From contig NZ_NOXU01000015.1 of the NCBI RefSeq assembly GCF_002251795.1, positions 1-64,000 of the forward strand: DNA of 64,000 bases, read 5' to 3'. The notes under the pieces are model-generated. The model did no database searches and was not told the origin of the DNA. It was given only the letters and a program-made list of their open reading frames with translations. Made by a program: the position numbers and the translations under genes. The DNA is from Niveispirillum lacus (lineage in GTDB: Bacteria; Pseudomonadota; Alphaproteobacteria; Azospirillales; Azospirillaceae). Of the stretch, positions 1-64,000 are shown piece after piece (the first letter of the stretch is position 1; every line of letters starts with the position of its first letter).

Positions 1-95
1 ACAACATTCTGCAGATAAACGTCACTTTTCTGAAATAGGCCCGTAACCCCGGCCATGAGGGGCACGCAGGCGGCGCCCCGCGGGTCATGTTTTGA

Positions 96-2177
<2,082 letters not shown>

Positions 2178-2202
2178 TACATCTGACGGAAGGAAAGAAG
2201 CC

Positions 2203-2640
2203 ATGACCATACCGTCCGGCCTGCACCCGACTGCTGCCGCCTCGCTGGCCATCTGGCACGAGATTGTCGCCAACCAGTCGACCAGTGCCCTGCGTGCCAT
2301 CACCCATGAAAAGGCGATCTTCCGGTCCCCCGTAGCCCATACCGCCTATGAGGGGGCGGACGCCCTGCTGCTGGCCATCGGCACCGTCATGCGGGTCTTC
2401 GGCGACTTCACCTATCATCGCACCGCGGTAACGGCGGATGGGCTGAATGTCGTGCTGGAATTCGCCGCCACTGTGGAAGGAAAGCAGGTTAAGGGCATCG
2501 ACTTCATCCGCTTTGACGAGCACGGGCTGATCCGGGAGTTCGAAGTGATGATCCGTCCCTTGAGCGGATTGCAGGCCCTGGCGGCCGAGATGGGGAGGCG
2601 GGTCGGCCAAGACATTGCGGCCTTCAAGGCCAAGGCCTGA
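2203..2640 (+). CDS. SnoaL/NTF2-like fold protein
   Basis: This 145-aa soluble protein fits the nuclear transport factor 2-like (SnoaL) fold: an N-terminal helix (ASLAIWHEIVANQ), a loop resembling the pocket region (FRSPVAHTAYEGADAL), then alternating beta strands ending in FIRFDEHGLIREFEVMIRP. Members are small isomerases, hydratases or ligand-binding proteins, and nothing here identifies the ligand. The start is set by an AGGAAAG ribosome-binding site at 2190-2196. It lies 25 bp after fadH on the same strand, so it probably shares its transcript and may assist in the same lipid-type oxidation. It is followed by a PadR regulator. Confidence 0.75.
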   Translation: MTIPSGLHPTAAASLAIWHEIVANQSTSALRAITHEKAIFRSPVAHTAYEGADALLLAIGTVMRVFGDFTYHRTAVTADGLNVVLEFAATVEGKQVKGIDFIRFDEHGLIREFEVMIRPLSGLQALAAEMGRRVGQDIAAFKAKA

Positions 2641-2697
2641 TATCGAGGAGGGACGGTTAAGGCCCCCTCCCCCGGACCCATCACTTGGATCGCCCGC

Positions 2698-3243
2698 ATG
2701 TCCCTGCCACACGCTCTGCTGACCGCCCTGATCGAACGCCCCGGCGCCGGTTCGGAACTGGCGGGACGTTTCGATCGTTCCATCGGTTATTTCTGGCAAG
2801 CCACGCATCAGCAGATCTATCGCGAGTTGGCGCGGATGGAAGCAGCAGGCCTGATCGAAGGGATGGCCGTCGATGGCGCCCGTGGGCGCAAACGCGCGTA
2901 TCGGGTTTTACCGGCGGGACGGGCGGAACTGGCCCGCTGGACAGCGGAAAGCCAGGAACCCCTGCCGATCCGGGATGAGATGATGGTGCGGTTGCGGGCA
3001 GAGGCGATGGTGGGCCCGACAAGCTTGCCTCAGACGCTTGCGGAACTGGCAAGGCACCATCGCGACCGGCTGAAGACCTATCAGGATATCGAGAACCGGG
3101 ACTTCACCCCACCGCCAACCGACAAAGGCCAGCAGCTACGCCATCTGGTCCTTAAGGCCGGTATCGAATATGAGCGGCATCGGGCCGCGTTCTGCGAACA
3201 GGCAATGGCGCTGCTGTCCCCGTCATCGGAAGGACGGACCTGA
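2698..3243 (+). CDS. PadR family transcriptional regulator
   Basis: This 181-aa protein has the PadR winged-helix domain at about residues 1-90. Visible signatures are the start SLPHALLTALIERPGAGSEL, the helix IGYFWQATHQQIYRELARME, and the wing (GRKRAYRVLPAGRAEL). The remainder is the C-terminal dimerisation helix region of the larger (Vir-like) PadR class. PadR proteins repress genes for phenolic, lipid or drug responses. The gene lies 57 bp after the SnoaL-like gene on the same strand, so it may control the fadH operon; the ligand is unknown. A strong hairpin follows immediately. Confidence 0.85.
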   Translation: MSLPHALLTALIERPGAGSELAGRFDRSIGYFWQATHQQIYRELARMEAAGLIEGMAVDGARGRKRAYRVLPAGRAELARWTAESQEPLPIRDEMMVRLRAEAMVGPTSLPQTLAELARHHRDRLKTYQDIENRDFTPPPTDKGQQLRHLVLKAGIEYERHRAAFCEQAMALLSPSSEGRT

Positions 3244-3248
3244 ATGCA

Positions 3249-3278
3249 AAGCGCCCCATCCGTGTGGATGGGGCGCTT
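3249..3278. terminator. Bidirectional terminator hairpin between padR and fumarase
   Basis: A perfect 13-bp stem (3249-3261 with 3266-3278) with a 4-nt loop lies between the convergent PadR and fumarase genes. It has a T-containing tail (TGTTATTT) on the plus side. Confidence 0.8.
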
Positions 3279-3284
3279 GGGCTG

Positions 3285-4907
3285 TTATTTGGCGGCGTCG
3301 AAGAAGTCGTTGCCCTTGTCATCGGTGATGATGAAGGCGGGGAAATCCTCCACCTCGATGCGCCAGATCGCCTCCATTCCCAGCTCGGGATAGGCGATGC
3401 ATTCGACCTTCTTGATGCAGTCCTGGGCCAGACGGGCCGCCGCCCCGCCGATGGAGCCCAGATAAAAGCCGCCATGCTTCTGGCAGGCATTCTTGACGGC
3501 GGGCGAACGATTGCCCTTGGCCAGCATGACGAAGGAACCACCCGCCGCCTGGAACTGATCGACGAAACTGTCCATACGGCCGGCCGTCGTGGGACCGAAG
3601 GAACCGGAGGCGTAGCCCTCTGGCGTCTTGGCGGGGCCGGCATAGTAGATCGGGTGGTTCTTGAAATAGTCGGGCAGCGGCTGGCCGGCGTCCAGCAGGG
3701 CGCGCAGCTTGGCGTGGGCACTGTCACGCGCCACGATCAGCGGGCCGGTCAGGGAGACGCGGGTGCGGATCGGGTACTGGCTCAGCAGCTTGCGGATCTG
3801 ATCCATGGGCTGGGTCAGGTCGATCTTTACCACCTCGCCTGACAGCGCCGCCTCGTCCACTTCCGGCAGGAAGCGGGCAGGATCGGTTTCCAACTGCTCC
3901 AGATAGATGCCATCCTTGGTGATCTTGGCCAGGGCCTGACGGTCAGCCGAGCAGGAGACGCCGATGCCGATGGGCATGGAGGCGCCATGGCGCGGCAGGC
4001 GGATGACACGGACATCGTGGCAGAAATACTTGCCGCCGAACTGTGCCCCGATGCCCAGCCCCTGGGCCGCCTTGAACAGGGCCTGTTCCATCTCCAGGTC
4101 ACGATAGGCATGGCCGCTCTCCGACCCCTGGGTCGGCAGGCTGTCATAATAGCGGGCTGAGGCCAGCTTTACTGTTTTCAGGTTCTGCTCCGCCGACAGG
4201 CCGCCGATGACCACTGACAGGTGATAGGGCGGGCAGGCGCTGGTGCCCAGGGACGCCATCTTTTCCTCGATAAAGGGGATCAGCCGGTCCGGCGCCAGGA
4301 CCGACGGCGTGGCCTGGAACAGGAAGGTCTTGTTGGCGGACCCACCACCCTTGGCCATGAACAGGAACTTATAGGCATCCTCACCCTCGGCGAAGATCTC
4401 GATCTGGCCTGGCAGGTTGGTGCGGGTGTTCTTTTCCTCATACATCGACAGGGGGGCGACCTGACTGTAGCGCAGGTTACGCTTCAGATACGCATCGCGA
4501 ATCCCATCGGACAGGGCGGCCTCGTCTGCACCCTTGGTCCAGACCTTGCGGCCCTTCTTGCCCATGACAATAGCCGTGCCCGTATCCTGACACATGGGCA
4601 AAATGCCACCAGCAGCGATGGAGGCGTTCTTCAGCAGGTCGAGTGCCACAAAGCGGTCGTTGGGCGATGCTTCGGGGTCTTCCAGGATGGCGCGCAACTG
4701 ACCCAAATGGCCGGGGCGCAGGAAATGGTTGATGTCCATGAAGGCGGCTTCGGCCAGCAGGCGCAGACCTTCCGGCTCCACCTTCAGCACAGTCTCGCCA
4801 TCGAATTCGACCGTGGAGACATAATCGCTGGTCAGCTTGCGATAGGGCGTGGTGTCGGCACCCAGGGGGAACAGGCTGAAGCTCTGCTTCACAACATCAT
4901 CGGGCAT
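3285..4907 (-). CDS. fumA: Class I fumarate hydratase (4Fe-4S, FumA/FumB type)
   Basis: This 540-aa protein has the single-chain class I fumarase architecture: an N-terminal alpha domain with the cluster-ligand region [10 protein letters not shown] (C106), a central [14 protein letters not shown] segment, and a C-terminal beta domain ([20 protein letters not shown], then [19 protein letters not shown]). It converts fumarate and L-malate in the TCA cycle, using an oxygen-sensitive 4Fe-4S cluster. Length matches E. coli FumA (about 548 aa). The ATG at 4907 gives the expected N-terminus. ridA lies upstream on the same strand, 116 bp away with a hairpin between them, so co-transcription is uncertain. 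Confidence 0.93.
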
Positions 4908-4979
4908 CTTGGGTCAGCTCCGGGTCTTGTGCGTGGTGGCGGGACGAGGGCCGCCTTTCATGCCGTCCAGATAGCGCAG

Positions 4980-5008
4980 CCAACGGCCCACCGCCAGAGG
5001 GCCGTTGG
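4980..5008 (-). terminator. Hairpin between ridA and fumarase
   Basis: A perfect 10-bp stem (4980-4989 with 4999-5008) with a 9-nt loop lies 15 bp after the ridA stop, on the minus strand. There is no T-run, so it may be a weak or Rho-assisted terminator or a processing site. Confidence 0.4.
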
Positions 5009-5023
5009 TCGTGTGACAACAGA

Positions 5024-5371
5024 TCAGATCGCGGCCACGCAGACGATCTCCACCAGATAGCCGGGAGCGGCCATGCGGGCCTCCACAGTCGCACGGGCCG
5101 GCGGGTTGGACTGGTCCACCCAGGCATCCCACACCTCGTTCATGGCGGCGAAATTGCCGATGGAGGAAAGATAGATGGTGGTGGACAGGATCTTGGACTT
5201 GGAGGACCCAGCCTCGGCCAACAGCTTGTCGATGGCGGCCAGGACCTGGGCCGTCTGGCCCTTGACGTCGGCGCTGGTGTCGGCGGCCACCTGGCCCGCC
5301 AGATAGACGGTGCCGTTATGAATGGCGGCTTCGCTCATGCGGCGGCCGGGATGCAGGCGGGTGATGCTCAC
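5024..5371 (-). CDS. RidA family protein (reactive enamine/imine deaminase)
   Basis: This 115-aa protein has the YjgF/YER057c/UK114 fold. Recognisable segments are the N-terminus SITRLHPGRRMSEAAIHNG, the core VYLAGQVAADTSADVKGQTAQVL, and the C-terminal PPARATVEARMAAPGYLVEI, where the Arg that binds substrate carboxylate falls in ARATVEA. Family members hydrolyse reactive enamines such as 2-aminoacrylate formed by PLP enzymes; many paralogues have other roles. I chose the GTG at 5371, preceded by AAAGGACC, because the upstream in-frame extension (about 59 residues) is not family-like. The gene precedes fumarase on the same strand. Confidence 0.85.
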   Translation of the reverse strand: MSITRLHPGRRMSEAAIHNGTVYLAGQVAADTSADVKGQTAQVLAAIDKLLAEAGSSKSKILSTTIYLSSIGNFAAMNEVWDAWVDQSNPPARATVEARMAAPGYLVEIVCVAAI

Positions 5372-5520
5372 CGTACAGGTCCTTTCCGATGGGGGCCGCA
5401 CCCAATGGGCGGCCGGTAACAAGCCGGGATAGGGGCAAGCGCCCCCGCCTGCAAGAGGCCGGTGGCAAATGCCAGTCATGCAGACTGTGCCGCTTGTTAC
5501 AAAATGCCTGCCAGAATCTG

Positions 5521-5556
5521 TAAAAAGATTACGCCCGGATGGGGACATCCGGGCGT
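5521..5556 (-). terminator. Rho-independent terminator of the RND efflux operon
   Basis: A perfect 11-bp stem (5531-5541 with 5546-5556) with a GGGG/GGGA-type tetraloop is followed on the minus strand by a TCTTTTTA tract at 5521-5529. It lies just after the RND permease stop codon. Confidence 0.85.
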
Positions 5557-5577
5557 ATCGTCAGCCCTACATGCGGA

Positions 5578-8500
5578 TTACTCCCCGTCAACCGGGCGCA
5601 CATGCAGGGGCAGTTCAGGCTCCCGGTTGGTCAGCATCCGGCCCAGTTTCGGCCCGATCCAGTTCTGGAAATCATCCATCAGGGTGAACATGGTCGGCAC
5701 AAAGACAAGGGACAGAGCCGTCGACGTGATCAACCCGCCGATAACGGCCACCGCCATGGGCTGACGGAACTCCGTGTCCGCACCCCAGCCGAAGGCGATG
5801 GGCACCATGCCGGCCACCATGGCGATGGTGGTCATGATGATGGGGCGGGCACGCTTGGCCCCGGCATCCAACAGAGCCGTGCGGCGGTCCATCCCATGGT
5901 CACGCATCGCCACAATCGCATATTCGACCAGCAGGATGGAGTTCTTGGTCACGATCCCCATCAACATCAGGATACCGATCAGGGCCGGCAGCGACAGCGC
6001 CATGTTGCACATCAGAAGCCCGATCACCGCCCCGCCCAGCGACAAGGGTAGCGCCGTCATGATGGTCACCGGCTGGAAGAAATTGTGGAACAGCAGGATC
6101 AGCACCGCAATGATCAGCAGGAAGGCCGTGCCCAGCGCCACCGCGAAACCCATCATCATGATCTGCATCTGTTCAGACCCGCCATAGGCCGGCTTGGACA
6201 CGCCTGCCGGGAGGTGGGCCATGGAGGGCAGATTGTTGATGGCTTTCGTGGCCTCGCCCAGTTCCGCGCCGTTCAGGTCGGCCTGCACGGAGATGCGGCG
6301 GGCGCGGTCGAACCGGTCGATCTGAACCGCACCCGACCCCATCTCCAGCTTAGCAACGGCGGACAGGGGCACGGTGGCACCGGTATTGGTGCGCACCCTT
6401 AGATTGGCGATGGTGTCCAAGTCACCGCGGGCAGCATGATCCAACTGCACCCGGATCGGCACCAGCCGGTCGCCCAGGTTGAACTTGGCCGAATTGGTGT
6501 CGATCTCGCCCAGGGTTGCCACCTTGGCGACCTGGCCAATGGAGATTACCGATACGCCCTGTTCAGCCGCCCGTTCGAACATCGGCCGGATCTGGATCTC
6601 CGGGCGCTGCAGAGCGGCTGTGGAGGTGACATTCTTGAGCTGCGGCAATGTCCGCATTTCGGCCAGAACGATGTTGGCATGAGCATCCAGCAGCGGACCA
6701 TTCTCCGAGGTCAGCATGATAGAGACATCTCGGTTACCGAAGCCGCCAGTAGAGTTAAAGGAGAAACGCACACCGGGAATTTTCTGCAACTCAGTCAGGA
6801 CCCGGGTCTCAAACTCTTTCTGATGAACACGGTCACCCCGCGGCTTCAACATGACGATGATGGAACCACGACGCACCTGTCCGCCGCGCCCGGCACGGGC
6901 CCAGGTGGTCTCCACTTCGGGCTGGGCCTTCAGCACCAGGGCCGCACGCTGAACGGCAGCGTCCATCTGTTCCAGGTTCACACCCGGCGCCATCTCCATC
7001 TGAAGGTTGGAAAAGCCGATATCCTGCGCTGGCATGAAGCCCGACGGCAGGGCCAGAGTCAGCCCCAACGACGCAACAAAGAATAGCGTCCCGGCCGCGA
7101 TGGTCTTCCACCGATGTGTAATGCACCAATTCAGCAGCACCATATAGCGGTGGGACCAGGGCCCTTCCTTGTGTTCATCCGGCTGGGCAGGTTTCAGGAA
7201 ATAGGCGGCCATCAACGGGGTAAGCAGTCGCGCGACCAACAGCGAAAACAGCACCGCCACGGCAACCGTAACGCCGAAAGACTTGAAGAACTGCCCGGCA
7301 ATCCCCGGCATGAAGGAGACGGGCAGAAACACAACAACGATGGTCATCGTGGTCGCGACCACCGCCAGGCCGATCTCGTCCGCCGCTTCCAGAGCGGCCT
7401 CATAGGGGCGTTTGCCCTGGCGGATATGGCGAACAATATTCTCAATCTCGACAATGGCATCATCAACCAAAATGCCAACCACCAACGCCAAAGCCAGCAT
7501 GGTGATGCCGTTCAGCGTAAAACCGAACCATTCCATGACCAGGAAGGTCGGGATGGTCGACAACGGCATGGCCAGTGCAGAAATCAGGGTGGCGCGCATA
7601 TCGCGCAGGAACCACCAGACCACGCCGACTGCCAGCAAAGCACCGATCACCAGGGCCTCGATCGACGCGAGGTAGCTGTCGACCGTGTATTTCACGTTGG
7701 AGATGATCAGCTTGAACGTAAGGTCGGGATATTCCTTACGGAGCTGCTCAATAACCGCGTCCACGCCCCTGGCAATCGTCACTTCCGACGAATTAGGCGA
7801 ACGGCTGATAGCAAAGCCCACGGTCGGCACACCGTCGAGACGGGACACGCCACGTAGTTCTGAGGTCCCATCCACGACATCGGCAATATCCGACAAGCGC
7901 ACCTTGCGGCCGCCAGCGACGGCAATTTCCATGTTGCGCAGATCGTCCACGCTTTGGGTTCGGCCCAAGGTGCGGATGGACTGTTCAGCAGCACCAATCT
8001 CGCCACGCCCACCGGGCATGTCGATGTTCAACTGCATCAACTGTGAATTGACTTCGCCGGCGGTGACCCCCAGCGCCATCATGCGCTCAGGCACCAGATT
8101 GACCCGAATTTCGCGGTTCTGGCCTCCCAGCCGCTCCACCTCGCCCACGCCGTCCACACGCTTGAGCGCACGGGACAGGTCACTGTCGATCAGCCAGGAT
8201 AGCTGTTCGACGGTGCGGTGGGAGGAGGTCACAGCATAATAGAGGATGGCGTCGCCCGTCACGTCCAGACGCTGAACCTGTGGTTCGTAGATGTCTTGTG
8301 GCAGGTCGGAACGAATACGACTGACCGCATCGCGTACGTCATTGACGGCGCGGTCCGTATTGTAACCGATCTTGAATTCGATGGTGGTGTTGGAATAGCC
8401 GTCGGTGATGTTGGAAGACACATGATCGATGCCCGTGATGTTGGACACCGCATCTTCGATCTTCTTCGTCACTTCCTGTTCAAGTTCCGAGGGGGCCGCG

Positions 8501-8667
8501 CCCGGACGCGACACGCCGACATTGACAATAGGGAAATCAATGTCGGGATTTCCGGTGATGTCCATCTTCCAGAAGGAAATCAGGCCGGCCAGGGTGAGAA
8601 TGATGAAAAGGACAATCGGTGGGACGGGATGGCGGATGGCAACCGCCGAGATATTGCCGCGGCTCAT
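5578..8667 (-). CDS. Efflux RND transporter permease (HAE1/AcrB-like)
   Basis: At 1029 aa this is a full-length hydrophobe/amphiphile efflux RND pump: TM1 at the N-terminus (IRHPVPPIVLFIILTLAGLI), two large periplasmic loops and twelve predicted membrane segments. The proton-relay signature is present: paired aspartates in GILVDDAIVEIENI (TM4) and the lysine in GIVTKNSILLVEYA (TM10). Such pumps export drugs, bile-salt-like amphiphiles or signals with an adaptor and an outer-membrane channel. The adaptor gene lies 26 bp upstream on the same strand; no TolC-type gene is present in the window. The phrase KMDITGNPDIDFPIVNV is typical of the alphaproteobacterial CzcA/MexB-like group. Substrate cannot be told. 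Confidence 0.93.
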   Translation of the reverse strand: MSRGNISAVAIRHPVPPIVLFIILTLAGLISFWKMDITGNPDIDFPIVNVGVSRPGAAPSELEQEVTKKIEDAVSNITGIDHVSSNITDGYSNTTIEFKIGYNTDRAVNDVRDAVSRIRSDLPQDIYEPQVQRLDVTGDAILYYAVTSSHRTVEQLSWLIDSDLSRALKRVDGVGEVERLGGQNREIRVNLVPERMMALGVTAGEVNSQLMQLNIDMPGGRGEIGAAEQSIRTLGRTQSVDDLRNMEIAVAGGRKVRLSDIADVVDGTSELRGVSRLDGVPTVGFAISRSPNSSEVTIARGVDAVIEQLRKEYPDLTFKLIISNVKYTVDSYLASIEALVIGALLAVGVVWWFLRDMRATLISALAMPLSTIPTFLVMEWFGFTLNGITMLALALVVGILVDDAIVEIENIVRHIRQGKRPYEAALEAADEIGLAVVATTMTIVVVFLPVSFMPGIAGQFFKSFGVTVAVAVLFSLLVARLLTPLMAAYFLKPAQPDEHKEGPWSHRYMVLLNWCITHRWKTIAAGTLFFVASLGLTLALPSGFMPAQDIGFSNLQMEMAPGVNLEQMDAAVQRAALVLKAQPEVETTWARAGRGGQVRRGSIIVMLKPRGDRVHQKEFETRVLTELQKIPGVRFSFNSTGGFGNRDVSIMLTSENGPLLDAHANIVLAEMRTLPQLKNVTSTAALQRPEIQIRPMFERAAEQGVSVISIGQVAKVATLGEIDTNSAKFNLGDRLVPIRVQLDHAARGDLDTIANLRVRTNTGATVPLSAVAKLEMGSGAVQIDRFDRARRISVQADLNGAELGEATKAINNLPSMAHLPAGVSKPAYGGSEQMQIMMMGFAVALGTAFLLIIAVLILLFHNFFQPVTIMTALPLSLGGAVIGLLMCNMALSLPALIGILMLMGIVTKNSILLVEYAIVAMRDHGMDRRTALLDAGAKRARPIIMTTIAMVAGMVPIAFGWGADTEFRQPMAVAVIGGLITSTALSLVFVPTMFTLMDDFQNWIGPKLGRMLTNREPELPLHVRPVDGE

Positions 8668-8693
8668 GTCCGGTGCCTTTCTCTAATCGGCGG

Positions 8694-9971
8694 TCAGTTG
8701 GCGGGAAGCGGATTGACCTTGTCCGTCGGCGCTTGGGTGATGATGACCTTGTCGCCGGTTTTAAGATAACCGGCCCCAGTCAAGACCACGTCCTCACCCG
8801 GCTTCAGACCGGACAGGATGGCCAGACGGTTGCCATCACGCGGGCCGGTCTCCACCTCCCGCGCGGTCACGGTATGATGGCCCTTGTCATCCTTCGCAGC
8901 ATCCACAACCACGGCCCAGCTCTTGGCATCACGGTAAATCACCGCTTCCTCCGGCAGGACCGGTGCGCTTTGTGTGCCTGTCCGGACACGGGCGGTCAGG
9001 AACATGCCAGGGCGCAGATAAGGGTCTTGCGGCACATCGATCTTCACCGTGCCGATACGCGTCTTGGTATCAACGATAGGGGAGATGATACGCACAGTGC
9101 CGACAAAGGGTTGCCCGTTGATATCCACCGCCGACAATTCCGCTTTTTGCCCCACGATCAGCTGACGCAGATCGATCTCCGGCACTTCGGCCAGCAGTTC
9201 GACACGGTCGTCGCGGATGATGCGGAACAGTTCCGTCCCGCCCGCCGACATGACGGCACCCAGTCGGGCATTGCGCTTCGCGATGGTCCCGTCTGTAGGG
9301 CTGCGCACTTCCGTTTGGGCCAGACGTGCAACAGCCTGTGCGCGCGCCGCCTCTGCCACACCGACACGGGCCTTGGTGGTCAGCGCCGCCGAACGGCGGG
9401 CGTCCAGGTCACGGGTGGAGATAGCGCCGGTCCGGGCCAGTTCTTCGGCGCGGCGGATATTGGCTTCGGCCTCTGTCGCCAGAGCCTGCGCCTCACGCAG
9501 GGATGCCTCGCGTGACAAAAGATCGGCGCGCAACACCTTGTCGTCAAACCGGGCCAGCAACTGTCCGGCTTTTACCTTGTCGCCCTCATCCACCAGCACC
9601 TCGACGATGGCCAGGCCGGATGTCTGAGTGCCAATCGGCAGCTCGTCCCAGGAGGCCAGCGACCCCGTCACCAACAATTGTCGCGGGACATCGCTGGCCT
9701 CTGCCTTCACCGTGGTGACGGTCAGGATGGAGGAGCTGTCCTTTTCGCCATTCTCGGTAGCGGCAGCGGGCTTGCCATCGGCGCTAGACTTGGGCTTGAA
9801 CGCCACATAAGCGCCCGTGCCGACAAGGGCCACGACCGCCGCACCCAGCAGTATCCATTTTAGTTTGGACGGGCGACCACCGCCCGGCGGAGCCCAGCGC
9901 TGGCCGCCCGTTTTGGGCCGGCTGTCGCCACCGTCAGGTCCAGGGCGGGTGTGAAGAGGCTGCACCGTCAT
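8694..9971 (-). CDS. Efflux RND periplasmic adaptor subunit (membrane fusion protein)
   Basis: This 425-aa protein has one N-terminal membrane anchor (LKWILLGAAVVALVGTGAYVAF), then the barrel-sandwich/lipoyl half (VLVDEGDKVKAGQLLARFDD), a coiled-coil hairpin rich in Ala/Glu/Arg (LREAQALATEAEANIRRAEELARTGAIST), the second lipoyl half (RSPTDGTIAKRNARLGAVM), a beta-barrel and a membrane-proximal domain. It links the RND permease to an outer-membrane channel. The permease gene follows after 26 bp, so the two form an operon ending at the terminator near 5540. Start: the ATG at 9971 has GGTGA five bases upstream; an ATG at 9983 would add four residues. Confidence 0.88.
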   Translation of the reverse strand: MTVQPLHTRPGPDGGDSRPKTGGQRWAPPGGGRPSKLKWILLGAAVVALVGTGAYVAFKPKSSADGKPAAATENGEKDSSSILTVTTVKAEASDVPRQLLVTGSLASWDELPIGTQTSGLAIVEVLVDEGDKVKAGQLLARFDDKVLRADLLSREASLREAQALATEAEANIRRAEELARTGAISTRDLDARRSAALTTKARVGVAEAARAQAVARLAQTEVRSPTDGTIAKRNARLGAVMSAGGTELFRIIRDDRVELLAEVPEIDLRQLIVGQKAELSAVDINGQPFVGTVRIISPIVDTKTRIGTVKIDVPQDPYLRPGMFLTARVRTGTQSAPVLPEEAVIYRDAKSWAVVVDAAKDDKGHHTVTAREVETGPRDGNRLAILSGLKPGEDVVLTGAGYLKTGDKVIITQAPTDKVNPLPAN

Positions 9972-10182
9972 ATTTTTCACCATTGTCGGGCCGCGACAGC
10001 GGGCGCGGTTTCCGGGCAAGGGCGAGCCATCGCTGTACACCGCCCCCTGCGATGAACAGCGCCCCCCCGTCCTTGTGCCGGACATTACATGCGGAAGATT
10101 ATCACGGAAAGTCACACATGGTTTCAGAGATGTAACGAATTATTGCACCAGGCGCCGTGCAACCCCTCACGGGCCGCCCGTT

Positions 10183-11124
10183 TCAGGTGTTGCGGAAAAC
10201 ATCAATAATGAAACCGGTCGTCAGGGCTGAAAACAACGTGGTCAAAAGCGTCGAGCTGGCCGTGCGCGCCACATGGGTTTCGTACCGCTGAGCGAAGAGA
10301 AATACATTCATACCGCCCGGCATACTGGCCGTTGTGACGGCCACGGCAAGGGCCAAGGGCGGCAACTCGAATATGTAATGGCCGGACACAAACACTGCGG
10401 CGGGCAGGATGAAGAGCTTGACCAGCGTCATGAACAATGTTCGACCCAACAGGTCAGTGACTTTCAGGCCAACCAGACTGGCACCCAGGGCAAACAGTGA
10501 ACAGGGCACTGCCGCCTCACCCAACATGCGCATGGCGCTGTCCACCGGACTGGGAATGCGCAAACCCAGGGCACCGAAGAGCAGACCGGACAGGATGGCG
10601 ATGATGACCGGGTTCTTGACCAGCGCCAGCAGCGTCTGAGCAACAATGCGCAGCGGCCCACCGCCCTGGCCAGCCTTCGAGGCCTCTGCCAGAATAGTAG
10701 CGATGCCGATCAGCCAGGCAGCGTGCCCCGTGACCAGCAGCAACATCTGCTGTAACCCCGGTTGCCCAAAGGCCGCCAGCATCAAAGGCACACCCACCAG
10801 AACCGTATTGGAAAAGCAGGAGCCCAGCATCAGGGTCGCCGCCCCGCCCAATGTTTCCCGGTAGACCCAGCGCGCATAAAGGAAACTGGCGACCATAACA
10901 GTGGTAAGGGCCAGATAATAGGCAGCGACAAGGCTCATCTCGTCGCCGTGCGGCAGGCCCCTGGAAGCCATCGACCGGAACAGAAGACAGGGCAGCGCCA
11001 GGTAAAAGATGAAGTTAGACAGTGATTTGGCGAAATTTGCCGGGAACAGGGGCGGTCGACCAACCATAAACCCGACAGCCACCAGGCCGAACACGGGCAG
11101 GATGATGTTCAGGATCGTGTCCAT
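10183..11124 (-). CDS. AEC family transporter (auxin efflux carrier fold)
   Basis: This 313-aa membrane protein has about ten hydrophobic segments in the AEC (auxin efflux carrier/malonate transporter) pattern. It starts MDTILNIILPVFGLVAVGFMVGR and ends with a last bundle containing TTASMPGGMNVFLFAQRY. Bacterial members move organic acids or related metabolites; the substrate here is unknown. The ATG at 11124 lies one base after the MFS gene stop, so translation is probably coupled; an upstream GTG-type extension of six residues is less likely. It is the last gene of a purT-MFS-AEC operon. Confidence 0.85.
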   Translation of the reverse strand: MDTILNIILPVFGLVAVGFMVGRPPLFPANFAKSLSNFIFYLALPCLLFRSMASRGLPHGDEMSLVAAYYLALTTVMVASFLYARWVYRETLGGAATLMLGSCFSNTVLVGVPLMLAAFGQPGLQQMLLLVTGHAAWLIGIATILAEASKAGQGGGPLRIVAQTLLALVKNPVIIAILSGLLFGALGLRIPSPVDSAMRMLGEAAVPCSLFALGASLVGLKVTDLLGRTLFMTLVKLFILPAAVFVSGHYIFELPPLALAVAVTTASMPGGMNVFLFAQRYETHVARTASSTLLTTLFSALTTGFIIDVFRNT

Positions 11125-11125
11125 G

Positions 11126-12343
11126 TCACATCTGCCTCGCACGGGATAACAGTCCGATGGCAGTCAGCGACAATACCAGCATGGCGGACACCAATGCTAC
11201 CAGCCCGCCCCAGCCCAGTGACGTCCAGACAACACCGCCCACCACCCCAATCAAACTGGATCCCATATAATAGGAAAACAGATACAGCGATGACGACTGG
11301 GCCTTGCCACTGGTGGGCGCCAGGGCCCCCACCCAGCCGCTGGCGATGGAATGGGCACCGAAAAAGCCAAATGTCATCAGGCCAATGCCAGGAACGACAG
11401 CGTAGAGGCTATCGGCGACCGTCAAGCCCACGCCAGCCGCCATTACCAGGACCGCCCCTGCCATTACCCGTGAACGTCCCCACCGCGCTGTCAACTGTCC
11501 GATGGAAGAGGACGAGCCCATGCCCAGCAAATAGGCGCCGAAAATCAGCCCGACCACGGACTGCGGCAGGTCGAAAGGCGGCAGAAGGAGGCGGAACCCC
11601 ATGTAATTGAAGATCGTAATGAACCCGCCCATCAGCAGGAAACCGAGCATAAACAACAGCCGCAGGTCAGGCTGCGCCAGCGGAGCCGCCAGGGCGCGCA
11701 GCAGTGACCCCGGCCGGGACGGGCGCCGGACAAAACCCACCGATACCGGCAGGAACCGCCACACTGCCGCCGCCGATGCCAGCCCCAGTAATCCGATGCC
11801 GATGGTTGCCATCTGCCATGGCAGAAAATCAACCAACACGCCCGTCACCAATCGCCCGGCCATCCCGCCCATGGCCGAGCCGGCGATATAAAGCCCCATG
11901 GCGCGATCCAGGGCCGCTGGGTCCATTTCTTCCCCCAGATAGGCCATGGCGACTGCTGGCAATCCGGCCAGTGTGACGCCAAACAGGGCACGCGCCAGCA
12001 AAAGCCCATGCCAGGACGGGATGATCGCCGTCACCAGGGTCAGCAGCGCCGAAAGGGCCAGCGAAGCCACCATCACAGGCTTGCGACCGAACAGATCGGC
12101 CAGAGCACCGGAGAGGAGCAGGGAGACCGACAGGAAACCGGTAGCAAGGGAGAGAGCCAGAGCGGATTCAGCCGGGGCCACCTTGAACGTGCTGGCCAAC
12201 AAAGGCAGCAGCGGCTGCACGTGATAAAGAAGAGCAAAAGTTGCAAAACCCGCCGCGAACAACGCCAGGGAGACCCGTCGAAATGCTGGGGTTCCGGTCT
12301 GGATGCCCGCCAGGGCGGGCGATGACGGTGGGCTTACCGTCAT
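11126..12343 (-). CDS. MFS transporter (YnfM-like arabinose-efflux type)
   Basis: This 405-aa protein has twelve predicted membrane segments and the major facilitator loop 2-3 motif GALADLFGRKPVM. It resembles the YnfM/CynX-like drug:H+ antiporter group (ALLYHVQPLLPLLASTFKVAPAE is a typical TM1-2). Its start overlaps the purT stop in a TGATG arrangement, and its stop is one base from the AEC gene, so three genes are translationally coupled. The substrate is not evident; a purine-related or toxic metabolite is one possibility given purT. Confidence 0.87.
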   Translation of the reverse strand: MTVSPPSSPALAGIQTGTPAFRRVSLALFAAGFATFALLYHVQPLLPLLASTFKVAPAESALALSLATGFLSVSLLLSGALADLFGRKPVMVASLALSALLTLVTAIIPSWHGLLLARALFGVTLAGLPAVAMAYLGEEMDPAALDRAMGLYIAGSAMGGMAGRLVTGVLVDFLPWQMATIGIGLLGLASAAAVWRFLPVSVGFVRRPSRPGSLLRALAAPLAQPDLRLLFMLGFLLMGGFITIFNYMGFRLLLPPFDLPQSVVGLIFGAYLLGMGSSSSIGQLTARWGRSRVMAGAVLVMAAGVGLTVADSLYAVVPGIGLMTFGFFGAHSIASGWVGALAPTSGKAQSSSLYLFSYYMGSSLIGVVGGVVWTSLGWGGLVALVSAMLVLSLTAIGLLSRARQM

Positions 12344-13515
12344 CAGGTATAATCGATGCGGATACGGGATGCAGCCTCGCGGGCAGTGGCACGGGCCTCA
12401 TCCGTATCGGTGCCGCGTGCCAGGGTCACGCCCATCCGTCGATAGGGGCGGGTGGTCGGCTTGCCGAAAAGCCGCACATCCACTGCCTGATCTGGACGCC
12501 CGGTAAACAAAGCCATGGCCAGACCGGAAAAGCCAAACTCCTTGGCCTCGCGGTCAGCCAGAATCACTGCACTCGCCGATGGGCCATAAAGTTCCACGGC
12601 CGGGATGGGCAAACCCAAAACAGCACGGGCATGCAGGTCAAATTCTGAGAGGTTTTGCGACGTCAGCGTGACCATGCCGGTATCATGGGGCCGCGGGGAC
12701 AGTTCGGAAAAGATGACCTCATCCTTGGTCACAAAAAACTCCACGCCGAAAATGCCGTGGCCGCCCAGGTCATTGACCACCTTGGCGGCCATGTCTTGTG
12801 CATCCTGCAACAGGTCTGGACGCATGCCCATCGGCTGCCAGCTTTCCTGATAGTCACCACGTTCCTGCCGGTGGCCGATTGGCGGGCAGAAAACGATGCC
12901 ATCCTTGGTGCGGACGGTCAGCAAGGTGATCTCATACTCGAAGGGGATGAATTCCTCGACAATCACCTTAGCCCGGTCGCCGCGCATGTTGGCCACAGCG
13001 TAAGTCCAGGCGGCTTCAAGCGCGCCCTCCTCCTTTACAGTGCTCTGGCCCTTGCCAGACGATGACATTACCGGTTTGATCACGCAGGGCAGGCCGGTGT
13101 GGGCGATGGCCGCCTTCACCTCGTCAAAACTTTCGGCATAGCGGTATCTGCTGGTGCGCAGACCCAGGTCGACTGCCGCCAGTTCACGGATGCGGTCGCG
13201 GTTCATGGTCATCTGGGTGGCCCGAGCCGACGGCACCACGGTGAAGCCTTCCGCTTCCAGTTCGGCCAGCATTTCAGTGCGGATGGCCTCGACTTCCGGG
13301 ACAATGAAGTCGGGCTTGTGCTTTTCCACAGCGGCGCGCAACTTCTCCCCGTCCAACATGGGGAACACTTCACGCCCATCGGCCACCTGCATGGCGGGAG
13401 CGTGGTCATAAGCATCGCAGGCGATGACCTGGGCACCCAGTCGCTTGGCGGAAATGACAAATTCGCGCCCCAACTCACCAGAGCCGAGCAGAAGGATCTT
13501 CGCGGTGAAGGGCAT
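12343..13515 (-). CDS. purT: Formate-dependent phosphoribosylglycinamide formyltransferase (GAR transformylase 2)
   Basis: This 390-aa ATP-grasp enzyme makes formyl-GAR from GAR, formate and ATP in purine synthesis. It starts TAKILLLGSGELGREFVISA, carries the ATP-grasp glycine-rich loop VMSSSGKGQS, and has the metal/ATP site FGVEFFVTKDEVIFSELSPRPHDTGMVT. Length equals E. coli PurT (392 aa). The ATG at 13515 has an AAGGTGG site upstream; the longer in-frame extension (50 residues) is arginine-rich and not conserved. It heads a three-gene operon with two transporters. Confidence 0.95.
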   Translation of the reverse strand: MPFTAKILLLGSGELGREFVISAKRLGAQVIACDAYDHAPAMQVADGREVFPMLDGEKLRAAVEKHKPDFIVPEVEAIRTEMLAELEAEGFTVVPSARATQMTMNRDRIRELAAVDLGLRTSRYRYAESFDEVKAAIAHTGLPCVIKPVMSSSGKGQSTVKEEGALEAAWTYAVANMRGDRAKVIVEEFIPFEYEITLLTVRTKDGIVFCPPIGHRQERGDYQESWQPMGMRPDLLQDAQDMAAKVVNDLGGHGIFGVEFFVTKDEVIFSELSPRPHDTGMVTLTSQNLSEFDLHARAVLGLPIPAVELYGPSASAVILADREAKEFGFSGLAMALFTGRPDQAVDVRLFGKPTTRPYRRMGVTLARGTDTDEARATAREAASRIRIDYT

Positions 13516-13694
13516 GGGCCACCTTATCGTTGTCGGGCTGCCCGTCCAAAGGCGCCCCCCTTGGCCCATGACCCTAGGGCGAAGACTGCGGTTTCGCAAC
13601 GGGGGCACCGCGCGCGGGTGGCATGCCGCCGCCACTGGTACCATTCTGTGTAGGCATTGACGCACCCGCCATCACACCGTAAGCCTGTAGCATC

Positions 13695-14324
13695 ATGACT
13701 GAGCCCAGCGCCCCCCAGATTGACACCCTGTTCGTGACCCGCCTTTACCGTGCCGAACTGGACGGGATGGAGGCGATGAATGACGAACTGGCCGCTTGTT
13801 GCCGGTCAGCGGCCGAGGACGATATTGCCGGTCAGAAATGGTCGGCCAAGAACGGCTATACGGGATACACTTCTTACGCTTCGTTGGACGACCTGCCCTG
13901 GCGCTTTCCCGCTGTCAAGTCGCTGAAATCGCACCTGGATCGGCATGCGAAGGCATTCGCGAAGCTGCAGGAATGGAACCTGGGAGACAAAAAGCTGGAA
14001 CTGGACAGCCTGTGGATCAATGTGCTGGACCCTGGCGGCTTCCACGGATCGCATATTCATCCTAACAGCGTGATCAGCGGCACCTATTACGTTGAGATCC
14101 CCGATGGCGCCTCTTCCATCCGGTTTGAAGACCCGCGATTGGCCCTGATGATGGCAAGCCCCCCACGCAAGCCGAAGGCGGCGCGCGAATTGCTGCACAG
14201 CATTCCCGTCACCCCGAAGGCCGGCACTTTGATGATGTGGGAAAGCTGGCTGCGGCATGAAGTGGTGCTGAACCAGGCGGAGAGCGAGCGCATTTCCATC
14301 AGCTTTAACTACGCTTGGCGTTAG
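13695..14324 (+). CDS. TIGR02466-type putative 2-oxoglutarate/Fe(II) oxygenase
   Basis: This 209-aa protein matches the TIGR02466 family, predicted double-stranded beta-helix Fe(II)/2OG oxygenases. A plausible iron site is visible: the histidines in GGFHGSHIHPNSVISGTYYV and the distal His in ESWLRHEVVLNQAESER, followed by the Arg of RISISFNYAW that would bind 2-oxoglutarate. The substrate is not known for the family. The gene is monocistronic: purT diverges upstream and a small minus-strand gene converges downstream with 10 bp between them. Confidence 0.8.
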   Translation: MTEPSAPQIDTLFVTRLYRAELDGMEAMNDELAACCRSAAEDDIAGQKWSAKNGYTGYTSYASLDDLPWRFPAVKSLKSHLDRHAKAFAKLQEWNLGDKKLELDSLWINVLDPGGFHGSHIHPNSVISGTYYVEIPDGASSIRFEDPRLALMMASPPRKPKAARELLHSIPVTPKAGTLMMWESWLRHEVVLNQAESERISISFNYAWR

Positions 14325-14334
14325 AATTAGCCGG

Positions 14335-14694
14335 TCAGCCGCGACGGGTGCTGGCTTTTTTCGACGTGGCACTTTCCACATCGTCTATATAGATGATCAG
14401 GTTCAGCGAACCGGCGATCACCTCTACAAATTTGTTTGCCATGGTGGGCAGACGGATTTTTCGCTCAATGCAGTAATTGACCAGCGAAGCCGCCAGTTCG
14501 GCAACGTTGCGGGACACACGGTGCTGGTTACCCGCATCATCCTCGATGATCAAGGTGGCGCTGACCGGATCTTCATGCAGTTCCAGCTCAACCACCTGAC
14601 CAACCGGCAGGTGCAGGCGTTGTTTGCGCATCAGGTCAACGATCGCCTGAATGGCCTCACGCTCCGTGAAGCCCAGCGTGCGCATCTCTTTCAC
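14335..14694 (-). CDS. Small conserved-type protein of unknown function
   Basis: This soluble protein of about 119 aa has an N-terminal helix (FTEREAIQAIVDLMRKQRLHLP), a beta region (VVELELHEDPVSATLIIEDDAGNQHRV) and a C-terminal helix-strand segment ending in a basic tail. No family is recognised. The GTG at 14694 has AGAAGGGG at ideal spacing; an ATG three codons later is an alternative. It lies 61 bp after the KdsD-like gene on the same strand and may be co-transcribed. It has no membrane segment or signal peptide. Confidence 0.6.
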   Translation of the reverse strand: MKEMRTLGFTEREAIQAIVDLMRKQRLHLPVGQVVELELHEDPVSATLIIEDDAGNQHRVSRNVAELAASLVNYCIERKIRLPTMANKFVEVIAGSLNLIIYIDDVESATSKKASTRRG

Positions 14695-14755
14695 GCGGTG
14701 CCCCTTCTCGTTTCCGCAACAGTACCTTGCACGAGAGTAGGCTGAAAGCTGCTGG

Positions 14756-15754
14756 TCAACCCAGCGATTTTTCGACCTCCAGCCCCGCAATATCGTGCAG
14801 GCGCAGCAGGCCCAGGACAGCGCCAGTATCGGAAACCACCGGCAGGACATTGATCTGGTGAGGTGTTTCCATGATCTCCAGCGCCTCCAGCGCCGTTGCG
14901 TCGGGGCCGCAGGTGCGCCTCACCGGCGCCGTCATACAGGCTTGCGTATCCCGTTCCAGAAAGGATTTGCCATGCGCCGCCAGACCACGGCGAATATCAC
15001 CTTCCGTCACGATCCCACAAAGCTGACCCTGCGTATCGACCACCAGGGCGGCACCATTGGGATGGCGGGTCATGGCCAGCAGCGTCTCGAAGATCGGCTG
15101 CGTCGGTGACACCAGCCCCACACGGTCAGGGGCCTTAACCATCAGGTCACCAACCTTGCCAGCCAACACGATACCCAAGGTGCCGCCGGGATGGTTCTCG
15201 CCATAATGGGCGATGGTGAAACCGCGCCGTTTGGCCACCGCCACCACCAGCGCGTCACCCAGGGCCAGCATAGCCGTTGTGCTGGCGGTCGGCAGTTTGG
15301 TCTCGGTCGCTTCCCGTTCCACATGGCAACGCAAGGTCCAATCAGCGATACGGGAAAGACTGGACGGCACACGCGACACCATGGCCGCGACCTTGACGCC
15401 GCGGCGCGATGCCGCCTTGCCCAGGTCAACCAGTTCCTGGGTTTGACCGCTGTTCGACAACAGGATCACCATATCCCCGTTCCGCAACGCGCCCAGTTCC
15501 CCATGCAGCGCATCCAGCGCCGAATAATAGAAGGCCGGCACCCCCACCGACGCCAGTTTCGATGCCAGGAGACGGGCGATCAGGCCGGATTTGCCGACAC
15601 CGGCAACCAGGGTATTACCCGCCCCCGCAGCAATGTAGTCCACTGTGGCCAGAAAATCGGCGTCCAGACTGTCGAGCTGTGCCAATACGGCCTTGGCTTC
15701 GATCCGTAGCAAATCGGCAGCGGCAGTCAGGGCGGTGTCTTGATCGGACGTCAT
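14756..15754 (-). CDS. kdsD: D-arabinose-5-phosphate isomerase (KdsD/KpsF/GutQ family)
   Basis: This 332-aa protein has an N-terminal SIS domain (LVAGVGKSGLIARLLASKLASVG, LLSNSGQTQELVDL) and two C-terminal CBS domains, the standard KdsD/KpsF layout. It interconverts D-ribulose-5-phosphate and D-arabinose-5-phosphate, the first step to CMP-Kdo for lipopolysaccharide or capsule. The ATG at 15754 gives the usual N-terminus; a longer frame to 15826 is not conserved. It is followed by an unknown small gene and lies 94 bp after the Rieske oxygenase gene. Confidence 0.9.
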   Translation of the reverse strand: MTSDQDTALTAAADLLRIEAKAVLAQLDSLDADFLATVDYIAAGAGNTLVAGVGKSGLIARLLASKLASVGVPAFYYSALDALHGELGALRNGDMVILLSNSGQTQELVDLGKAASRRGVKVAAMVSRVPSSLSRIADWTLRCHVEREATETKLPTASTTAMLALGDALVVAVAKRRGFTIAHYGENHPGGTLGIVLAGKVGDLMVKAPDRVGLVSPTQPIFETLLAMTRHPNGAALVVDTQGQLCGIVTEGDIRRGLAAHGKSFLERDTQACMTAPVRRTCGPDATALEALEIMETPHQINVLPVVSDTGAVLGLLRLHDIAGLEVEKSLG

Positions 15755-15848
15755 GATGGTTCCAGGGAACGGCAGGTTGATGCTGGCACGGATGTAAGGG
15801 ACCAATCTTGTCGCCGCATCCCCCATTTGGCGGGGGACAGGCGTGCGG

Positions 15849-16958
15849 TCAGTCGGCGCTCGCGTCCATCTGCGCCAGGATCATGTCATGGAAGTGGCGG
15901 ATACGGTCCTCATTCACGCCCAGGAGAGCGGCCCCCTCCGCATGGCGCAAACCGGCGCCAACCGCCGCGCAGACCTCCCGATCCTCTGACAGAAGCTGGC
16001 CATTCAGCGCGGCGAGATGGCTGGTAACCGCGGCCAGTGCCGCCTGACTGGCGCCTTCACGGGCCTTGGCAAGGCAAAGACGATAACGCAGGGTAAAGCT
16101 TTCCGGTCCCGTCGGCTCCAGCGTCTGCACACTCATCATACGCCCCGCCGTGATGCCGATGGCGAGGTTGGGGAACAGCAGTAGATGGACATATCCTTCG
16201 ACACCCGACACGGCCTCGACCGGCATCAGGCCCAAACGCTTGCCCGCCCCCTCCCACCAGCGTTGGGCCTCCGGCCGCATACCGGCATAGCCAACGGAAT
16301 GCAGGCCCGATGGCACCACACGCCAGGACCCATCCACAACTGTGCGGAAGCTCCCCGCATGCACAGCATCGACGTGATAGACCTCCAGCACATTTTCCAC
16401 CCCGACCTTCCAGTTTGCGGCCCAGTGCTGGGCTTCCTGGGCAAAGGGGGCGGACATGCCATCGGACAGGGCTCGCAGCAGGTCGGCATGCGGGCCAACC
16501 CAGTCCATCAGTGACGGCCCACCCGGCTCTAACCGGACAAACAGAAAACGGCCGATCCGATCCAGTTCGTAGCGCTTCAGCGCCAGGGCCCGCTTATCCT
16601 CCCGATCCAGGCCGAAACACTCGGCATTGCCGGGAATGCCCACTGGCACGCCCTCGCGGTCATAGGTCCAGCCATGATAGGGACAGCGCAGCGGACCTGA
16701 TGCTACCCCCGCCTCCCCCGCCCGCAACCGGGCGAAACGATGGGAACAGACATTAAGCAGGGCCTGCAACTCACCGTCGAAATCCTGCACCAGCACCGGT
16801 ATGCCGGCAATGTCCCGCGCCAGCCAGGAACCGGGCAGCGCCAGATCGTCGCTGAAGCCAACAAAGTGCCAATGCTTGGCAAACAGCCGGCGTTCTGCGG
16901 CAAATCGGGCGGGGTCGCGGTAATCAGCGGCGTTCAGGGCGGCAGGGCGGGCCAGCAT
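15849..16958 (-). CDS. Aromatic ring-hydroxylating dioxygenase alpha subunit-like Rieske oxygenase
   Basis: This 369-aa protein has the Rieske 2Fe-2S motif CSH (NVCSHRFARL) with CPYHGW 17 residues on, then a catalytic domain with the mononuclear iron region ENVLEVYHVDAVHAGSF. Both parts of a Rieske non-heme iron oxygenase are therefore present. The family includes ring dioxygenases, demethylases and choline/carnitine-type monooxygenases; substrate cannot be told. No beta subunit, ferredoxin or reductase gene is adjacent, so electron supply must come from elsewhere. Confidence 0.88.
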   Translation of the reverse strand: MLARPAALNAADYRDPARFAAERRLFAKHWHFVGFSDDLALPGSWLARDIAGIPVLVQDFDGELQALLNVCSHRFARLRAGEAGVASGPLRCPYHGWTYDREGVPVGIPGNAECFGLDREDKRALALKRYELDRIGRFLFVRLEPGGPSLMDWVGPHADLLRALSDGMSAPFAQEAQHWAANWKVGVENVLEVYHVDAVHAGSFRTVVDGSWRVVPSGLHSVGYAGMRPEAQRWWEGAGKRLGLMPVEAVSGVEGYVHLLLFPNLAIGITAGRMMSVQTLEPTGPESFTLRYRLCLAKAREGASQAALAAVTSHLAALNGQLLSEDREVCAAVGAGLRHAEGAALLGVNEDRIRHFHDMILAQMDASAD

Positions 16959-17254
16959 CGGGATGCACCGGAGACGGTTAGGACGCCAGCCTGTACCATC
17001 CGCCCTGCGCCCGGCAAGCCGGTAATGTGCCGTGCCCAGAAAACGTCGTCAGCCGCCTTTACCACCACCGTGTGCGCGGCCGTCCCAAACCAGCCCAGGA
17101 TTACATCGTGGTGATCGGATGGGCTGAACGGTAAGGCCACCACTATCGCAGGTCTTGTGCCCATCGGGTTCTTGATATGCATGGCGGATGCGCTACCGTC
17201 ACACACGCAGTCCAACACGCCCTAACGGGCATCATCATCCAAGGAACGGGTAAC

Positions 17255-19222
17255 GTGCGGATCATCCGACATTTCATGCGCGGTAGCGCATTGGCCCTGG
17301 TGCTGACCCTGTCAGCCGTCACCGCCCCCGCGCAGACCGAGCCGGTCAAGGTGGAGCGGATTCAGAACGGCAATATCATCACAGAGAATATCCCGGCCAT
17401 TGACGCCGCTCTGGGTGAACGCCTGTCGGCCTATCTGTCCGCCCGTTCCGCCGGCATGCTGGACTGGACGCCCGATGGCAAAGGCATCCTCATCAGCACC
17501 CGGTTCGGCGAGACCGCGCAGCTTCACTTGGTGAATGGCCCGATGATGGCCCGCCAACAATTGACTTTCGCGGCGGAACCCATCACCTCCGCGGCGTTCA
17601 GCCCGGCCAAGGGTTCCACCGATCTGGTCTATGTTTGGGACAAGGGCGGGTCGGAGAATTTCCAGTTCTTCCATCTGGATGTCGCCACGGGCAAAACGTC
17701 GCTGGTCACCGACGGCAAGTCCCGCAATCAGGGACTGGTCTGGAACCATAAGGGCGACAAGTTCGCCTTTTCCAGCACGCGGCGCGACGGCAAGAACACC
17801 GATGTCTATGTCGGCGGCCTGAAAGACGCCGCGACGGTCGCCCCGCTGGTGGCGCAGACCGGGTCGTGGAGCGCGGTCGCCTTCTCCCAGGATGATCAGA
17901 AGCTGCTGGTCGGCCAGTATATCGCCATCACCAAGTCCTACCTGTCGGTGGTCGATGTCGGGACGGGCCAACTGACCCGCATCAAGCCGGAGAAGGACAC
18001 CATCGCCTTGACGGGGGTCGGCTTCACGCCGGACGCCAAGGGCGTGTTCCTGACATCGGACGAGGAGGGTGAGTTCAAGCGTCTGGGCCTGCATGATCTG
18101 GCATCGGGCAAGACCAACTGGATCACCGCAAACGATCCGTGGGACGTGGAAGAGGCGGTCCTGTCGCATGACGGCAAGCGGCTGGCCTATGTCCTGAACG
18201 AGGGCGGCTGGTCCACGGTGCGGGTCATTGACACCAAGACGCTGAAGCCTGTGAAGTTGCCGACCTTACCCAAGGGTGTGATTGGCGGCATTGCCTTCAG
18301 CCCGGACGGGTCGAAGCTGGCCCTGTCGCTGACCACACCCACGGCCCCCGCCGATGTGCATGTTGTCGATCTGGGCAAGGGTAACGTGGAGCAATGGACC
18401 AAGAGCGAGGTGGGCGGTCTCAACACGGAGAATTTCGCCGACGCCACCCTGGTGCAGTTCCCCACCTTTGATCAGCGGCAGATCCCGGCCTTCCTGTTCA
18501 AGCCCAAGAATGCCAAGGGCAAGCTGCCCGTCATCATGCTGATTCATGGCGGCCCGGAAGGGCAGAGCCGCCCCAATTTCAGCGCGACCGTCCAGTTCTG
18601 GGCCAATGAGCTGGGTGCGGCCGTGCTGCTGCCCAATATCCGGGGGTCGGATGGGTACGGGAAGACCTATCTGGGCCTGGATAATGGCTTCAAGCGCGAG
18701 GACAGCATCAAGGATATCGGCGCCCTGATTGACTGGGTCGCGACCCAGCCTGACCTGGACAAGGACAGGATCGTGGTGGCCGGCGGGTCCTATGGTGGCT
18801 ATGCCACCCTGGCCGCCATGACCCATTACAATGACAAGCTGGCAGGCGGGGCCAGCACCGTCGGCATCTCCAATTTCATCACATTCCTGGAGGCCACGGC
18901 TGAATATCGCCGCGACCTGCGCCGACCTGAATATGGGGATGAGCGTGACCCGGCAATGCGCGCCTTCTTGCAGAAGATCTCGCCATTGACCAACGTTTCA
19001 AAGATCAGCAAGCCCATGCTGATCATCCAGGGCTATAATGACCCGCGCGTGCCGGTGGGCGAGGCCGAACAGATGGTGGCTGCCATTCGCAAAAATGGCG
19101 GCGAGGTCGGCTATGTCCTGGCCATGGACGAAGGTCATGGCTTCCGCAAGAAGTCGAACCAGTTCGTGGCCCAAATGGCCCAGGCGCAGTTCTTCCGGAA
19201 AGTGTTTGGCCAGACCCAATGA
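17255..19222 (+). CDS. S9 family peptidase (prolyl oligopeptidase/acylaminoacyl peptidase type), exported
   Basis: This protein of about 655 aa has an N-terminal signal peptide (RIIRHFMRGSALALVLTLSAV, cleavage after APAQ), a beta-propeller formed by repeated WD/PD40-like strands (FSPDGSKLALSL and similar), and a C-terminal alpha/beta hydrolase domain. Catalytic residues are visible: Ser in GGSYGGYAT, Asp in GYNDPRVPV and His in DEGHGF. It likely cleaves short peptides in the periplasm. The GTG at 17255 has AAGGA upstream; the ATG at 17276 lacks a ribosome site. A GC-rich hairpin follows the stop. Confidence 0.9.
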   Translation: MRIIRHFMRGSALALVLTLSAVTAPAQTEPVKVERIQNGNIITENIPAIDAALGERLSAYLSARSAGMLDWTPDGKGILISTRFGETAQLHLVNGPMMARQQLTFAAEPITSAAFSPAKGSTDLVYVWDKGGSENFQFFHLDVATGKTSLVTDGKSRNQGLVWNHKGDKFAFSSTRRDGKNTDVYVGGLKDAATVAPLVAQTGSWSAVAFSQDDQKLLVGQYIAITKSYLSVVDVGTGQLTRIKPEKDTIALTGVGFTPDAKGVFLTSDEEGEFKRLGLHDLASGKTNWITANDPWDVEEAVLSHDGKRLAYVLNEGGWSTVRVIDTKTLKPVKLPTLPKGVIGGIAFSPDGSKLALSLTTPTAPADVHVVDLGKGNVEQWTKSEVGGLNTENFADATLVQFPTFDQRQIPAFLFKPKNAKGKLPVIMLIHGGPEGQSRPNFSATVQFWANELGAAVLLPNIRGSDGYGKTYLGLDNGFKREDSIKDIGALIDWVATQPDLDKDRIVVAGGSYGGYATLAAMTHYNDKLAGGASTVGISNFITFLEATAEYRRDLRRPEYGDERDPAMRAFLQKISPLTNVSKISKPMLIIQGYNDPRVPVGEAEQMVAAIRKNGGEVGYVLAMDEGHGFRKKSNQFVAQMAQAQFFRKVFGQTQ

Positions 19223-19229
19223 ACAAGGG

Positions 19230-19259
19230 CGGGGGCGGGTGGCTTTGGCTCCGCCCCCG
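19230..19259 (+). terminator. GC-rich hairpin after the S9 peptidase gene
   Basis: A perfect 9-bp stem (19230-19238 with 19251-19259) lies eight bases after the stop codon. There is no T-run, so intrinsic termination is uncertain. Confidence 0.45.
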
Positions 19260-19450
19260 ATTACCTCCGGTGATGCTGGCGACGCGAGCGCTGTTGGCCA
19301 GCCAACCGCCCCTCCTTCCTGACGTCCGCACCAGTTGTCAGAGGCCTCTGCGAGAGTTGAGACCCGCACCGTTCGGCCCTTCACAATTCGATCATGCTGG
19401 ATGTTTGCGGCGCCGGTGATTTGTCATATAATAAGAGCTGATGCCATTAT

Positions 19451-21994
19451 ATGGAACCGGCAATGCGCTCTCTGGCTTTGGTCCTGCTTCTGCTGCTGCC
19501 GCTGCTCTGCACCTCCCCATGCTCGGCGCTGGCTTCTGTTGGCCCGGCAGACTGGATCATGGACAAGCCCGCCCCTGGTGCATTTCCAGTGGCTGTACGT
19601 GGCCGGTTGGCAACGATCCGCCATGATGCACACGACCATCCCGTGGTTGCTATCGCCGCTGCCGATCTTGCCGGGGATCTGGCCCAGGTAACAGGTGGAA
19701 AGGCTGAACCAGTCACCGGCGGAGCTTACCAAAGAACAGAGATATGGGTCGGCACGCTGGGGCGTTCCTCCCTGATTGACGGGCTGGTCGCCACCGGCAA
19801 GGTTGATGTCACAGAGCTGCGCGGCGCCTGGGAAAGTTACATCATCATCGGCGTTCCCGACCCGGTTCCAGGCGTCGAGCAGGCCCTGGTCATCATTGGC
19901 AGCGATCGGCGTGGCACGGCCTATGGTGCCTATGAATTGTCACGCGCCACTGGGGTATCGCCCTGGATCTGGTGGGCCGATGTACCGCCGCCATATCGGC
20001 CGAGCCTCTATGTCGAGGCAGGAACCCGGCGGTTCGGGCCACCATCGGTTAAATATCGCGGAATTTTCATCAATGACGAAGATTGGGGCCTGCATCCCTG
20101 GGCCGCCAATCATTTTGATCCCGCGCGCGGCGATATCGGGCCGAAGACGTATGAGAAAGTCTTTGGTCTGCTGCTGCGCTTACGTGCCAATCTGTTATGG
20201 CCAGCCATGCATGAGGTCACCCAACCGTTCAACGCCGACCCTGCCAATGCCCAACTGGCCGACCGTTACGCCATCATCATGGGTTCGTCCCACGCCGAAC
20301 CGATGCTGCGCAACAATGTGGGGGAATGGAAAGACACGCCAACAGCGTTCAACTATGCCACCCATGCTGGCCCTGTACGCAGCTATTGGCGCGACAGGGT
20401 GGTAACGAATGGACAGTATGAGAATATCTATACGTTGGGCATGCGCGGCATCCATGACAGCGGTATGGTCGGGGCCGAAGATCTGCCAGCCCGGCGCGCC
20501 TTGTTGAACCGTATCATCGCCGATCAGCGGCAATTACTGTCCGACCATGTATCGCCCGCGCTGGACCGCATCCCGCAGGTCTTCACCCCCTACAAGGAGG
20601 TGCTGGAGATCTACCGAGCTGGCCTGGATCTGCCCGATGATGTCACGCTGGTCTGGCCAGACGACAATTTTGGCTATATCCGCCAGTTCCCAGGCCCGCG
20701 TGAACGGGCACGATCCGGCGGGTCGGGCGTGTATTACCACCTCTCCTATCTTGGGGCGCCATTATCGTATCTTTGGCTCTCCACCGTGCCGCCTTCACTG
20801 ATCGCACTGGAAATGGGCCGCGCCTATGATCTCGGCGCAGACCGGGTTTGGGTGGCGAATGTTGGCGATATCAAGCCAGCAGAAACAAACATCGAACTGT
20901 TCCTGACCATGGGATGGGACATGCCTGGCTTCCGCGCCACCGGTGGAACCACGGGTTTTCTGACCGCCTGGGCCGGGCGTGAGTTCGGCCGGGACATCGC
21001 GCCTGCGGTCACAGACCTTCTTCAGCACCACCATCAACTGAATTTCGAACGCAAGCCCGAGCATCTGCAATGGTGGCTGCCCGGGCAGAAATACCGTCGC
21101 AGTGACCTGGGCATAGAGGCCGCGCAAGCGCGCCTTGGCAGGTTCGCTGACCTGGAAAGGGACCTGGACACGATCCACCGGCAGATCCCGGCAAAGGCCC
21201 AGGATGCCTTTTTCCAACTGGTCGCCTATCCGGTGCGGGCAGCATCGCTGGCCAATCAGCGGTTCTTTCACGCGGAAGCCTATGAAAGGCTATTCAATGC
21301 CGATCCCTATACCGCGCGCCAACGCGGACAGGCGGCCCACAAGGCCGATCAGTCCCTGCACGCCCTGACCCGTCGCTATAACGAGGAGGTCGCTGGCGGT
21401 AAATGGCGGGGTATGATGGCGATGGAACCCGCCGATGGACAATGGCGGTCCTATCGTTTGACCCCGCCTGTCCTGCCGGCAACAGGTCTCACCCTGCCAT
21501 CCAACGCCCCACCGCCCCTGCATCCGCGCAAACCGGTGGCCGATAACGCCGTGATCAGCATCGAAGCGGAAAGTGTCGCGACCCATGACTCTGCCTGGAC
21601 GCTGATCCCTGGCCTCGGCCGCGGAGAGGGGTCCATGGCAGCGGGACCGGTAACGGCAGTCGCGTCGAGCACAGAGGGGCCGGCCTTGACCTACACCCTC
21701 AATCTGCCGCCGGGTGACTGGGACCTGTCGTTGGATCTAATCCCTACCTTCCCGGTTACGCCCAGTGGAAAGCAGCAACTGGCTGTGCTGGTGACCGGGA
21801 TGTCACCCGTCACGCTTTCCCTGACACGGGACGTTGGAGATTCGACCTGGGCTGAAGGCGTGCTGGATGGTCGAATTCGGCAAGAAACCGGCATTACCCT
21901 GCTCGGCGGCCGCACCCATCAGCTACGCCTGGAAATGCGTGATCCGGGACCGGTACTGGACGCGTTGGTGTTGCGACGCCGCAATCAATCATAA
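19451..21994 (+). CDS. Glycoside hydrolase family 115 (xylan alpha-glucuronidase), exported
   Basis: This 847-aa protein has a signal peptide (RSLALVLLLLLPLLCTSPC, with a possible lipobox-like Cys). An N-terminal substrate-binding region follows, then the central barrel typical of GH115 (KYRGIFINDEDWGLHPWAANH, LRANLLWPAMHEV, IIMGSSHAEPMLRNN). The C-terminal domain (VISIEAESV onward, about residues 695-845) resembles the GH115 C-terminal beta-sandwich. GH115 enzymes remove (4-O-methyl)glucuronic acid from xylan. No other xylan gene is close by. The ATG at 19463 (MRSLAL) is an equally possible start. Confidence 0.88.
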   Translation: MEPAMRSLALVLLLLLPLLCTSPCSALASVGPADWIMDKPAPGAFPVAVRGRLATIRHDAHDHPVVAIAAADLAGDLAQVTGGKAEPVTGGAYQRTEIWVGTLGRSSLIDGLVATGKVDVTELRGAWESYIIIGVPDPVPGVEQALVIIGSDRRGTAYGAYELSRATGVSPWIWWADVPPPYRPSLYVEAGTRRFGPPSVKYRGIFINDEDWGLHPWAANHFDPARGDIGPKTYEKVFGLLLRLRANLLWPAMHEVTQPFNADPANAQLADRYAIIMGSSHAEPMLRNNVGEWKDTPTAFNYATHAGPVRSYWRDRVVTNGQYENIYTLGMRGIHDSGMVGAEDLPARRALLNRIIADQRQLLSDHVSPALDRIPQVFTPYKEVLEIYRAGLDLPDDVTLVWPDDNFGYIRQFPGPRERARSGGSGVYYHLSYLGAPLSYLWLSTVPPSLIALEMGRAYDLGADRVWVANVGDIKPAETNIELFLTMGWDMPGFRATGGTTGFLTAWAGREFGRDIAPAVTDLLQHHHQLNFERKPEHLQWWLPGQKYRRSDLGIEAAQARLGRFADLERDLDTIHRQIPAKAQDAFFQLVAYPVRAASLANQRFFHAEAYERLFNADPYTARQRGQAAHKADQSLHALTRRYNEEVAGGKWRGMMAMEPADGQWRSYRLTPPVLPATGLTLPSNAPPPLHPRKPVADNAVISIEAESVATHDSAWTLIPGLGRGEGSMAAGPVTAVASSTEGPALTYTLNLPPGDWDLSLDLIPTFPVTPSGKQQLAVLVTGMSPVTLSLTRDVGDSTWAEGVLDGRIRQETGITLLGGRTHQLRLEMRDPGPVLDALVLRRRNQS

Positions 21995-22034
21995 ATTGAA
22001 CAGACCGACACATCTGCTACATTCCAACGGGCAG

Positions 22035-23378
22035 CTACGAATTTACGCCGGCCAGGATACCGTCCACCACCGTCTGTTCCCAGACCGTTAACGAAGACAC
22101 AGGACCCGTGACCCGGATCATTGGCGTTCCGGTCAGCAGGTACACAAAGCCCCATCGCCCGCCCGGATCGGCCATGACTGCCCCCAACAGCCCGTAGGCA
22201 TCGCCAAAATGCCCACACAGGCGGGGATCTTTGGCCCCTGCCTGCCAGCGGTCACCGGCGCCCGGACCGCCGCCATGGGTGGTGCAGTGGATGCCCAGCG
22301 CCCATTGCCGCAGCAACCCACCATCCACATCGCCATTGCCAACCGCCGGATCATAGGTCCAGTGCGGGGTCAGCATTCGATCAAACGCGGTTGCAGGTAA
22401 CAGCCCCCCGCCCCGGTCCAGCAGGAAGTGCAGCAACATCGCCAGATCGCGGGCCGATGCCCGCATCCCCCCCTGCGGCGACAGGCTGGTGCCGTTGCGA
22501 CCCGGCACGATATGCGCAAGCGGCACCAGCGCCTTGACACCAAAGATCGTCAATCGGTCATCAGGGCGTCTGCCCTGATAATCATCGACAGTGGCCAGCC
22601 AGCTTCCATCGGGCTGTCGCCTGTAGACCGGGGCCAGTTGTTGGAAACGGTCTACATCCAGAAGGCGCACATCATAGGCAGCCCGCATGCCCAGTGGCCG
22701 TAGAACCTGAGTGGTGACCACCGCGTCGAATCGTTGCCCGGTCAGCCGTTCGATCAGGGTCGCCATCACTCCGTAATTCAGATTGGTATAGGTGAAACGC
22801 GTGCCTGGCACCTCATCCGCCCAGCGTGTACCGCCAGGGTCAAAGGCCCCACCGGGCCTGACCAGTTCTTCCAGACTGTAGGGCGGTGGCAAACCATAGA
22901 TCTCTGCATCACGCAGCGAAGACGTATGGGTCAGCAGCATCCGTGTGGTGATCGGATGATCGGGATGATGGGGATTGCGAAGGCGAAACCCCAGCAAGGG
23001 TGAAAGGTCTGCATCCAGATCAAGCTTGCCGGCAGCGGCCAGTTGATGAACGGCAATACCCACCGGCAATTTGGAGAGAGAGGCAACCCGCACCGGCGTG
23101 TCCAAGGTCAGGGGCCGTTCACGGGTCGGATTGGTCGGGTCGATCACAGCGCGGCCGGCGGCCTGGGCAAAGACGGTCTTTCCGTCCCGCACCACAATCA
23201 CGGCCACACCACTGACGGGGGCCTCAGGTCCGGTCACCAGCCCAACCATCGCCTCACGCAGGGGCTGCCAGTCCGCCGCTCTGCTGGGCATTGCCAACAA
23301 CAGGAACCCCAGCAGGATTGCCGCACTCCGTCTCACCACCCACCCCGCTTCCGCTTTGGCCATGGGCGATGCTACCAT
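22035..23378 (-). CDS. Serine hydrolase of the class C beta-lactamase/penicillin-binding fold, exported
   Basis: This 447-aa protein has a signal peptide (RRSAAILLGFLLLAMPSRAAD) and a beta-lactamase-type domain. The nucleophile motif SLSK (VASLSKLPVGIAVHQL) and the YTN motif (RFTYTNLNYGVMATLIERL) are clear. The family includes esterases, D-amino-acid peptidases and lactamases, so activity cannot be assigned. An ATG at 23378 has AAGGTGA at good spacing. The gene is divergent from the nonulosonate synthase gene with only about 31 bp between the starts, so their promoters must overlap coding sequence or be shared. Confidence 0.82.
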   Translation of the reverse strand: MVASPMAKAEAGWVVRRSAAILLGFLLLAMPSRAADWQPLREAMVGLVTGPEAPVSGVAVIVVRDGKTVFAQAAGRAVIDPTNPTRERPLTLDTPVRVASLSKLPVGIAVHQLAAAGKLDLDADLSPLLGFRLRNPHHPDHPITTRMLLTHTSSLRDAEIYGLPPPYSLEELVRPGGAFDPGGTRWADEVPGTRFTYTNLNYGVMATLIERLTGQRFDAVVTTQVLRPLGMRAAYDVRLLDVDRFQQLAPVYRRQPDGSWLATVDDYQGRRPDDRLTIFGVKALVPLAHIVPGRNGTSLSPQGGMRASARDLAMLLHFLLDRGGGLLPATAFDRMLTPHWTYDPAVGNGDVDGGLLRQWALGIHCTTHGGGPGAGDRWQAGAKDPRLCGHFGDAYGLLGAVMADPGGRWGFVYLLTGTPMIRVTGPVSSLTVWEQTVVDGILAGVNS

Positions 23379-23409
23379 CATTCTATCACCTTCCGATCCG
23401 GTATCAGGC

Positions 23410-24456
23410 ATGACCCGCTTCCCCGACCAGTTTCTGCCCGGCCAACGCCCGTTTCTGATCGCGGAGATGTCCGGCAATCATAACGGCGACATCGACCGCG
23501 CCCGCCGCTTAATTGATGCGGCACGAGACTGCGGGGCCGATGCCGTGAAGATTCAGACCTATACGGCCGACACCATCACCATGAATGTTGACCGACCGGA
23601 GTTCCGGTTAGAAGGCGGATTATGGGCTGGAAAGACACTGTACGAGCTTTATCAGGAGGCTCACACACCCTGGGACTGGCATGAGGCCCTGTTTGCCCAT
23701 GCACGCGATGCCGGCATCGCCCTGTTCAGCAGCCCGTTCGATCCCACCGCCATCGACCTTCTGGAAAGCCTGAATACCCCCGCCTACAAGATCGCCAGCT
23801 TTGAGCTGATCGACCTGCCGCTGATCGCCAAGGCCGCCGCCACCGGCAAACCCCTGATCATGTCCACAGGTATGGCTTCCTTGGGGGAGATTGCCGAAGC
23901 TGTGGCCACCGCACAGGACGCAGGCAACACCAACATCACGCTGTTGCATTGTGTCTCAGGCTATCCGACTCCGGTGGAGGATTGTGACCTGCGGACCATT
24001 CCCCACATGGCACAGGCATTCAACCTGCCCGTGGGACTGTCAGATCACACGATGGGTGTCGCTGTGCCGGTGGCAGCCGTTGCCCTTGGCGCGATCATCA
24101 TCGAAAAGCATTTCACTCTGGCGCGGGCCGATGGCGGACCGGATTGCGCCTTCTCTCTTGAACCGGCCGAATTCAAGGCAATGGCGGAGGCGTGCCGGGT
24201 CGCGCACGCAGCATTGGGGACCGTTTCCTACGCGTTGAAAGCGTCGGAAGCGGGGGGGCGGACCTTCCGCCGTTCTTTGTATATCGATCGCGATGTGCCG
24301 GCCGGCACCGTGCTAACCGCTGCCGATATACGGTCAATCCGCCCCGGTCTGGGTCTGGCACCCAAATATCTGCCAGATGTTCTGGGCCAAACCGCAGCAA
24401 GGGACCTGACGCGGGGTGAGCCGGTCAGTTGGACCATGCTGGGCAAGGCGCCCTGA
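23410..24456 (+). CDS. pseI: Nonulosonic acid synthase, PseI/NeuB family (pseudaminate-synthase-like)
   Basis: This 348-aa protein has an N-terminal NeuB TIM barrel (FLIAEMSGNHNGDIDRARRL, AVKIQTYTADTIT, LFSSPFDPTAIDLLE, IIIEKHFTLAR) and a C-terminal SAF/antifreeze-like domain (DVPAGTVLTAADIRSIRP). The AEMSGNHNG and TYTADTIT signatures are more like pseudaminic acid synthase (PseI) or SpsE than sialate synthase. It would condense phosphoenolpyruvate with a hexosamine derivative. It opens a nine-gene, tightly coupled cassette beside flbT and flagellin, which suggests a flagellar glycan. PseB, PseC, PseG and PseH genes are not in the window. The start is uncertain; an in-frame ATG at 23362 exists. 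Confidence 0.88.
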   Translation: MTRFPDQFLPGQRPFLIAEMSGNHNGDIDRARRLIDAARDCGADAVKIQTYTADTITMNVDRPEFRLEGGLWAGKTLYELYQEAHTPWDWHEALFAHARDAGIALFSSPFDPTAIDLLESLNTPAYKIASFELIDLPLIAKAAATGKPLIMSTGMASLGEIAEAVATAQDAGNTNITLLHCVSGYPTPVEDCDLRTIPHMAQAFNLPVGLSDHTMGVAVPVAAVALGAIIIEKHFTLARADGGPDCAFSLEPAEFKAMAEACRVAHAALGTVSYALKASEAGGRTFRRSLYIDRDVPAGTVLTAADIRSIRPGLGLAPKYLPDVLGQTAARDLTRGEPVSWTMLGKAP

Positions 24457-25199
24457 TGTCATCGCGCATCATCGGCATCATCCAGGCTCGCATGGGCTCG
24501 ACCCGTCTGCCCGGCAAGGTGATGAGGGAGGTGGCGGGCAAAAGCCTGATCGCCCACCAGATTGACCGGCTACGCCGGTCCCGACACCTGACCGGCCTAT
24601 GTGTTGCCACCAGCGATCTTGCAGGCGACGATGCGTTGGCCAACCATGTTGCCGGTCTGGGCATTGCCGTATTCCGGGGCAGTGAACAGGATGTTCTGGA
24701 TCGTTTTTACCGGGCAGCGCTTGCCCAGAAGGCGGATGTTGCCGTTCGGTTCACCGGCGATTGCCCCCTGATTGACCCAGCCCTGGTTGATGAATTGATC
24801 AACCTGTATCGTATTGCCGATCCACCGCTGGCCTATGCCGCCATTGATGTGTCGCGGTACCCACGGGGCCTGGATGCGGAAGTGACTGGCATTGCGGCAC
24901 TGCGCGCCGCCTGGACTGAGGCGCGGATGGATTTTGAACGCGAACATGTCATGCCATTCCTCTGGCGCCGACCGGATCGATTTCGCTTGGCCTGGCTGAG
25001 CGATCCTGCGATTGAGGCACCCTGGCGTTGGTGTGTGGATACCGAACAGGATCTGATCCTGGTACGGCACTTGCTGGAAACACTTTTGCCCGCTAATCCA
25101 GCATTCGGCTGGCGTGACGCGGAGAGGGCCATGCGTGCCCATCCCGATTGGGCGCTGATCAACAGGGATGTGGTGCAAAAGACCCTTCCCCCGACATGA
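24456..25199 (+). CDS. SpsF-like cytidylyltransferase-family nucleotidyltransferase
   Basis: This 247-aa protein begins with the nucleotidyltransferase signature IIGIIQARMGSTRLPGKVM and has FTGDCPLIDPALVDELI, the metal/nucleotide site. It belongs to the SpsF/cytidylyltransferase-like group found next to SpsE/NeuB-type synthases, and could activate the nonulosonic acid as its CMP sugar; this is inferred from neighbourhood. The start overlaps the synthase stop in TGATG, so translation is coupled. Confidence 0.85.
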   Translation: MSSRIIGIIQARMGSTRLPGKVMREVAGKSLIAHQIDRLRRSRHLTGLCVATSDLAGDDALANHVAGLGIAVFRGSEQDVLDRFYRAALAQKADVAVRFTGDCPLIDPALVDELINLYRIADPPLAYAAIDVSRYPRGLDAEVTGIAALRAAWTEARMDFEREHVMPFLWRRPDRFRLAWLSDPAIEAPWRWCVDTEQDLILVRHLLETLLPANPAFGWRDAERAMRAHPDWALINRDVVQKTLPPT

Positions 25200-25215
25200 T
25201 GTGAGGAGAGTTGCC

Positions 25216-25446
25216 ATGACGCGCGCTGAATTCCTGGCCGCCTTGGAAGAAATGCTGGAACTGGATGCCGGCAGCCTGTCGCCTGATGCCGCGCTGGACA
25301 GCTTGGATAGCTGGGACAGCTTGGCGGTGATCAGCTTCATTGCTCTGGTCGATGAACATTTTGACCATGTCGTTGCAGGCGAGGATCTGGCAAAAGCCAA
25401 GACCGTCAGCGATCTGCTGGCGCTGACTGGTGCTGACCTCGCCTGA
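25216..25446 (+). CDS. Acyl carrier protein (first of two)
   Basis: This 76-aa acidic helical protein has the phosphopantetheine attachment motif WDSLAV with Ser35. A GTGAGGAG site lies upstream. It sits between the nucleotidyltransferase and an alpha/beta hydrolase in the same operon and would carry an acyl or hydroxyacyl group as a thioester. It differs strongly from the second carrier protein of the cassette, so the two are not recent duplicates. Confidence 0.85.
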   Translation: MTRAEFLAALEEMLELDAGSLSPDAALDSLDSWDSLAVISFIALVDEHFDHVVAGEDLAKAKTVSDLLALTGADLA

Positions 25447-25450
25447 TCAC

Positions 25451-26281
25451 ATGTCGGCCCTTCCCCGCCCCGCCATTCCCGTAGGCCGCACCCGGCGACA
25501 GGTGATCACGCTCGCCGATGGCCCGGCAGCCTGGATCAATGGCGGTCGCCTGGGGATGGGTGAAGGCGGGGAGCGTCCCCTGGTGCTGCTTCACGGTCTG
25601 GCCGGTGATGCCTTGACCTGGCAGTTTAATCTGGCCGCCCTGGGCACCGATCGGGCTGTGCTGGCGCCCGATCTGCCAGGACATGGTTCCAGCACGCTGA
25701 ATGTCGGCCGTGGCCATGTTGACGATCTGGCCCGTTGGGTGGGCGGCCTGATCGACGCCTGGGGCCTGACGCAGGTGGATCTGGTCGGACACTCGCTTGG
25801 TGCCCGCGTGGCCTTGTCCTTGGCGCATCAGCGTCCCCAGAGCATCGGGCGGGCGACCCTGATCGCCTGCGCCGGTCTGGGAAGCGATTTGGATCATCAG
25901 TTTCTGGACAGGTTAGGCGATGCCTCTGACCTGGACCAATCACGCCTGGCAGCGGCTAAACTGTTTGCCGAACCTGGGCCTCTGATCGAGCCAATGGCCA
26001 GGGCTCTGACCCTGCGCCAATCCGTGCCGGCCAATCGTGCGGCAATCAAGGCGCTGCTGGCCGCGAATCGCGCCGACCTGTCGCAACGGCTGGTCACGCG
26101 CGATTGGGCACCCTCGGTGCCAATTCAACTGATATGGGGCACGTCGGACAGCATTGTGCCCGCACCGCCTGCTGATCTTATCCCCGCCGCGATTCCTTTC
26201 CATCTTGTGCCCGGTGCCGGCCACATGCCGCATGTCGAAGCGGCGAGCCGGGTCAACGCCCTGATCAGGAGCTTCCATTGA
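25451..26281 (+). CDS. Alpha/beta hydrolase (possible acyltransferase or thioesterase)
   Basis: This 276-aa protein has the oxyanion motif LLHGLAGDALTW, the nucleophile elbow VGHSLGARVAL, the acid WGTSDSIVP and the catalytic His in GAGHMPHVE. It is located between two carrier proteins with 4-bp spacing before and an overlap after it. A role in releasing or transferring the acyl group from carrier protein is inferred only from position. The ATG at 25451 is chosen; a GTG at 25430 is an alternative that would overlap the upstream gene. Confidence 0.82.
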   Translation: MSALPRPAIPVGRTRRQVITLADGPAAWINGGRLGMGEGGERPLVLLHGLAGDALTWQFNLAALGTDRAVLAPDLPGHGSSTLNVGRGHVDDLARWVGGLIDAWGLTQVDLVGHSLGARVALSLAHQRPQSIGRATLIACAGLGSDLDHQFLDRLGDASDLDQSRLAAAKLFAEPGPLIEPMARALTLRQSVPANRAAIKALLAANRADLSQRLVTRDWAPSVPIQLIWGTSDSIVPAPPADLIPAAIPFHLVPGAGHMPHVEAASRVNALIRSFH

Positions 26282-26529
26282 CCGACATTGACGCCATGCT
26301 GGCTCTGATCGCGCGCGAAACCGCCCGTATCCTGGCGGACAAGGGCGAGGCCGTTGCCCCGGTCACGGCCGACACTGCCTTTCTGGATGGCCCTTTGCCC
26401 TTCGACAGTCTCGACCTGGCCACCCTGATCGTGGCGTTGGAGGGGGTGACGGGTAAAGACCCGTTCCGGCAGGGTTTCAGACAGTTCACCACAGCCGGCG
26501 AGCTTGCCGCTCTATATGCGGCGGGATGA
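26278..26529 (+). CDS. Acyl carrier protein (second of two)
   Basis: This 83-aa protein has the carrier motif LPFDSLDLATLIVALE with Ser44 as the likely phosphopantetheine site. A TTG start at 26278 overlaps the hydrolase stop and has CAGGAG six bases upstream; an ATG at 26296 is an alternative. The paired carriers may separate two acyl-handling steps. Confidence 0.78.
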   Translation: MTDIDAMLALIARETARILADKGEAVAPVTADTAFLDGPLPFDSLDLATLIVALEGVTGKDPFRQGFRQFTTAGELAALYAAG

Positions 26530-26533
26530 GCCG

Positions 26534-26713
26534 ATGCCCAGTACCTGGGAATGGATCGGCGGGGGCGTCGTTCTCTATCTTCTGCTTCTGGCCCGCAGCG
26601 CCTGGAAACAGGGGGAATTCAAACAGTTCCTGTGGGGTCTCGGGATCGTCATGGGCTTGATCGGTCTTATCGGCGGCGTCATCTGGACCTGGATCAAGCT
26701 GGCTGGTGGGTGA
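26534..26713 (+). CDS. Small membrane protein with two transmembrane helices
   Basis: This 59-aa protein has two hydrophobic segments (WEWIGGGVVLYLLLLARSA and FLWGLGIVMGLIGLIGGVIW) joined by a short charged loop (KQGEFKQ). It starts four bases after the second acyl carrier protein and overlaps the start of the ligase gene. No family is recognised. It could anchor the acyl-processing proteins at the membrane, which is speculation. Confidence 0.65.
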   Translation: MPSTWEWIGGGVVLYLLLLARSAWKQGEFKQFLWGLGIVMGLIGLIGGVIWTWIKLAGG

Positions 26714-27909
26714 AAGCCGTGGATTGCCGTCCTCGCCTGCCCCATGATGCGTTGATGCAGACTGCTACCGCACCTTCCTGGTTTCATCCCCACTTCCGTC
26801 TGATCACGGGCGGAAGGGAATGGAGCGGGCCTGACCTCCTTAACAGGGCCCAAACATGGCCACATGGCGGGTTGACGGCCGATGGACAGGATGTGGCGGG
26901 CCTAGCCGCAGCGCTGATCGCGGCCTGGCAGCGGGGCGTGCCGCTGGCACTGCTGCGAGGTGGTCTGCCAGCACCGGATCTACGCGCGGTGACTGGGCGT
27001 GTACTCCTGCTGGAAACATCTGGCACCACCGGCACACCAAAGCGCATCAGCCGACCGTTCGACGCCATTTTGTCCGGGATTGCCGTCCCGCGCGATGGTG
27101 ACGGCGGCCGTTGGCTGCTAACCTATGATGCCAGCGGGTTCGCGGGTCTGCAGGTGCTGCTCACCGTGATGTCCGGGGGCGGCACGCTGCTGGCCGAACC
27201 TGGCGCCGATGCGGCGACCCTGGTCAGGCTGGCTGCACAACAGCAGGCAACCCATATCAGTGCGACACCCAGTTTCTGGCGGTTAATGCTTTTGTCAGGC
27301 GCCCACCCTCCCCTGGCGCGCATCACGTTGGGAGGGGAAGCCGCAGACCAACCGCTGCTGGACGCATTGGCTCGCTGTTTTCCGTCCATCCCGATCCGCT
27401 GCATCTATGCATCGACAGAACTCGGTCGATTATTCACCGTCACCGATGGAAAAGCGGGATTTCCGGCCGCGTGGCTGTCGCATACCCCTGGACCTTATTC
27501 ATTTCGAATATGGAATGATATTCTGCAGGTGGCGATTAACGGGATGTGGTGCGATACCGGTGATCTGGTTGAGCTTGTTGGTGATCGGGTTCTATTCCGG
27601 GGCCGGAATGATATGGTCCTGAATGTTGGCGGTAGTAAAGTGAACCCAGCTTTGGCTGAAGCGCGAATACTGGCATTGCCCGGTGTCGATGATGCCGTGG
27701 TGTATGGCGTCCCCAATCCTATAACCGGCACCATCCTGGTGGCCGATATCGTTGCATCGGATTGGCGGGGCGATGAACACTGGCAATCGCGTGTGACCGG
27801 GTCGTTGGCTGATCTGCCGGCAGCGGCACGGCCAAGACGGCTGCGTCTGTTGGACCGTCTTCCCTTATCGGCAGCTGGCAAGAAACGTCGTCTTGCGGAG
27901 GAAACATGA
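26710..27909 (+). CDS. AMP-binding acyl ligase, short form
   Basis: This protein of about 399 aa belongs to the ANL adenylating superfamily. Core motifs are visible in order: LLLETSGTTGTPKRI (P-loop), IYASTELGRLF (A5), MWCDTGDLVELVGDRVLFRGRNDMVLNVGG (A7-A8) and the final lysine region LSAAGKKRRLAEE. It is shorter than usual because the N-terminal part is reduced. It likely activates a carboxylic acid and loads it onto one of the adjacent carrier proteins. A GTG at 26710 overlaps the previous stop (GTGA); an ATG at 26755 is an alternative. Its stop overlaps the next start (ATGA). Confidence 0.82.
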   Translation: MKAVDCRPRLPHDALMQTATAPSWFHPHFRLITGGREWSGPDLLNRAQTWPHGGLTADGQDVAGLAAALIAAWQRGVPLALLRGGLPAPDLRAVTGRVLLLETSGTTGTPKRISRPFDAILSGIAVPRDGDGGRWLLTYDASGFAGLQVLLTVMSGGGTLLAEPGADAATLVRLAAQQQATHISATPSFWRLMLLSGAHPPLARITLGGEAADQPLLDALARCFPSIPIRCIYASTELGRLFTVTDGKAGFPAAWLSHTPGPYSFRIWNDILQVAINGMWCDTGDLVELVGDRVLFRGRNDMVLNVGGSKVNPALAEARILALPGVDDAVVYGVPNPITGTILVADIVASDWRGDEHWQSRVTGSLADLPAAARPRRLRLLDRLPLSAAGKKRRLAEET

Positions 27910-28634
27910 GCCGTACTGTGATTGTCACCGGCGGCAGCCGCGGTCTGGGCTTGGCGGTAGCGCGGGCGCTGCTCGATGGTGGATACCGGGTCGCGACCTG
28001 CAGCCGGCAGCCGGGCGATGAATTGCCGGCGCTGCTGGCGGCGTATCCAGACACTTTGTTCTGGCATCAGGCGACCATTGGCGATGCCGAATCAACCCAT
28101 GCCTTTATTGAGGCTGCCGTCCAGCGTTTCGGAGTGCCATGGGCACTGATTAATAATGCCGGTATCGCGCGCGAAGGCATTCTGGCCACCCTGCCTCTGG
28201 TTGAGGTGGATCACCTGATCCAAACCAACCTGACCGGTGCGATCCAGGTGGCACGCGCGGTTCTGCGCCATATGCTGACACGACCCGGCGGCGGCCGGAT
28301 TATCAACATTTCCTCGATCATCGGCCAGCGCGGCTATACCGGCCTTGCCGCCTATGCCGCGACAAAGGCAGGGCTGGACGGGCTGACCCGCGCATTGGCG
28401 CGGGAAGTGGGGCGCCGACAGATCACGATCAACAGTATCGCCCCAGGCTACCTGGACACCGAAATGTCGGGCACTTTATCCGGTGGGCAGCGCGAACAAA
28501 TCGTCCGGCGAACCCCAATGGGGCGGCTGGGTACGGCTGCGGATGTGGTGCCGTCTATCCTTTTCCTTCTTGGTGATGGGGCGCGTTTCATCACCGGTCA
28601 AACATTGACCATTGATGGCGGTATCACCTGCTGA
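27906..28634 (+). CDS. SDR family 3-oxoacyl-ACP reductase-like (FabG-like)
   Basis: This 242-aa classical short-chain dehydrogenase has the NADP-binding TGGSRGLG (residues 8-15), the INNAG motif, a catalytic Ser in NISSIIGQRG and the YAATK motif. The C-terminal FLLGDGARFITGQTLTIDGG is characteristic of FabG-like reductases. It is coupled to the ligase gene by an ATGA overlap. In this cassette it could reduce a beta-ketoacyl-carrier-protein to a 3-hydroxyacyl group. Confidence 0.9.
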   Translation: MSRTVIVTGGSRGLGLAVARALLDGGYRVATCSRQPGDELPALLAAYPDTLFWHQATIGDAESTHAFIEAAVQRFGVPWALINNAGIAREGILATLPLVEVDHLIQTNLTGAIQVARAVLRHMLTRPGGGRIINISSIIGQRGYTGLAAYAATKAGLDGLTRALAREVGRRQITINSIAPGYLDTEMSGTLSGGQREQIVRRTPMGRLGTAADVVPSILFLLGDGARFITGQTLTIDGGITC

Positions 28635-28650
28635 ACGAAGGGAACGACGC

Positions 28651-29688
28651 ATGGCCCAGGCCCGCATCAACGGCATTGCGCTTCGCGGTATTGTCTCTGC
28701 TCTACCGTCGCGAGTCGAAGATGTTGCCGACTTAGCTACCCGATTCGGTGCGGATCAGGCGGAACGCATTGCCGCCGCCACCGGTATTCGCCGCCGCCAT
28801 ATTGCAGCCGACGGCCAATGCATGTCGGACCTTGCTGTCCCCGCTGCCCGCCATCTATTGGATGGCCTGGGCTGGGCCGGTGACAATGTTGATCTCCTGA
28901 TCTGTGTGACACAGACACCCGACCACCCGCTACCCGCCACCGCCTGTCTGCTTCAGCAGCGCCTGGGGCTGAGTAAACAATGCGCGTCCTTCGATGTCGG
29001 ACTTGGCTGCTCCGGTTATGTTTATGGCCTCTGGCTTGCGGCTTCCCTTCTGGCCGGTATGGGCAGGGGACGCGCCCTCTTGATCGCTGGCGATACAACC
29101 AGCGTTACCCTGGATCGCGCCGACCGGTCGGTTGCACCGCTGTTTGGTGACGCCGCCACGGCTACCGCTTTGGAATGGAACCCTGGTGGCGGACTGTTGA
29201 CTGTGGATGTCGGCACGGACGGAACGGGTGGGCCCTACCTGATCCAGCCCGGTGGGGGCGCACGGCAACCCGACGGCCCGTTACTGTTCATGGATGGCAC
29301 CCAGGTCTTCGCCTTCACCCTGCGGGAGGTGCCCAAGGCCATCAGCGCCACCCTGGCGGCCGCTGCCTGCGCGATGAGCGATATCGACCATGTCGTCCTG
29401 CACCAAGCCAACGAAATGATGCTGAAGCGACTGGGTGCCAAGATCGGGGCCCACACGGATCAATTGGTCTTGGCCATGGCGGATCGGGGCAACACCAGTT
29501 CCGCGACGATCCCGTTGGCTATGACCGACGCCCTGTCCGCATCGCTGACAAGTGGCCGACGGCGCCTTCTTCTCTGCGGATTCGGGGTTGGATGGTCCTG
29601 GGGGACAGCCATCTGGGACACCGGTCCGGCCCTGATCAGCCAAACCTTGCTGGTTGACCCGGATGGGTCAGCTATTCCGGCTGATTGA
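28651..29688 (+). CDS. 3-oxoacyl-ACP synthase III-like protein (FabH-like)
   Basis: This 345-aa thiolase-fold protein has the KASIII triad positions C120 (DVGLGCSGYVYG), H251 (VVLHQANEMM) and N281 (DRGNTSSATIPLA). It would condense a CoA-linked acyl starter with malonyl carrier protein. It is the last gene of the cassette and ends 17 bp inside the tail of the convergent flbT gene. Similar carrier/reductase/KASIII sets are known from flagellin glycosylation islands of some gammaproteobacteria, which supports a glycan-acyl role. Confidence 0.87.
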   Translation: MAQARINGIALRGIVSALPSRVEDVADLATRFGADQAERIAAATGIRRRHIAADGQCMSDLAVPAARHLLDGLGWAGDNVDLLICVTQTPDHPLPATACLLQQRLGLSKQCASFDVGLGCSGYVYGLWLAASLLAGMGRGRALLIAGDTTSVTLDRADRSVAPLFGDAATATALEWNPGGGLLTVDVGTDGTGGPYLIQPGGGARQPDGPLLFMDGTQVFAFTLREVPKAISATLAAAACAMSDIDHVVLHQANEMMLKRLGAKIGAHTDQLVLAMADRGNTSSATIPLAMTDALSASLTSGRRRLLLCGFGVGWSWGTAIWDTGPALISQTLLVDPDGSAIPAD

Positions 29689-30133
29689 GCAAGGGGCGAC
29701 GGCGTACCTTGGTCACAACCACGGGCGCTTTTGCTGCTTTTTCCACCCCATCGGCACTCATGCTGGACGACTCGGCTGGGAACAGTTTGCGGCAGATTTT
29801 CAAGGCGCGATAGTAGTTCCCGGACTGAACCAGGGTCTGGATCTCATCAAATATCGCATTCTCTTCTGGCCGCGCCAGACGCGCTTCTTCCAGAATAATT
29901 CCAAATTTGATCAGGTTAAGTTCTGCATCCTCTGGAAAGATGTAAATAAGCTGAATAATGAAATAGAGTTTCTTTTCAATGGTATCGCAGTTTTCTTCCT
30001 TCAGGATTTCCCGCCCGCGCAGGAAATTCACCTTGTTATAGAAGAACAACGAAACAGGATGATCGCCGACGCCAAGCACGGCACCATTCACGATCAGTTT
30101 TTCACCCGGTCTCAGGACAAGTTTTAAAGGCAC
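29672..30133 (-). CDS. flbT: Flagellar biosynthesis repressor FlbT
   Basis: This 153-aa protein is FlbT: MPLKLVLRPGEKLIVNGAVL at the start, then RGREILKEENCDTIEKKLYFIIQLIYI and a helical middle. FlbT is an alphaproteobacterial regulator that binds the flagellin mRNA leader and acts opposite to FlaF in flagellin translation. A GTG start at 30133 has AGGA nine bases upstream. Flagellin lies upstream on the same strand, and the end overlaps the convergent KASIII-like gene by 17 bp. The C-terminal tail (about residues 125-153) is basic and variable. Confidence 0.92.
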   Translation of the reverse strand: MPLKLVLRPGEKLIVNGAVLGVGDHPVSLFFYNKVNFLRGREILKEENCDTIEKKLYFIIQLIYIFPEDAELNLIKFGIILEEARLARPEENAIFDEIQTLVQSGNYYRALKICRKLFPAESSSMSADGVEKAAKAPVVVTKVRRRPLLNQPE

Positions 30134-30302
30134 GGCGTCTTTTCCTGTTTCGGCATACCCAGCAGCAGAAGATAACCGCCCCGGGTAACACTAGGAAGTA
30201 AGCCACCCACCCCTTGCTGGTCATCAAAAAAAGACCAAAGGCATCGCAACTTTTTGCCCCAGGTCCGATGGATGGCTGTCGGTGGGATGAGCCTGAATCA
30301 GG

Positions 30303-30327
30303 AACGGCGGGCTTTTGGCCCGCCGTT
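30303..30327 (-). terminator. Hairpin after the flagellin gene
   Basis: A perfect 10-bp stem (30303-30312 with 30318-30327) with a 5-nt loop lies 24 bases after the flagellin stop. The T-run is weak on the minus strand, so partial readthrough into flbT is possible. Confidence 0.65.
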
Positions 30328-30351
30328 TCCCTTGCCTTACGGCCCTTTGGC

Positions 30352-32241
30352 TTAGAACAACCGCAGGATCGACTGCTGAGCCTGGTTGGCCAGCGAGAGG
30401 GAGATGGTGCCCAACTGCTGACGGGTCTGCAACAGCAGCAGGTTTGCACCTTCCTCGTTCTGGTCGGCCTGGACCAGCTTGTTCGCACCTTCAACCAACA
30501 CGTTGGAGAACTCGTTAGTGAAGCTCTCGCGCGTCTGGATGACGTTCAGGTTTGTCGACAGAGCCTGCGAAGCGCCACGCAGGGTGGAGGTCGCAAAATC
30601 CAGGCTGGCGACAGCCTTGTCGATATCCGCACGGTCCAGGAAGTTGTTCTGCGCATAGTCGATACGCAGGCCCTGGCCATCGGTCGTAACGTTACGGCTG
30701 ACCACCTGGATGTTCGAGGTGTTGTCGGCGTTGAACTGAACGGCCAGGTCATTTTCGGTGTTGGCGTCTGTACGCTGCACCGTGGTCAGATTGGCCGAAG
30801 CGTTCGTCGACGCCGTCTGCTTCACCGTCTTGCTGTCGACCGTGACACGGACCGTACCGCTGTCGAAGGTCAGCGAGTTTTCACCATCTGCCAGCTTCGC
30901 GTTGCCACGGGCATTATTGCCAGAGCGCTCCACGGTCACGCCATTGAGGTTCGTAGCCGACAGAGTGATGTCGACATTCTTTTCAATGGTGGAGACACCG
31001 TTTGCCGACGTGCCCAGAGCCTCGAGCTGCGTACGGTCAACCGTGAAGGAGACCGTTGTACCCGACGAGAAGGTCAGCGAGACATTCTTCGTCGCCGCGT
31101 TAGAGGTCGTCGCACCGATGCTGAAGCTGGTGCCGGTACCTGACGTTTCGTTGGAGGTGATGGTGAAGCTGGTTACGCTGCCATCATCATTGGCCGGGCC
31201 ATCCGCAATCGTGAACCGGTTAGAACCAGTCGCGCCGACACCGGCCTCGACCAGACCCTGAAGGGCCGTACGAACCGCCTCACGACGATCAGCCGGATCC
31301 GCCGAGTTGACATCGGAAGCGGTCGCCTCATACACGAAGGACTGACCGTTGACCGTCGCCGTGAAGGTGTCACCTTCTTCGATCGCGCCACCGATATTGA
31401 TCCGCGAAACCTGCGCAACGCCCGAAGAGCCATTGTTGACACCAGCGGTCGTCGTGCTGGCCACCGCGGACTGGGTGTTGTCGAAGAACTTGAACGTGCG
31501 CGATTCGCCGTTCTCGGTCACAATCGCCGTGCGCTCGCGGCCGGTGTTACCACGCAGCTCAATGCTGATATCAGCAAAGTTGCCGGAGGTGGAGGACAGG
31601 GTGCCCGACACTTTCAACGAAGCGATGCCGCGAGAATTTTCGGCATTGGCAATGTCTTCCAGATCGGCGCTGATCGCGCCAGAACCCGAAACTTTGACCG
31701 CGTAGGTGTCGGCGCGAATAACGTTCGTGACACTGCTGTTCGACAGGCCAGCCAGTTCGTTAACGTCGGCGCGGCTCTCGGAGGTGCTGTCCAGCGTCAG
31801 GCCATTGCCTGCCAGCAGGTTCTTACCCTGGTAACCGCTGTCGCCGGCGATCTTGTCGATCTGCTCCTTAATGCGGTTGAACTGCTCAGCCAGCGACTTA
31901 CGGGTCGCGATGGAGGCAGCGTCATTGCCAAGGTTGGAGTAAGCGGTCGTGGTGAGACCCTTGGCCTGCTGGACCAGATCTTCGATGGCGGTGATACCCT
32001 TATCACCGGCCTGGATCGTGCTGATCGCTTGGCCCATCGCCTCCTTGAGGCTCGACAAATCGCCGGCGCGGGTATTCAAACCCTTCGCAGCAAAGAACGA
32101 AGTGGGGCCGTCAAGGGCGCTGTTGACCTTGTTGCCGGTCGCAAGACGGGACTGAATCCCTTCGACCTGCTTATTCGTCTTCTGCAGGAGCAGAAGGTTG
32201 TTACGCATACCAGCGGTAAGGCTGACGTCACTGGAAGACAT
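30352..32241 (-). CDS. Flagellin, large form
   Basis: This 629-aa flagellin has conserved ends: an N-terminal D0/D1 region (DVSLTAGMRNNLLLLQKTNKQVEGIQSRLATG) and a C-terminal D1/D0 region (RGASQALSTNLNVIQTRESF ... LSLANQAQQSILRLF). The middle, about residues 150-530, is Ser/Thr/Asn-rich, which fits surface-exposed, potentially glycosylated domains. A GDTFTATVNGQSFVYEA module at about 289-305 recurs in the hook protein and FlgL of this window. The ATG at 32241 has AAAGGAGAG upstream. A sigma-28-like promoter lies about 63 bp upstream, and the gene neighbours flbT and the nonulosonate cassette. Confidence 0.93.
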   Translation of the reverse strand: MSSSDVSLTAGMRNNLLLLQKTNKQVEGIQSRLATGNKVNSALDGPTSFFAAKGLNTRAGDLSSLKEAMGQAISTIQAGDKGITAIEDLVQQAKGLTTTAYSNLGNDAASIATRKSLAEQFNRIKEQIDKIAGDSGYQGKNLLAGNGLTLDSTSESRADVNELAGLSNSSVTNVIRADTYAVKVSGSGAISADLEDIANAENSRGIASLKVSGTLSSTSGNFADISIELRGNTGRERTAIVTENGESRTFKFFDNTQSAVASTTTAGVNNGSSGVAQVSRINIGGAIEEGDTFTATVNGQSFVYEATASDVNSADPADRREAVRTALQGLVEAGVGATGSNRFTIADGPANDDGSVTSFTITSNETSGTGTSFSIGATTSNAATKNVSLTFSSGTTVSFTVDRTQLEALGTSANGVSTIEKNVDITLSATNLNGVTVERSGNNARGNAKLADGENSLTFDSGTVRVTVDSKTVKQTASTNASANLTTVQRTDANTENDLAVQFNADNTSNIQVVSRNVTTDGQGLRIDYAQNNFLDRADIDKAVASLDFATSTLRGASQALSTNLNVIQTRESFTNEFSNVLVEGANKLVQADQNEEGANLLLLQTRQQLGTISLSLANQAQQSILRLF

Positions 32242-32581
32242 AGTATCTCTCCTTTGGAGGTATGGTTTACCCGAATTTTTCGGGTTGAGGACAGGGAACA
32301 CCCTTATCCGGAAAGAGTCAAGCCGTTTAAGCGCTCGAGCAGGCAACTATACGGAGGGTCAGGGTGCCGACCCACAAGCGGCCTGACCGCACCTTCTGTC
32401 CATAAGCCGGTTCATGGCTGGAGGAGCGCACCCAAAGGCCACAACAAGCTGCCCCTCATAGCTGTCAAAGCGGCCTGCGGAGTATTTTAAGCCAATGGCT
32501 TTAGCAATATTGCTCAAAAATTAAATAAAATGCGGGACACTACACCACATGCGCAATCACCCGTAACCGAAACCAAGACAT
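32242..32581 (-). other. Flagellin upstream intergenic region (340 bp)
   Basis: This stretch has no convincing gene. It holds the flagellin ribosome-binding site (AAAGGAG, 32250-32256 region), a leader of about 60 nt that is the expected FlbT target, and a sigma-28-like promoter at 32304-32329. The part from about 32480 to 32540 is AT-rich (TAAGCCAATGGC ... AAATTAAATAAAATG) and may contain an enhancer or terminator for the FlaG-like gene. Confidence 0.6.
32304..32329 (-). promoter_or_regulatory. Sigma-28 (FliA)-like promoter of flagellin
   Basis: On the minus strand, TAAA (32326-32329) is followed after 14 bases by CCGGATAA (32304-32311). This resembles the flagellar sigma-28 consensus TAAA-N15-GCCGATAA, with two differences in the -10 element. 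It lies 63 bases before the flagellin ATG. Confidence 0.55.
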
Positions 32582-33067
32582 TCAGGCTACAAAATTGACG
32601 GAACTGACCACATTGCCGCCACCGGCAATGGACACGGTCGGAGAGGCTGCCACCGTCGGCGTTACGCCGCGCGACACACCAAAACCCGGAACCGCAGAGC
32701 CGGATGAGGCGGAGAGTGCACTCACGCCCTCCCGCGCCAAGGACAATAGCCTGTTGCTGCGCGCTTCAGGGTCAGCGGAACGGCTATCAGAACCTTCGAA
32801 ACCCAGGCCCTCCCGGCCACGCAGTTGGTATTCGCGAACAACCTGCTTGGACGGGTACTGCGCCTCAACATCGCCACTGCCCCCATCACGGAACTGCAGA
32901 ATGGCAACTGCGGCGTCACTGTCATACTGCACGACGGGGCTGATAAAAGGAAGTTGGGCGGCCCGGACCGCCTGAGGAGGAGTCGAGGTCTCTGGTGCCG
33001 CGACGCTGCTCTGCGCTACCGCGGGCACAACAGGTGGCAAAACAGTCCTGATCCCCTCAATCTGCAT
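32582..33067 (-). CDS. FlaG-like hypothetical flagellar protein
   Basis: This 161-aa protein has a central segment DAAVAILQFRDGGSGDVEAQ followed by YPSKQVVREYQLRG, which looks like the FlaG pattern (strand, turn, QIPSEEVLR). The N-terminus is Pro/Ala-rich and the C-terminus is Ser/Val/Gly-rich. No signal peptide is seen. It lies upstream of flagellin on the same strand, 340 bp away, and downstream of the TPR-GT9 protein. FlaG affects filament length in some bacteria; the assignment here rests on a short resemblance and location. Confidence 0.55.
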   Translation of the reverse strand: MQIEGIRTVLPPVVPAVAQSSVAAPETSTPPQAVRAAQLPFISPVVQYDSDAAVAILQFRDGGSGDVEAQYPSKQVVREYQLRGREGLGFEGSDSRSADPEARSNRLLSLAREGVSALSASSGSAVPGFGVSRGVTPTVAASPTVSIAGGGNVVSSVNFVA

Positions 33068-33260
33068 GGCCGGAAGCCTTCTTCTCTACCTTACCACCAT
33101 ATCGCAGCTGCAGAGGAAGCGCAAACGGATTCTTCAGTGTCGGCAAGTTGGCTGAATCACCAGGGAGTCCGAGCATTGCTCCCTAGTCGGGCCAACAACT
33201 GAAATCATTTCGCGATCGTTCGGGTGGAGTCGTTTTTTTCTTTGAATACAACCTTTAGAC

Positions 33261-33301
33261 TTAATTCGATCTTTCCAAGGCCCATACTGAAATCGAATTA
33301 A
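33261..33301. repeat. Inverted repeat at the end of the TPR-GT9 gene
   Basis: A perfect 10-bp inverted repeat (33261-33270 with 33292-33301) with 21 bases between the arms spans the stop codon. It could act as an AT-rich hairpin terminator or protect the mRNA end. Confidence 0.4.
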
Positions 33302-35186
33302 CCAATTTGGCGATTACGGGCTGCCAGTTACCCCATTCAGTTTGGCGAAACAGCCGCAACCCAGGGTACCAGGGATTATCCTCCCGTGATCGCAGCCAGC
33401 GCCAGCAACCATCGTATCGGGACAATACCCAGGTCGGCCGCCCGAGGGCTGCCGACAGATGGATGACAGCCGTATCCACGCCGATCACCAGGTCCAACTC
33501 GGCAGCCAGCGCTGCTGTATCGGCAAAGTCAGAAAGGTCGCTGGTCCAATCCGCAATGGTCAGCAAGGACTGCGCCTGTTGGGCTGCTTTTGGCCCTTTC
33601 TGCAGGCTGACCAGACTGATCCCGGCTATGCCCATCAAGCCGTCTAGCTGCGGCAAGGCAAGGCTTCGGCGGCGATCAGTGGCTGCGGCCCTTGGATCAT
33701 CCGCACGTCCATCACCAGCCCACACTAACCCTACCTTCAGACCGGGCAGGGCAAGAAGGCGTTCCCGCCAGGGCTGCCGCCGATCCGCCGGCACGCGCAA
33801 ATAGGGGATCTGCGCCGGGATGGCAGCAAGCCTGTCGGTGTCCAGCCGCAACGGCAGCCCGAGCAATGGACAGCGGCATGTAAAACCGGCAGGGATTGGC
33901 TCCCCCAATCGCGTCACACTGGTGGCCGCTGGCAAACTGTCACGGAATAACCGGACCAAGGCCGGCTGCACCTGCAGGGCGACCTCAATCCCCATATCCA
34001 GCAGGCGCGGAACGTAGCGTATGAACTGCAGACTATCGCCATGGCCTTGTTCGGCATGGACCAACAGACGCCCACCGGGCGGCTGGGCGACACCATCCCA
34101 AACCGGCAGGGCCTGTAACGCTGGGTTCAGGCCAAATCCCGGCATGTGCCAACGCCACTCATACTCACGCCACCCCTCAGCCAGATCACCGGCCCGCAGC
34201 CTCGCCTGCGCCCTCTGCCAGTGACCGACGGCGAGTGCGGGGGACAAGGTCAGAACACGGCGATAACAGGCCTCTGCGCCCGCATCATCACCCAGGTCGC
34301 CCCACACATTACCAAGATTGAGCAAGGCTGGGATGTTGTCAGGCTCGGCATCAAGCACAGCCTGCAACGACTGCACCGCCTCTGCCAGCAAGCCCAGCCC
34401 ATGCTGGGCAACGGCAAGTGCTATACCCGCGCGGGCCGGGGCACCTGGTTGCCTGATTACAGTGAGGGCAGCATCGCGCGCTTCCTCAAACCGACCCAGG
34501 ATGGCCAGAGTGTCAGATCTTCCCAGCAGCAGATCACTGTCGGTCGGCGCGCGCTGCAACCCCGCTTCAAAGGCCAGTAGCGCCTCTTGATGCTTCTCCC
34601 GCCGCAGAAGTGCTTGTCCCAACCGGTACGAGATGGGACCTCGCTCCGGCGCCAGAAGATGTGCTTCCCGCAGGTGCTCGACCGCATCAGGTCGCTCCAA
34701 ACCATCGGCACCCGCATGCCGATTATATAATGTCGCGGCCAGATTATTCTTCGCCGCCGGGTGCTGTGGCACCAGCGACAGGACCTCGCGCAGGGTTTTC
34801 TCGGCCTCCGATTCCCGGCCCAGCGCTGCCAGGATCGCGCCACTTTCGGCCAGCGCCTCCGCGCGACGGACAGGAATGGCGGCAAACAGGTCCGCTGCCT
34901 GTGCCAGCGACTCCAGGGCGGCGATGTTATCGCCGGTCTGTCGCAGGGCAATGCCCAGATTGAGCAGCCACTCACCAACCCCGGGTTTGAGCCGGATGGC
35001 GGTGCGCAGTGACTTCACCGCAGCTCCTGGCTTCTTTTGGCCAAGGGTTGCCATGCCCAGTAAATAGTGAACATCCGCAAGACCGGGGGCCGAGACCAGG
35101 ATCTCACGGTAAAGAGCCTCCGCCCCCGCCAGGTCGCCAGCCTGATGCGACAAGACGGCCCGGTCGATCAGGGCATTGATTGTCAT
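33261..35186 (-). CDS. TPR protein with C-terminal GT9-like (heptosyltransferase-fold) domain
   Basis: This 641-aa protein has about eight or nine tetratricopeptide repeats over residues 1-330 (for example AGAEALYREILVSAPGLADV, NNLAATLYNRHAG, LLNLGNVWGDLGDDAGAEA). A C-terminal region resembling GT9 glycosyltransferases follows: LKVGLVWAGDG, SLQKGPKAA and DLVIGVDTAVIHLSAALGRPTW. The DTAVIHL motif is intact. Such fusions are frequent near flagellin in Azospirillaceae and are candidates for flagellin O-glycosylation, but this is inferred. It is coupled to an upstream lipoprotein gene with one base between stop and start. Confidence 0.82.
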   Translation of the reverse strand: MTINALIDRAVLSHQAGDLAGAEALYREILVSAPGLADVHYLLGMATLGQKKPGAAVKSLRTAIRLKPGVGEWLLNLGIALRQTGDNIAALESLAQAADLFAAIPVRRAEALAESGAILAALGRESEAEKTLREVLSLVPQHPAAKNNLAATLYNRHAGADGLERPDAVEHLREAHLLAPERGPISYRLGQALLRREKHQEALLAFEAGLQRAPTDSDLLLGRSDTLAILGRFEEARDAALTVIRQPGAPARAGIALAVAQHGLGLLAEAVQSLQAVLDAEPDNIPALLNLGNVWGDLGDDAGAEACYRRVLTLSPALAVGHWQRAQARLRAGDLAEGWREYEWRWHMPGFGLNPALQALPVWDGVAQPPGGRLLVHAEQGHGDSLQFIRYVPRLLDMGIEVALQVQPALVRLFRDSLPAATSVTRLGEPIPAGFTCRCPLLGLPLRLDTDRLAAIPAQIPYLRVPADRRQPWRERLLALPGLKVGLVWAGDGRADDPRAAATDRRRSLALPQLDGLMGIAGISLVSLQKGPKAAQQAQSLLTIADWTSDLSDFADTAALAAELDLVIGVDTAVIHLSAALGRPTWVLSRYDGCWRWLRSREDNPWYPGLRLFRQTEWGNWQPVIAKLVNSISVWALERSN

Positions 35187-35187
35187 A

Positions 35188-35460
35188 TCAGATACCTGTC
35201 TTCGGCGAGGGGGCGGCCTTAGCCGGGACGGCGGGCTTGGCCGCTCCGGCCGGCGGCGGAGCGGGCACAGGTACGGGGGGTGGAACGGGTGCCGGCGTCG
35301 GGTTGACGGTTGGTACAGGCGGCGGCTCCGCCGGTGATGGCGGGCGCGACGGCACATACATATAATTGTCGTTCACCTGCCCCTCATGGCTGGCGCAGGC
35401 ACCAAGCCCCGCAGCAAAACCTAGAACAAGCAGCGGGAACACAATCCGATTTCTAGCCAC
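35188..35460 (-). CDS. Proline-rich small lipoprotein
   Basis: This 90-aa protein has a lipoprotein signal (FPLLVLGFAAGLGAC, lipid-modified Cys22) followed by a short region with NDNYMYVPSR and a long proline/alanine-rich tail typical of spacers that cross the peptidoglycan. The stop lies one base before the TPR-GT9 start, so they are probably one transcript. No family is recognised. Confidence 0.7.
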   Translation of the reverse strand: MARNRIVFPLLVLGFAAGLGACASHEGQVNDNYMYVPSRPPSPAEPPPVPTVNPTPAPVPPPVPVPAPPPAGAAKPAVPAKAAPSPKTGI

Positions 35461-35566
35461 GCCACGTCACCCTTCTGCGATCCGGTCAGCACAGACTACG
35501 CCCGGCCCGCCAGGGGTTGAACCGGAATCATGATGGCTCGCGGTCTATGAAAACCATGCGCGCATG

Positions 35567-36256
35567 TCAGCGGGAGATTTTGTCCAGAAAACCCTCGTCC
35601 TGAACGACAATGTAGCCGTTGCGGTAGATGATAGCGCCTGACGCCTGAAAGCTCTTCAGCGTCTTGTTCACAATCTCCCGCGACACCCCTAACATATTGG
35701 CTAGGTCTTCCTGGCTGACAAAGGCTGCGATCCGGGTACCTGTGTCAGTCTGTCGCCCATAATTCTGCGCCAGCATCAAAATCCGTTTGGCCAGACGGCG
35801 TGTGACATTCAGGAACACGGTGTCTTCGATGATCGAACTGGTCCAGCGCACCCGTTCGCATAAAACGCTCATCAACCGGATACACAGATCGGCACGCTGC
35901 TCTAAAAAGGGCATGAAGTCCCGCCGATCAATACGGAGAAGCTCTGTGGGCTCTTGGGCGACAACGGTTGCCGTGCGTTCACCACCATCCAGCATGGCGA
36001 TTTCGCCAAAGACGGCACCGGTGTCCATGATGTTCAACAGCATGACTTTGGCGTCCTGCGACTCGGTCTGTACCGCGACACGGCCGCGCAGGATCACGTA
36101 AAGGCTGTCTCCGGGATCACCCTTGGCGAAAATGCGTTCCTCGGCCACCGCCCGCCGCACCTTGGCAAAGTCAAGGACGGCCTGCATCTCCGCGTCATTC
36201 AACACGCCGAACAAACGGTTACGGCGAAGGAGGCCAGGCTCTATAAGGGATACCAA
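35567..36256 (-). CDS. Crp/Fnr family transcriptional regulator
   Basis: The 229-aa protein has an N-terminal cyclic-nucleotide-binding domain with the phosphate-binding signature FGEIAMLDGGERTAT (residues 83-97; Glu85, Arg94, Thr95, Ala96) and a C-terminal helix-turn-helix (SQEDLANMLGVSREIVNKTL, 181-200). The recognition helix keeps the RE pair (Arg193, Glu194) that reads TGTGA in CRP; the third contact is Lys198 instead of Arg. No Fnr-type Cys cluster is visible, so cyclic nucleotide sensing is likely. A TTG at 36256 with GGGAGA upstream is the best start and gives normal length; the longer in-frame extension is unlike the family. It is downstream of tfuA in the RiPP-like cluster. Confidence 0.88.
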   Translation of the reverse strand: MVSLIEPGLLRRNRLFGVLNDAEMQAVLDFAKVRRAVAEERIFAKGDPGDSLYVILRGRVAVQTESQDAKVMLLNIMDTGAVFGEIAMLDGGERTATVVAQEPTELLRIDRRDFMPFLEQRADLCIRLMSVLCERVRWTSSIIEDTVFLNVTRRLAKRILMLAQNYGRQTDTGTRIAAFVSQEDLANMLGVSREIVNKTLKSFQASGAIIYRNGYIVVQDEGFLDKISR

Positions 36257-36338
36257 GGCAATCTCCCTGTCATTGGCGCTGGTCCGGGCTGAGCCGCACC
36301 ATCGCCTCAGGATTGATTCCGTGGCTTCAGAATGCAAG

Positions 36339-37088
36339 TCAAACGGGCGTTCGCAGAACGGGACGCGCCACCTGCTCCCACATGGTCGTATGTTCGAAAG
36401 CGTAGAGCGGCCGGACGCCCAAGGTCCCGGATGTGATCTTATCACGCAGTCGGGTCAGCAGGGTAACAGCATCCTCGCGTTTCTGATCCGCCCGCCCGAC
36501 TGGCAGCCACTCACGGAACGCCTCAATCTCGGCGGGGTCGACCTCGCCCTCCTCCCCTGCCTCGCGCAGGATGCGGCCATAGTTGCGCTCACGATAGCTG
36601 AGGTCCTTGGCAACCTCCTCAAGCCGACGACGGGAAGATATCGACAGGATGCCGGCGGCAAAGGCGTCGGAGAGTGTCCGGCGGATATTCACCATGGCCT
36701 CGGAAAGGCATGGATAACCCAGTTCCGCCGGCCCATGGGTGACTGCCACCTCATCATCATCTTCCAGCCGGCCATCGGCGTAGGCATCAAAGATCGCGCC
36801 CACACCCTCCATCCCGAATGTCGCCAATTCAGCCGCACGTAATGCTCCCATGCTGGCAGCACCAAGGACCGGTATGCCCATGGACATCGCGAAAAGGATT
36901 TCCTTGTGCCAGACGGCGGGCACATTTTCGAAATAACCGTCGATGATGGCGATGGCGGCTGGGCGGTCCATGACCGCCCGCAGCACATCACCTTGGGCTA
37001 CCGGCGGGCGATAGTCGGCATTAAGAACGCGGGACGCGGTCGCAACCGGCAGGGTCGGCCCCAGGAAAACAATGACAGGGTTGTTCAT
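36339..37088 (-). CDS. TfuA-like protein, partner of YcaO
   Basis: This 249-aa protein carries the TfuA core at about residues 48-170: AIIDGYFENVPAVWHKEIL, GIPVLGAASMGALRAAEL and FGMEGVGAIFDAYADGRLEDDDEV. TfuA, first found in the trifolitoxin locus, works with YcaO; TfuA-YcaO pairs install thioamides in peptides or in methyl-coenzyme M reductase, TfuA probably delivering sulfide. It starts 30 bp after the ycaO stop on the same strand. The C-terminal 80 residues are helical and acidic. With ycaO and the small gene upstream it makes a minimal thioamide-type RiPP operon. Confidence 0.92.
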   Translation of the reverse strand: MNNPVIVFLGPTLPVATASRVLNADYRPPVAQGDVLRAVMDRPAAIAIIDGYFENVPAVWHKEILFAMSMGIPVLGAASMGALRAAELATFGMEGVGAIFDAYADGRLEDDDEVAVTHGPAELGYPCLSEAMVNIRRTLSDAFAAGILSISSRRRLEEVAKDLSYRERNYGRILREAGEEGEVDPAEIEAFREWLPVGRADQKREDAVTLLTRLRDKITSGTLGVRPLYAFEHTTMWEQVARPVLRTPV

Positions 37089-37118
37089 GACAGTCCCTTT
37101 CAGCCATATCTGACACGG

Positions 37119-38357
37119 TCAAACCAAACCCGCGACCTGTCGGGCACGGGCCCCAAGCGCGTAGTTGGTGGTATGGTCGACCCCTTCCAACCCGGGCACA
37201 ACGACCCGGACCACCGGAATGCCGATCTCCGCCCGGGTCAGATCGACCACAACAACATCTTCGATCCCGACCTGTGCCAGACGCTGGCGCAGTTCGACCA
37301 GGTCGCCACGCAACGACTGACCGCGCCACCCACGGATCTGATTGAAGTCGCGCACCGTCGCGCCCAGCCGGATATGGTTAAGCCACAGCGCCTGCTGTTC
37401 CTCTGCCAGGAAATGGTCATATTCGTCCCGGCGCATGTCATCGCGCGCGCCAGAGATGAAGGTCAATCGGCTCTGCGCCGCCTCGGTCAATGCACGGGAC
37501 AAGGCGATCTCTGGCACCAGGTGGCTTCCGTAGCCCGTTGCCGGACGCACCGTCGTACCGGGTCCGGCATCAGCCTGGACAATACGGGCCAGGAATGTCG
37601 GAACGCCGACATCGGACGTCATGTCCCAGACACCAACGGCCACACCAGCACGGGCAAACCGGGCCAGAAGGGCGCGGCAGGTCGGATCGGCAATGGTTTC
37701 CAGATCAATGCGCGTTTCGTCCCGCGCCTCTTCCGGCAGCAGGTTCCACAGGGTACGCGCATCCCGTTCAATGACCTCGGAAAGTCCATGAATGACGGCT
37801 TCTACCCAGTGATTGCCGGAGGCCAGCCCATTAGAGGTGGCCTGGAAACAGCCATGACCGGTGGGTAGCGGCAAGGTATAGTTGGTGTGGACCATCTCGT
37901 ACGGTATCCACAGGCTGTTCCCATCCCGCAGATTGGTGCCCTCCGCCCACAACATCTGGTGATGCGGGCTGTAAACACTATCCATGGTCGCCGGCAGAAG
38001 GTCGGGATCGACCACCGGCAACGCGTAGCGCAGATCCTCATAGGAACCGATACGCAGGGACAGGTGCGTACACCGCTCTGCGTGCCAGCTTTCGATGGAT
38101 TCCATCACGGCCGATGCCTTGGCAGCGGCCAGGGTCACCCCCTTACCCTGGGAAACCGCCAGCGCACGCGAATTCGGCCGGTTGACCATCACAACCGGAA
38201 TGCCGATCGTATCCAAGCCGGTGACATTGGCGACACGGGTGATGCCAAACAGGGGAAACAGGGGCTTGACCCGGGCCAGCGTTTCCTCGGCAGAGACCAA
38301 CCGGCGCCATTGCGGCATCTCAAGATTGTCCCATTCGGTCAAACGGACCTGATCCAT
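37119..38357 (-). CDS. YcaO-type ATP-dependent cyclodehydratase/thioamide synthetase
   Basis: This 412-aa YcaO protein has the nucleotide-binding motifs SQGKG (69-73), MESIESWHAE (Glu86, Glu89) and EVIERDA (Glu194, Glu197, Arg198, Asp199). YcaO enzymes activate backbone amides with ATP; those paired with TfuA form thioamides rather than azolines. The C-terminus (ALGARARQVAGLV) lacks the proline-rich PxPxP tail of azoline-forming YcaOs, in line with a thioamide role. The ATG at 38357 has AGGGGAA upstream. It lies between the precursor gene and tfuA, all on the minus strand. No E1-like or ocin-ThiF partner is present. Confidence 0.93.
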   Translation of the reverse strand: MDQVRLTEWDNLEMPQWRRLVSAEETLARVKPLFPLFGITRVANVTGLDTIGIPVVMVNRPNSRALAVSQGKGVTLAAAKASAVMESIESWHAERCTHLSLRIGSYEDLRYALPVVDPDLLPATMDSVYSPHHQMLWAEGTNLRDGNSLWIPYEMVHTNYTLPLPTGHGCFQATSNGLASGNHWVEAVIHGLSEVIERDARTLWNLLPEEARDETRIDLETIADPTCRALLARFARAGVAVGVWDMTSDVGVPTFLARIVQADAGPGTTVRPATGYGSHLVPEIALSRALTEAAQSRLTFISGARDDMRRDEYDHFLAEEQQALWLNHIRLGATVRDFNQIRGWRGQSLRGDLVELRQRLAQVGIEDVVVVDLTRAEIGIPVVRVVVPGLEGVDHTTNYALGARARQVAGLV

Positions 38358-38408
38358 TGCCGTTCCCCTATCACGCGGTTCGCTTTATCAAGGTTCAAGA
38401 TGTCTGGG

Positions 38409-38437
38409 GCCGGTCCGGGGCGTTGCCACGGACCGGC
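38409..38437 (-). terminator. Hairpin between precursor gene and ycaO
   Basis: A perfect 9-bp GC-rich stem (38409-38417 with 38429-38437) with an 11-nt loop lies 11 bases after the precursor stop. It has no T-run, so it looks like an attenuator or mRNA-stabilising hairpin that would keep precursor mRNA in excess over enzyme mRNA. Confidence 0.55.
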
Positions 38438-38448
38438 GTCCCATGGCG

Positions 38449-38628
38449 TTACATCTTCGCGGAGAAGATTTCAGCGCTGGAGGCAAAGATTTCGGCGCTG
38501 GCGCCGACATCCATCGAACGCGGCGCTTGAACGCGGCTCACGCTCTGGTTTTGGGCTTCTTCTGCGACAACAACCGCGCCGTTCGGGGCAACTCGATACA
38601 GGCGGCCATCTGCACCACGGGTCAGCAT
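38449..38628 (-). CDS. Putative RiPP precursor peptide (59 aa) of the YcaO-TfuA cluster
   Basis: This small gene starts at the ATG at 38628 with an excellent AGGAGGAG site (38634-38641 region) and stops with TAA at 38449. The 59-residue product has a leader-like part (MLTRGADGRLYRVAPNG at 1-17, then an acidic/Gln-rich stretch) and a core-like C-terminus with a tandem SAEIF motif at residues 44-48 and 51-55, ending SAKM. There are no Cys residues and only three Met (1, 39, 59). Position, size, ribosome site and repeats fit a precursor for backbone modification by the adjacent YcaO and TfuA. I know of no family that it matches. No exporter or protease gene adjoins it. Confidence 0.78.
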   Translation of the reverse strand: MLTRGADGRLYRVAPNGAVVVAEEAQNQSVSRVQAPRSMDVGASAEIFASSAEIFSAKM

Positions 38629-38731
38629 GTCTACTCCTCCTGATGAATGGTTACTTCCGTATTCCGAAGATTTCCCAGCAGTGTGGGCTTTTCTTCGCTA
38701 CTAACGGTAATGCTGACACGGCGTTTTGGTG

Positions 38732-38747
38732 TGTGAAGTGCTTCACA
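38732..38747. promoter_or_regulatory. Crp-type operator upstream of the precursor gene
   Basis: TGTGAAGTGCTTCACA is a palindrome with 7-bp arms and the exact TGTGA-N6-TCACA Crp pattern. It lies between the precursor gene (centre 111 bp from its ATG) and the divergent RHH gene. The cluster encodes a Crp-family regulator with the RE recognition residues, which makes it a probable target site. Confidence 0.75.
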
Positions 38748-38849
38748 GCGGCGTATGCAGAAGGAACGCTATGGTGTGCTTACCGAGCGCAGCCTGACCC
38801 AGGGTGTTCGCGACCGGCCAGGAAATGACGAAGGAAGGCGAGGTCGCCG

Positions 38850-39188
38850 ATGAACGCTCCGCAATCCAAGAATGACATCACCGTATATGAGCCGCACGAC
38901 CTGGAGGTTGACGGCCAGCTTATCAGCCACAATGTCTGGGTCGATGGACACCGGACAAGCGTACGGCTGGAAGCGGTGATGTGGCAGGCGCTGCATGAGA
39001 TCGCTGAACGTGAAGCGCTGAGCATCCACCAGGTCATCACCATTGTATCGCGCCGCCAGCATCAGAATGCATCGCTGACGGCCACAATCCGGGCATTCCT
39101 GGTCGCCTATTACCGGGCTGTGTCCCGCGGCGTGTCGACCTTACTGCTGAGGGATGCGCCCGACCTGCCCGCAGATATGAGGATCTGA
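38850..39188 (+). CDS. Ribbon-helix-helix (RHH_4) domain protein
   Basis: This 112-aa protein has the RHH_4 pattern: a strand and helix in DGHRTSVRLEAVMWQALHEI, then REALSIHQVITIVSRR and LTATIRAFLVAYYRAV. RHH_4 proteins are small DNA-binding regulators common in alphaproteobacteria. It is divergent from the RiPP precursor gene with 221 bp between the starts, containing the Crp-type operator, so it may co-regulate the cluster. The N-terminal 30 residues are extended and acidic. Confidence 0.82.
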   Translation: MNAPQSKNDITVYEPHDLEVDGQLISHNVWVDGHRTSVRLEAVMWQALHEIAEREALSIHQVITIVSRRQHQNASLTATIRAFLVAYYRAVSRGVSTLLLRDAPDLPADMRI

Positions 39189-39207
39189 CAGGAAACGCAG
39201 CGTGACC

Positions 39208-39241
39208 ACACGGCCCCGGACAGTTTTGTTCGGGGCCGTGT
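39208..39241. terminator. Bidirectional terminator between RHH gene and cyclase-like gene
   Basis: An 11-bp perfect outer stem (39208-39218 with 39231-39241) is followed by CGCTTTTATC on the plus strand and preceded by the stop of the convergent minus-strand gene. Confidence 0.75.
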
Positions 39242-39246
39242 CGCTT

Positions 39247-42174
39247 TTATCGGATTGACAGCAGGTTAAGGTTCGAGCGTGCCTGGGCGGCGATGTCGGT
39301 CAGTTCCGCAAGGCTGGGCAGTTGCCGGCCCAACAGTCTGAAACCCCGCTCATCCGCCAGCACAGCCGCAGAGGCCCTTTCCTGTTGGGCCTGCTGAAGT
39401 TGTCCGGTCAGGGCAAAGGCAACCGCCCGGCATTGTCTGGCCTTGGCGATATGAAGGGCCGCCCCCCGCGCAATGGCGATGCCCAAACCCTGGTCGATAT
39501 CGGCAAGGCCAGCGATCCCGCGTCCCATGTAAGACAATGCCAGACCCCGCCGGGCCAGATTGACGGCATCGAATAACGGCGCTCCCGTTGACCGGGACAA
39601 TGACAGGCTTTCCGAACTATAGGCCAATACATCGCCAAAACGGCGCTGCCGCAGCCGGATTTCCGCAATATCCGCCCGCACAAATACACGATTGAAGGGG
39701 AACCGGTCGCCATCCGCCAGCCGAAGGGCATGTTGGATCAGCGGCTCAGCCTCATGCAATTGCCCCAGCAACGCTCGACAACGCGCCTTCTTGATACTGA
39801 TCATCATGTCGACATTCAGCATCGTATAGCGACCGGCGACATGCTGGTCCCTTCCACTGACACCGGCGGCAATCTCAAGCAGGCGCAGCGCATTCTCGGG
39901 ATCGTCATTTTCGATATGGCATGAGGCTGCAATGATCAACAGTTCGGGGTGGGCCGACATTTCACCGCCGGAATAGCTGATGGCGGAACCCGCCAGCAGC
40001 AGCGCCTGCGCCAGACTGCCATAGACCCATTCATAATTGATCTGCTGCACCAGACCGACCATTGCCCGGGACTGATCGCCCGCCTGCCGCGCCAAGGACA
40101 CGGCCCGGTCAAGTTCGGTCATTGCCCTATCACCCATGCCGGCCGGCATTGCCGCCTTGGCCAGTGCAATACGCAGATCAATGCCTGCTTCAAGACTGTC
40201 CTGGTTGACGGGCAGGTTCTCATTCGCCTCGACAGCGATGGAGAGTAGCGAAACCGCTTCTGCCGCCAGCGACCGGTTCAACGCCTCTCGCCCAGCAGCA
40301 ACCCCTGCGCGGACAGCCATGGTCCAAAGCGCGCCTGCGGCCGCATGGCGTGCCTGCGCCGCCAGCCGCCCTGACAGTTCCGTGAACGCCTCCTGATCCA
40401 GAAGTTCGGCCAGGCGCCCATGGATCTGCCGACGATCCCGACGTGTGATACAGGCGTAAACCGCTTCATGCAGCAAAGCATGATGGAAGGAATATTCCTG
40501 CCGCGGCAATAACCGGGTTTCGTCAATCAGGCCCAGGCGCGCAAGCTCGGGAAGATACCGCCCGGCATCCTCTGCCCCGATCAGACGGGACAGGAGCGCG
40601 ACATCAAAGGTCGGACCGGCCACTGCTGCAAAGCGCAGAACCCGCCTGGCCGCCTCCCCCAACATATCGATACGTACCGATAACAGGGCCTGAACCGAGT
40701 CCGGCAGCGGATAGGCTGGCATTTCGCCCGGTCGCATGTTGCCGACATCACCCTGCAACGTCCCGTTCATCATCAGGACACGGATACATTCGACCAGAAA
40801 AAACGGATTGCCGCGCGCACGCCGCGACAGGTCCAGCTTGATTTTATCCAGCCCCGGATAACGGCCCAGCCAATGGTCCAGCAGGCTGGTTGTGTCGGAG
40901 ATGCTAAGGGGACCAAGCGTGTGCTGTCCTAACCGGCGATGGGTCGCAATGGTGGCATTCAGCCCCTCTTCCCGGCTGGTCAGCACCAGCAGAAGGCGGG
41001 TGCTCTCCGGCAGATCCAGCAGGGACAACGCAGTCGCCTGGACCGCAGTATCCGCCCAATGCATATCTTCGACCAGGAGGAGCAGTGTCCGCCGCTCCGC
41101 CACGGACCGGACAAGCATGGCCATCGCAGAGGCGGCAAGCGACAAGATGGCCGATGTTCCGCGATCCTGATTATCGGTCAATGTCGGCAGCAGAATCCGC
41201 GCCAAGGCATCAGCCTGTTCCGGCTGTGCCCCGGCCGCGCGCAGCATTGCCGACAAACCTTCCGGTGTGCGGGGCAGCGGTCCGTCCAGTAACGCCGCAA
41301 CCAATTGGTGCAGCGGGCCGACTGCCCCCACTGGTTCCACCGGGGGTACCTGCAACTCCAGAACCCGAATGCCCGTCTTGCGCGCAGAGGCTGCCAGCGA
41401 TCGCACCAGCCTGGTCTTGCCGAGGCCAGGTGCCGCCTGGACAAGGTGGGCAGAGAAACCACCATTTCCTGTTGCCATACCCTCAAGCGTCGATAGCAGG
41501 TAGGACCGGATGTTTTCGCGGCCCACCATCGGCAACACCTCTTCGTCCTGTCGCCGTCTGGACCGCACCGATGTTAGCTGGTGGGTCTGAAGCGGTTCCT
41601 CCCCCGCCAGCACAACTAAAGACGATTCCTCCGTTTCCACCCAGTCCGCTGCCAGACGGGCTGTGGCATCGGTCATGACCGCACGGTTCGGGGCGGCCAT
41701 CTGCTGTAGTTTGGCCGCGATATGGATCGTGGCGCCGGTCGCGGGGTTGCCGGTCTGGGCACCGCTATCATGGTCCCAGAGCACTTCGCCGGACGCCATG
41801 CCGATCCGCACGGCCCGGCCACTGCGCGCCACCTCGCGCAAGATGCCGTCTGCGGCGAAACAGGCGCGAACCGCGTGGTTTTCCAATGCCACAGGGGCCC
41901 CGAAAACCGCATAGACACCATCGCCCAGTGTCTGACAGATGGTGCCACCAAAGGCCGCAACATGACGGCGCATGATATCAATCAGACCCGATAGCTGGTC
42001 GTAGGCGTCTTCGGGATCCTGCGGAATCACCATGTAGCTTGAGTTGATGATGTCGCAGAAAAAGGCTGTGACCATGCGGCGGTCAGCACGTACCAACCCC
42101 GGACGTGAGCCCAAGGGGAAGGCATGAATGCCATCGTGTGCGTCGGTTAACCGACTTTCACCCGCCAGTGACAT
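39247..42174 (-). CDS. Adenylate/guanylate-cyclase-like domain with AAA ATPase and TPR regions
   Basis: The protein of about 975 aa has an N-terminal class III cyclase homology domain (residues about 33-200), a P-loop ATPase domain (PMVGRE, then APGLGKT at 248-254, LLLLVEDMHWAD Walker B) and a long helical, TPR-like C-terminal half. The two metal aspartates are present (Asp41 in FFCDIINSS, Asp85 in TLGDGVYAVFG). The usual base-reading Lys is Gln81, and the transition-state Asn-Arg pair in NxAARL reads HIAAKL (His151, Lys155), so activity is in doubt. It lies beside the RiPP-like cluster and Crp-type regulator. The ATG at 42174 is used; a GTG at 42216 is an alternative. Confidence 0.85.
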   Translation of the reverse strand: MSLAGESRLTDAHDGIHAFPLGSRPGLVRADRRMVTAFFCDIINSSYMVIPQDPEDAYDQLSGLIDIMRRHVAAFGGTICQTLGDGVYAVFGAPVALENHAVRACFAADGILREVARSGRAVRIGMASGEVLWDHDSGAQTGNPATGATIHIAAKLQQMAAPNRAVMTDATARLAADWVETEESSLVVLAGEEPLQTHQLTSVRSRRRQDEEVLPMVGRENIRSYLLSTLEGMATGNGGFSAHLVQAAPGLGKTRLVRSLAASARKTGIRVLELQVPPVEPVGAVGPLHQLVAALLDGPLPRTPEGLSAMLRAAGAQPEQADALARILLPTLTDNQDRGTSAILSLAASAMAMLVRSVAERRTLLLLVEDMHWADTAVQATALSLLDLPESTRLLLVLTSREEGLNATIATHRRLGQHTLGPLSISDTTSLLDHWLGRYPGLDKIKLDLSRRARGNPFFLVECIRVLMMNGTLQGDVGNMRPGEMPAYPLPDSVQALLSVRIDMLGEAARRVLRFAAVAGPTFDVALLSRLIGAEDAGRYLPELARLGLIDETRLLPRQEYSFHHALLHEAVYACITRRDRRQIHGRLAELLDQEAFTELSGRLAAQARHAAAGALWTMAVRAGVAAGREALNRSLAAEAVSLLSIAVEANENLPVNQDSLEAGIDLRIALAKAAMPAGMGDRAMTELDRAVSLARQAGDQSRAMVGLVQQINYEWVYGSLAQALLLAGSAISYSGGEMSAHPELLIIAASCHIENDDPENALRLLEIAAGVSGRDQHVAGRYTMLNVDMMISIKKARCRALLGQLHEAEPLIQHALRLADGDRFPFNRVFVRADIAEIRLRQRRFGDVLAYSSESLSLSRSTGAPLFDAVNLARRGLALSYMGRGIAGLADIDQGLGIAIARGAALHIAKARQCRAVAFALTGQLQQAQQERASAAVLADERGFRLLGRQLPSLAELTDIAAQARSNLNLLSIR

Positions 42175-42314
42175 GTTCGTTGCCCGCCGAAGCCAATCGA
42201 TGGTCTGGAAACACACCGCACGCTGAAATCCAGAGCCCCCATACTCTTGATTTCAGCCATCAGGCATACGATAGCATCACGTTGGACATAAGAAAACTGG
42301 TCTAGGATAAAATG

Positions 42315-44339
42315 TCAGCCATGCAATGGTAATTTTCTGTCGAGAAGGCCCGCCACTTCGGCAATCCCGGAAAGAACACCTGCGGAATGGGAAAACACAC
42401 GCATTGAGGCGAACCACGGGCGGACCGCCGTACCCAAGGTTGACCAGTCCGTCGCCCCAGTGATGCGCCAGACAGGGGTACCGATCGCGCCGGCAAACTC
42501 ACCGACAGCCGTCGGCGCCGTAATCACCAGGTCCAGTTCCGCGATCAGACCGGCAAGCCCTTCCAGATCGTCTTTCAGATCAAGTCCCGGCATCACGTGA
42601 ACCGGACGGCCGGCTGCCGCCTCCAACGCTGCAATCTCTTCCGGCTGTGCGCCATACTGAAGATTGATCACCTGGATACCCGGATGGGCAGCAATCGGCG
42701 CCCAGTCCGGCGCCGTGGCATAGCTGGACTGGCGACGCGTAGTGATCATCCGTGACCGCCAGCAGACACCAACCTTCAGGCCCCATGGCAATCCATCCAG
42801 CCAAGCCCGCGCGCGGGCACTGGCACCTTTGTCAGGGACCAGATAAGCGACACCGGGATACTGGGCAAGCGTGGAGCGAAGAAGTGGTACGGCACCTCCG
42901 GCCGGGATATGTGCATCCATGTCGGGACACTCCGCCGCATCACTGTTGCCCGGCGGCAGCCGTTGTATACGCACCGTTGCCTTTGGAAAACTGCGCGTAA
43001 ACAGGCCCAGTAAACGCGGGTCGCATTCAATGACCACGGCACCCGGAGGCCCGCCCGCCATTTCAATCATCTCGTTGTAAAGACTGGCGAACATCAGTTC
43101 GTCGCCCAGTCCCTGCTCCCGCCAGATCAGCAGCCGCCCCCGCGGTAAGGGCGTGCCTTGCCATTGGGGTATGGCGAACTGGCGGTCGGGCAGCGCATCA
43201 CCAGCCGCAAAACGCCAAGCATAGTCTTTCCAACCCTCCGCCAGATCACCATCACCCAGTCGCAACAAAGCACGGCAAACCCGAGATCGCGCCAACTCCG
43301 GATTGATATCCAGGGCGCGATCAAAGGCCTGACGCGCCCGGCGCCGGTCCCCCTGCGCCAACCTGCACAGTCCCAGATTACCCCAGACCTCCGCGGAGGT
43401 CGGGGCCAAGGTAAGGGCATGAGACAACACCGTGTCAGCCTCTGCCAACTGGCCGGATAGTTCCAGGGCCGCACCCAAATTGGTCAGCCCCTGAATATTG
43501 TCTGGATCAAGCCGCAACCCCTGCTGATAGGCAGCAATCGCAGCCTCCAGTTTGTCCATTTCCTGAAGGGCCACCCCGAGGAAGATATGAGCATCGGCGC
43601 GATCAGGCGCAGCAGCGACCGCAGCAAGGTGGTATTGCAGTCCCTCGCCCAGGCGACCGCGTTCCACCAGGACATTCCCCAGGTTTGACAAAGTCTCCGC
43701 ATGTCCGGGCCGGGCCGCGAGCGCATGGCGATAGGCGTCCTCTGCTCCCGCCAGTTCTCCCCGCGTGGCCAAAACCGCTCCCAGATTGTTCCAGGCCTGG
43801 GCGTGGTCCGGCTGCTGCGCCAGCAGGGCGCGATAGCTGGCCGCCGCTTCATCCAGATCGCCGAGGGCACGCCGGCTATTGGCTAAGTTGAACATGGCAC
43901 CGGCATGCCCTGGCCTGACAGCCAGTGACTTGACATAGGCATCAGCAGCCTGACGATGGGCACCCATGGCCGCCAGGGCGTTGCCAAGGTTGAACAGATA
44001 GGGCGCATGATCCGGACGTAGCCGCAATGCCTTGCGGTGCGCCTCTACCGCCGGCGCCGGGTTACCCTGGGCACGCAAGGCACTGCCCAGATTGTCATGA
44101 AAGTCAGGGGCAGACGGTTGCCGACGCACGGCGTCGGTCAGCAGTCGGACGGCTTCGGCCGGGTCACCTTGCTGCAGACAGGCAACCCCAAGCAAATTAA
44201 GCAGTTGAGCGTTTCGCGGATCGGTCAGCAGCAAGGCACGATAGGCAGCGGCCGCACCAGCCACATCACCGGCTTGGTGCAGCCGCACCGCCTGCTCCGC
44301 CGTCAGAACCGCCCGGCCCGAACCCATCCCTACCCCCAT
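42315..44339 (-). CDS. TPR protein with degenerate GT9-like C-terminal domain
   Basis: This protein of about 674 aa has about ten tetratricopeptide repeats (LTAEQAVRLHQAGDVAGAAAAY, FNLANSRRALGDLDEAAASYRALLA, NNLGAVLATRGELAGAEDAY and others) over residues 10-370. A GT9-like C-terminal region (LLIWREQGLGDELMFASLY, LKVGVCWRSR, INLQYG) follows. The usual DTxVAHLAGA motif reads APTAVGEFAGA, missing the Asp and His, so it may not be catalytic. It lies divergently upstream of flaF with 129 bp between starts. The start is uncertain: ATG codons at 44360, 44339 and 44327 are in frame; 44339 has AGGGATAGG upstream. Confidence 0.78.
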   Translation of the reverse strand: MGVGMGSGRAVLTAEQAVRLHQAGDVAGAAAAYRALLLTDPRNAQLLNLLGVACLQQGDPAEAVRLLTDAVRRQPSAPDFHDNLGSALRAQGNPAPAVEAHRKALRLRPDHAPYLFNLGNALAAMGAHRQAADAYVKSLAVRPGHAGAMFNLANSRRALGDLDEAAASYRALLAQQPDHAQAWNNLGAVLATRGELAGAEDAYRHALAARPGHAETLSNLGNVLVERGRLGEGLQYHLAAVAAAPDRADAHIFLGVALQEMDKLEAAIAAYQQGLRLDPDNIQGLTNLGAALELSGQLAEADTVLSHALTLAPTSAEVWGNLGLCRLAQGDRRRARQAFDRALDINPELARSRVCRALLRLGDGDLAEGWKDYAWRFAAGDALPDRQFAIPQWQGTPLPRGRLLIWREQGLGDELMFASLYNEMIEMAGGPPGAVVIECDPRLLGLFTRSFPKATVRIQRLPPGNSDAAECPDMDAHIPAGGAVPLLRSTLAQYPGVAYLVPDKGASARARAWLDGLPWGLKVGVCWRSRMITTRRQSSYATAPDWAPIAAHPGIQVINLQYGAQPEEIAALEAAAGRPVHVMPGLDLKDDLEGLAGLIAELDLVITAPTAVGEFAGAIGTPVWRITGATDWSTLGTAVRPWFASMRVFSHSAGVLSGIAEVAGLLDRKLPLHG

Positions 44340-44468
44340 CCTATCCCTATGCACCAACATCGGGTTTCCGCCCTGCGCCGCATCCTAGGGCATTATCCTT
44401 GTCGGGCGTACCCCGATGTGAAATAATCCCACCCATGGTTTTACCGTTCAAAGGGCACGGCGACCGTT

Positions 44469-44936
44469 ATGAAGCCTGCGACGGGTTACAGCAATCGTCC
44501 CACCTCCGATGATCCCCGCGACGTGGAGGCCTGGGGCCTCACAGAAGCGGCTCGCCGGCTGATCCACGCCCGGCAGACGCCGGATAATGTGGATCTTCTG
44601 CGGCAGGCGCTGTCGCTGAACCAACGACTCTGGACAATTTTCCAGACATCAATGGTTGATCCGGAATGTCCGTTACCCAAGGATATCCGCGACAATGTCT
44701 TAGCTCTGTCGATCATCGTCGACCGTCAGACCTTTGACCGGTTGATTGATCTGGATGTCAATAAGCTGGATCGGTTGATCGATATTAATCGCGCGGTGGC
44801 AACCGGCTTGTCGCAACGGCCTGCCCCTGGTGCGGCTGCATCGCCCGCGGCGCAGCCGACGATGGCAGCACCGGTGCCCAAGCCGCCGCAGGCCCCACCA
44901 CCCAGCCCATCCGGCAAACTCAGCATTTCCATCTGA
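44469..44936 (+). CDS. flaF: Flagellar biosynthesis regulator FlaF
   Basis: This 155-aa protein is FlaF: AWGLTEAARRLIHARQT, LRQALSLNQRLWTIFQTSMVD, LPKDIRDNVLALSIIVDRQTFDRLI and KLDRLIDINRAVATGLSQRP. In alphaproteobacteria FlaF is needed for flagellin synthesis or secretion and opposes FlbT. Here it is 14 kb from flbT, separated from flagellin by the TPR and RiPP genes. The C-terminal 40 residues are Ala/Pro-rich and variable. A double hairpin follows the stop. Confidence 0.92.
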   Translation: MKPATGYSNRPTSDDPRDVEAWGLTEAARRLIHARQTPDNVDLLRQALSLNQRLWTIFQTSMVDPECPLPKDIRDNVLALSIIVDRQTFDRLIDLDVNKLDRLIDINRAVATGLSQRPAPGAAASPAAQPTMAAPVPKPPQAPPPSPSGKLSISI

Positions 44937-44944
44937 GTCAGCGT

Positions 44945-45021
44945 CGATTCTCAAGAATCGTGACCGTAGGGGTAATCCGACCGCCTTCTCAGGGCGATTC
45001 CTTGAGAAAACGGTCGGATTA
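44945..45021 (+). terminator. Two consecutive hairpins after flaF
   Basis: A small hairpin (6-bp stem, 44945-44950 with 44955-44960) is followed by a long one with a perfect 11-bp outer stem (44973-44983 with 45011-45021) enclosing a second near-perfect stem (44986-44994 with 45000-45008). The tail GATTGCATTTTATC follows. They may terminate flaF or regulate the downstream gene. Confidence 0.6.
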
Positions 45022-45118
45022 GATTGCATTTTATCAAAGCGGCTGCTAGTTTACGGTCTTGGAGGGGGCGTATCAGCAACGTTCTGGGTTCCAGACGCCA
45101 GTTAGAAGGAGACGCGAC

Positions 45119-45937
45119 ATGGTCTCTTCCGTTAGCGGAACGAGTTCGGTTTTGACACCCAGCAGCAGTACGCTGACTGGTGCCTCTGTCAATGCCACGA
45201 ACACCACGACCGCGACTGGTGCTGCTGCTGCTAGCGCCGCCATCTCCGGCACCACCAAGAAGCTGTCAGAGATCGAAAGGCAGTTGGCTGAATTTGCGGC
45301 CAGCACCGCCAAGGCCAACAAAAAGGCCGAAGCGCAGTCCAAAATTCAGGTGCAGACATTCGAGAAACAGGTGCGCAAGTCGCCCTACTCCACCAATGGT
45401 GCTGCGACCGATATCGGTACGCTGGTGAAGGACAGTACGCGGCTGAATGTTTACAGCAATATCAAGTCGGACGATAAAGGTGACGTGTTCAAGTTCCGGG
45501 TGCAGACCAGTGGGGAAGCCCAACTCGGTGTGCTGGGTGATCCCGGCCTGCGCTTGCAACTTGTGACCCGTTTTGGCGCTGTCGTCGCCGATAGCAAGGA
45601 AGGCCAGGGTTCCACCAGCGACAATTATGCCAAGCTGCAGAAGGGTGAATTGAAGCTTGGGGCCGGCGAATATTATGTCCGTGTCACCAATGATGGCAAT
45701 ACACCGACAAGGGACAGCAAGGGCAAGGCTGTAACCTCTAAAAACTATGCGCTGCAATTGTCCATGGGTGTCTACCGCAAGGATTACGATACGGTAGCAC
45801 AGCAACCGAAAGCCGGTGATGGTATGCCGCAGCAATCGGCAGCCGCTCTGGAGCTGCAGAATATGCTGACGGCCGCCCAGAACTTTGATACCGGCCTTTC
45901 CGGTACAGCAAAACTGAACAACGCGCTGTTCGGCTGA
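45119..45937 (+). CDS. Flagellum-linked protein with a PPC-like beta-sandwich domain
   Basis: This 272-aa protein has a Ser/Thr/Ala-rich N-terminus without signal peptide (residues 1-45), a helical segment (KKLSEIERQLAEFAAS) and a beta-rich domain at about 105-235. That domain resembles bacterial pre-peptidase C-terminal domains (GDVFKFRVQTSGEAQLGVLG, GEYYVRVTNDGN, NYALQLSMGV). The Ser/Thr-rich start and lack of a Sec signal recall proteins exported by the flagellar apparatus. It has an AGAAGGAG site. It is convergent with the SprA-like gene, ten bases away. No function is known. Confidence 0.65.
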   Translation: MVSSVSGTSSVLTPSSSTLTGASVNATNTTTATGAAAASAAISGTTKKLSEIERQLAEFAASTAKANKKAEAQSKIQVQTFEKQVRKSPYSTNGAATDIGTLVKDSTRLNVYSNIKSDDKGDVFKFRVQTSGEAQLGVLGDPGLRLQLVTRFGAVVADSKEGQGSTSDNYAKLQKGELKLGAGEYYVRVTNDGNTPTRDSKGKAVTSKNYALQLSMGVYRKDYDTVAQQPKAGDGMPQQSAAALELQNMLTAAQNFDTGLSGTAKLNNALFG

Positions 45938-45947
45938 CGTTTTGATT

Positions 45948-46547
45948 TCAGGCAGAGATGGCAAATGAAAAGGCGGGCTGCGTGACAGCGGCAGCGCGCC
46001 TGTAATTTTCGGCGGCCTGCCGGGCGGCCGATAGGCTGCTGCCGCTTGTCCCTTCTTCCTGTTCTCCGGTATCGGCATTTCTCGACTGGCGCAGTTCCGT
46101 CTGGGCCTGGGCCTTTGTGGCGTCGGCCTGGGCCGCAACGGCGCGGTCTTGTGGGGAAGGGTCCTGCGGTGCCAAGGCGGCCCGCTTGACCACCTCCATC
46201 TTGGTGATCGTGGCCTCCGGATTGCCGCGCACGGGCGAAACATCAATCGGGACTTCACCTGCGGTGGCATATTTCCGGCCATCGGGGCCGGTGGTATATT
46301 CAAGCTGAATACTGCCCGCATAAGGGCCACCGGCCGTCTTATGCGCCTGCTCGTGCGCCCGAACCTGCGCATCAATCTGCTTCAGTTCCCGAAGCTGTGC
46401 CTGCTGTTCGCTGCTCAGGTTCCTTTCCGTCGCCGGGGTGCCCGGCGGCGCAGATGCCCCTTCCCCTCCCCCTCCGGCACGTGCGGCCCTGCCACCGCCA
46501 CCCGGCGGTGTGAACAAAGCGGACGAAATGCCGGACAAGGCGACCAT
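45948..46547 (-). CDS. SprA-related putative metalloprotease (CJM1_0395-like)
   Basis: This 199-aa protein belongs to the SprA-related group: [20 protein letters not shown] with the zinc-type motif HEQAH (65-69), then [26 protein letters not shown] and [30 protein letters not shown]. The family is annotated as putative metalloproteases, but HEQAH lacks the classical catalytic Glu spacing partner beyond HExxH, and activity is unproven. It follows flgE on the same strand. It might process flagellar parts, which is inferred only from location. Confidence 0.78.
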
Positions 46548-46622
46548 GGTCTCGCATCAGGATGGAAGCTGATGCGACCATGATACCGCCCCATTCGATG
46601 ACACCAAACCCGAAAATGCGAA

Positions 46623-46652
46623 ATCCCGGCCCCACAGGAGGGAGGCCGGGAT
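46623..46652 (-). terminator. Terminator hairpin after flgE
   Basis: A perfect 9-bp stem (46623-46631 with 46644-46652) with a 12-nt loop lies about 50 bases after the flgE stop, followed on the minus strand by TTTCGCATTTTCGG. Confidence 0.7.
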
Positions 46653-46699
46653 CGACACGCCATGCAGCTAGGGGTAAGGGGCCGCTGCCACCCGTCAAT

Positions 46700-49600
46700 T
46701 TACCGCTTCAGGTTGATCGTCTCCGTCAACATTTCGTCGGTGGTCGTGATCACGCGGGTATTTGCCGTATAGGAACGCTGTGCCACGATCAGTTTGGTGA
46801 ACTCCTGCGCGATATCAACGTTCGATCCTTCGATGGAACTGGCGGCGATCACACCGGCGCCATTGACACCGGTAGAGGTGAATCGGGCACGACCACTATC
46901 CGCCGTTTCAGTGAAGGTACCGCCCGTTTCACGGGACAGGGCGTTGGCGTTGTTAAACAGCACCAGGGGAACCTGGGCGATCACCCGCTTGCGGCCATTA
47001 TCATAATTGGCGACCACATCACCATTTTCGCGGATTTCAACGTCACGGAACGTGCCCTGGGCGCTGCCGTCCTGAAGCAGGGAAGTGACGTTGATCGAAC
47101 TGCCTTCATACTGCGTCAGACCAGTGGCCTCACCGAACGTACCCAGATCCAGCGTGATACGCTGCGGCCCGTTGCCATAATCCACCGTAAAGGTGACCTG
47201 CGCCGGCTGACCGCTTTCGGTGACAGCGCTCACCGTGGCGTTGCCGGTGCCGATATTGGCCGAGGACAGGCTGGACAGGGTACCAGCTTTGGCCTCTTCG
47301 CCATTGGGCAGGCTACCGCCGAAATTCAGGGTGATGTGCGGCGGCGTCGTCCCGATGTTGGAGCTGGGCTCACCCAGGAAAGCGATACCATCCTGGTTAC
47401 TGGTCATGGTGATGACACCGCCAACCGAAGTGGCCTGCACCGGAATACCGCTTTCCTGATTGACCTTCAGGGCCAGGTTGGCGGCGATTTCGTCCAGCGA
47501 CACTTCGTTGCCGGTCGTGGTGTAGGTGATGGTCCGGTTGAAGTTCGGCGCGACCTCCTGTGTCCCATTCAGAGTGATACTGGCATCCTTGGCCGTCAGC
47601 AGGATACCTGTGGTTACACCATCATCCTTGACGGCGGACGCCGTGAACGGGGCTCCGAAATCATTGCCAATCCGGGTAATGATGTTATCCAGAACGCTCG
47701 CTGCCGTGGGGAAATCACCGATATTCTGTTCAGTGATCTGCACCGCATAGGTGGTGCCGTTCATGGTCACTGCATAGCGGTTGCCAACCACGGGAGCAGC
47801 GGTGGTGGACGAAAAATCGAAGAAGGAGGACGAGGGGTCGGTGGCGCGGTCATCCGTGCCGGTCACCCGGAACGGGGTGTCGACCGCACCAGCAGTCAGC
47901 ACCAGCTTGGTACCGCTGACCGTCGCCGTGACGTCGGCGCTGGTGATCGCCGGGAGGAACAGGTTGGTCAGGGCATCGGACTGCGTCGGCGGCTGCGTCG
48001 GTAGACCGTCCAGGTCGGCCTGGGTCAGCGGACCGTAATTATAGGCCGTACCGTTGATGGTAACGCTGTAGACATCACCGACCTTGGGAGCGGTGTTGGG
48101 ATAGGACACTTCGGTCACCTGTGCCGCCGTGGCCGATGGCTGGGTCGTGGTCGTGCCTTCCAGAGCAATCGGATCAACCTGTGTCGTGGTCGGACTGCGC
48201 AACGTCACCGAATAGGTAGCGCCGACATCACCTGGGACACCGGTGATCGAAATGCGCTGGGTCTGGCGCGAACCGGTAATATTTCCCTGAACCGCACTGA
48301 CAAAGGTGGTGTTGTCCGCCGGCGGGGCATTGCTGACATTGGCCTGCATGAAACGGTCACGGGCGCTGACGGTGAAGGCCGTATTGGTGGCATCGGCCGT
48401 CAGGATCAGCTTGCTGTTGGTCACAGTGGCCGTGACACCCAGCGACTGTGCGTTGATATCTGCCGCGAACGCGGTCAGTTCAGTGTTCATGTCGTTGCCG
48501 GCGACCGGCGAGTAGGTGATGATCGTGCCGTTGATCGTCACCGACATGTCGTTTTCGTCGCTGGTGATATCCCGATTAGGATAGGCCAGTTCTGTCACCT
48601 GGGACGCCGAGGAGGATGCCACCGTCGTCGTCGTGCCCGACTGTTCACCGACACTGAAGCTGTCCCCAACTGTCGTCCCGCGCAGGGTCAGGGTGTTGCC
48701 GGTAACCGATGCGATCACTTTCTCAGTGGAGGAGTTGGCGTTAATCTGCGCAGCAAGCGCCGTAACCACACCATTCAGATCTTTTAGCTGTCCGATATTG
48801 GCTGCCGTGACCTTCACCGTATAGGTCTGGGTGGTGTTATTGTCGACATTCAGCGTAAACGTGTCGCCGATATCAACGGAGCTGCCAGCAAATGTAATCA
48901 CCGACTGCTGCTGCTGACTGGCTGTGGCTGCTGTCGTCACCGGCGCGTTAGCGGTGTTGACGGTGGGCGTGGCGTTGGCGACGCTGGTCGTCAGCGTGAA
49001 ATCGTCGCCCGCCGTGGTCGAAGCAATACGCAGGCGGCCGTTGGACACGGTCGCCGTCACACCCACGGGCGGCACGGCACCGTTGATCTTGTCGGCCAGC
49101 GACTGGGCAACCCCGCTCAGGTTGGATAACTGCGAGGCATTGTTGGTGGACACGGTTTCAGCGAATTCGACGCCGTTGACATTGACACGGTACGTATCGC
49201 CAATCTTGAAGGCGCCATCGCCGTTGGGCGAGGTGAACTGCACTTCTTCGATCTGCTTGCGCGGGGCCACGCCCTGGGTCAGCGAGGTGGACTGGGCCGA
49301 CACCGGGAAACCATCCAGATTGCCGGACAGCGGCAGACTGCCCAGCGCGCCCGGCGTATCAATGGACAAGCGCCAGGCGCCGTCGGTCTGACCAGGGCGC
49401 CAGCCCAGCGTGATATCACGGCGGGTACCGGCAGCGTCATAGATCGGAATGGTGGTCGGCTGGATCGGCTGACCCGGCGTTGGGTTGGTCGGCAGGTTGG
49501 CGCGCAGCTCGATCGTCTTGGTAGAGACGGGGCTGTCGATATCAGCCGTGACCTGGATTGGCGTCGCCGAAGTGGAGAATGAGTTCGTCGCTTCACTGTA

Positions 49601-50011
49601 GATATAGCCGTTCAGGGCGAAGCCAGAGCGGTTGACGAGAATGCGTTCATCATTCAGTTCAAACGAACCGTCGCGGGTATAATAGCGCTCACCGGTCGGG
49701 ATCGAGACGCCATTCACTTCCGTGAGACGGCTGACATTAAAGAAGCCCTGTCCGCGGATCGCGAGGTTCGTTGTACGGTCCACCGTTTCGATATTGCCGG
49801 CCACGCTGTTGGCATAGCTGGGACGGGCGACCACGCCGCCGGGATTGTGAACCCGGGAATTGGATTGCAGCACCAGGTTGGTGAAGGCGGTATCGACGCG
49901 CTTGTAACCGGTGGTGCGGGCGTTGGCGATATTGTCCGAGATATGACCCAGTGCGGCGGCCTGGGCCTGAAGGCCGGAGATACCGGTGGTCAAGGATCCG
50001 AAGATGCTCAT
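46700..50011 (-). CDS. flgE: Flagellar hook protein FlgE, giant form with repeated modules
   Basis: This 1103-aa protein has the hook-protein ends: FGSLTTGISGLQAQAAALGH and DNIANARTTGYKRVDTAFTN at the N-terminus, GFFNVSR, and a C-terminal region with FTKLIVAQRSYTANTRVITT. Typical FlgE is about 400 aa. The extra length is a series of beta-rich modules at about residues 265-342, 378-455, 480-550, 640-718, 738-812 and 825-880. They share a GDxYxVxVNGxxYxY opening and a xxVTATVSNxxLxLTAxxxxxxFxV ending. A sigma-54-type promoter precedes it and a terminator follows. The same module type occurs in FlgL and flagellin. Confidence 0.93.
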   Translation of the reverse strand: MSIFGSLTTGISGLQAQAAALGHISDNIANARTTGYKRVDTAFTNLVLQSNSRVHNPGGVVARPSYANSVAGNIETVDRTTNLAIRGQGFFNVSRLTEVNGVSIPTGERYYTRDGSFELNDERILVNRSGFALNGYIYSEATNSFSTSATPIQVTADIDSPVSTKTIELRANLPTNPTPGQPIQPTTIPIYDAAGTRRDITLGWRPGQTDGAWRLSIDTPGALGSLPLSGNLDGFPVSAQSTSLTQGVAPRKQIEEVQFTSPNGDGAFKIGDTYRVNVNGVEFAETVSTNNASQLSNLSGVAQSLADKINGAVPPVGVTATVSNGRLRIASTTAGDDFTLTTSVANATPTVNTANAPVTTAATASQQQQSVITFAGSSVDIGDTFTLNVDNNTTQTYTVKVTAANIGQLKDLNGVVTALAAQINANSSTEKVIASVTGNTLTLRGTTVGDSFSVGEQSGTTTTVASSSASQVTELAYPNRDITSDENDMSVTINGTIITYSPVAGNDMNTELTAFAADINAQSLGVTATVTNSKLILTADATNTAFTVSARDRFMQANVSNAPPADNTTFVSAVQGNITGSRQTQRISITGVPGDVGATYSVTLRSPTTTQVDPIALEGTTTTQPSATAAQVTEVSYPNTAPKVGDVYSVTINGTAYNYGPLTQADLDGLPTQPPTQSDALTNLFLPAITSADVTATVSGTKLVLTAGAVDTPFRVTGTDDRATDPSSSFFDFSSTTAAPVVGNRYAVTMNGTTYAVQITEQNIGDFPTAASVLDNIITRIGNDFGAPFTASAVKDDGVTTGILLTAKDASITLNGTQEVAPNFNRTITYTTTGNEVSLDEIAANLALKVNQESGIPVQATSVGGVITMTSNQDGIAFLGEPSSNIGTTPPHITLNFGGSLPNGEEAKAGTLSSLSSANIGTGNATVSAVTESGQPAQVTFTVDYGNGPQRITLDLGTFGEATGLTQYEGSSINVTSLLQDGSAQGTFRDVEIRENGDVVANYDNGRKRVIAQVPLVLFNNANALSRETGGTFTETADSGRARFTSTGVNGAGVIAASSIEGSNVDIAQEFTKLIVAQRSYTANTRVITTTDEMLTETINLKR

Positions 50012-50054
50012 GGAAGGGCTCCCGTTGGGATGATGGCGTGTCGCAGCCTATTGA

Positions 50055-50069
50055 GCAAGTTCGATGCCA
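50055..50069 (-). promoter_or_regulatory. Sigma-54 (RpoN)-type promoter of flgE
   Basis: On the minus strand TGGCATCGAACTTGC gives the -24 GG and -12 GC elements with correct spacing (TGGCA-N6-TTGC). It lies 44 bases before the flgE start codon, typical for class II flagellar genes. Confidence 0.7.
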
Positions 50070-50216
50070 ACTGAGGGAATATCCATCAAATATTTGTTTT
50101 CATTGTACTTTTTAAATAAGAGCCCCCCGGCATTCCCTGCCCTCTGGGCCTTGGTCACAGCGCACTGGGCGGAATTTGCCGGGGCCTGCGGTGCCTTTTT
50201 GCCGGGACAAACAGGA

Positions 50217-50253
50217 AAGGGGCCGAACCACCTGGCACGTGGTTCGGCCCCTT
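50217..50253 (-). terminator. Strong terminator after the flgK-flgL operon
   Basis: A perfect 15-bp stem (50217-50231 with 50239-50253) with a 7-nt loop, followed on the minus strand by TCCTGTTTG, lies 30 bases after the last gene of the operon (stop at 50284). Confidence 0.85.
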
Positions 50254-50283
50254 GCGCGAACGCGGGCGAATTGATGTTAACAG

Positions 50284-50568
50284 TCAGTTGGGGCGTGGCG
50301 GCACGGCGAACACCCCCGTGCGCACATCATTGGCCATCCCTTCCAGGAACTCCGCCGTGGTGCCCACCCCATGCTTGGCCAGCAGACCATAAATGGCTGC
50401 CGTCACAGACATGGTGCCAATCATGTCATAGGGAACACCCTCGCGCGCTGCATTCACCCAGAAGGCGTTGAACTGGTCAAAGAGCCGCGTGCGGATGGCT
50501 TCATCCGTGCTGGGCGCACTGGACGGGGCGGGGGTCGCGTCAAAACCGTGGGGGGAAAAGGCGTTCAT
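50284..50568 (-). CDS. Hypothetical protein at the end of the flgK-flgL operon
   Basis: This 94-aa protein has an Ala/Ser/Pro N-terminus and a helical middle (DEAIRTRLFDQFNAFWVNAA, YDMIGTMSVTAAIYGLLAKHG). It has no signal peptide or Cys. The ATG at 50568 has AAAGGAG upstream and is 31 bases after the flgL stop, so it is in the same operon. It might be a chaperone or regulator of hook-associated proteins; no family is recognised. Confidence 0.7.
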   Translation of the reverse strand: MNAFSPHGFDATPAPSSAPSTDEAIRTRLFDQFNAFWVNAAREGVPYDMIGTMSVTAAIYGLLAKHGVGTTAEFLEGMANDVRTGVFAVPPRPN

Positions 50569-50599
50569 GTCGGTTCTCCTTTGATGGGCTGGTTGTGCT

Positions 50600-52666
50600 T
50601 CAGGCAAGAAAGTTGATCAGAGAAAGGGACTGCAACCTGCCAGTGATGGTGTAGCTGGCCTGTTGGGTTGACAGGGCGGCCTGCAGGCGCACGGCGACCT
50701 CGTTCTGGTCGATACCTTCGATACCGGCCAGTTCGTTCTGCGCCTTGGCAACACCGTCCTGGTGGCGGCTTTGGGCGTTATCCATGGTGGCGGCGGCATT
50801 GACGACGCGGGCATGGACCCCGCGCAGCTGGTTCTGCGCATCGGTCAGCAGATTGCGCCCTTCCTCCATCAGCTTGGAATAATCGCCAGGGCGCGAGATC
50901 GCGGCGGTCAGCCGGCGCAGGCCACTGACCAGCTTCTGGATCGCCGGATCATTGCTGCTGACCCCATAGCGCACGGTGAGGTTGTCATCGACCTGCAACT
51001 GCGCGGTGTCGTAGGCTGCGGAAACCTGCCGGCTCGTCTGATACTGGGTATCGTAGAACGGCAGGCCCGGCGGATCGACAATGCCTTCAAACGTATCCTG
51101 TTCGGCCAGCGGCGGGATTTCCCGGGTGATCAGCTTTGTCCGATTGCCGGAATTGTTGATATCCGCCGTGGTCTGGAACTGGCTGTTATTGTTCTTGGCC
51201 GTCAAGATAATGTTGGTTTCATCGGCAGGATCGATGCTGGCCGTCACGGTTGACGTGCTGTCCGCGTTGATCTGGCCCGTCAGCTTCTGCGCCACCCAGC
51301 CTGACATCGACAATTGGGCATTTGCCGGCTGTGTGGCGTTATACTCTTTAAGCTCGTCAAAATCCTTCGGCCCGACCACATAGCTATACTTAGTCGGCGG
51401 TGTAATGATGATTTGCGGCGGCGCATTTTCATTCTGAACGATGGTGCGGGCGCCAACCGACATATTGAACACATCGCCGATATCAGCCTGGGCGCTGTGC
51501 AGTTTGACATTGTCGATCTGAGGCTGGCTGTCGCTCGCTTCCTGCACGGTGAAAGGCGCATTATCGGCATCAATGGCGGCAACGGCCGGCAGCACCGTAT
51601 TGGCATGTGTGCCACTCTCGTAGACACTGCTGGTCAGCGTGAACCGTTCCTTCACGTCATTGCCGATGGCCGTCACCATGCCATTGGACACCGAAAGGGT
51701 GACATTGAACGGCGGATCACTGAACGCCCTCATCTGATCGACAAGGCCGGTGCCGCTGCTGTTGGTCAGCGCCTCTTCCAACGAGCCTTCGTTGCCTGTG
51801 GTCGTGTAGGTAAAGCGCTTGCCGTTTAACACCATTTCATAGGTGTCGCCGACATTGCCGCGTTCCCCGATCAACGTCGACCGGGTGATCTGTTTGGCCG
51901 CGACGATATCGTCCACGGGTTTGGTGTTGTAACGGGAACCCGCGAACAGGTAGCGGTCGCCAACCCGCTCATTCAGCAGGGATTCCAGTTCCACCGTCAT
52001 GCCGCGCACCACCTCACGAGTGGAGGCAAGCTCAGGCCAGGTGACATCAAAACTGGAGATGCCGGAACCTTCCAGGCTTTCGACATTCAGTTTGATGACT
52101 GCGCCATCGCCCGGTCCACCGCTGATGATGAAACGGTCGGAATCCACCTGCGGCGGTATCTGTTTCAGGTTGATCGTATTGGTGGCCCGGCCACCCAAAC
52201 CATCGGTGACGGTGACATCGAAGCTGCCGACAGGCCCATTGCGGCTGGGGGTCGAGGTAACGGTGTAGGTGGCTTCGGCCTTGAAGCTGCTATTGGTGAG
52301 ATCGACAGCCACTTTCATGGCGCCGCTGGACTGATTGACAACCGTGCTGACGCGGGGCGCACCAGGGCCCTGCGGCAGGCGGGTCGTGCTGGCCAGTTCG
52401 GTGGCCATGTCGGCCATCCGTTCCATCAGCTTGTCGTACGATTTCACTCGCGTCATCGTCTGGTCGATGGTCTGCGAGTAGCTCTGCCGCCGCACCAGCT
52501 CCGACTTGAGGTCCAGCAGTCGCTGCGACTGCGTGCCGTAAAAGGAGACGTCCGTGGATTTCTTGCCGGTATTGAGCTGCGCCGACAGGTCGTCGATGGT
52601 GCTCTGGCCACCGGTAAGTGTACGGATGGTGTTGATGTAGCTGCCATAGGCACTAATGCGGGTCAT
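50600..52666 (-). CDS. flgL: Flagellar hook-associated protein FlgL (HAP3), large form
   Basis: This 688-aa protein has an N-terminal flagellin-like helix region (YINTIRTLTGGQSTIDDLSAQ, LDLKSELVRRQSYSQTIDQT, residues 10-95) and a C-terminal coiled helix (NELAGIEGIDQNEVAVRLQA, ending ITGRLQSLSLINFLA). FlgL is usually about 300-500 aa. The middle has a VGDTYEMVLNGKRFTYTTTG module (residues 272-291, ending near 348) and a DIGDVFNMSV module (about 395 onward), both like those in FlgE. It starts in an ATGA overlap with flgK. It joins the hook and filament. Confidence 0.9.
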   Translation of the reverse strand: MTRISAYGSYINTIRTLTGGQSTIDDLSAQLNTGKKSTDVSFYGTQSQRLLDLKSELVRRQSYSQTIDQTMTRVKSYDKLMERMADMATELASTTRLPQGPGAPRVSTVVNQSSGAMKVAVDLTNSSFKAEATYTVTSTPSRNGPVGSFDVTVTDGLGGRATNTINLKQIPPQVDSDRFIISGGPGDGAVIKLNVESLEGSGISSFDVTWPELASTREVVRGMTVELESLLNERVGDRYLFAGSRYNTKPVDDIVAAKQITRSTLIGERGNVGDTYEMVLNGKRFTYTTTGNEGSLEEALTNSSGTGLVDQMRAFSDPPFNVTLSVSNGMVTAIGNDVKERFTLTSSVYESGTHANTVLPAVAAIDADNAPFTVQEASDSQPQIDNVKLHSAQADIGDVFNMSVGARTIVQNENAPPQIIITPPTKYSYVVGPKDFDELKEYNATQPANAQLSMSGWVAQKLTGQINADSTSTVTASIDPADETNIILTAKNNNSQFQTTADINNSGNRTKLITREIPPLAEQDTFEGIVDPPGLPFYDTQYQTSRQVSAAYDTAQLQVDDNLTVRYGVSSNDPAIQKLVSGLRRLTAAISRPGDYSKLMEEGRNLLTDAQNQLRGVHARVVNAAATMDNAQSRHQDGVAKAQNELAGIEGIDQNEVAVRLQAALSTQQASYTITGRLQSLSLINFLA

Positions 52667-54069
52667 CTGACGATCCCCTCAATGGCATCCAACATGTTGT
52701 TGACCGTCTGCATCACGCGGGCGGCGGCGGAGTAGTTGCGCTGAAGCACCTGCAACATGGCGATTTCTTCATCCATGTTGACGCCGACATTGTTCTTGTA
52801 GCGGGTGTCCAGTTCGTCCTTGAAATCGGTGGCAATCGTCGCCTGTTCACTGGCCACCTTTGAATTGGTGCTCCATTGGCCAATGATCGTGCTGACCATG
52901 GAGGCATAGGAAACCCCGGACGCCCGCAGGCCATCGGCGTTCAGCGAGCGACCCGTGGCTTCCATGGCAGCAGAGACGCCTTGAGCAGCACTGGTCTTCA
53001 CCACCAGATCGCCCGACAGAAGACCGGGGTTCAGTTCGATATTGCCGGCACCGGTGCCGATGAAGAAGCGGTTGGGCAACTCGCCCTCTGCTACCGGACT
53101 GGCGCTGTTATAAGCGTCGGCGAAACTGGTTGGCTCACCCGGCTTGGTGGTACCGAGGAATGCCTCGGCAACCGCTTGTACCTGGGAACGCAGCTTGCGC
53201 AGGATCTCAGCGCCAGGCAATGCCGCTGCCGTCTGCGGCGGGTCCAAGGTGGACCCGTCGGCGCGCAGTTCGAGCAGCGCACCCAACTTGCCGTCACGCA
53301 CCATGCTGGTCAGGTCGCGGTCAGAAGCGGATGAACGCAACTGGCCCTTATCATAGCTGAACGTGACAGGGGCGGCGTCCAGCAGCGACATGCCCGAAGT
53401 GGTGAAGATCGACAGTTTGCCGTCTGCCCGCTCGATCGTGCGCACACTCATCATGCTGGCGACCTTACGGACCAACTCATCGCGGCGATCTTCCAAATTC
53501 ATGGTCGGATCACCGGCAGCCCGCGTCGACATGATGTCGGCATTCAAGTTGTCAATATCGGCGAGAGACCGGTTCAGTTCCTGCACTGCGTTGCTAATGT
53601 CAGCATCAAGCTGCTTCTCGATAGCGCCAATGCCATCATTCAAGCGGCGCAGTTCGCGGGACAGATCCTCGCCATAGACCACAACCTGACCCTTGGCCAC
53701 GGTGCTTTCCGGCGTTGCTGCCAGTTCCTTCCAGGCCGTCTGGAACTTGTCCACCGCATCGCTGAGCGGCGGCGTACCGCCGGTCGTCCCCAGCAGGTCA
53801 GTCGCCCGCTGCATATAGGAGGACAAGGTGGTGGCGCTCGACTCTTCCGAAATGGTCTGTTCAAGCTGTACGCGAAGGGCAACATCCACCTGGCGCTTGT
53901 ACTGCGCGATGGTAGAGTTACCCTGATTGTCGACGGTCTGTTCCAGCGAGTGCCGGGAACGGTTGGGATCTTCCGCACGGGCCACATTCTCAGCAACCAA
54001 CCCCAACTGCCCCTGGATCAGGCGCAGACCGTTGCTGGAGTGATTGAGAACGCCGAAGAGGCTGGTCAT
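52663..54069 (-). CDS. flgK: Flagellar hook-associated protein FlgK (HAP1)
   Basis: This 468-aa protein has the FlgK N-terminus (LFGVLNHSSNGLRLIQGQLGLVAENVAR), a central helical part (SLADIDNLNADIMSTRAAGDPTMNLEDRRDELV) and the C-terminal motif NVGVNMDEEIAMLQVLQRNYSAAARVMQTVNNM. Length is typical. It is the first gene of the flgK-flgL-hypothetical operon. A sigma-54-type promoter lies 67 bp upstream. The N-terminal motif has AENVARAED instead of the more usual NIANA-type pattern. Confidence 0.92.
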   Translation of the reverse strand: MTSLFGVLNHSSNGLRLIQGQLGLVAENVARAEDPNRSRHSLEQTVDNQGNSTIAQYKRQVDVALRVQLEQTISEESSATTLSSYMQRATDLLGTTGGTPPLSDAVDKFQTAWKELAATPESTVAKGQVVVYGEDLSRELRRLNDGIGAIEKQLDADISNAVQELNRSLADIDNLNADIMSTRAAGDPTMNLEDRRDELVRKVASMMSVRTIERADGKLSIFTTSGMSLLDAAPVTFSYDKGQLRSSASDRDLTSMVRDGKLGALLELRADGSTLDPPQTAAALPGAEILRKLRSQVQAVAEAFLGTTKPGEPTSFADAYNSASPVAEGELPNRFFIGTGAGNIELNPGLLSGDLVVKTSAAQGVSAAMEATGRSLNADGLRASGVSYASMVSTIIGQWSTNSKVASEQATIATDFKDELDTRYKNNVGVNMDEEIAMLQVLQRNYSAAARVMQTVNNMLDAIEGIVR

Positions 54070-54135
54070 CGGACGGGTCCCTTGTTCTGACGAAAACGTC
54101 AGGACCGATCCCCATGACCGGCCCGCACCATCAAA

Positions 54136-54151
54136 TGCAACAGGCGGGCCA
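54136..54151 (-). promoter_or_regulatory. Sigma-54-type promoter of the flgK operon
   Basis: On the minus strand TGGCCCGCCTGTTGCA matches TGGCACG-N4-TTGCA with one difference, 67 bases before the flgK start codon. Confidence 0.7.
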
Positions 54152-54276
54152 ACTCACGATGTCATTGATTTTTATGGATTTACAGGTGTCTTCAGGGGGG
54201 CAGGATCGACCCTGGGCAGAATCTGCCCCCTGGAAAATGCTGGAAACGGCAAGGATGGCCGGGTCTGAAAAAGCGA

Positions 54277-54300
54277 ACCCCCGCCGGAAGAGGCGGGGGT
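54277..54300 (-). terminator. Rho-independent terminator after the DUF2934 gene
   Basis: A perfect 9-bp stem (54277-54285 with 54292-54300) with a 6-nt loop is followed on the minus strand by TCGCTTTTTC, 23 bases after the stop codon at 54324. Confidence 0.85.
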
Positions 54301-54323
54301 ATAGGAGGCTGCGACCATACGGA

Positions 54324-54629
54324 TCAAGCCGAATGGACCGCCGCAGACAGCAGTGACAGGCGGCTGCGCACAATCTGCTCGGCCAGCAGCCAATGTTCTA
54401 GATCGCGGCCTGCGGGCTGCCCCTCGGAAAGCCACAGCAGATAGGCCTCTTCAGCAACTTGGTCCGTCGTCGGCTCCACAACAGCGGCGCTAGACAAGAC
54501 AGCGGGAGGCGCTGACTTCTTCACACGGGGCTTGGCAGGGGCCTTTGACTTCTTCGCTGGTGGGGCGGTCACCACGGGTTCAGTGTCAGATACGGACAGG
54601 GCGTCGGACTTGGCGGTTTTGCGCGGCAT
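54324..54629 (-). CDS. DUF2934 domain protein
   Basis: This 101-aa protein has a lysine/alanine/proline-rich, histone-like N-terminus (AKSDALSVSD, PPAKKSKAPAKPRVKKSAPP) and a C-terminal DUF2934 helix pair (VAEEAYLLWLSEGQPAGRDLE, HWLLAEQIV). The start has GGAGAGA nine bases upstream. The role is unknown; the basic N-terminus suggests nucleic acid contact. Confidence 0.75.
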   Translation of the reverse strand: MPRKTAKSDALSVSDTEPVVTAPPAKKSKAPAKPRVKKSAPPAVLSSAAVVEPTTDQVAEEAYLLWLSEGQPAGRDLEHWLLAEQIVRSRLSLLSAAVHSA

Positions 54630-54754
54630 GGGCGTCTCTCCATCGCAGGGGCCTAGGCGGCTGGGCGCAGAAATGATGGTGCACTGCAACCGCACAAATA
54701 TCCACACAGATCCTTAGGATTAGGCCGATTTTCTGGCCACCTCATACCGTAGTA

Positions 54755-56245
54755 TTACCGCGCCGCACCCAACATCTGCAGGATCGGCAGGCGACGCTTG
54801 GCAAACACTTCCCAGCGTTCACCCAGTTCCGCCTTATGCCGATCGGCTGTCGTGATGGGTTTGCCATCGCGTAGCACCCGCTGGCCCACCTTCTCCAGCC
54901 TATGAAAGGCATGAAGCACGGGGTCCGTTCCGCTGGACAGGGCGGCGAGGAACAGCTTGCCCACCCGATCCACCGCAATGCCACCACCGGTGACCGGGCT
55001 GGCCAGTGCTGGCATCCGGTCGGCGGTCGCAGCATCGGCCAGAAGCAGGTCATTCAGCCGGGAACAGCTCTCCTGCCGCGCACTCAGCCCGTCGTCCGGC
55101 AAACAAGGTGCAATCAGCTCCAACGCCCGCAGGGTCGCCAATGCCGCCTGCCCCTCTCCATCAAGCCCGGAAAGCAGGTCTGCTTCCGTCCGGGGGCCCG
55201 ACAGCAACACCGTCAACGCCGCATGGGCCGTGTCGAACGGCACGTCGATAGGACGGGTTGCCACGGTTGCCCGGCGAGGGAGATCGCGCGGATGCCCCAC
55301 AGCGGCCCAGCGACGTTCCGGTACCGCGCGGTCACCGCTACCGTCGCGGATGAACAGGTCCCGACGGAAGGGCCGGTTGGTCAGGTAGTCGCGCAAAAGT
55401 TCGGCAAAGTTCGGATCATCGGCGGCCGTTTGCCCCCCAACGGTAAGGATGATCTCGCTGAGCGCCGCCTCCTCCCACCGATCAGCCGCCCGGCCCTGTG
55501 CCACCAGTCGCAGACCAGCAGAGGCCAGCGCCTGTGCCACATCCGTGAAGTAAGCGGGATGCCAGCTCTCATTGAAATATTCGTGGGCCAGGTAATCCAC
55601 GGGGCGCTCCATCAACGCTTCCAGCCTTGTGGTCACCGTGGGATTGACCCGGAAGTAGCCGGCATCATGGGCACGCAGCCTGTCGGCCAGTGCCAGGGCG
55701 CCGGCGATCCGCGCAGACAATCCCCCCTGCCCCCGTTTGGCTCCGGCCAGCATCAGTTCCCGTAAGGGCAGATACTGCGCCCAACCTGGCAAAACATTAT
55801 AGCCCAGATAGACCAGCCCGCCGGGCTTCAGGTGCCGGTCCAGGAAGGTTACGATCTCCGCACGCTGTTGCTGCCCTACCCAGGACCAGACACCATGCAG
55901 GGCGACAATATCAAAGGCAGGAAGGTCGGCTGCGGCATAATCGGCAAAACCCAGCGAACTGACCGACAGGTTTGATAGGCCCGCACCATCGGCCAACCAT
56001 CGCGCATGCTCAACATGGGCAGTGTTGATGTCATTGCCCCAGAACCGCGCCTGTGGATTGGCCGCAGCCAGCAGCGCCAAGCTGAAGCCCTGGCCAAAGC
56101 CCAGTTCACAATAATCAAACGGCTCCCCCGGACTGATCGGCGACCGTTTGCCTAGAACCTCGGCCATGGGCCATGGCTGCAACTCCGGATGAAAGCTGTA
56201 GGTATACCCGATCTCTGTCACATACCCATCGGTCCACCCCTGCAT
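54755..56245 (-). CDS. Class I SAM-dependent methyltransferase with regulatory domain
   Basis: This 496-aa protein has a methyltransferase motif CELGFGQGFSLALL (46-59), the acidic motif FWGNDINTAHVEHAR, and motif IV-like FDIVALHGVWSW. A predicted methyltransferase regulatory domain (LEALMERPVDYLAHEYFNESWHPA) and a winged C-terminal region follow. The substrate is unknown. The ATG at 56245 has AAGGGGATC upstream, better than the ATG at 56281. It is divergent from tdk. Confidence 0.83.
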   Translation of the reverse strand: MQGWTDGYVTEIGYTYSFHPELQPWPMAEVLGKRSPISPGEPFDYCELGFGQGFSLALLAAANPQARFWGNDINTAHVEHARWLADGAGLSNLSVSSLGFADYAAADLPAFDIVALHGVWSWVGQQQRAEIVTFLDRHLKPGGLVYLGYNVLPGWAQYLPLRELMLAGAKRGQGGLSARIAGALALADRLRAHDAGYFRVNPTVTTRLEALMERPVDYLAHEYFNESWHPAYFTDVAQALASAGLRLVAQGRAADRWEEAALSEIILTVGGQTAADDPNFAELLRDYLTNRPFRRDLFIRDGSGDRAVPERRWAAVGHPRDLPRRATVATRPIDVPFDTAHAALTVLLSGPRTEADLLSGLDGEGQAALATLRALELIAPCLPDDGLSARQESCSRLNDLLLADAATADRMPALASPVTGGGIAVDRVGKLFLAALSSGTDPVLHAFHRLEKVGQRVLRDGKPITTADRHKAELGERWEVFAKRRLPILQMLGAAR

Positions 56246-56338
56246 GATCCCCTTCCCCGGCCCGGTCCACCCTGTTTTCATGGCACGATCACGTGAAGTC
56301 GGCTATGGAAAGCCCCGACCCATCGACAGGAAACAGGC

Positions 56339-56923
56339 ATGCGCTACGGAAAGCTGGAAGTCATCTGCGGACCCATGTTCTCCGGCAAGTCCACGGAAAT
56401 CTTGAAGCGCGCGATCTGGTACACGCACGGCACCGGCTCTCACATCATGCTGCTGAAGCCAGCCTTTGACGTACGTTATGCGGAGAACCGGGTCGTCAAT
56501 CACGATGGTATCGGTTTTGACGCCCTGCCCATCACCCGCATGCCTGCCGTACCGGACACAATCAAGGCTGTCTTCATCGACGAGGTACAGTTCTGCGTGG
56601 ACCCACACTACCACGGCGATGTGATCGAGGATGTGCGCACATTGCTGCACAGGGGCATTGATGTCGCCGTGTCCGGCCTGGATCTGGACTGGCGCGGCCG
56701 GGCCTTCCCGGTGACAGCTACGCTGGCGGCCATGGCGGATGGGCTGTGGAAGCTGAAGTCCCGCTGCGCCGTCTGCGGGCATGAAGCGCACAAAACCTTC
56801 AAGAAGCACCGCAATGACCGCACCGTCGAACTGGGGCAGGCCGATCTCTATGAACCACGCTGCAACCTGCATTGGCATGACCATAGCGAGGCGCCGGGTC
56901 GCGAACTGTCACTGGATCTGTGA
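56339..56923 (+). CDS. tdk: Thymidine kinase
   Basis: This 194-aa type II thymidine kinase has the P-loop GPMFSGKST (11-19), the VFIDEVQFCV Walker B-like segment and the Zn site with CAVCGHEA and CNLHWH. It phosphorylates thymidine in pyrimidine salvage. An AGGAAACAGGC site is upstream of the ATG. It lies 63 bp before the YchJ gene on the same strand. Confidence 0.94.
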   Translation: MRYGKLEVICGPMFSGKSTEILKRAIWYTHGTGSHIMLLKPAFDVRYAENRVVNHDGIGFDALPITRMPAVPDTIKAVFIDEVQFCVDPHYHGDVIEDVRTLLHRGIDVAVSGLDLDWRGRAFPVTATLAAMADGLWKLKSRCAVCGHEAHKTFKKHRNDRTVELGQADLYEPRCNLHWHDHSEAPGRELSLDL

Positions 56924-56986
56924 TAAGCGCACTGGTGAACCTGTGCCCAATACGCTATCCCGCCCGCAAGTGATCGACTTCCAAGA

Positions 56987-57475
56987 ATGAGTGAGCAAAT
57001 GAGCAAGTGCCCCTGCGACAGCGGCCGTGAATTTGATGCCTGCTGTGGCCCCTATCTGGCCCGTACCGAACCAGCCCCGACGCCCGAAGCGCTGATGCGG
57101 TCGCGCTACACCGCCTTTGCCAAGCAGGATGTCAACTACCTGGGCGAAACCCTGCTGCCGGGCACACAGGATGATTTCGATGTGGCCCAGGTCACCGAAT
57201 GGGCATCCAAAAGCATCTGGACCGGCCTGGAAGTTCGTTCCACGGCTGACGGCCAGACCCCGGACGAGGCCTATGTGGAGTTCGTGGCCAAGTTTACGAT
57301 GGACGGCAAGGACCTGATCCATCACGAAACCGGCCGTTTCAAGCAACAGGATGGTCGCTGGTGGTATGTCGATGGCGTGATGGGCCAACGTCCCCGTACG
57401 GTCATCAAGGTTGGCCGCAACGATCCCTGCATCTGTGGATCGGGCAAGAAATTCAAGAAGTGCTGCGGCGCCTGA
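56987..57475 (+). CDS. YchJ family protein with SEC-C motifs at both ends
   Basis: This 162-aa protein has an N-terminal SEC-C-like zinc motif ([14 protein letters not shown]) and a C-terminal one ([16 protein letters not shown]). The middle is the YchJ NTF2-like domain ([33 protein letters not shown]). SEC-C binds zinc and proteins, as in SecA. The biochemical role of YchJ is not settled. The start could also be the ATG at 56999. Confidence 0.85.
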
Positions 57476-57566
57476 TAGGCAGGGCCTATCATTGCCATTT
57501 GTTCAATCGATTTCCCTGTTGCCGTCCTTCCTGACATCCTGCGACCATCGCGATGGAGGAAGGACG

Positions 57567-57737
57567 ATGCAACGCAAATCCCTGGAAAAGCTGATACAGT
57601 CCCTGCACCGCTATGGTGCGGGACTTTCATCTGAAAATGGCTGTTTGGTCATTGAAGGTTTGGCCCCAGCGGATATCTTGATGCAGGCGCACCGTCACCG
57701 CAAAGCCCTGGCGGCAATGGTGCGCGCCCGTTCCTGA
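57567..57737 (+). CDS. Small protein resembling a TubC N-terminal docking domain
   Basis: This 56-aa protein has a strong GGAGGAAGGA ribosome site. Its pattern of helix (SLEKLIQSLHRYGAGLSSEN), strand (CLVIEGL) and helix (DILMQAHRHRKALAAMVRA) resembles the TubC N-terminal docking fold of NRPS/PKS proteins, although no NRPS is present. It is followed by hemH 28 bp downstream. The similarity is from the pattern alone. Confidence 0.6.
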   Translation: MQRKSLEKLIQSLHRYGAGLSSENGCLVIEGLAPADILMQAHRHRKALAAMVRARS

Positions 57738-57765
57738 CCGGAACGGCGACCCCATTCCTGCCAGA

Positions 57766-58824
57766 GTGTTTTCAGAATTGACCCAGAACAACCCCTCGTC
57801 CCCCCTGCCCGCTGGTCATCCGCCTGTCCGGGCACCCAAGATCGGTGTGTTGCTGATTAATCTGGGAACACCGGAGGCGACTGACTACTGGTCCATGCGT
57901 CGATACCTGTCCGAATTCCTGTCGGACCGACGGGTGGTGGAAGTACCCCAGGCCATCTGGCAACCAATTCTTCAGGGCATCATCCTGACCTTCCGTCCCC
58001 GGAAGAGTGGCCATGCCTATGCCGGCATCTGGAACCGCGAGTTAAATGAGAGCCCCCTGAAGACCTTCACCCGCGCGCAGGCTGAAGGGTTGCGCGCGGC
58101 ACTGCATGGGGGGCCCGCAGGCTCCGTCCTGGTGGAATGGGGCATGCGCTATGGTCAACCATCAACAGCCGCGGGTATCGACAGCCTGATTGCCAAGGGG
58201 TGTGAGCGTATTCTGCTATTTCCGCTGTATCCGCAGTACAGTGCCACCACCACGGCCACCGCCTGTGACCAGGCATTCCGGCATTTGATGACCTTGCGCC
58301 GCCAACCGGCGATCCGCACGGTTCCGACCTATCATGACGACCCCGCCTATATTGACGCGCTGGCCGCTGGGGTTACGCGCCACCTTGATAGCCTGTCCTG
58401 GAAGCCTGATCGCATCATCGCTTCCTTCCACGGGCTGCCAAAGATGTATCTGGACAAGGGTGATCCATACCATTGCTACTGCCTAAAAACCGCCCGTCTG
58501 CTGCGGGAGAGGCTGGGCATGGATGCCGACAGGTTGACCCACGCATTCCAATCCCGTTTCGGCCGGACAGAATGGCTGCAGCCCTATCTGGAACCGATGG
58601 TCAAGGCGCTACCGGAACAGGGCGTGAAGAAGTTGGCTATTCTCGCCCCCGCCTTTGTCAGCGATTGCGTCGAGACGTTGGAAGAAGTGAACCAGGGCAT
58701 CCGGGAGACCTTCCTTACCGCTGGGGGGACCGACTTTACCTACATTCCGTGCCTGAATGAGCATCCTGACCATATCAACCTGCTGCGTGCCATCGTGGAA
58801 CGCGAACTGGCCGGCTGGCTGTAA
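57766..58824 (+). CDS. hemH: Ferrochelatase
   Basis: This 352-aa protein inserts Fe(II) into protoporphyrin IX, the last step of heme synthesis. The N-terminal IGVLLINLGTPEATDYWSMRRYL, LFPLYPQYSATTTATACDQ, the active-site His222 in SFHGLP, and the acidic motif VSDCVETLEE near residues 298-307 are all present. The GTG at 57766 gives a 24-residue extension before the conserved start; the site has no clear Shine-Dalgarno, so a later TTG at 57778 is possible. An iteron-like sequence begins two bases after the stop codon region. Confidence 0.93.
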   Translation: MFSELTQNNPSSPLPAGHPPVRAPKIGVLLINLGTPEATDYWSMRRYLSEFLSDRRVVEVPQAIWQPILQGIILTFRPRKSGHAYAGIWNRELNESPLKTFTRAQAEGLRAALHGGPAGSVLVEWGMRYGQPSTAAGIDSLIAKGCERILLFPLYPQYSATTTATACDQAFRHLMTLRRQPAIRTVPTYHDDPAYIDALAAGVTRHLDSLSWKPDRIIASFHGLPKMYLDKGDPYHCYCLKTARLLRERLGMDADRLTHAFQSRFGRTEWLQPYLEPMVKALPEQGVKKLAILAPAFVSDCVETLEEVNQGIRETFLTAGGTDFTYIPCLNEHPDHINLLRAIVERELAGWL

Positions 58825-58827
58825 TTT

Positions 58828-58847
58828 ATCCTTACCGTTTGGGGGGC
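58828..58847 (+). repeat. Isolated iteron-like sequence after hemH
   Basis: ATCCTTACCGTTTGGGGGGC matches the iteron found at 63235-63253, 4.4 kb away. Confidence 0.75.
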
Positions 58848-58993
58848 ACCAACAGAGCGGCATGTCACTTTGCCCGCACTCTGGTTGTCGCTGCTGCCCC
58901 CAAATCTTGTCGGACAGGCCGGCACAGTCGTGATGATTGCCGTGACCGAAAAGGCCGACTATTCTGAGGCCTCATTATTCGCGGATCAATGCC

Positions 58994-59185
58994 ATGGAAG
59001 TCACCATCGGGCCCGATGGCACCATCAGTTTAACGGCTGAGATGCTGGCGCATCTGCGCACACGGCCGGGCGAAAAATTGTCGGTTTTTCTGACAGCTGA
59101 TCACCGTCTGGAACTGGCTCCACCAGCGAAGGCCCCCGGCGAGAAACTCTTGCAAACGATGCTGGGCCGGACCGCGAAGCCATGA
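58994..59185 (+). CDS. Small AbrB/MazE-like protein
   Basis: This 63-aa protein starts EVTIGPDGTISLTAEMLAHL and continues RPGEKLSVFLTADHRLELAP, the swapped-hairpin AbrB-type pattern found in antitoxins and regulators. No toxin gene follows; a terminator does. It may be a stand-alone regulator or an orphan antitoxin. The C-terminal 18 residues are basic. Confidence 0.65.
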   Translation: MEVTIGPDGTISLTAEMLAHLRTRPGEKLSVFLTADHRLELAPPAKAPGEKLLQTMLGRTAKP

Positions 59186-59200
59186 GGGGCGGGCAAAAAG

Positions 59201-59231
59201 AAAGCCCATGTGTTGGCGACCATGGGCTTTT
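59201..59231 (+). terminator. Terminator after the AbrB-like gene
   Basis: A perfect 10-bp stem (59201-59210 with 59221-59230) ends in a TTTT run 16-45 bases after the stop at 59185. Confidence 0.85.
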
Positions 59232-59317
59232 GAAGTTTCCTTGTGAAGCGCGCCGTCCAAGGTCCGGTCGCCTAATACATATCTTTTAATGTCTAACGCG
59301 CACGACCGAGCGCAGGT

Positions 59318-59770
59318 CTATAGACGGTCAATGTTTCTGCGAAACTCTGCTCGACCCAGAATCCTCACCTTTCGGGTTTGCGGCGGCTCTGGTCGCGTCA
59401 CTAAGTAAAGTCCGGCAAGGACCATGACGCCGATACCAGCACCAGCCAGCCAGGAATGCGGACCGGCACTGAACACAAGCAGCACGGCGGCCAGAAGCAG
59501 GCTGCTCAACGCCGCCAGTTTTGCCCGCCTTGTCATGGCCCCCTGCTCCATGAACAGTCTCAGAGGCGCCCCAAATCGGGGATGGTTTAGCAACCGTTCC
59601 GCACGATGATCGCCTAAACGCAGCAAACACCAGACGGACAACAGCAGAAACACGGTTGTTGGCATCACCGGCACCACCATTCCGACCATACCCAGCAGCA
59701 GAAAGACACTTGCCCCTAGCCGATAGACGGCCCGCGTCAGGATAGCGGGCGGTGCCCGATGAGACTTCAT
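59318..59770 (-). CDS. DUF454 (YbaN-like) inner membrane protein
   Basis: This 150-aa protein has the YbaN-like pattern: ILTRAVYRLGASVFLLLGMV, then VVPVMPTTVFLLLSVWCLLR, HPRFGAPLRLFMEQGAM and two more membrane segments at the C-terminus. The N-terminal PxxPTTxFLL signature is diagnostic. Role unknown; related genes sit near iron or oxidative-stress genes. The ATG at 59770 has AGGAGG upstream. A 14-bp perfect palindrome lies 20 bp upstream of the start. Confidence 0.85.
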   Translation of the reverse strand: MKSHRAPPAILTRAVYRLGASVFLLLGMVGMVVPVMPTTVFLLLSVWCLLRLGDHRAERLLNHPRFGAPLRLFMEQGAMTRRAKLAALSSLLLAAVLLVFSAGPHSWLAGAGIGVMVLAGLYLVTRPEPPQTRKVRILGRAEFRRNIDRL

Positions 59771-59790
59771 GATGATCCTCCTGCCAGCAC

Positions 59791-59804
59791 TTGCGACGTC
59801 GCAA
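59791..59804. promoter_or_regulatory. Perfect 14-bp palindrome, shared operator candidate
   Basis: TTGCGACGTCGCAA lies between the divergent DUF454 and oxyR genes. The 16-base sequence TGCGACGTCGCAACCA starting at 59792 recurs at 62543, so it may be the site of a common regulator. Confidence 0.5.
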
Positions 59805-59917
59805 CCATGGCATGACAAAACCAATATCTGACCGTATCGCCCTCGGATTGACCGGTACAATTGATTGTTCAGATGGTTATGATTGGTGCCACCTATTGCG
59901 CATCTGCGAGAGAAAAG

Positions 59918-60841
59918 ATGAATCTGCGTGACCTGCGCTATGTCATCGCCGTTGCCGACCACCGGCATTTTGGGCGGGCGGCTGAGGCCTGCAATGTCAG
60001 TCAGCCAACCCTGTCGGGCCAAATCCGCAAACTGGAAGAAATGTTGGGGATCACCCTGTTCGAGCGGACGAACAAATCGGTTATCGCCACACCGGCTGCG
60101 GCGCAGATTGTACCCTTGGCCCGGGCCGCTGTGGAAAATGCGGACGCCATCGCGGCACTGGCGCAAGGATGGCGCGACCCACTTTCCGGTTCCTTACGGC
60201 TTGGGGTCATTCCAACCCTTGGTCCCTATCTGATCCCCCGGCTTCTGGGTCCATTGAAACGCGAGTATCCGCAATTGGACCTCGTCCTGTGGGAGGACAT
60301 CACCGACAATCTGTTGAGCAGACTGCGGCGACACGATCTCGATGCGGTGCTGCTGGCAACAGAGGTGGATGATGACGATATCCACAGTCTGGCGCTGTTT
60401 GAGGAACCATTCCTGCTGGTGGTTCCCGACGCGCATCCGCTGGCGGAACAACCGGTGATCTCGGAGGCCGCGCTGCAGGGTGTTGAGATGCTGGTTCTGG
60501 CCGATGGACACTGCCTGCGTGACCAGGCCCTGGCGGCATGTCATCAAGCGGGGCCCGGTCGTGCTGACCTGCGGGCCACAAGCCTGGAGATGCTGCTCAA
60601 TATGGTGGCTGCTGGTTATGGCTGCACCCTGGCGCCCGCCCTGGTCGTGGCAGGGCGCAATGTGCCGGTGCCGGGAACCGTTGCCCGCCCGCTGCTCCCT
60701 GGCATAGCAGGGCGTACTGTGCGCCTCGCGTTCCGCACGACCTTCCCTCGACGCGGCGCTGTCGAAGCGGTAGCAGAAAGTATTCAATCCTTACGGCTTG
60801 GGGGAGGGGGACATGTGATCACCCAAAATGCTTCCATTTGA
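59918..60841 (+). CDS. oxyR: Hydrogen peroxide-sensing LysR-type regulator OxyR
   Basis: This 307-aa protein has an N-terminal LysR helix-turn-helix (NLRDLRYVIAVADHRHFGRA, VSQPTLSGQIRKLEEMLG) and an effector domain. The two redox cysteines are at the E. coli positions, Cys199 (DGHCLRDQAL) and Cys208 (AACHQA), so it should form the peroxide-induced disulfide. The ATG at 59918 has GAGAGAAAAG upstream. Upstream in-frame codons (from 59861) are not conserved. An iteron-like sequence is embedded near its 3' end. Confidence 0.94.
   Translation: MNLRDLRYVIAVADHRHFGRAAEACNVSQPTLSGQIRKLEEMLGITLFERTNKSVIATPAAAQIVPLARAAVENADAIAALAQGWRDPLSGSLRLGVIPTLGPYLIPRLLGPLKREYPQLDLVLWEDITDNLLSRLRRHDLDAVLLATEVDDDDIHSLALFEEPFLLVVPDAHPLAEQPVISEAALQGVEMLVLADGHCLRDQALAACHQAGPGRADLRATSLEMLLNMVAAGYGCTLAPALVVAGRNVPVPGTVARPLLPGIAGRTVRLAFRTTFPRRGAVEAVAESIQSLRLGGGGHVITQNASI
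60787..60804 (+). repeat. Iteron-like sequence inside the 3' end of oxyR
   Basis: ATCCTTACGGCTTGGGGG matches the replication-origin iteron pattern (ATCCTTACNGNTTGGGGG) and is part of the oxyR coding sequence (codes for SLRLGG). Confidence 0.65.
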
Positions 60842-60865
60842 GGCGATCACACGTCCAACCCGTCG

Positions 60866-61480
60866 CTAACCCGCCCGCACCCGCCGGATCCATTCGACCA
60901 TTTCACCGGGATTCACCCCATGGCCGAAGACACGGACAAAATCGCCGTCGCGGTTCATCAGGTAGATGAAGGCGGAATGGTCCATCAGATAGTCCGTGGT
61001 TCCTGCTTCCTCCGCCGAGATTTTCTTGTAGTAGGCGCGATAGGATTTGGTCGCTGCATCTATCTGTTCCGGTGTACCGGTCAGACCGCGGATCGCGGGA
61101 TGAAACAGGCCGACATAGCCGGCCAACTGCGCCACCGTATCCCGCTCCGGATCGATACTGACGAACAGCGCTTGGGTGTCAGCCAGTTCTTCTGGCGTAA
61201 GCTGATCCAATGCTTGTGCAATCAGTTGCAGATCCGTGGGGCAGATATCCGGGCAGAAACTGTACCCGAAATAGACCAGGGAGAGTTTGCCTTTCAGAAT
61301 GTCCTGGGTGACTGGCTGCCCCAGATGGTCAGTCAGGGTGAAGGGGCCGCCAATGGCGGCCCGCCCATGCCCCTGCTCTGTCCGCTGCGGTGACAGTCGG
61401 TCGGCAATCAGGGCTATGGAGCCCAGCAGTACGGCAGTCGCCAGTACGGCCAGGCCGGTCCAGAAGGTCCGGCGCCTCAT
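60866..61480 (-). CDS. SCO family copper-delivery protein (Sco1/SenC)
   Basis: This 204-aa protein has an N-terminal anchor (TFWTGLAVLATAVLLGSIAL) and a thioredoxin-like domain with the copper site C76PDIC80 and His168 (DHSAFIYL). It helps assemble the CuA centre of cytochrome c oxidase. It lies 15 bp after the PCuAC gene on the same strand, so the two form a copper-delivery operon. Confidence 0.93.
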   Translation of the reverse strand: MRRRTFWTGLAVLATAVLLGSIALIADRLSPQRTEQGHGRAAIGGPFTLTDHLGQPVTQDILKGKLSLVYFGYSFCPDICPTDLQLIAQALDQLTPEELADTQALFVSIDPERDTVAQLAGYVGLFHPAIRGLTGTPEQIDAATKSYRAYYKKISAEEAGTTDYLMDHSAFIYLMNRDGDFVRVFGHGVNPGEMVEWIRRVRAG

Positions 61481-61495
61481 CAGCAGGCGATTGGC

Positions 61496-61984
61496 TTAAT
61501 GATGATGGCCGGCATGGCCGTCATGACCATGGCCCTTCATGGGCGCCATCGCCCCCGGACCCTGAACCGGAACAGTCACCGGCACCTCGCCAGCCTTCTC
61601 AAACTTCAAGGTCAGGGGGAAGCTCTCACCCTGTTTAAGGGGGGCCTTCAGACCCATCAACATGATATGCAGACCGCCGGGCTTCAGTTCTGTCGGCGTG
61701 CCGGCAGTTACAGCGATACCGCCTTCCACGGGCCGCATCCGCGCGATACCGCCTTCCATCAGATGGGTGTGAAGCTCGACGGTTTCAGCCACCGGGCTGC
61801 TGGCGCCCAGCAGCTTGTCAGCCCCAGCATCGATCGACAAAGTCATGAAAGCGGCACCGGCCTTAGCTTGCGGTGCCGAGGCGCGTGAGAAGGGATTGGA
61901 AACGCTGATTTCTGCCTGAGCCGCACCAACGAAAAGCAAAGCGGCGGCAGCAGAGACAACGAGGTTACGGGCAAAAGTACGCAT
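61496..61984 (-). CDS. PCuAC family periplasmic copper chaperone
   Basis: This 162-aa protein has a signal peptide (RNLVVSAAAALLFVGAAQA) and the copper motif H72-X10-M83-X22-H106-X-M108 (LHTHLMEGGIARM, GLHIMLM). A His-rich C-terminus (GHGHDGHAGHHH) adds metal capacity. PCuAC passes Cu(I) to Sco proteins and cytochrome oxidase. The ATG at 61984 has GGGAA upstream. Sco follows; DUF2946-like is upstream. Confidence 0.93.
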   Translation of the reverse strand: MRTFARNLVVSAAAALLFVGAAQAEISVSNPFSRASAPQAKAGAAFMTLSIDAGADKLLGASSPVAETVELHTHLMEGGIARMRPVEGGIAVTAGTPTELKPGGLHIMLMGLKAPLKQGESFPLTLKFEKAGEVPVTVPVQGPGAMAPMKGHGHDGHAGHHH

Positions 61985-62037
61985 GGTCAGTATTCCCATG
62001 GGTGATTGATTGGATGCAGTGGGAAGGGCAGGGCGGA

Positions 62038-62418
62038 TCAAAGACCCGGCGGCCCTCGCGCACCCAACCCGGCAATCCAGACCCGTTGGCCGCTCACCAA
62101 GGCGGTGACGATGCCGGCCGCCATTACACCCCACTGCCGGGGCAGGGGCATTGCAACAGACCCGGTCGGTGCCGACAGGGATGGCAATAAACCAAACGGG
62201 CACGCTGCGACCTGATCCAGGTGCGTCGCCGTTTTCGCATCACCCTGGCCTGGTTCAACCAAGCCACAAATTGTTAAGGATAATGCGCCACGGCGTAAGG
62301 CCTGAACGTCCGGCATATAGCCACGCGGTATCAGCGCAACAAATAGCAATGCCGTCAGCAGCCCCCACACTGCCCAGCTTTGCCACCCGCCCTGTCTGAT
62401 CATCATGGCGCTGTTCAT
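62038..62418 (-). CDS. DUF2946-like membrane protein
   Basis: This protein of about 126 aa has an N-terminal membrane helix (SWAVWGLLTALLFVALIP), a central part with two Cys (LTICGLVEPG, VAACPFGLLP) and a C-terminal membrane helix (WGVMAAGIVTALVSGQRVWI). The overall pattern is like DUF2946, a family found near copper genes. The start is uncertain: ATG codons at 62511, 62418 and 62406 are in frame. It lies 53 bp upstream of the PCuAC gene on the same strand and likely belongs to the copper operon. Confidence 0.6.
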   Translation of the reverse strand: MNSAMMIRQGGWQSWAVWGLLTALLFVALIPRGYMPDVQALRRGALSLTICGLVEPGQGDAKTATHLDQVAACPFGLLPSLSAPTGSVAMPLPRQWGVMAAGIVTALVSGQRVWIAGLGARGPPGL

Positions 62419-62542
62419 GCCACATGCGATGCCATGTCTGAGCCTGCCTGTCCAATGCTCAGTTGTCGCAATGATTGACCGCGTCCGGTCCTTCTCCGCG
62501 CTGGCGGCCATGGCGTAAACCAGCTTCAGGTTTGTCGGTAAA

Positions 62543-62554
62543 TGCGACGTCGCA
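62543..62554. promoter_or_regulatory. Copy of the TGCGACGTCGCA palindrome upstream of the copper operon
   Basis: TGCGACGTCGCA is followed by ACCA, as at 59792-59807. It lies between the divergent DUF2946-like and PAS genes. Confidence 0.5.
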
Positions 62555-62653
62555 ACCAGATATCGCTACTGCGACTTATTATGAGACGATATTCCGAGTT
62601 GCCAGCCTTGGTAGGGCCCGTCATCTTGTCTCGGCCAACCAGTCAGGTTTCTC

Positions 62654-63226
62654 ATGGGTACCGTCATTCTCACTCGTCTGGCCGCACCGTTCGGCATGTG
62701 GGAAACCCATGCACCGGAGCCGATGGCCGATACACCCGACATGATGGTGACCCTGTGTGACCACTGGCGTAGCTGTAGCAGCGGCAGCGAAATTCCTCAG
62801 GCGATGGACTTTACCCCGGTCGCCCTGCGTAATATGGCGGGCAATCTGGCCCTGGTTGATCTACGCCTTGGTGTCGATCACGCCCGCTATCTATGGGCTG
62901 GACCGAAGCTGGTAGAGCTATTTGGCAGCCCCTTGACCGGACGGCTTCTGTCGCATTGCTATAGTGGGCAGACTTTAAAGGAAGTCCGCGAGGCTTATCG
63001 CCGGATGCTGAGCGTGGCGGGCCCTGTTTTCAGTGACCGGCGTTTCCGGGTCTTCAGGAAAAAACTGGGCTATCACCGGCTGCTTTTGCCTTTACTTGAC
63101 GACCGGCATGAAATCGGATTCGCCATGTTGATGCTGCTCCCCAAGGGCGAACTGCGTTCGGCCGCGGAGTGGCGGGTGCTTGAAATGGAATTGGATCTGG
63201 CCCAGGCGCTGCGCTCTCTGGACTGA
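62654..63226 (+). CDS. PAS domain-containing protein (PAS_5-type)
   Basis: This 190-aa protein matches the alphaproteobacterial PAS_5 family: MDFTPVALRNMAGNLALVDLR, ARYLWAGPKLVELFGSPLTGR, LLPLLDDRHEIGFAML. Such proteins are stand-alone sensor-like domains without an output domain. The start has only AGG upstream; ATG codons at 62696 and 62726 are alternatives. It lies just before the iteron region. Confidence 0.75.
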   Translation: MGTVILTRLAAPFGMWETHAPEPMADTPDMMVTLCDHWRSCSSGSEIPQAMDFTPVALRNMAGNLALVDLRLGVDHARYLWAGPKLVELFGSPLTGRLLSHCYSGQTLKEVREAYRRMLSVAGPVFSDRRFRVFRKKLGYHRLLLPLLDDRHEIGFAMLMLLPKGELRSAAEWRVLEMELDLAQALRSLD

Positions 63227-63236
63227 CACCGATCAT

Positions 63237-63270
63237 CCTTACCGTTTGGGGGCGCCCCCAAACGGTAAGG
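63237..63270. repeat. Perfect 34-bp palindrome of two head-to-head iterons
   Basis: The two 17-bp arms (63237-63253 and 63254-63270) are exact reverse complements with no spacer. It may also end PAS gene transcription. Head-to-head iterons are used elsewhere for Rep autoregulation. Confidence 0.8.
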
Positions 63271-63831
63271 GAATCGGATAATCCTTACGGGCTGGGGGCA
63301 GGCGCGATTGCGGCGGCCAGTCTATATGTTTAATCGTCAGTCCTTACCGCTTGGGGACAAAAAACACGCGGATTACCATGGTTGTTGCATCTGGATTGGC
63401 TGTGTCCACCATCATCCGCGACACCTATCCTTACATCCTGGGGGATTGCATTCCTTACCTCTTGCGGGAGAAGGGCCAAATCCCCCATGACCCCCAAGCC
63501 GTAAGGACGCCCCCACGCTGTAAGGATGCCAGGCGGATACTGGTGCCGGAGTCGCCAATCCCCCGATGCGTAAGGAATGGTTGCCGCGAGTCGCGAGTAG
63601 TTGAGGACACGGTGCCTATGCATGTCCCTCTCTTCCTCACATTAAATCCTCTCCTGATTTTGTTCCAAGATTCTAACTAAAGATTCTAGGCCTCGGAGAG
63701 CCGCGGATTTGCTGCTGTTTTCAGCGATATTCCTTACAGGTTGGGGGTGTGTATTCATACCTGCCGGGGGCGTTTACCCTGCGCCCCGGGGCGTAAGGTG
63801 CGCCCCCACCCGGTAAGGCCGTGTGATTCCC

Positions 63832-63840
63832 TGTGGAAAA
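63832..63840 (-). promoter_or_regulatory. DnaA-box-like site
   Basis: On the minus strand TTTTCCACA matches the relaxed DnaA box TTWTNCACA, 69 bases before the probable rep start. Confidence 0.45.
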
Positions 63841-63908
63841 CACCTTTCCTTACTTGCCTTGGCTGTAAGGAAGGGACTAGCTTGCCGGTAGGGAACAGGG
63901 GAACCAGC

Positions 63909-64000
63909 ATGCCATCGAGCCGGAGAAAGACCAGTATTGCCGATCCGGTGCGCGATCAGGCGTTGGCCGCCATTGTACCCTATGTACCCAACGCTGGCGA
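63909..64000 (+). CDS. 5' end of probable replication initiator (truncated by window end)
   Basis: An ATG at 63909, preceded by AGGGGAACC, opens a frame that runs off the window: MPSSRRKTSIADPVRDQALA then AIVPYVPNAG. Only 30 residues are seen, so the family cannot be named. Its location right after the iteron array makes it a likely iteron-binding Rep protein. Confidence 0.55.
   Translation, partial: MPSSRRKTSIADPVRDQALAAIVPYVPNAG

What the first reader, a model, noticed from the sequence alone, without database searches (positions are those of the whole stretch)
36339..38628. Compact putative thioamide RiPP operon: precursor-YcaO-TfuA
Three minus-strand genes lie in order: a 59-residue candidate precursor, a YcaO with intact ATP motifs and no proline-rich tail, and TfuA. 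TfuA-YcaO pairs are established as thioamide-forming in thiovarsolin-type RiPPs and in methyl-coenzyme M reductase. There is no E1-like partner, so thioamidation rather than azoline formation is expected. The precursor has no sequence I recognise, so the product may be a new peptide class.
Basis: partly seen in the sequence, partly recalled or inferred. Interest (0 to 1): 0.93.

Follow-up and report, generated by a model that had tools for sequence, protein, structure and literature searches.

The report
Conserved thioamide-peptide cassette of Azospirillum relatives
A bacterium carries a small-peptide gene next to two enzymes expected to put sulfur into peptide backbones, and most of its relatives keep this set together with its own cyclic-nucleotide-type switch genes, so the peptide probably has a steady but still unknown job in the cell.

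Summary
The 59-codon gene (38449-38628, -) lies upstream of a YcaO with intact motifs and a TfuA, and it is a genuine precursor gene. Its profile hits 58 of 82 family (Azospirillaceae) genomes once each, all of which have the orthologous YcaO; 56 of 58 pairs lie within 500 nt. dN/dS is 0-0.12 in five pairs. The leader motif RGADGRLY is near-invariant. The core varies and is often repeated: 2 units in the window, 1 in Azospirillum, 4-9 in Kiloniellales MAGs, 7 in a Rhizobium MAG. All nine units of one MAG lack Cys, Ser and Thr, which favours thioamides over azolines.

A Crp-type palindrome (TGTGA-N6-TCACA, 38732-38747) precedes the precursor in 45 of 45 alphaproteobacterial loci scored and is nearly private to the cassette. 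Best reading: a vertically kept, Crp-controlled thioamide RiPP, possibly a signal. No thioamide was shown; bioactivity is unknown.

The parts
38449..38628 (-). precursor gene, 59 codons
   Evidence: hypothetical protein in public Azospirillum records
38596..38619 (-). leader motif RGADGRLY (residues 4-11)
   Evidence: R4, A6, D7, G8, R9, L10 invariant in 23 precursors
38452..38511 (-). putative core region from the conserved Asp40 to Met59, with SAEIF at residues 44-48 and 51-55
   Evidence: both copies change together among Niveispirillum precursors; tandem cores in other orders
38732..38747 (.). palindrome TGTGAAGTGCTTCACA, a TGTGA-N6-TCACA Crp-type site
37119..38357 (-). ycaO, 412 codons
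   Evidence: PF02624 291 bits; nearest solved relative MJ1094
36339..37088 (-). tfuA, 249 codons
   Evidence: PF07812 159 bits; NF033432 222 bits, cut-off 235.2
35567..36256 (-). Crp-family regulator, likely TTG start
   Evidence: cNMP_binding and HTH_Crp_2; start compared; pocket residues
38850..39188 (+). divergent ribbon-helix-helix gene (RHH_4)
   Evidence: conserved in 34 of 34 covered Azospirillaceae precursor loci
39247..42216 (-). class III cyclase domain + STAND/AAA ATPase + TPR-like solenoid, 989 codons
   Evidence: upstream in 31 of 33 covered Azospirillaceae loci

Best explanation
A RiPP operon kept vertically in Azospirillaceae. A leader-core precursor (leader motif RGADGRLY) is recognised by YcaO, which with sulfur handed on through TfuA turns one or more backbone amides of the short core (SAEIF units in the window; D-x-x-A-[GSA]-R units elsewhere) into thioamides. 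The leader is then cut off by a peptidase encoded elsewhere. Transcription is switched by the cassette's own Crp at TGTGA-N6-TCACA ahead of the precursor, under a cyclic nucleotide; the neighbouring cyclase/STAND/TPR protein is the likely source or sensor and the ribbon-helix-helix protein a second regulator. Shown by sequence: the genes, the precursor family, core repeats, operator, purifying selection, co-inheritance. Inferred: thioamide, processing, who binds the operator, and whether the cyclase is active.
For: Co-occurrence: precursor in 58 of 82 genomes, YcaO at E <= 1e-40 in 60 of 82, the two extra being 47-50% relatives. 56 of 58 pairs adjacent; in the two split genomes (G021, G039) both halves keep the operator. 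dN/dS 0-0.12 in five pairs. Tandem cores; all nine units of L106 and three of four of L114 lack Cys/Ser/Thr. YcaO and TfuA are nearest the McrA-thioamidation pair. TfuA and Crp genes in 35 of 35 Azospirillaceae precursor loci and 5 of 5 Kiloniellales/Rhizobium ones. Operator score at least 11 of 14 in 45 of 45 alphaproteobacterial precursor loci; shuffles reach that in 5 of 950. Crp pocket residues kept in 15 of 15.
Against: No chemistry was tested. The cyclase keeps both metal Asp residues (24 of 26 rows), but the Lys, Asn and Arg positions read Gln, His and Lys in 24, 22 and 21 of 26, so its activity is uncertain. The cyclase gene is absent upstream in L096 and L115, and in A. lipoferum 4B an IS5 transposase gene lies between a shortened cyclase gene and the rest. 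No protease or exporter was recognised in the conserved block. Other Crp proteins of the cell could use the operator. L130 has YcaO, TfuA and Crp but no precursor was found.
Confidence: 0.7

Rival explanations
1. The operon makes a RiPP, but YcaO forms azolines or an amidine rather than a thioamide.
For: YcaO enzymes do these reactions elsewhere (recalled; PMC6511847 passages). Window core contains Ser. SagD-type model TIGR03604 scores 148.5 bits.
Against: Below the SagD cut-off (219.25); TfuA next to YcaO in 35 of 35 Azospirillaceae precursor loci; no E1-like partner among the cassette genes; all nine core units of L106 have no Cys, Ser or Thr; the nearest relatives are thioamide-formers.
Confidence: 0.1
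2. YcaO-TfuA modifies a large cellular protein, as in methanogens (McrA) or E. coli (uL16), and the small gene is a bystander.
For: Nearest curated models are the McrA-thioamidation ones; very high conservation across the family.
Against: The small gene is co-inherited with YcaO in 58 genomes, adjacent in 56; leader fixed, core fast-changing and repeated; McrA and S12/uL16-type models are below cut-off; PMC13063428 (passages) says TfuA is not encoded near uL16-type YcaO.
Confidence: 0.05
3. The product is an exported antagonist or metal-binding peptide; the cyclase, Crp and ribbon-helix-helix genes are merely its pathway switch.
For: Known TfuA-YcaO RiPPs were bioactive secondary metabolites of Actinobacteria as of 2021 (PMC8120280). 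The operator is almost private to the cassette (10 of 14 exact sites in 11 genomes), as for a pathway-specific switch. The core differs between genera.
Against: Presence in 11 of 11 and 44 of 45 genomes of two genera, one copy each, is unlike most antagonist clusters; no exporter or immunity gene recognised in the conserved block.
Confidence: 0.4
4. The regulatory genes are only old neighbours, with no functional tie to the RiPP.
For: Azospirillaceae genomes share synteny anyway; the cyclase gene is missing in two of 33 loci.
Against: The cyclase and Crp genes also flank the cassette in Kiloniellales MAGs and a Rhizobium MAG; the Crp-type site recurs ahead of the precursor in 45 of 45 loci and at both halves of the split genomes.
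Confidence: 0.1

Closest known systems
thiovarsolin cluster (var) of Streptomyces varsoviensis (PMC6511847, passages read)
   Same: YcaO, TfuA and a precursor whose core varies from one to several imperfect repeats behind a leader
   Different: Other leader and core; var also has heme oxygenase, ATP-grasp, amidinotransferase and MFS genes, not seen in the conserved block here; here a Crp, its site and a cyclase/STAND gene are part of the unit, which is kept across genera
McrA-glycine thioamidation YcaO-TfuA of methanogens (MJ1094/6pe3; TIGR03266, NF033432)
   Same: Nearest sequence relatives of both enzymes
   Different: Both below curated cut-off; substrate there is a large enzyme (PMC5589413, abstract start in search listing), here a small leader-core peptide
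TfuA-related clusters of Malit et al. 2021 (PMC8120280, part 1 and passages read)
   Same: Adjacent YcaO and TfuA in Proteobacteria with predicted precursors
   Different: Main text does not contain 'Azospirill', 'Niveispirillum' or 'repeat'; its supplementary files could not be read, so these clusters may be listed there
STAND ATPase with TPR repeats (6mfv) and class III cyclases (1wc1, 1ybt)
   Same: Fold of the parts of the neighbouring 989-aa protein
   Different: Cyclase active-site positions mostly Q, H and K instead of the canonical K, N and R (canonical residues recalled)

Membership tests
YcaO-TfuA thioamidated RiPP cluster | YcaO domain with intact ATP/Mg motifs | tested here: met
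   PF02624 291 bits; GKG, E..E, NGLASGN and ERD residues invariant in 14 aligned YcaOs; motif roles recalled
YcaO-TfuA thioamidated RiPP cluster | TfuA gene adjacent to YcaO | tested here: met
   30 nt downstream in the window; TfuA in 35 of 35 Azospirillaceae precursor loci
YcaO-TfuA thioamidated RiPP cluster | small leader-core precursor encoded alongside | tested here: met
YcaO-TfuA thioamidated RiPP cluster | thioamide in the mature peptide | not testable with these tools
   needs mass spectrometry
thiovarsolin (var) cluster | heme oxygenase, ATP-grasp ligase, amidinotransferase and MFS genes | tested here: not met
   none among the annotated genes of the block in two Azospirillum records nor among the eight window proteins scanned; gene list from PMC6511847
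McrA thioamidation pair | TIGR03266 and NF033432 above curated cut-off | tested here: not met
   242.4 of 365 and 222 of 235.2 bits
S12/uL16-type YcaO | NF040716 above cut-off; no precursor gene nearby | tested here: not met
   36 of 700 bits; precursor gene present
azoline-forming SagD-type YcaO | TIGR03604 above cut-off, E1-like partner, proline-rich C-terminus | tested here: not met
   148.5 of 219.25 bits; no partner among cassette genes; C-terminus LGARARQVAGLV
cyclic-nucleotide-binding Crp | pocket residues Gly-Glu, Arg-Ser/Thr, C-helix Thr-Ser | tested here: met
   G, E, R and C-helix S in 15 of 15; S/T in 15 of 15; C-helix T in 9 and V in 6; roles recalled from E. coli CRP
active class III nucleotide cyclase | two metal Asp plus the Lys and Asn/Arg sites | tested here: inconclusive
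   metal Asp in 24 of 26; other sites mostly Q, H, K. Best PDB sequence match is 1ybt, Rv1900c, recalled to be active with a non-canonical site

The most novel reading that the evidence does not exclude
The thioamidated core peptide is a signal: it is sensed by the TPR/STAND part of the neighbouring cyclase, which raises a cyclic nucleotide that activates the cassette's Crp at its nearly private TGTGA-N6-TCACA operator, giving a self-amplifying peptide-to-second-messenger circuit, with genus-specific cores (SAEIF, SADLY, DHEAAR...TPG) as dialects. Searches found no paper describing such a circuit.
Probability: 0.2. Interest if true: 0.85.

Novelty: new variant of a known kind. Interest (0 to 1): 0.62.

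Why it matters
As of 2021 the known TfuA-YcaO RiPPs all came from Actinobacteria (PMC8120280). This one is kept by 11 of 11 and 44 of 45 genomes of two genus-level groups that include plant-associated Azospirillum, so it points to a physiological role for a thioamidated peptide. The family is tractable: culturable hosts, one copy per genome, a defined leader, natural core-repeat variants from one to nine, cores without Cys, Ser or Thr, and a built-in switch. It makes the question of what thioamide RiPPs do for their own producer directly testable.

Tried and rejected
Palindrome as a ribbon-helix-helix site: not excluded, but it reads as a TGTGA-N6-TCACA Crp-type site (consensus recalled) and also occurs in Kiloniellales and Rhizobium MAG loci where that gene was not found, so Crp is preferred.

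The cassette's Crp as CgrA, the cGMP-binding cyst regulator of Rhodospirillum centenum: not settled. Term searches in three cyst papers' main texts found neither YcaO nor TfuA; one CgrA paper is not held. That G076 is R. centenum is a guess from contig length and recall.

A wider Crp regulon: exact-pattern search of 11 genomes gave 14 sites, 10 at the cassette; three of the other four (L183, L188, L191) lie after a similar gene and were not followed up. Class-level precursor search: 8 of 385 genomes, four of them family members, four weak hits (E 3e-5 to 6e-4) taken as chance, one of which is in a 67-aa ORF that I did not examine. L130 has YcaO, TfuA and Crp but no precursor was found. The ORF calls of script 28 mis-called several genes; tblastn replaced them. 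For most non-alphaproteobacterial loci the precursor was not worked out: only L131, L132 and L157 showed RGADG.LY, and L160 a looser motif that I judged unrelated. Literature searches. One search found no paper with both RGADG and thioamid; of the 30 papers listed of 31, none has both Azospirillum and TfuA.

Full report
What is there. On the minus strand the window holds a 59-codon gene (38449-38628), a 412-codon ycaO (37119-38357) and a 249-codon tfuA (36339-37088), with gaps of 91 and 30 nt. The small gene has AGGAGGAG ahead of its ATG. Pfam finds YcaO (291 bits) and TfuA (159 bits) and nothing for the small protein; NCBIfam gives it only a chance-level match. The genome has one YcaO. A Crp-family gene follows in the same direction (35567-36256, likely TTG start). 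Upstream lie a divergent ribbon-helix-helix gene (38850-39188, +) and a 989-codon gene for a class III cyclase domain, an AAA/STAND ATPase and a TPR-like tail (39247-42216).

Who has it. By named relatives the host is near Niveispirillum (Azospirillaceae; YcaO 79-95% identical). The tool's genus also contains Aerophototrophica and Oleisolibacter. All 11 of 11 genus genomes have the YcaO and the small ORF ahead of it. In the family, 60 of 82 genomes have the YcaO at E <= 1e-40 and 58 of 82 have exactly one precursor hit. The 58 are the 60 minus G011 and G081, whose best YcaO is 47-50% identical. Comparing coordinates, 56 of 58 precursors lie within 500 nt of their YcaO. The exceptions, G021 and G039 (A. 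canadense and A. rugosum by matching contigs), hold the precursor 89 kb away or on another contig. The profile was built from 23 of these precursors, so about 34 of the 58 were found independently. At class level 8 of 385 genomes match: four family members and four weak hits. In a phylum sample 3 of 398 genomes, the own one included, have a YcaO at E <= 1e-60, so the family is narrow.

Is the small ORF a gene. Nei-Gojobori dN/dS in five ungapped pairs of close copies is 0.03, 0.10, 0.10, 0.12 and 0 (13 synonymous changes, no others). In a gapped comparison with a more distant copy (L093), pN is 0.23 and pS 0.57; there the last 22 codons have 18.5 nonsynonymous changes and the first 22 have 3. 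Synonymous sites are near saturation in several pairs, so the ratios are rough. In two public records the gene is a hypothetical protein (AZL_RS27420, AZOLI_RS24880).

Leader and core. R4, A6, D7, G8, R9, L10 and D40 (window numbering) are invariant in 23 precursors. From the conserved Asp on, the core differs by genus: DVGASAEIFASSAEIFSAKM in the window, DHEAARHAITPGL and the like in Azospirillum, DSASGANWFEPPFPPSFP in Aerophototrophica, DLTAGADFVNPRFP in Oleisolibacter. In the two-copy Niveispirillum precursors both units change together (AEIF, AEIY, ADLH, ADLY). Outside the family the unit is multiplied: four copies of DHASARVF[VI][DE]PG in Kiloniellales MAG L101, four of D[HY].A[GSA]RMVIEA in L114, nine of D..A[GA]R[ML]A[VI][ED]A in L106, and seven AGRYYVTPG units in a Rhizobium MAG, L166, whose leader reads VRGPDGLLYAV. 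RGADG.LY leaders also occur near YcaO-TfuA in Fodinibius (L131), an Anaerolineae MAG (L132, with FASSW repeats) and, about 7 kb away, an Acidimicrobiales MAG (L157). Variable core number behind a fixed leader is the pattern reported for thiovarsolins (PMC6511847, passages).

Chemistry. The nearest solved relative of the YcaO family is MJ1094 (E 3e-51), ahead of TruD and LynD. TIGR03266 scores 242 bits (cut-off 365) and NF033432 222 (cut-off 235.2); SagD-type TIGR03604 scores 148.5 (cut-off 219.25) and the S12/uL16-type model 36 (cut-off 700). All nine core units of L106 and three of four of L114 contain no Cys, Ser or Thr, so azoline formation cannot be the general reaction. Backbone thioamidation is the best inference; no thioamide has been observed.

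The regulatory half. Recount of the HMM map: of 33 Azospirillaceae loci with the precursor beside YcaO and at least 4 kb upstream, 31 have the cyclase/STAND gene upstream (missing in L096 and L115). TfuA and Crp are present in 35 of 35 Azospirillaceae precursor loci and in 5 of 5 Kiloniellales/Rhizobium ones. The divergent ribbon-helix-helix gene is in 34 of 34 covered Azospirillaceae loci and was found in none of those five (one of which has only 1.3 kb upstream). The cyclase gene is also upstream in the four of those five with enough DNA. In the two split genomes the precursor sits with cyclase and ribbon-helix-helix genes, while Crp stays with YcaO-TfuA. In A. lipoferum 4B an IS5 transposase gene lies between a shortened cyclase gene and the rest.

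The operator. TGTGAAGTGCTTCACA (38732-38747) is the only match with up to 2 mismatches in the window (mean 0.13 in shuffles, at least one in 12 of 100). In one search (57 rows, some repeating a genome; 45 distinct alphaproteobacterial loci with the precursor) all 45 have a site matching at least 11 of 14 defined bases, 101-196 nt ahead of the leader motif. The three non-alphaproteobacterial loci score 8-10, which is background. Mononucleotide shuffles reach 11 or more in 5 of 950. The Rhizobium MAG also has a perfect site, and both halves of the split genomes have one. In 11 genus genomes TGTGAASNNSTTCACA occurs at 14 places, 10 at the cassette (G004 has a variant there); the reversed-pattern control has 1. 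In the own genome GTGAAGNNCTTCAC has one other exact match, inside an ORF. The Crp keeps pocket and DNA-contact residues (15 of 15 for G, E, R, C-helix S, R180 and E181 equivalents; K for R185), so it is the natural binder; this is inference.

The cyclase/STAND protein. AlphaFold2 on 26 sequences gives mean pLDDT 86.9 with a cyclase domain (about 30-205), an ATPase (about 220-600) and a helical solenoid to the C-terminus. Foldseek's best hit is the STAND-TPR structure 6mfv, followed by class III cyclases. Walker Lys and Asp are kept in 26 of 26 and the metal Asp residues in 24 of 26, but the catalytic Lys, Asn and Arg positions (recalled) read Gln, His and Lys in 24, 22 and 21 of 26. It may be an unusual cyclase or a nucleotide-binding sensor.

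Verdict. It is a new variant of the known YcaO-TfuA kind. Function (signal, metal binding or antagonism) is open. Steady conservation and the second-messenger wiring lean towards a physiological role, but that evidence is indirect, and the near-private operator fits a plain pathway switch as well.

Noticed in passing
L192:9884-11159 (-) and L193:7162-8419 (-): A second YcaO-TfuA locus in many Azospirillum genomes (YcaO mostly 38-44% identical) lies next to ORFs with a Nif11-like start (ALELVKRMATDLEFRDRLN; name recalled) followed by 25 exact copies of ASSAA[AW]FGQP, or 12 of SPAASAAGMAGFAAAGA: apparently very highly repeated precursors.
   Followed up: partly
L183, L188, L191 (about position 1500): A second exact TGTGAASNNSTTCACA site after an acyl-CoA-ligase-like gene (by eye) in three genus genomes; a possible further target of the cassette's Crp.
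   Followed up: no
window 33261-35357 and 42315-44360 (-): Two TPR proteins flank the cassette, the first with a weak glycosyltransferase-9 match; tblastn finds them beside it in Niveispirillum regions G003, G010 and G004 (one side or both) but not in the Azospirillum regions read.
   Followed up: no
L081 (G022), about 11485-12826: A RimO-like gene (named by reading the sequence) lies about 2 kb downstream of the Crp gene; its cluster occurs near the cassette in five of the regions read.
   Followed up: no
L197: In Azospirillum lipoferum 4B an IS5 transposase gene separates a shortened cyclase gene from the ribbon-helix-helix gene.
   Followed up: no
L131, L132, L157: RGADG.LY leaders near YcaO-TfuA in Fodinibius roseus, an Anaerolineae MAG and an Acidimicrobiales MAG, suggesting that the leader type reaches beyond Alphaproteobacteria.
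   Followed up: partly
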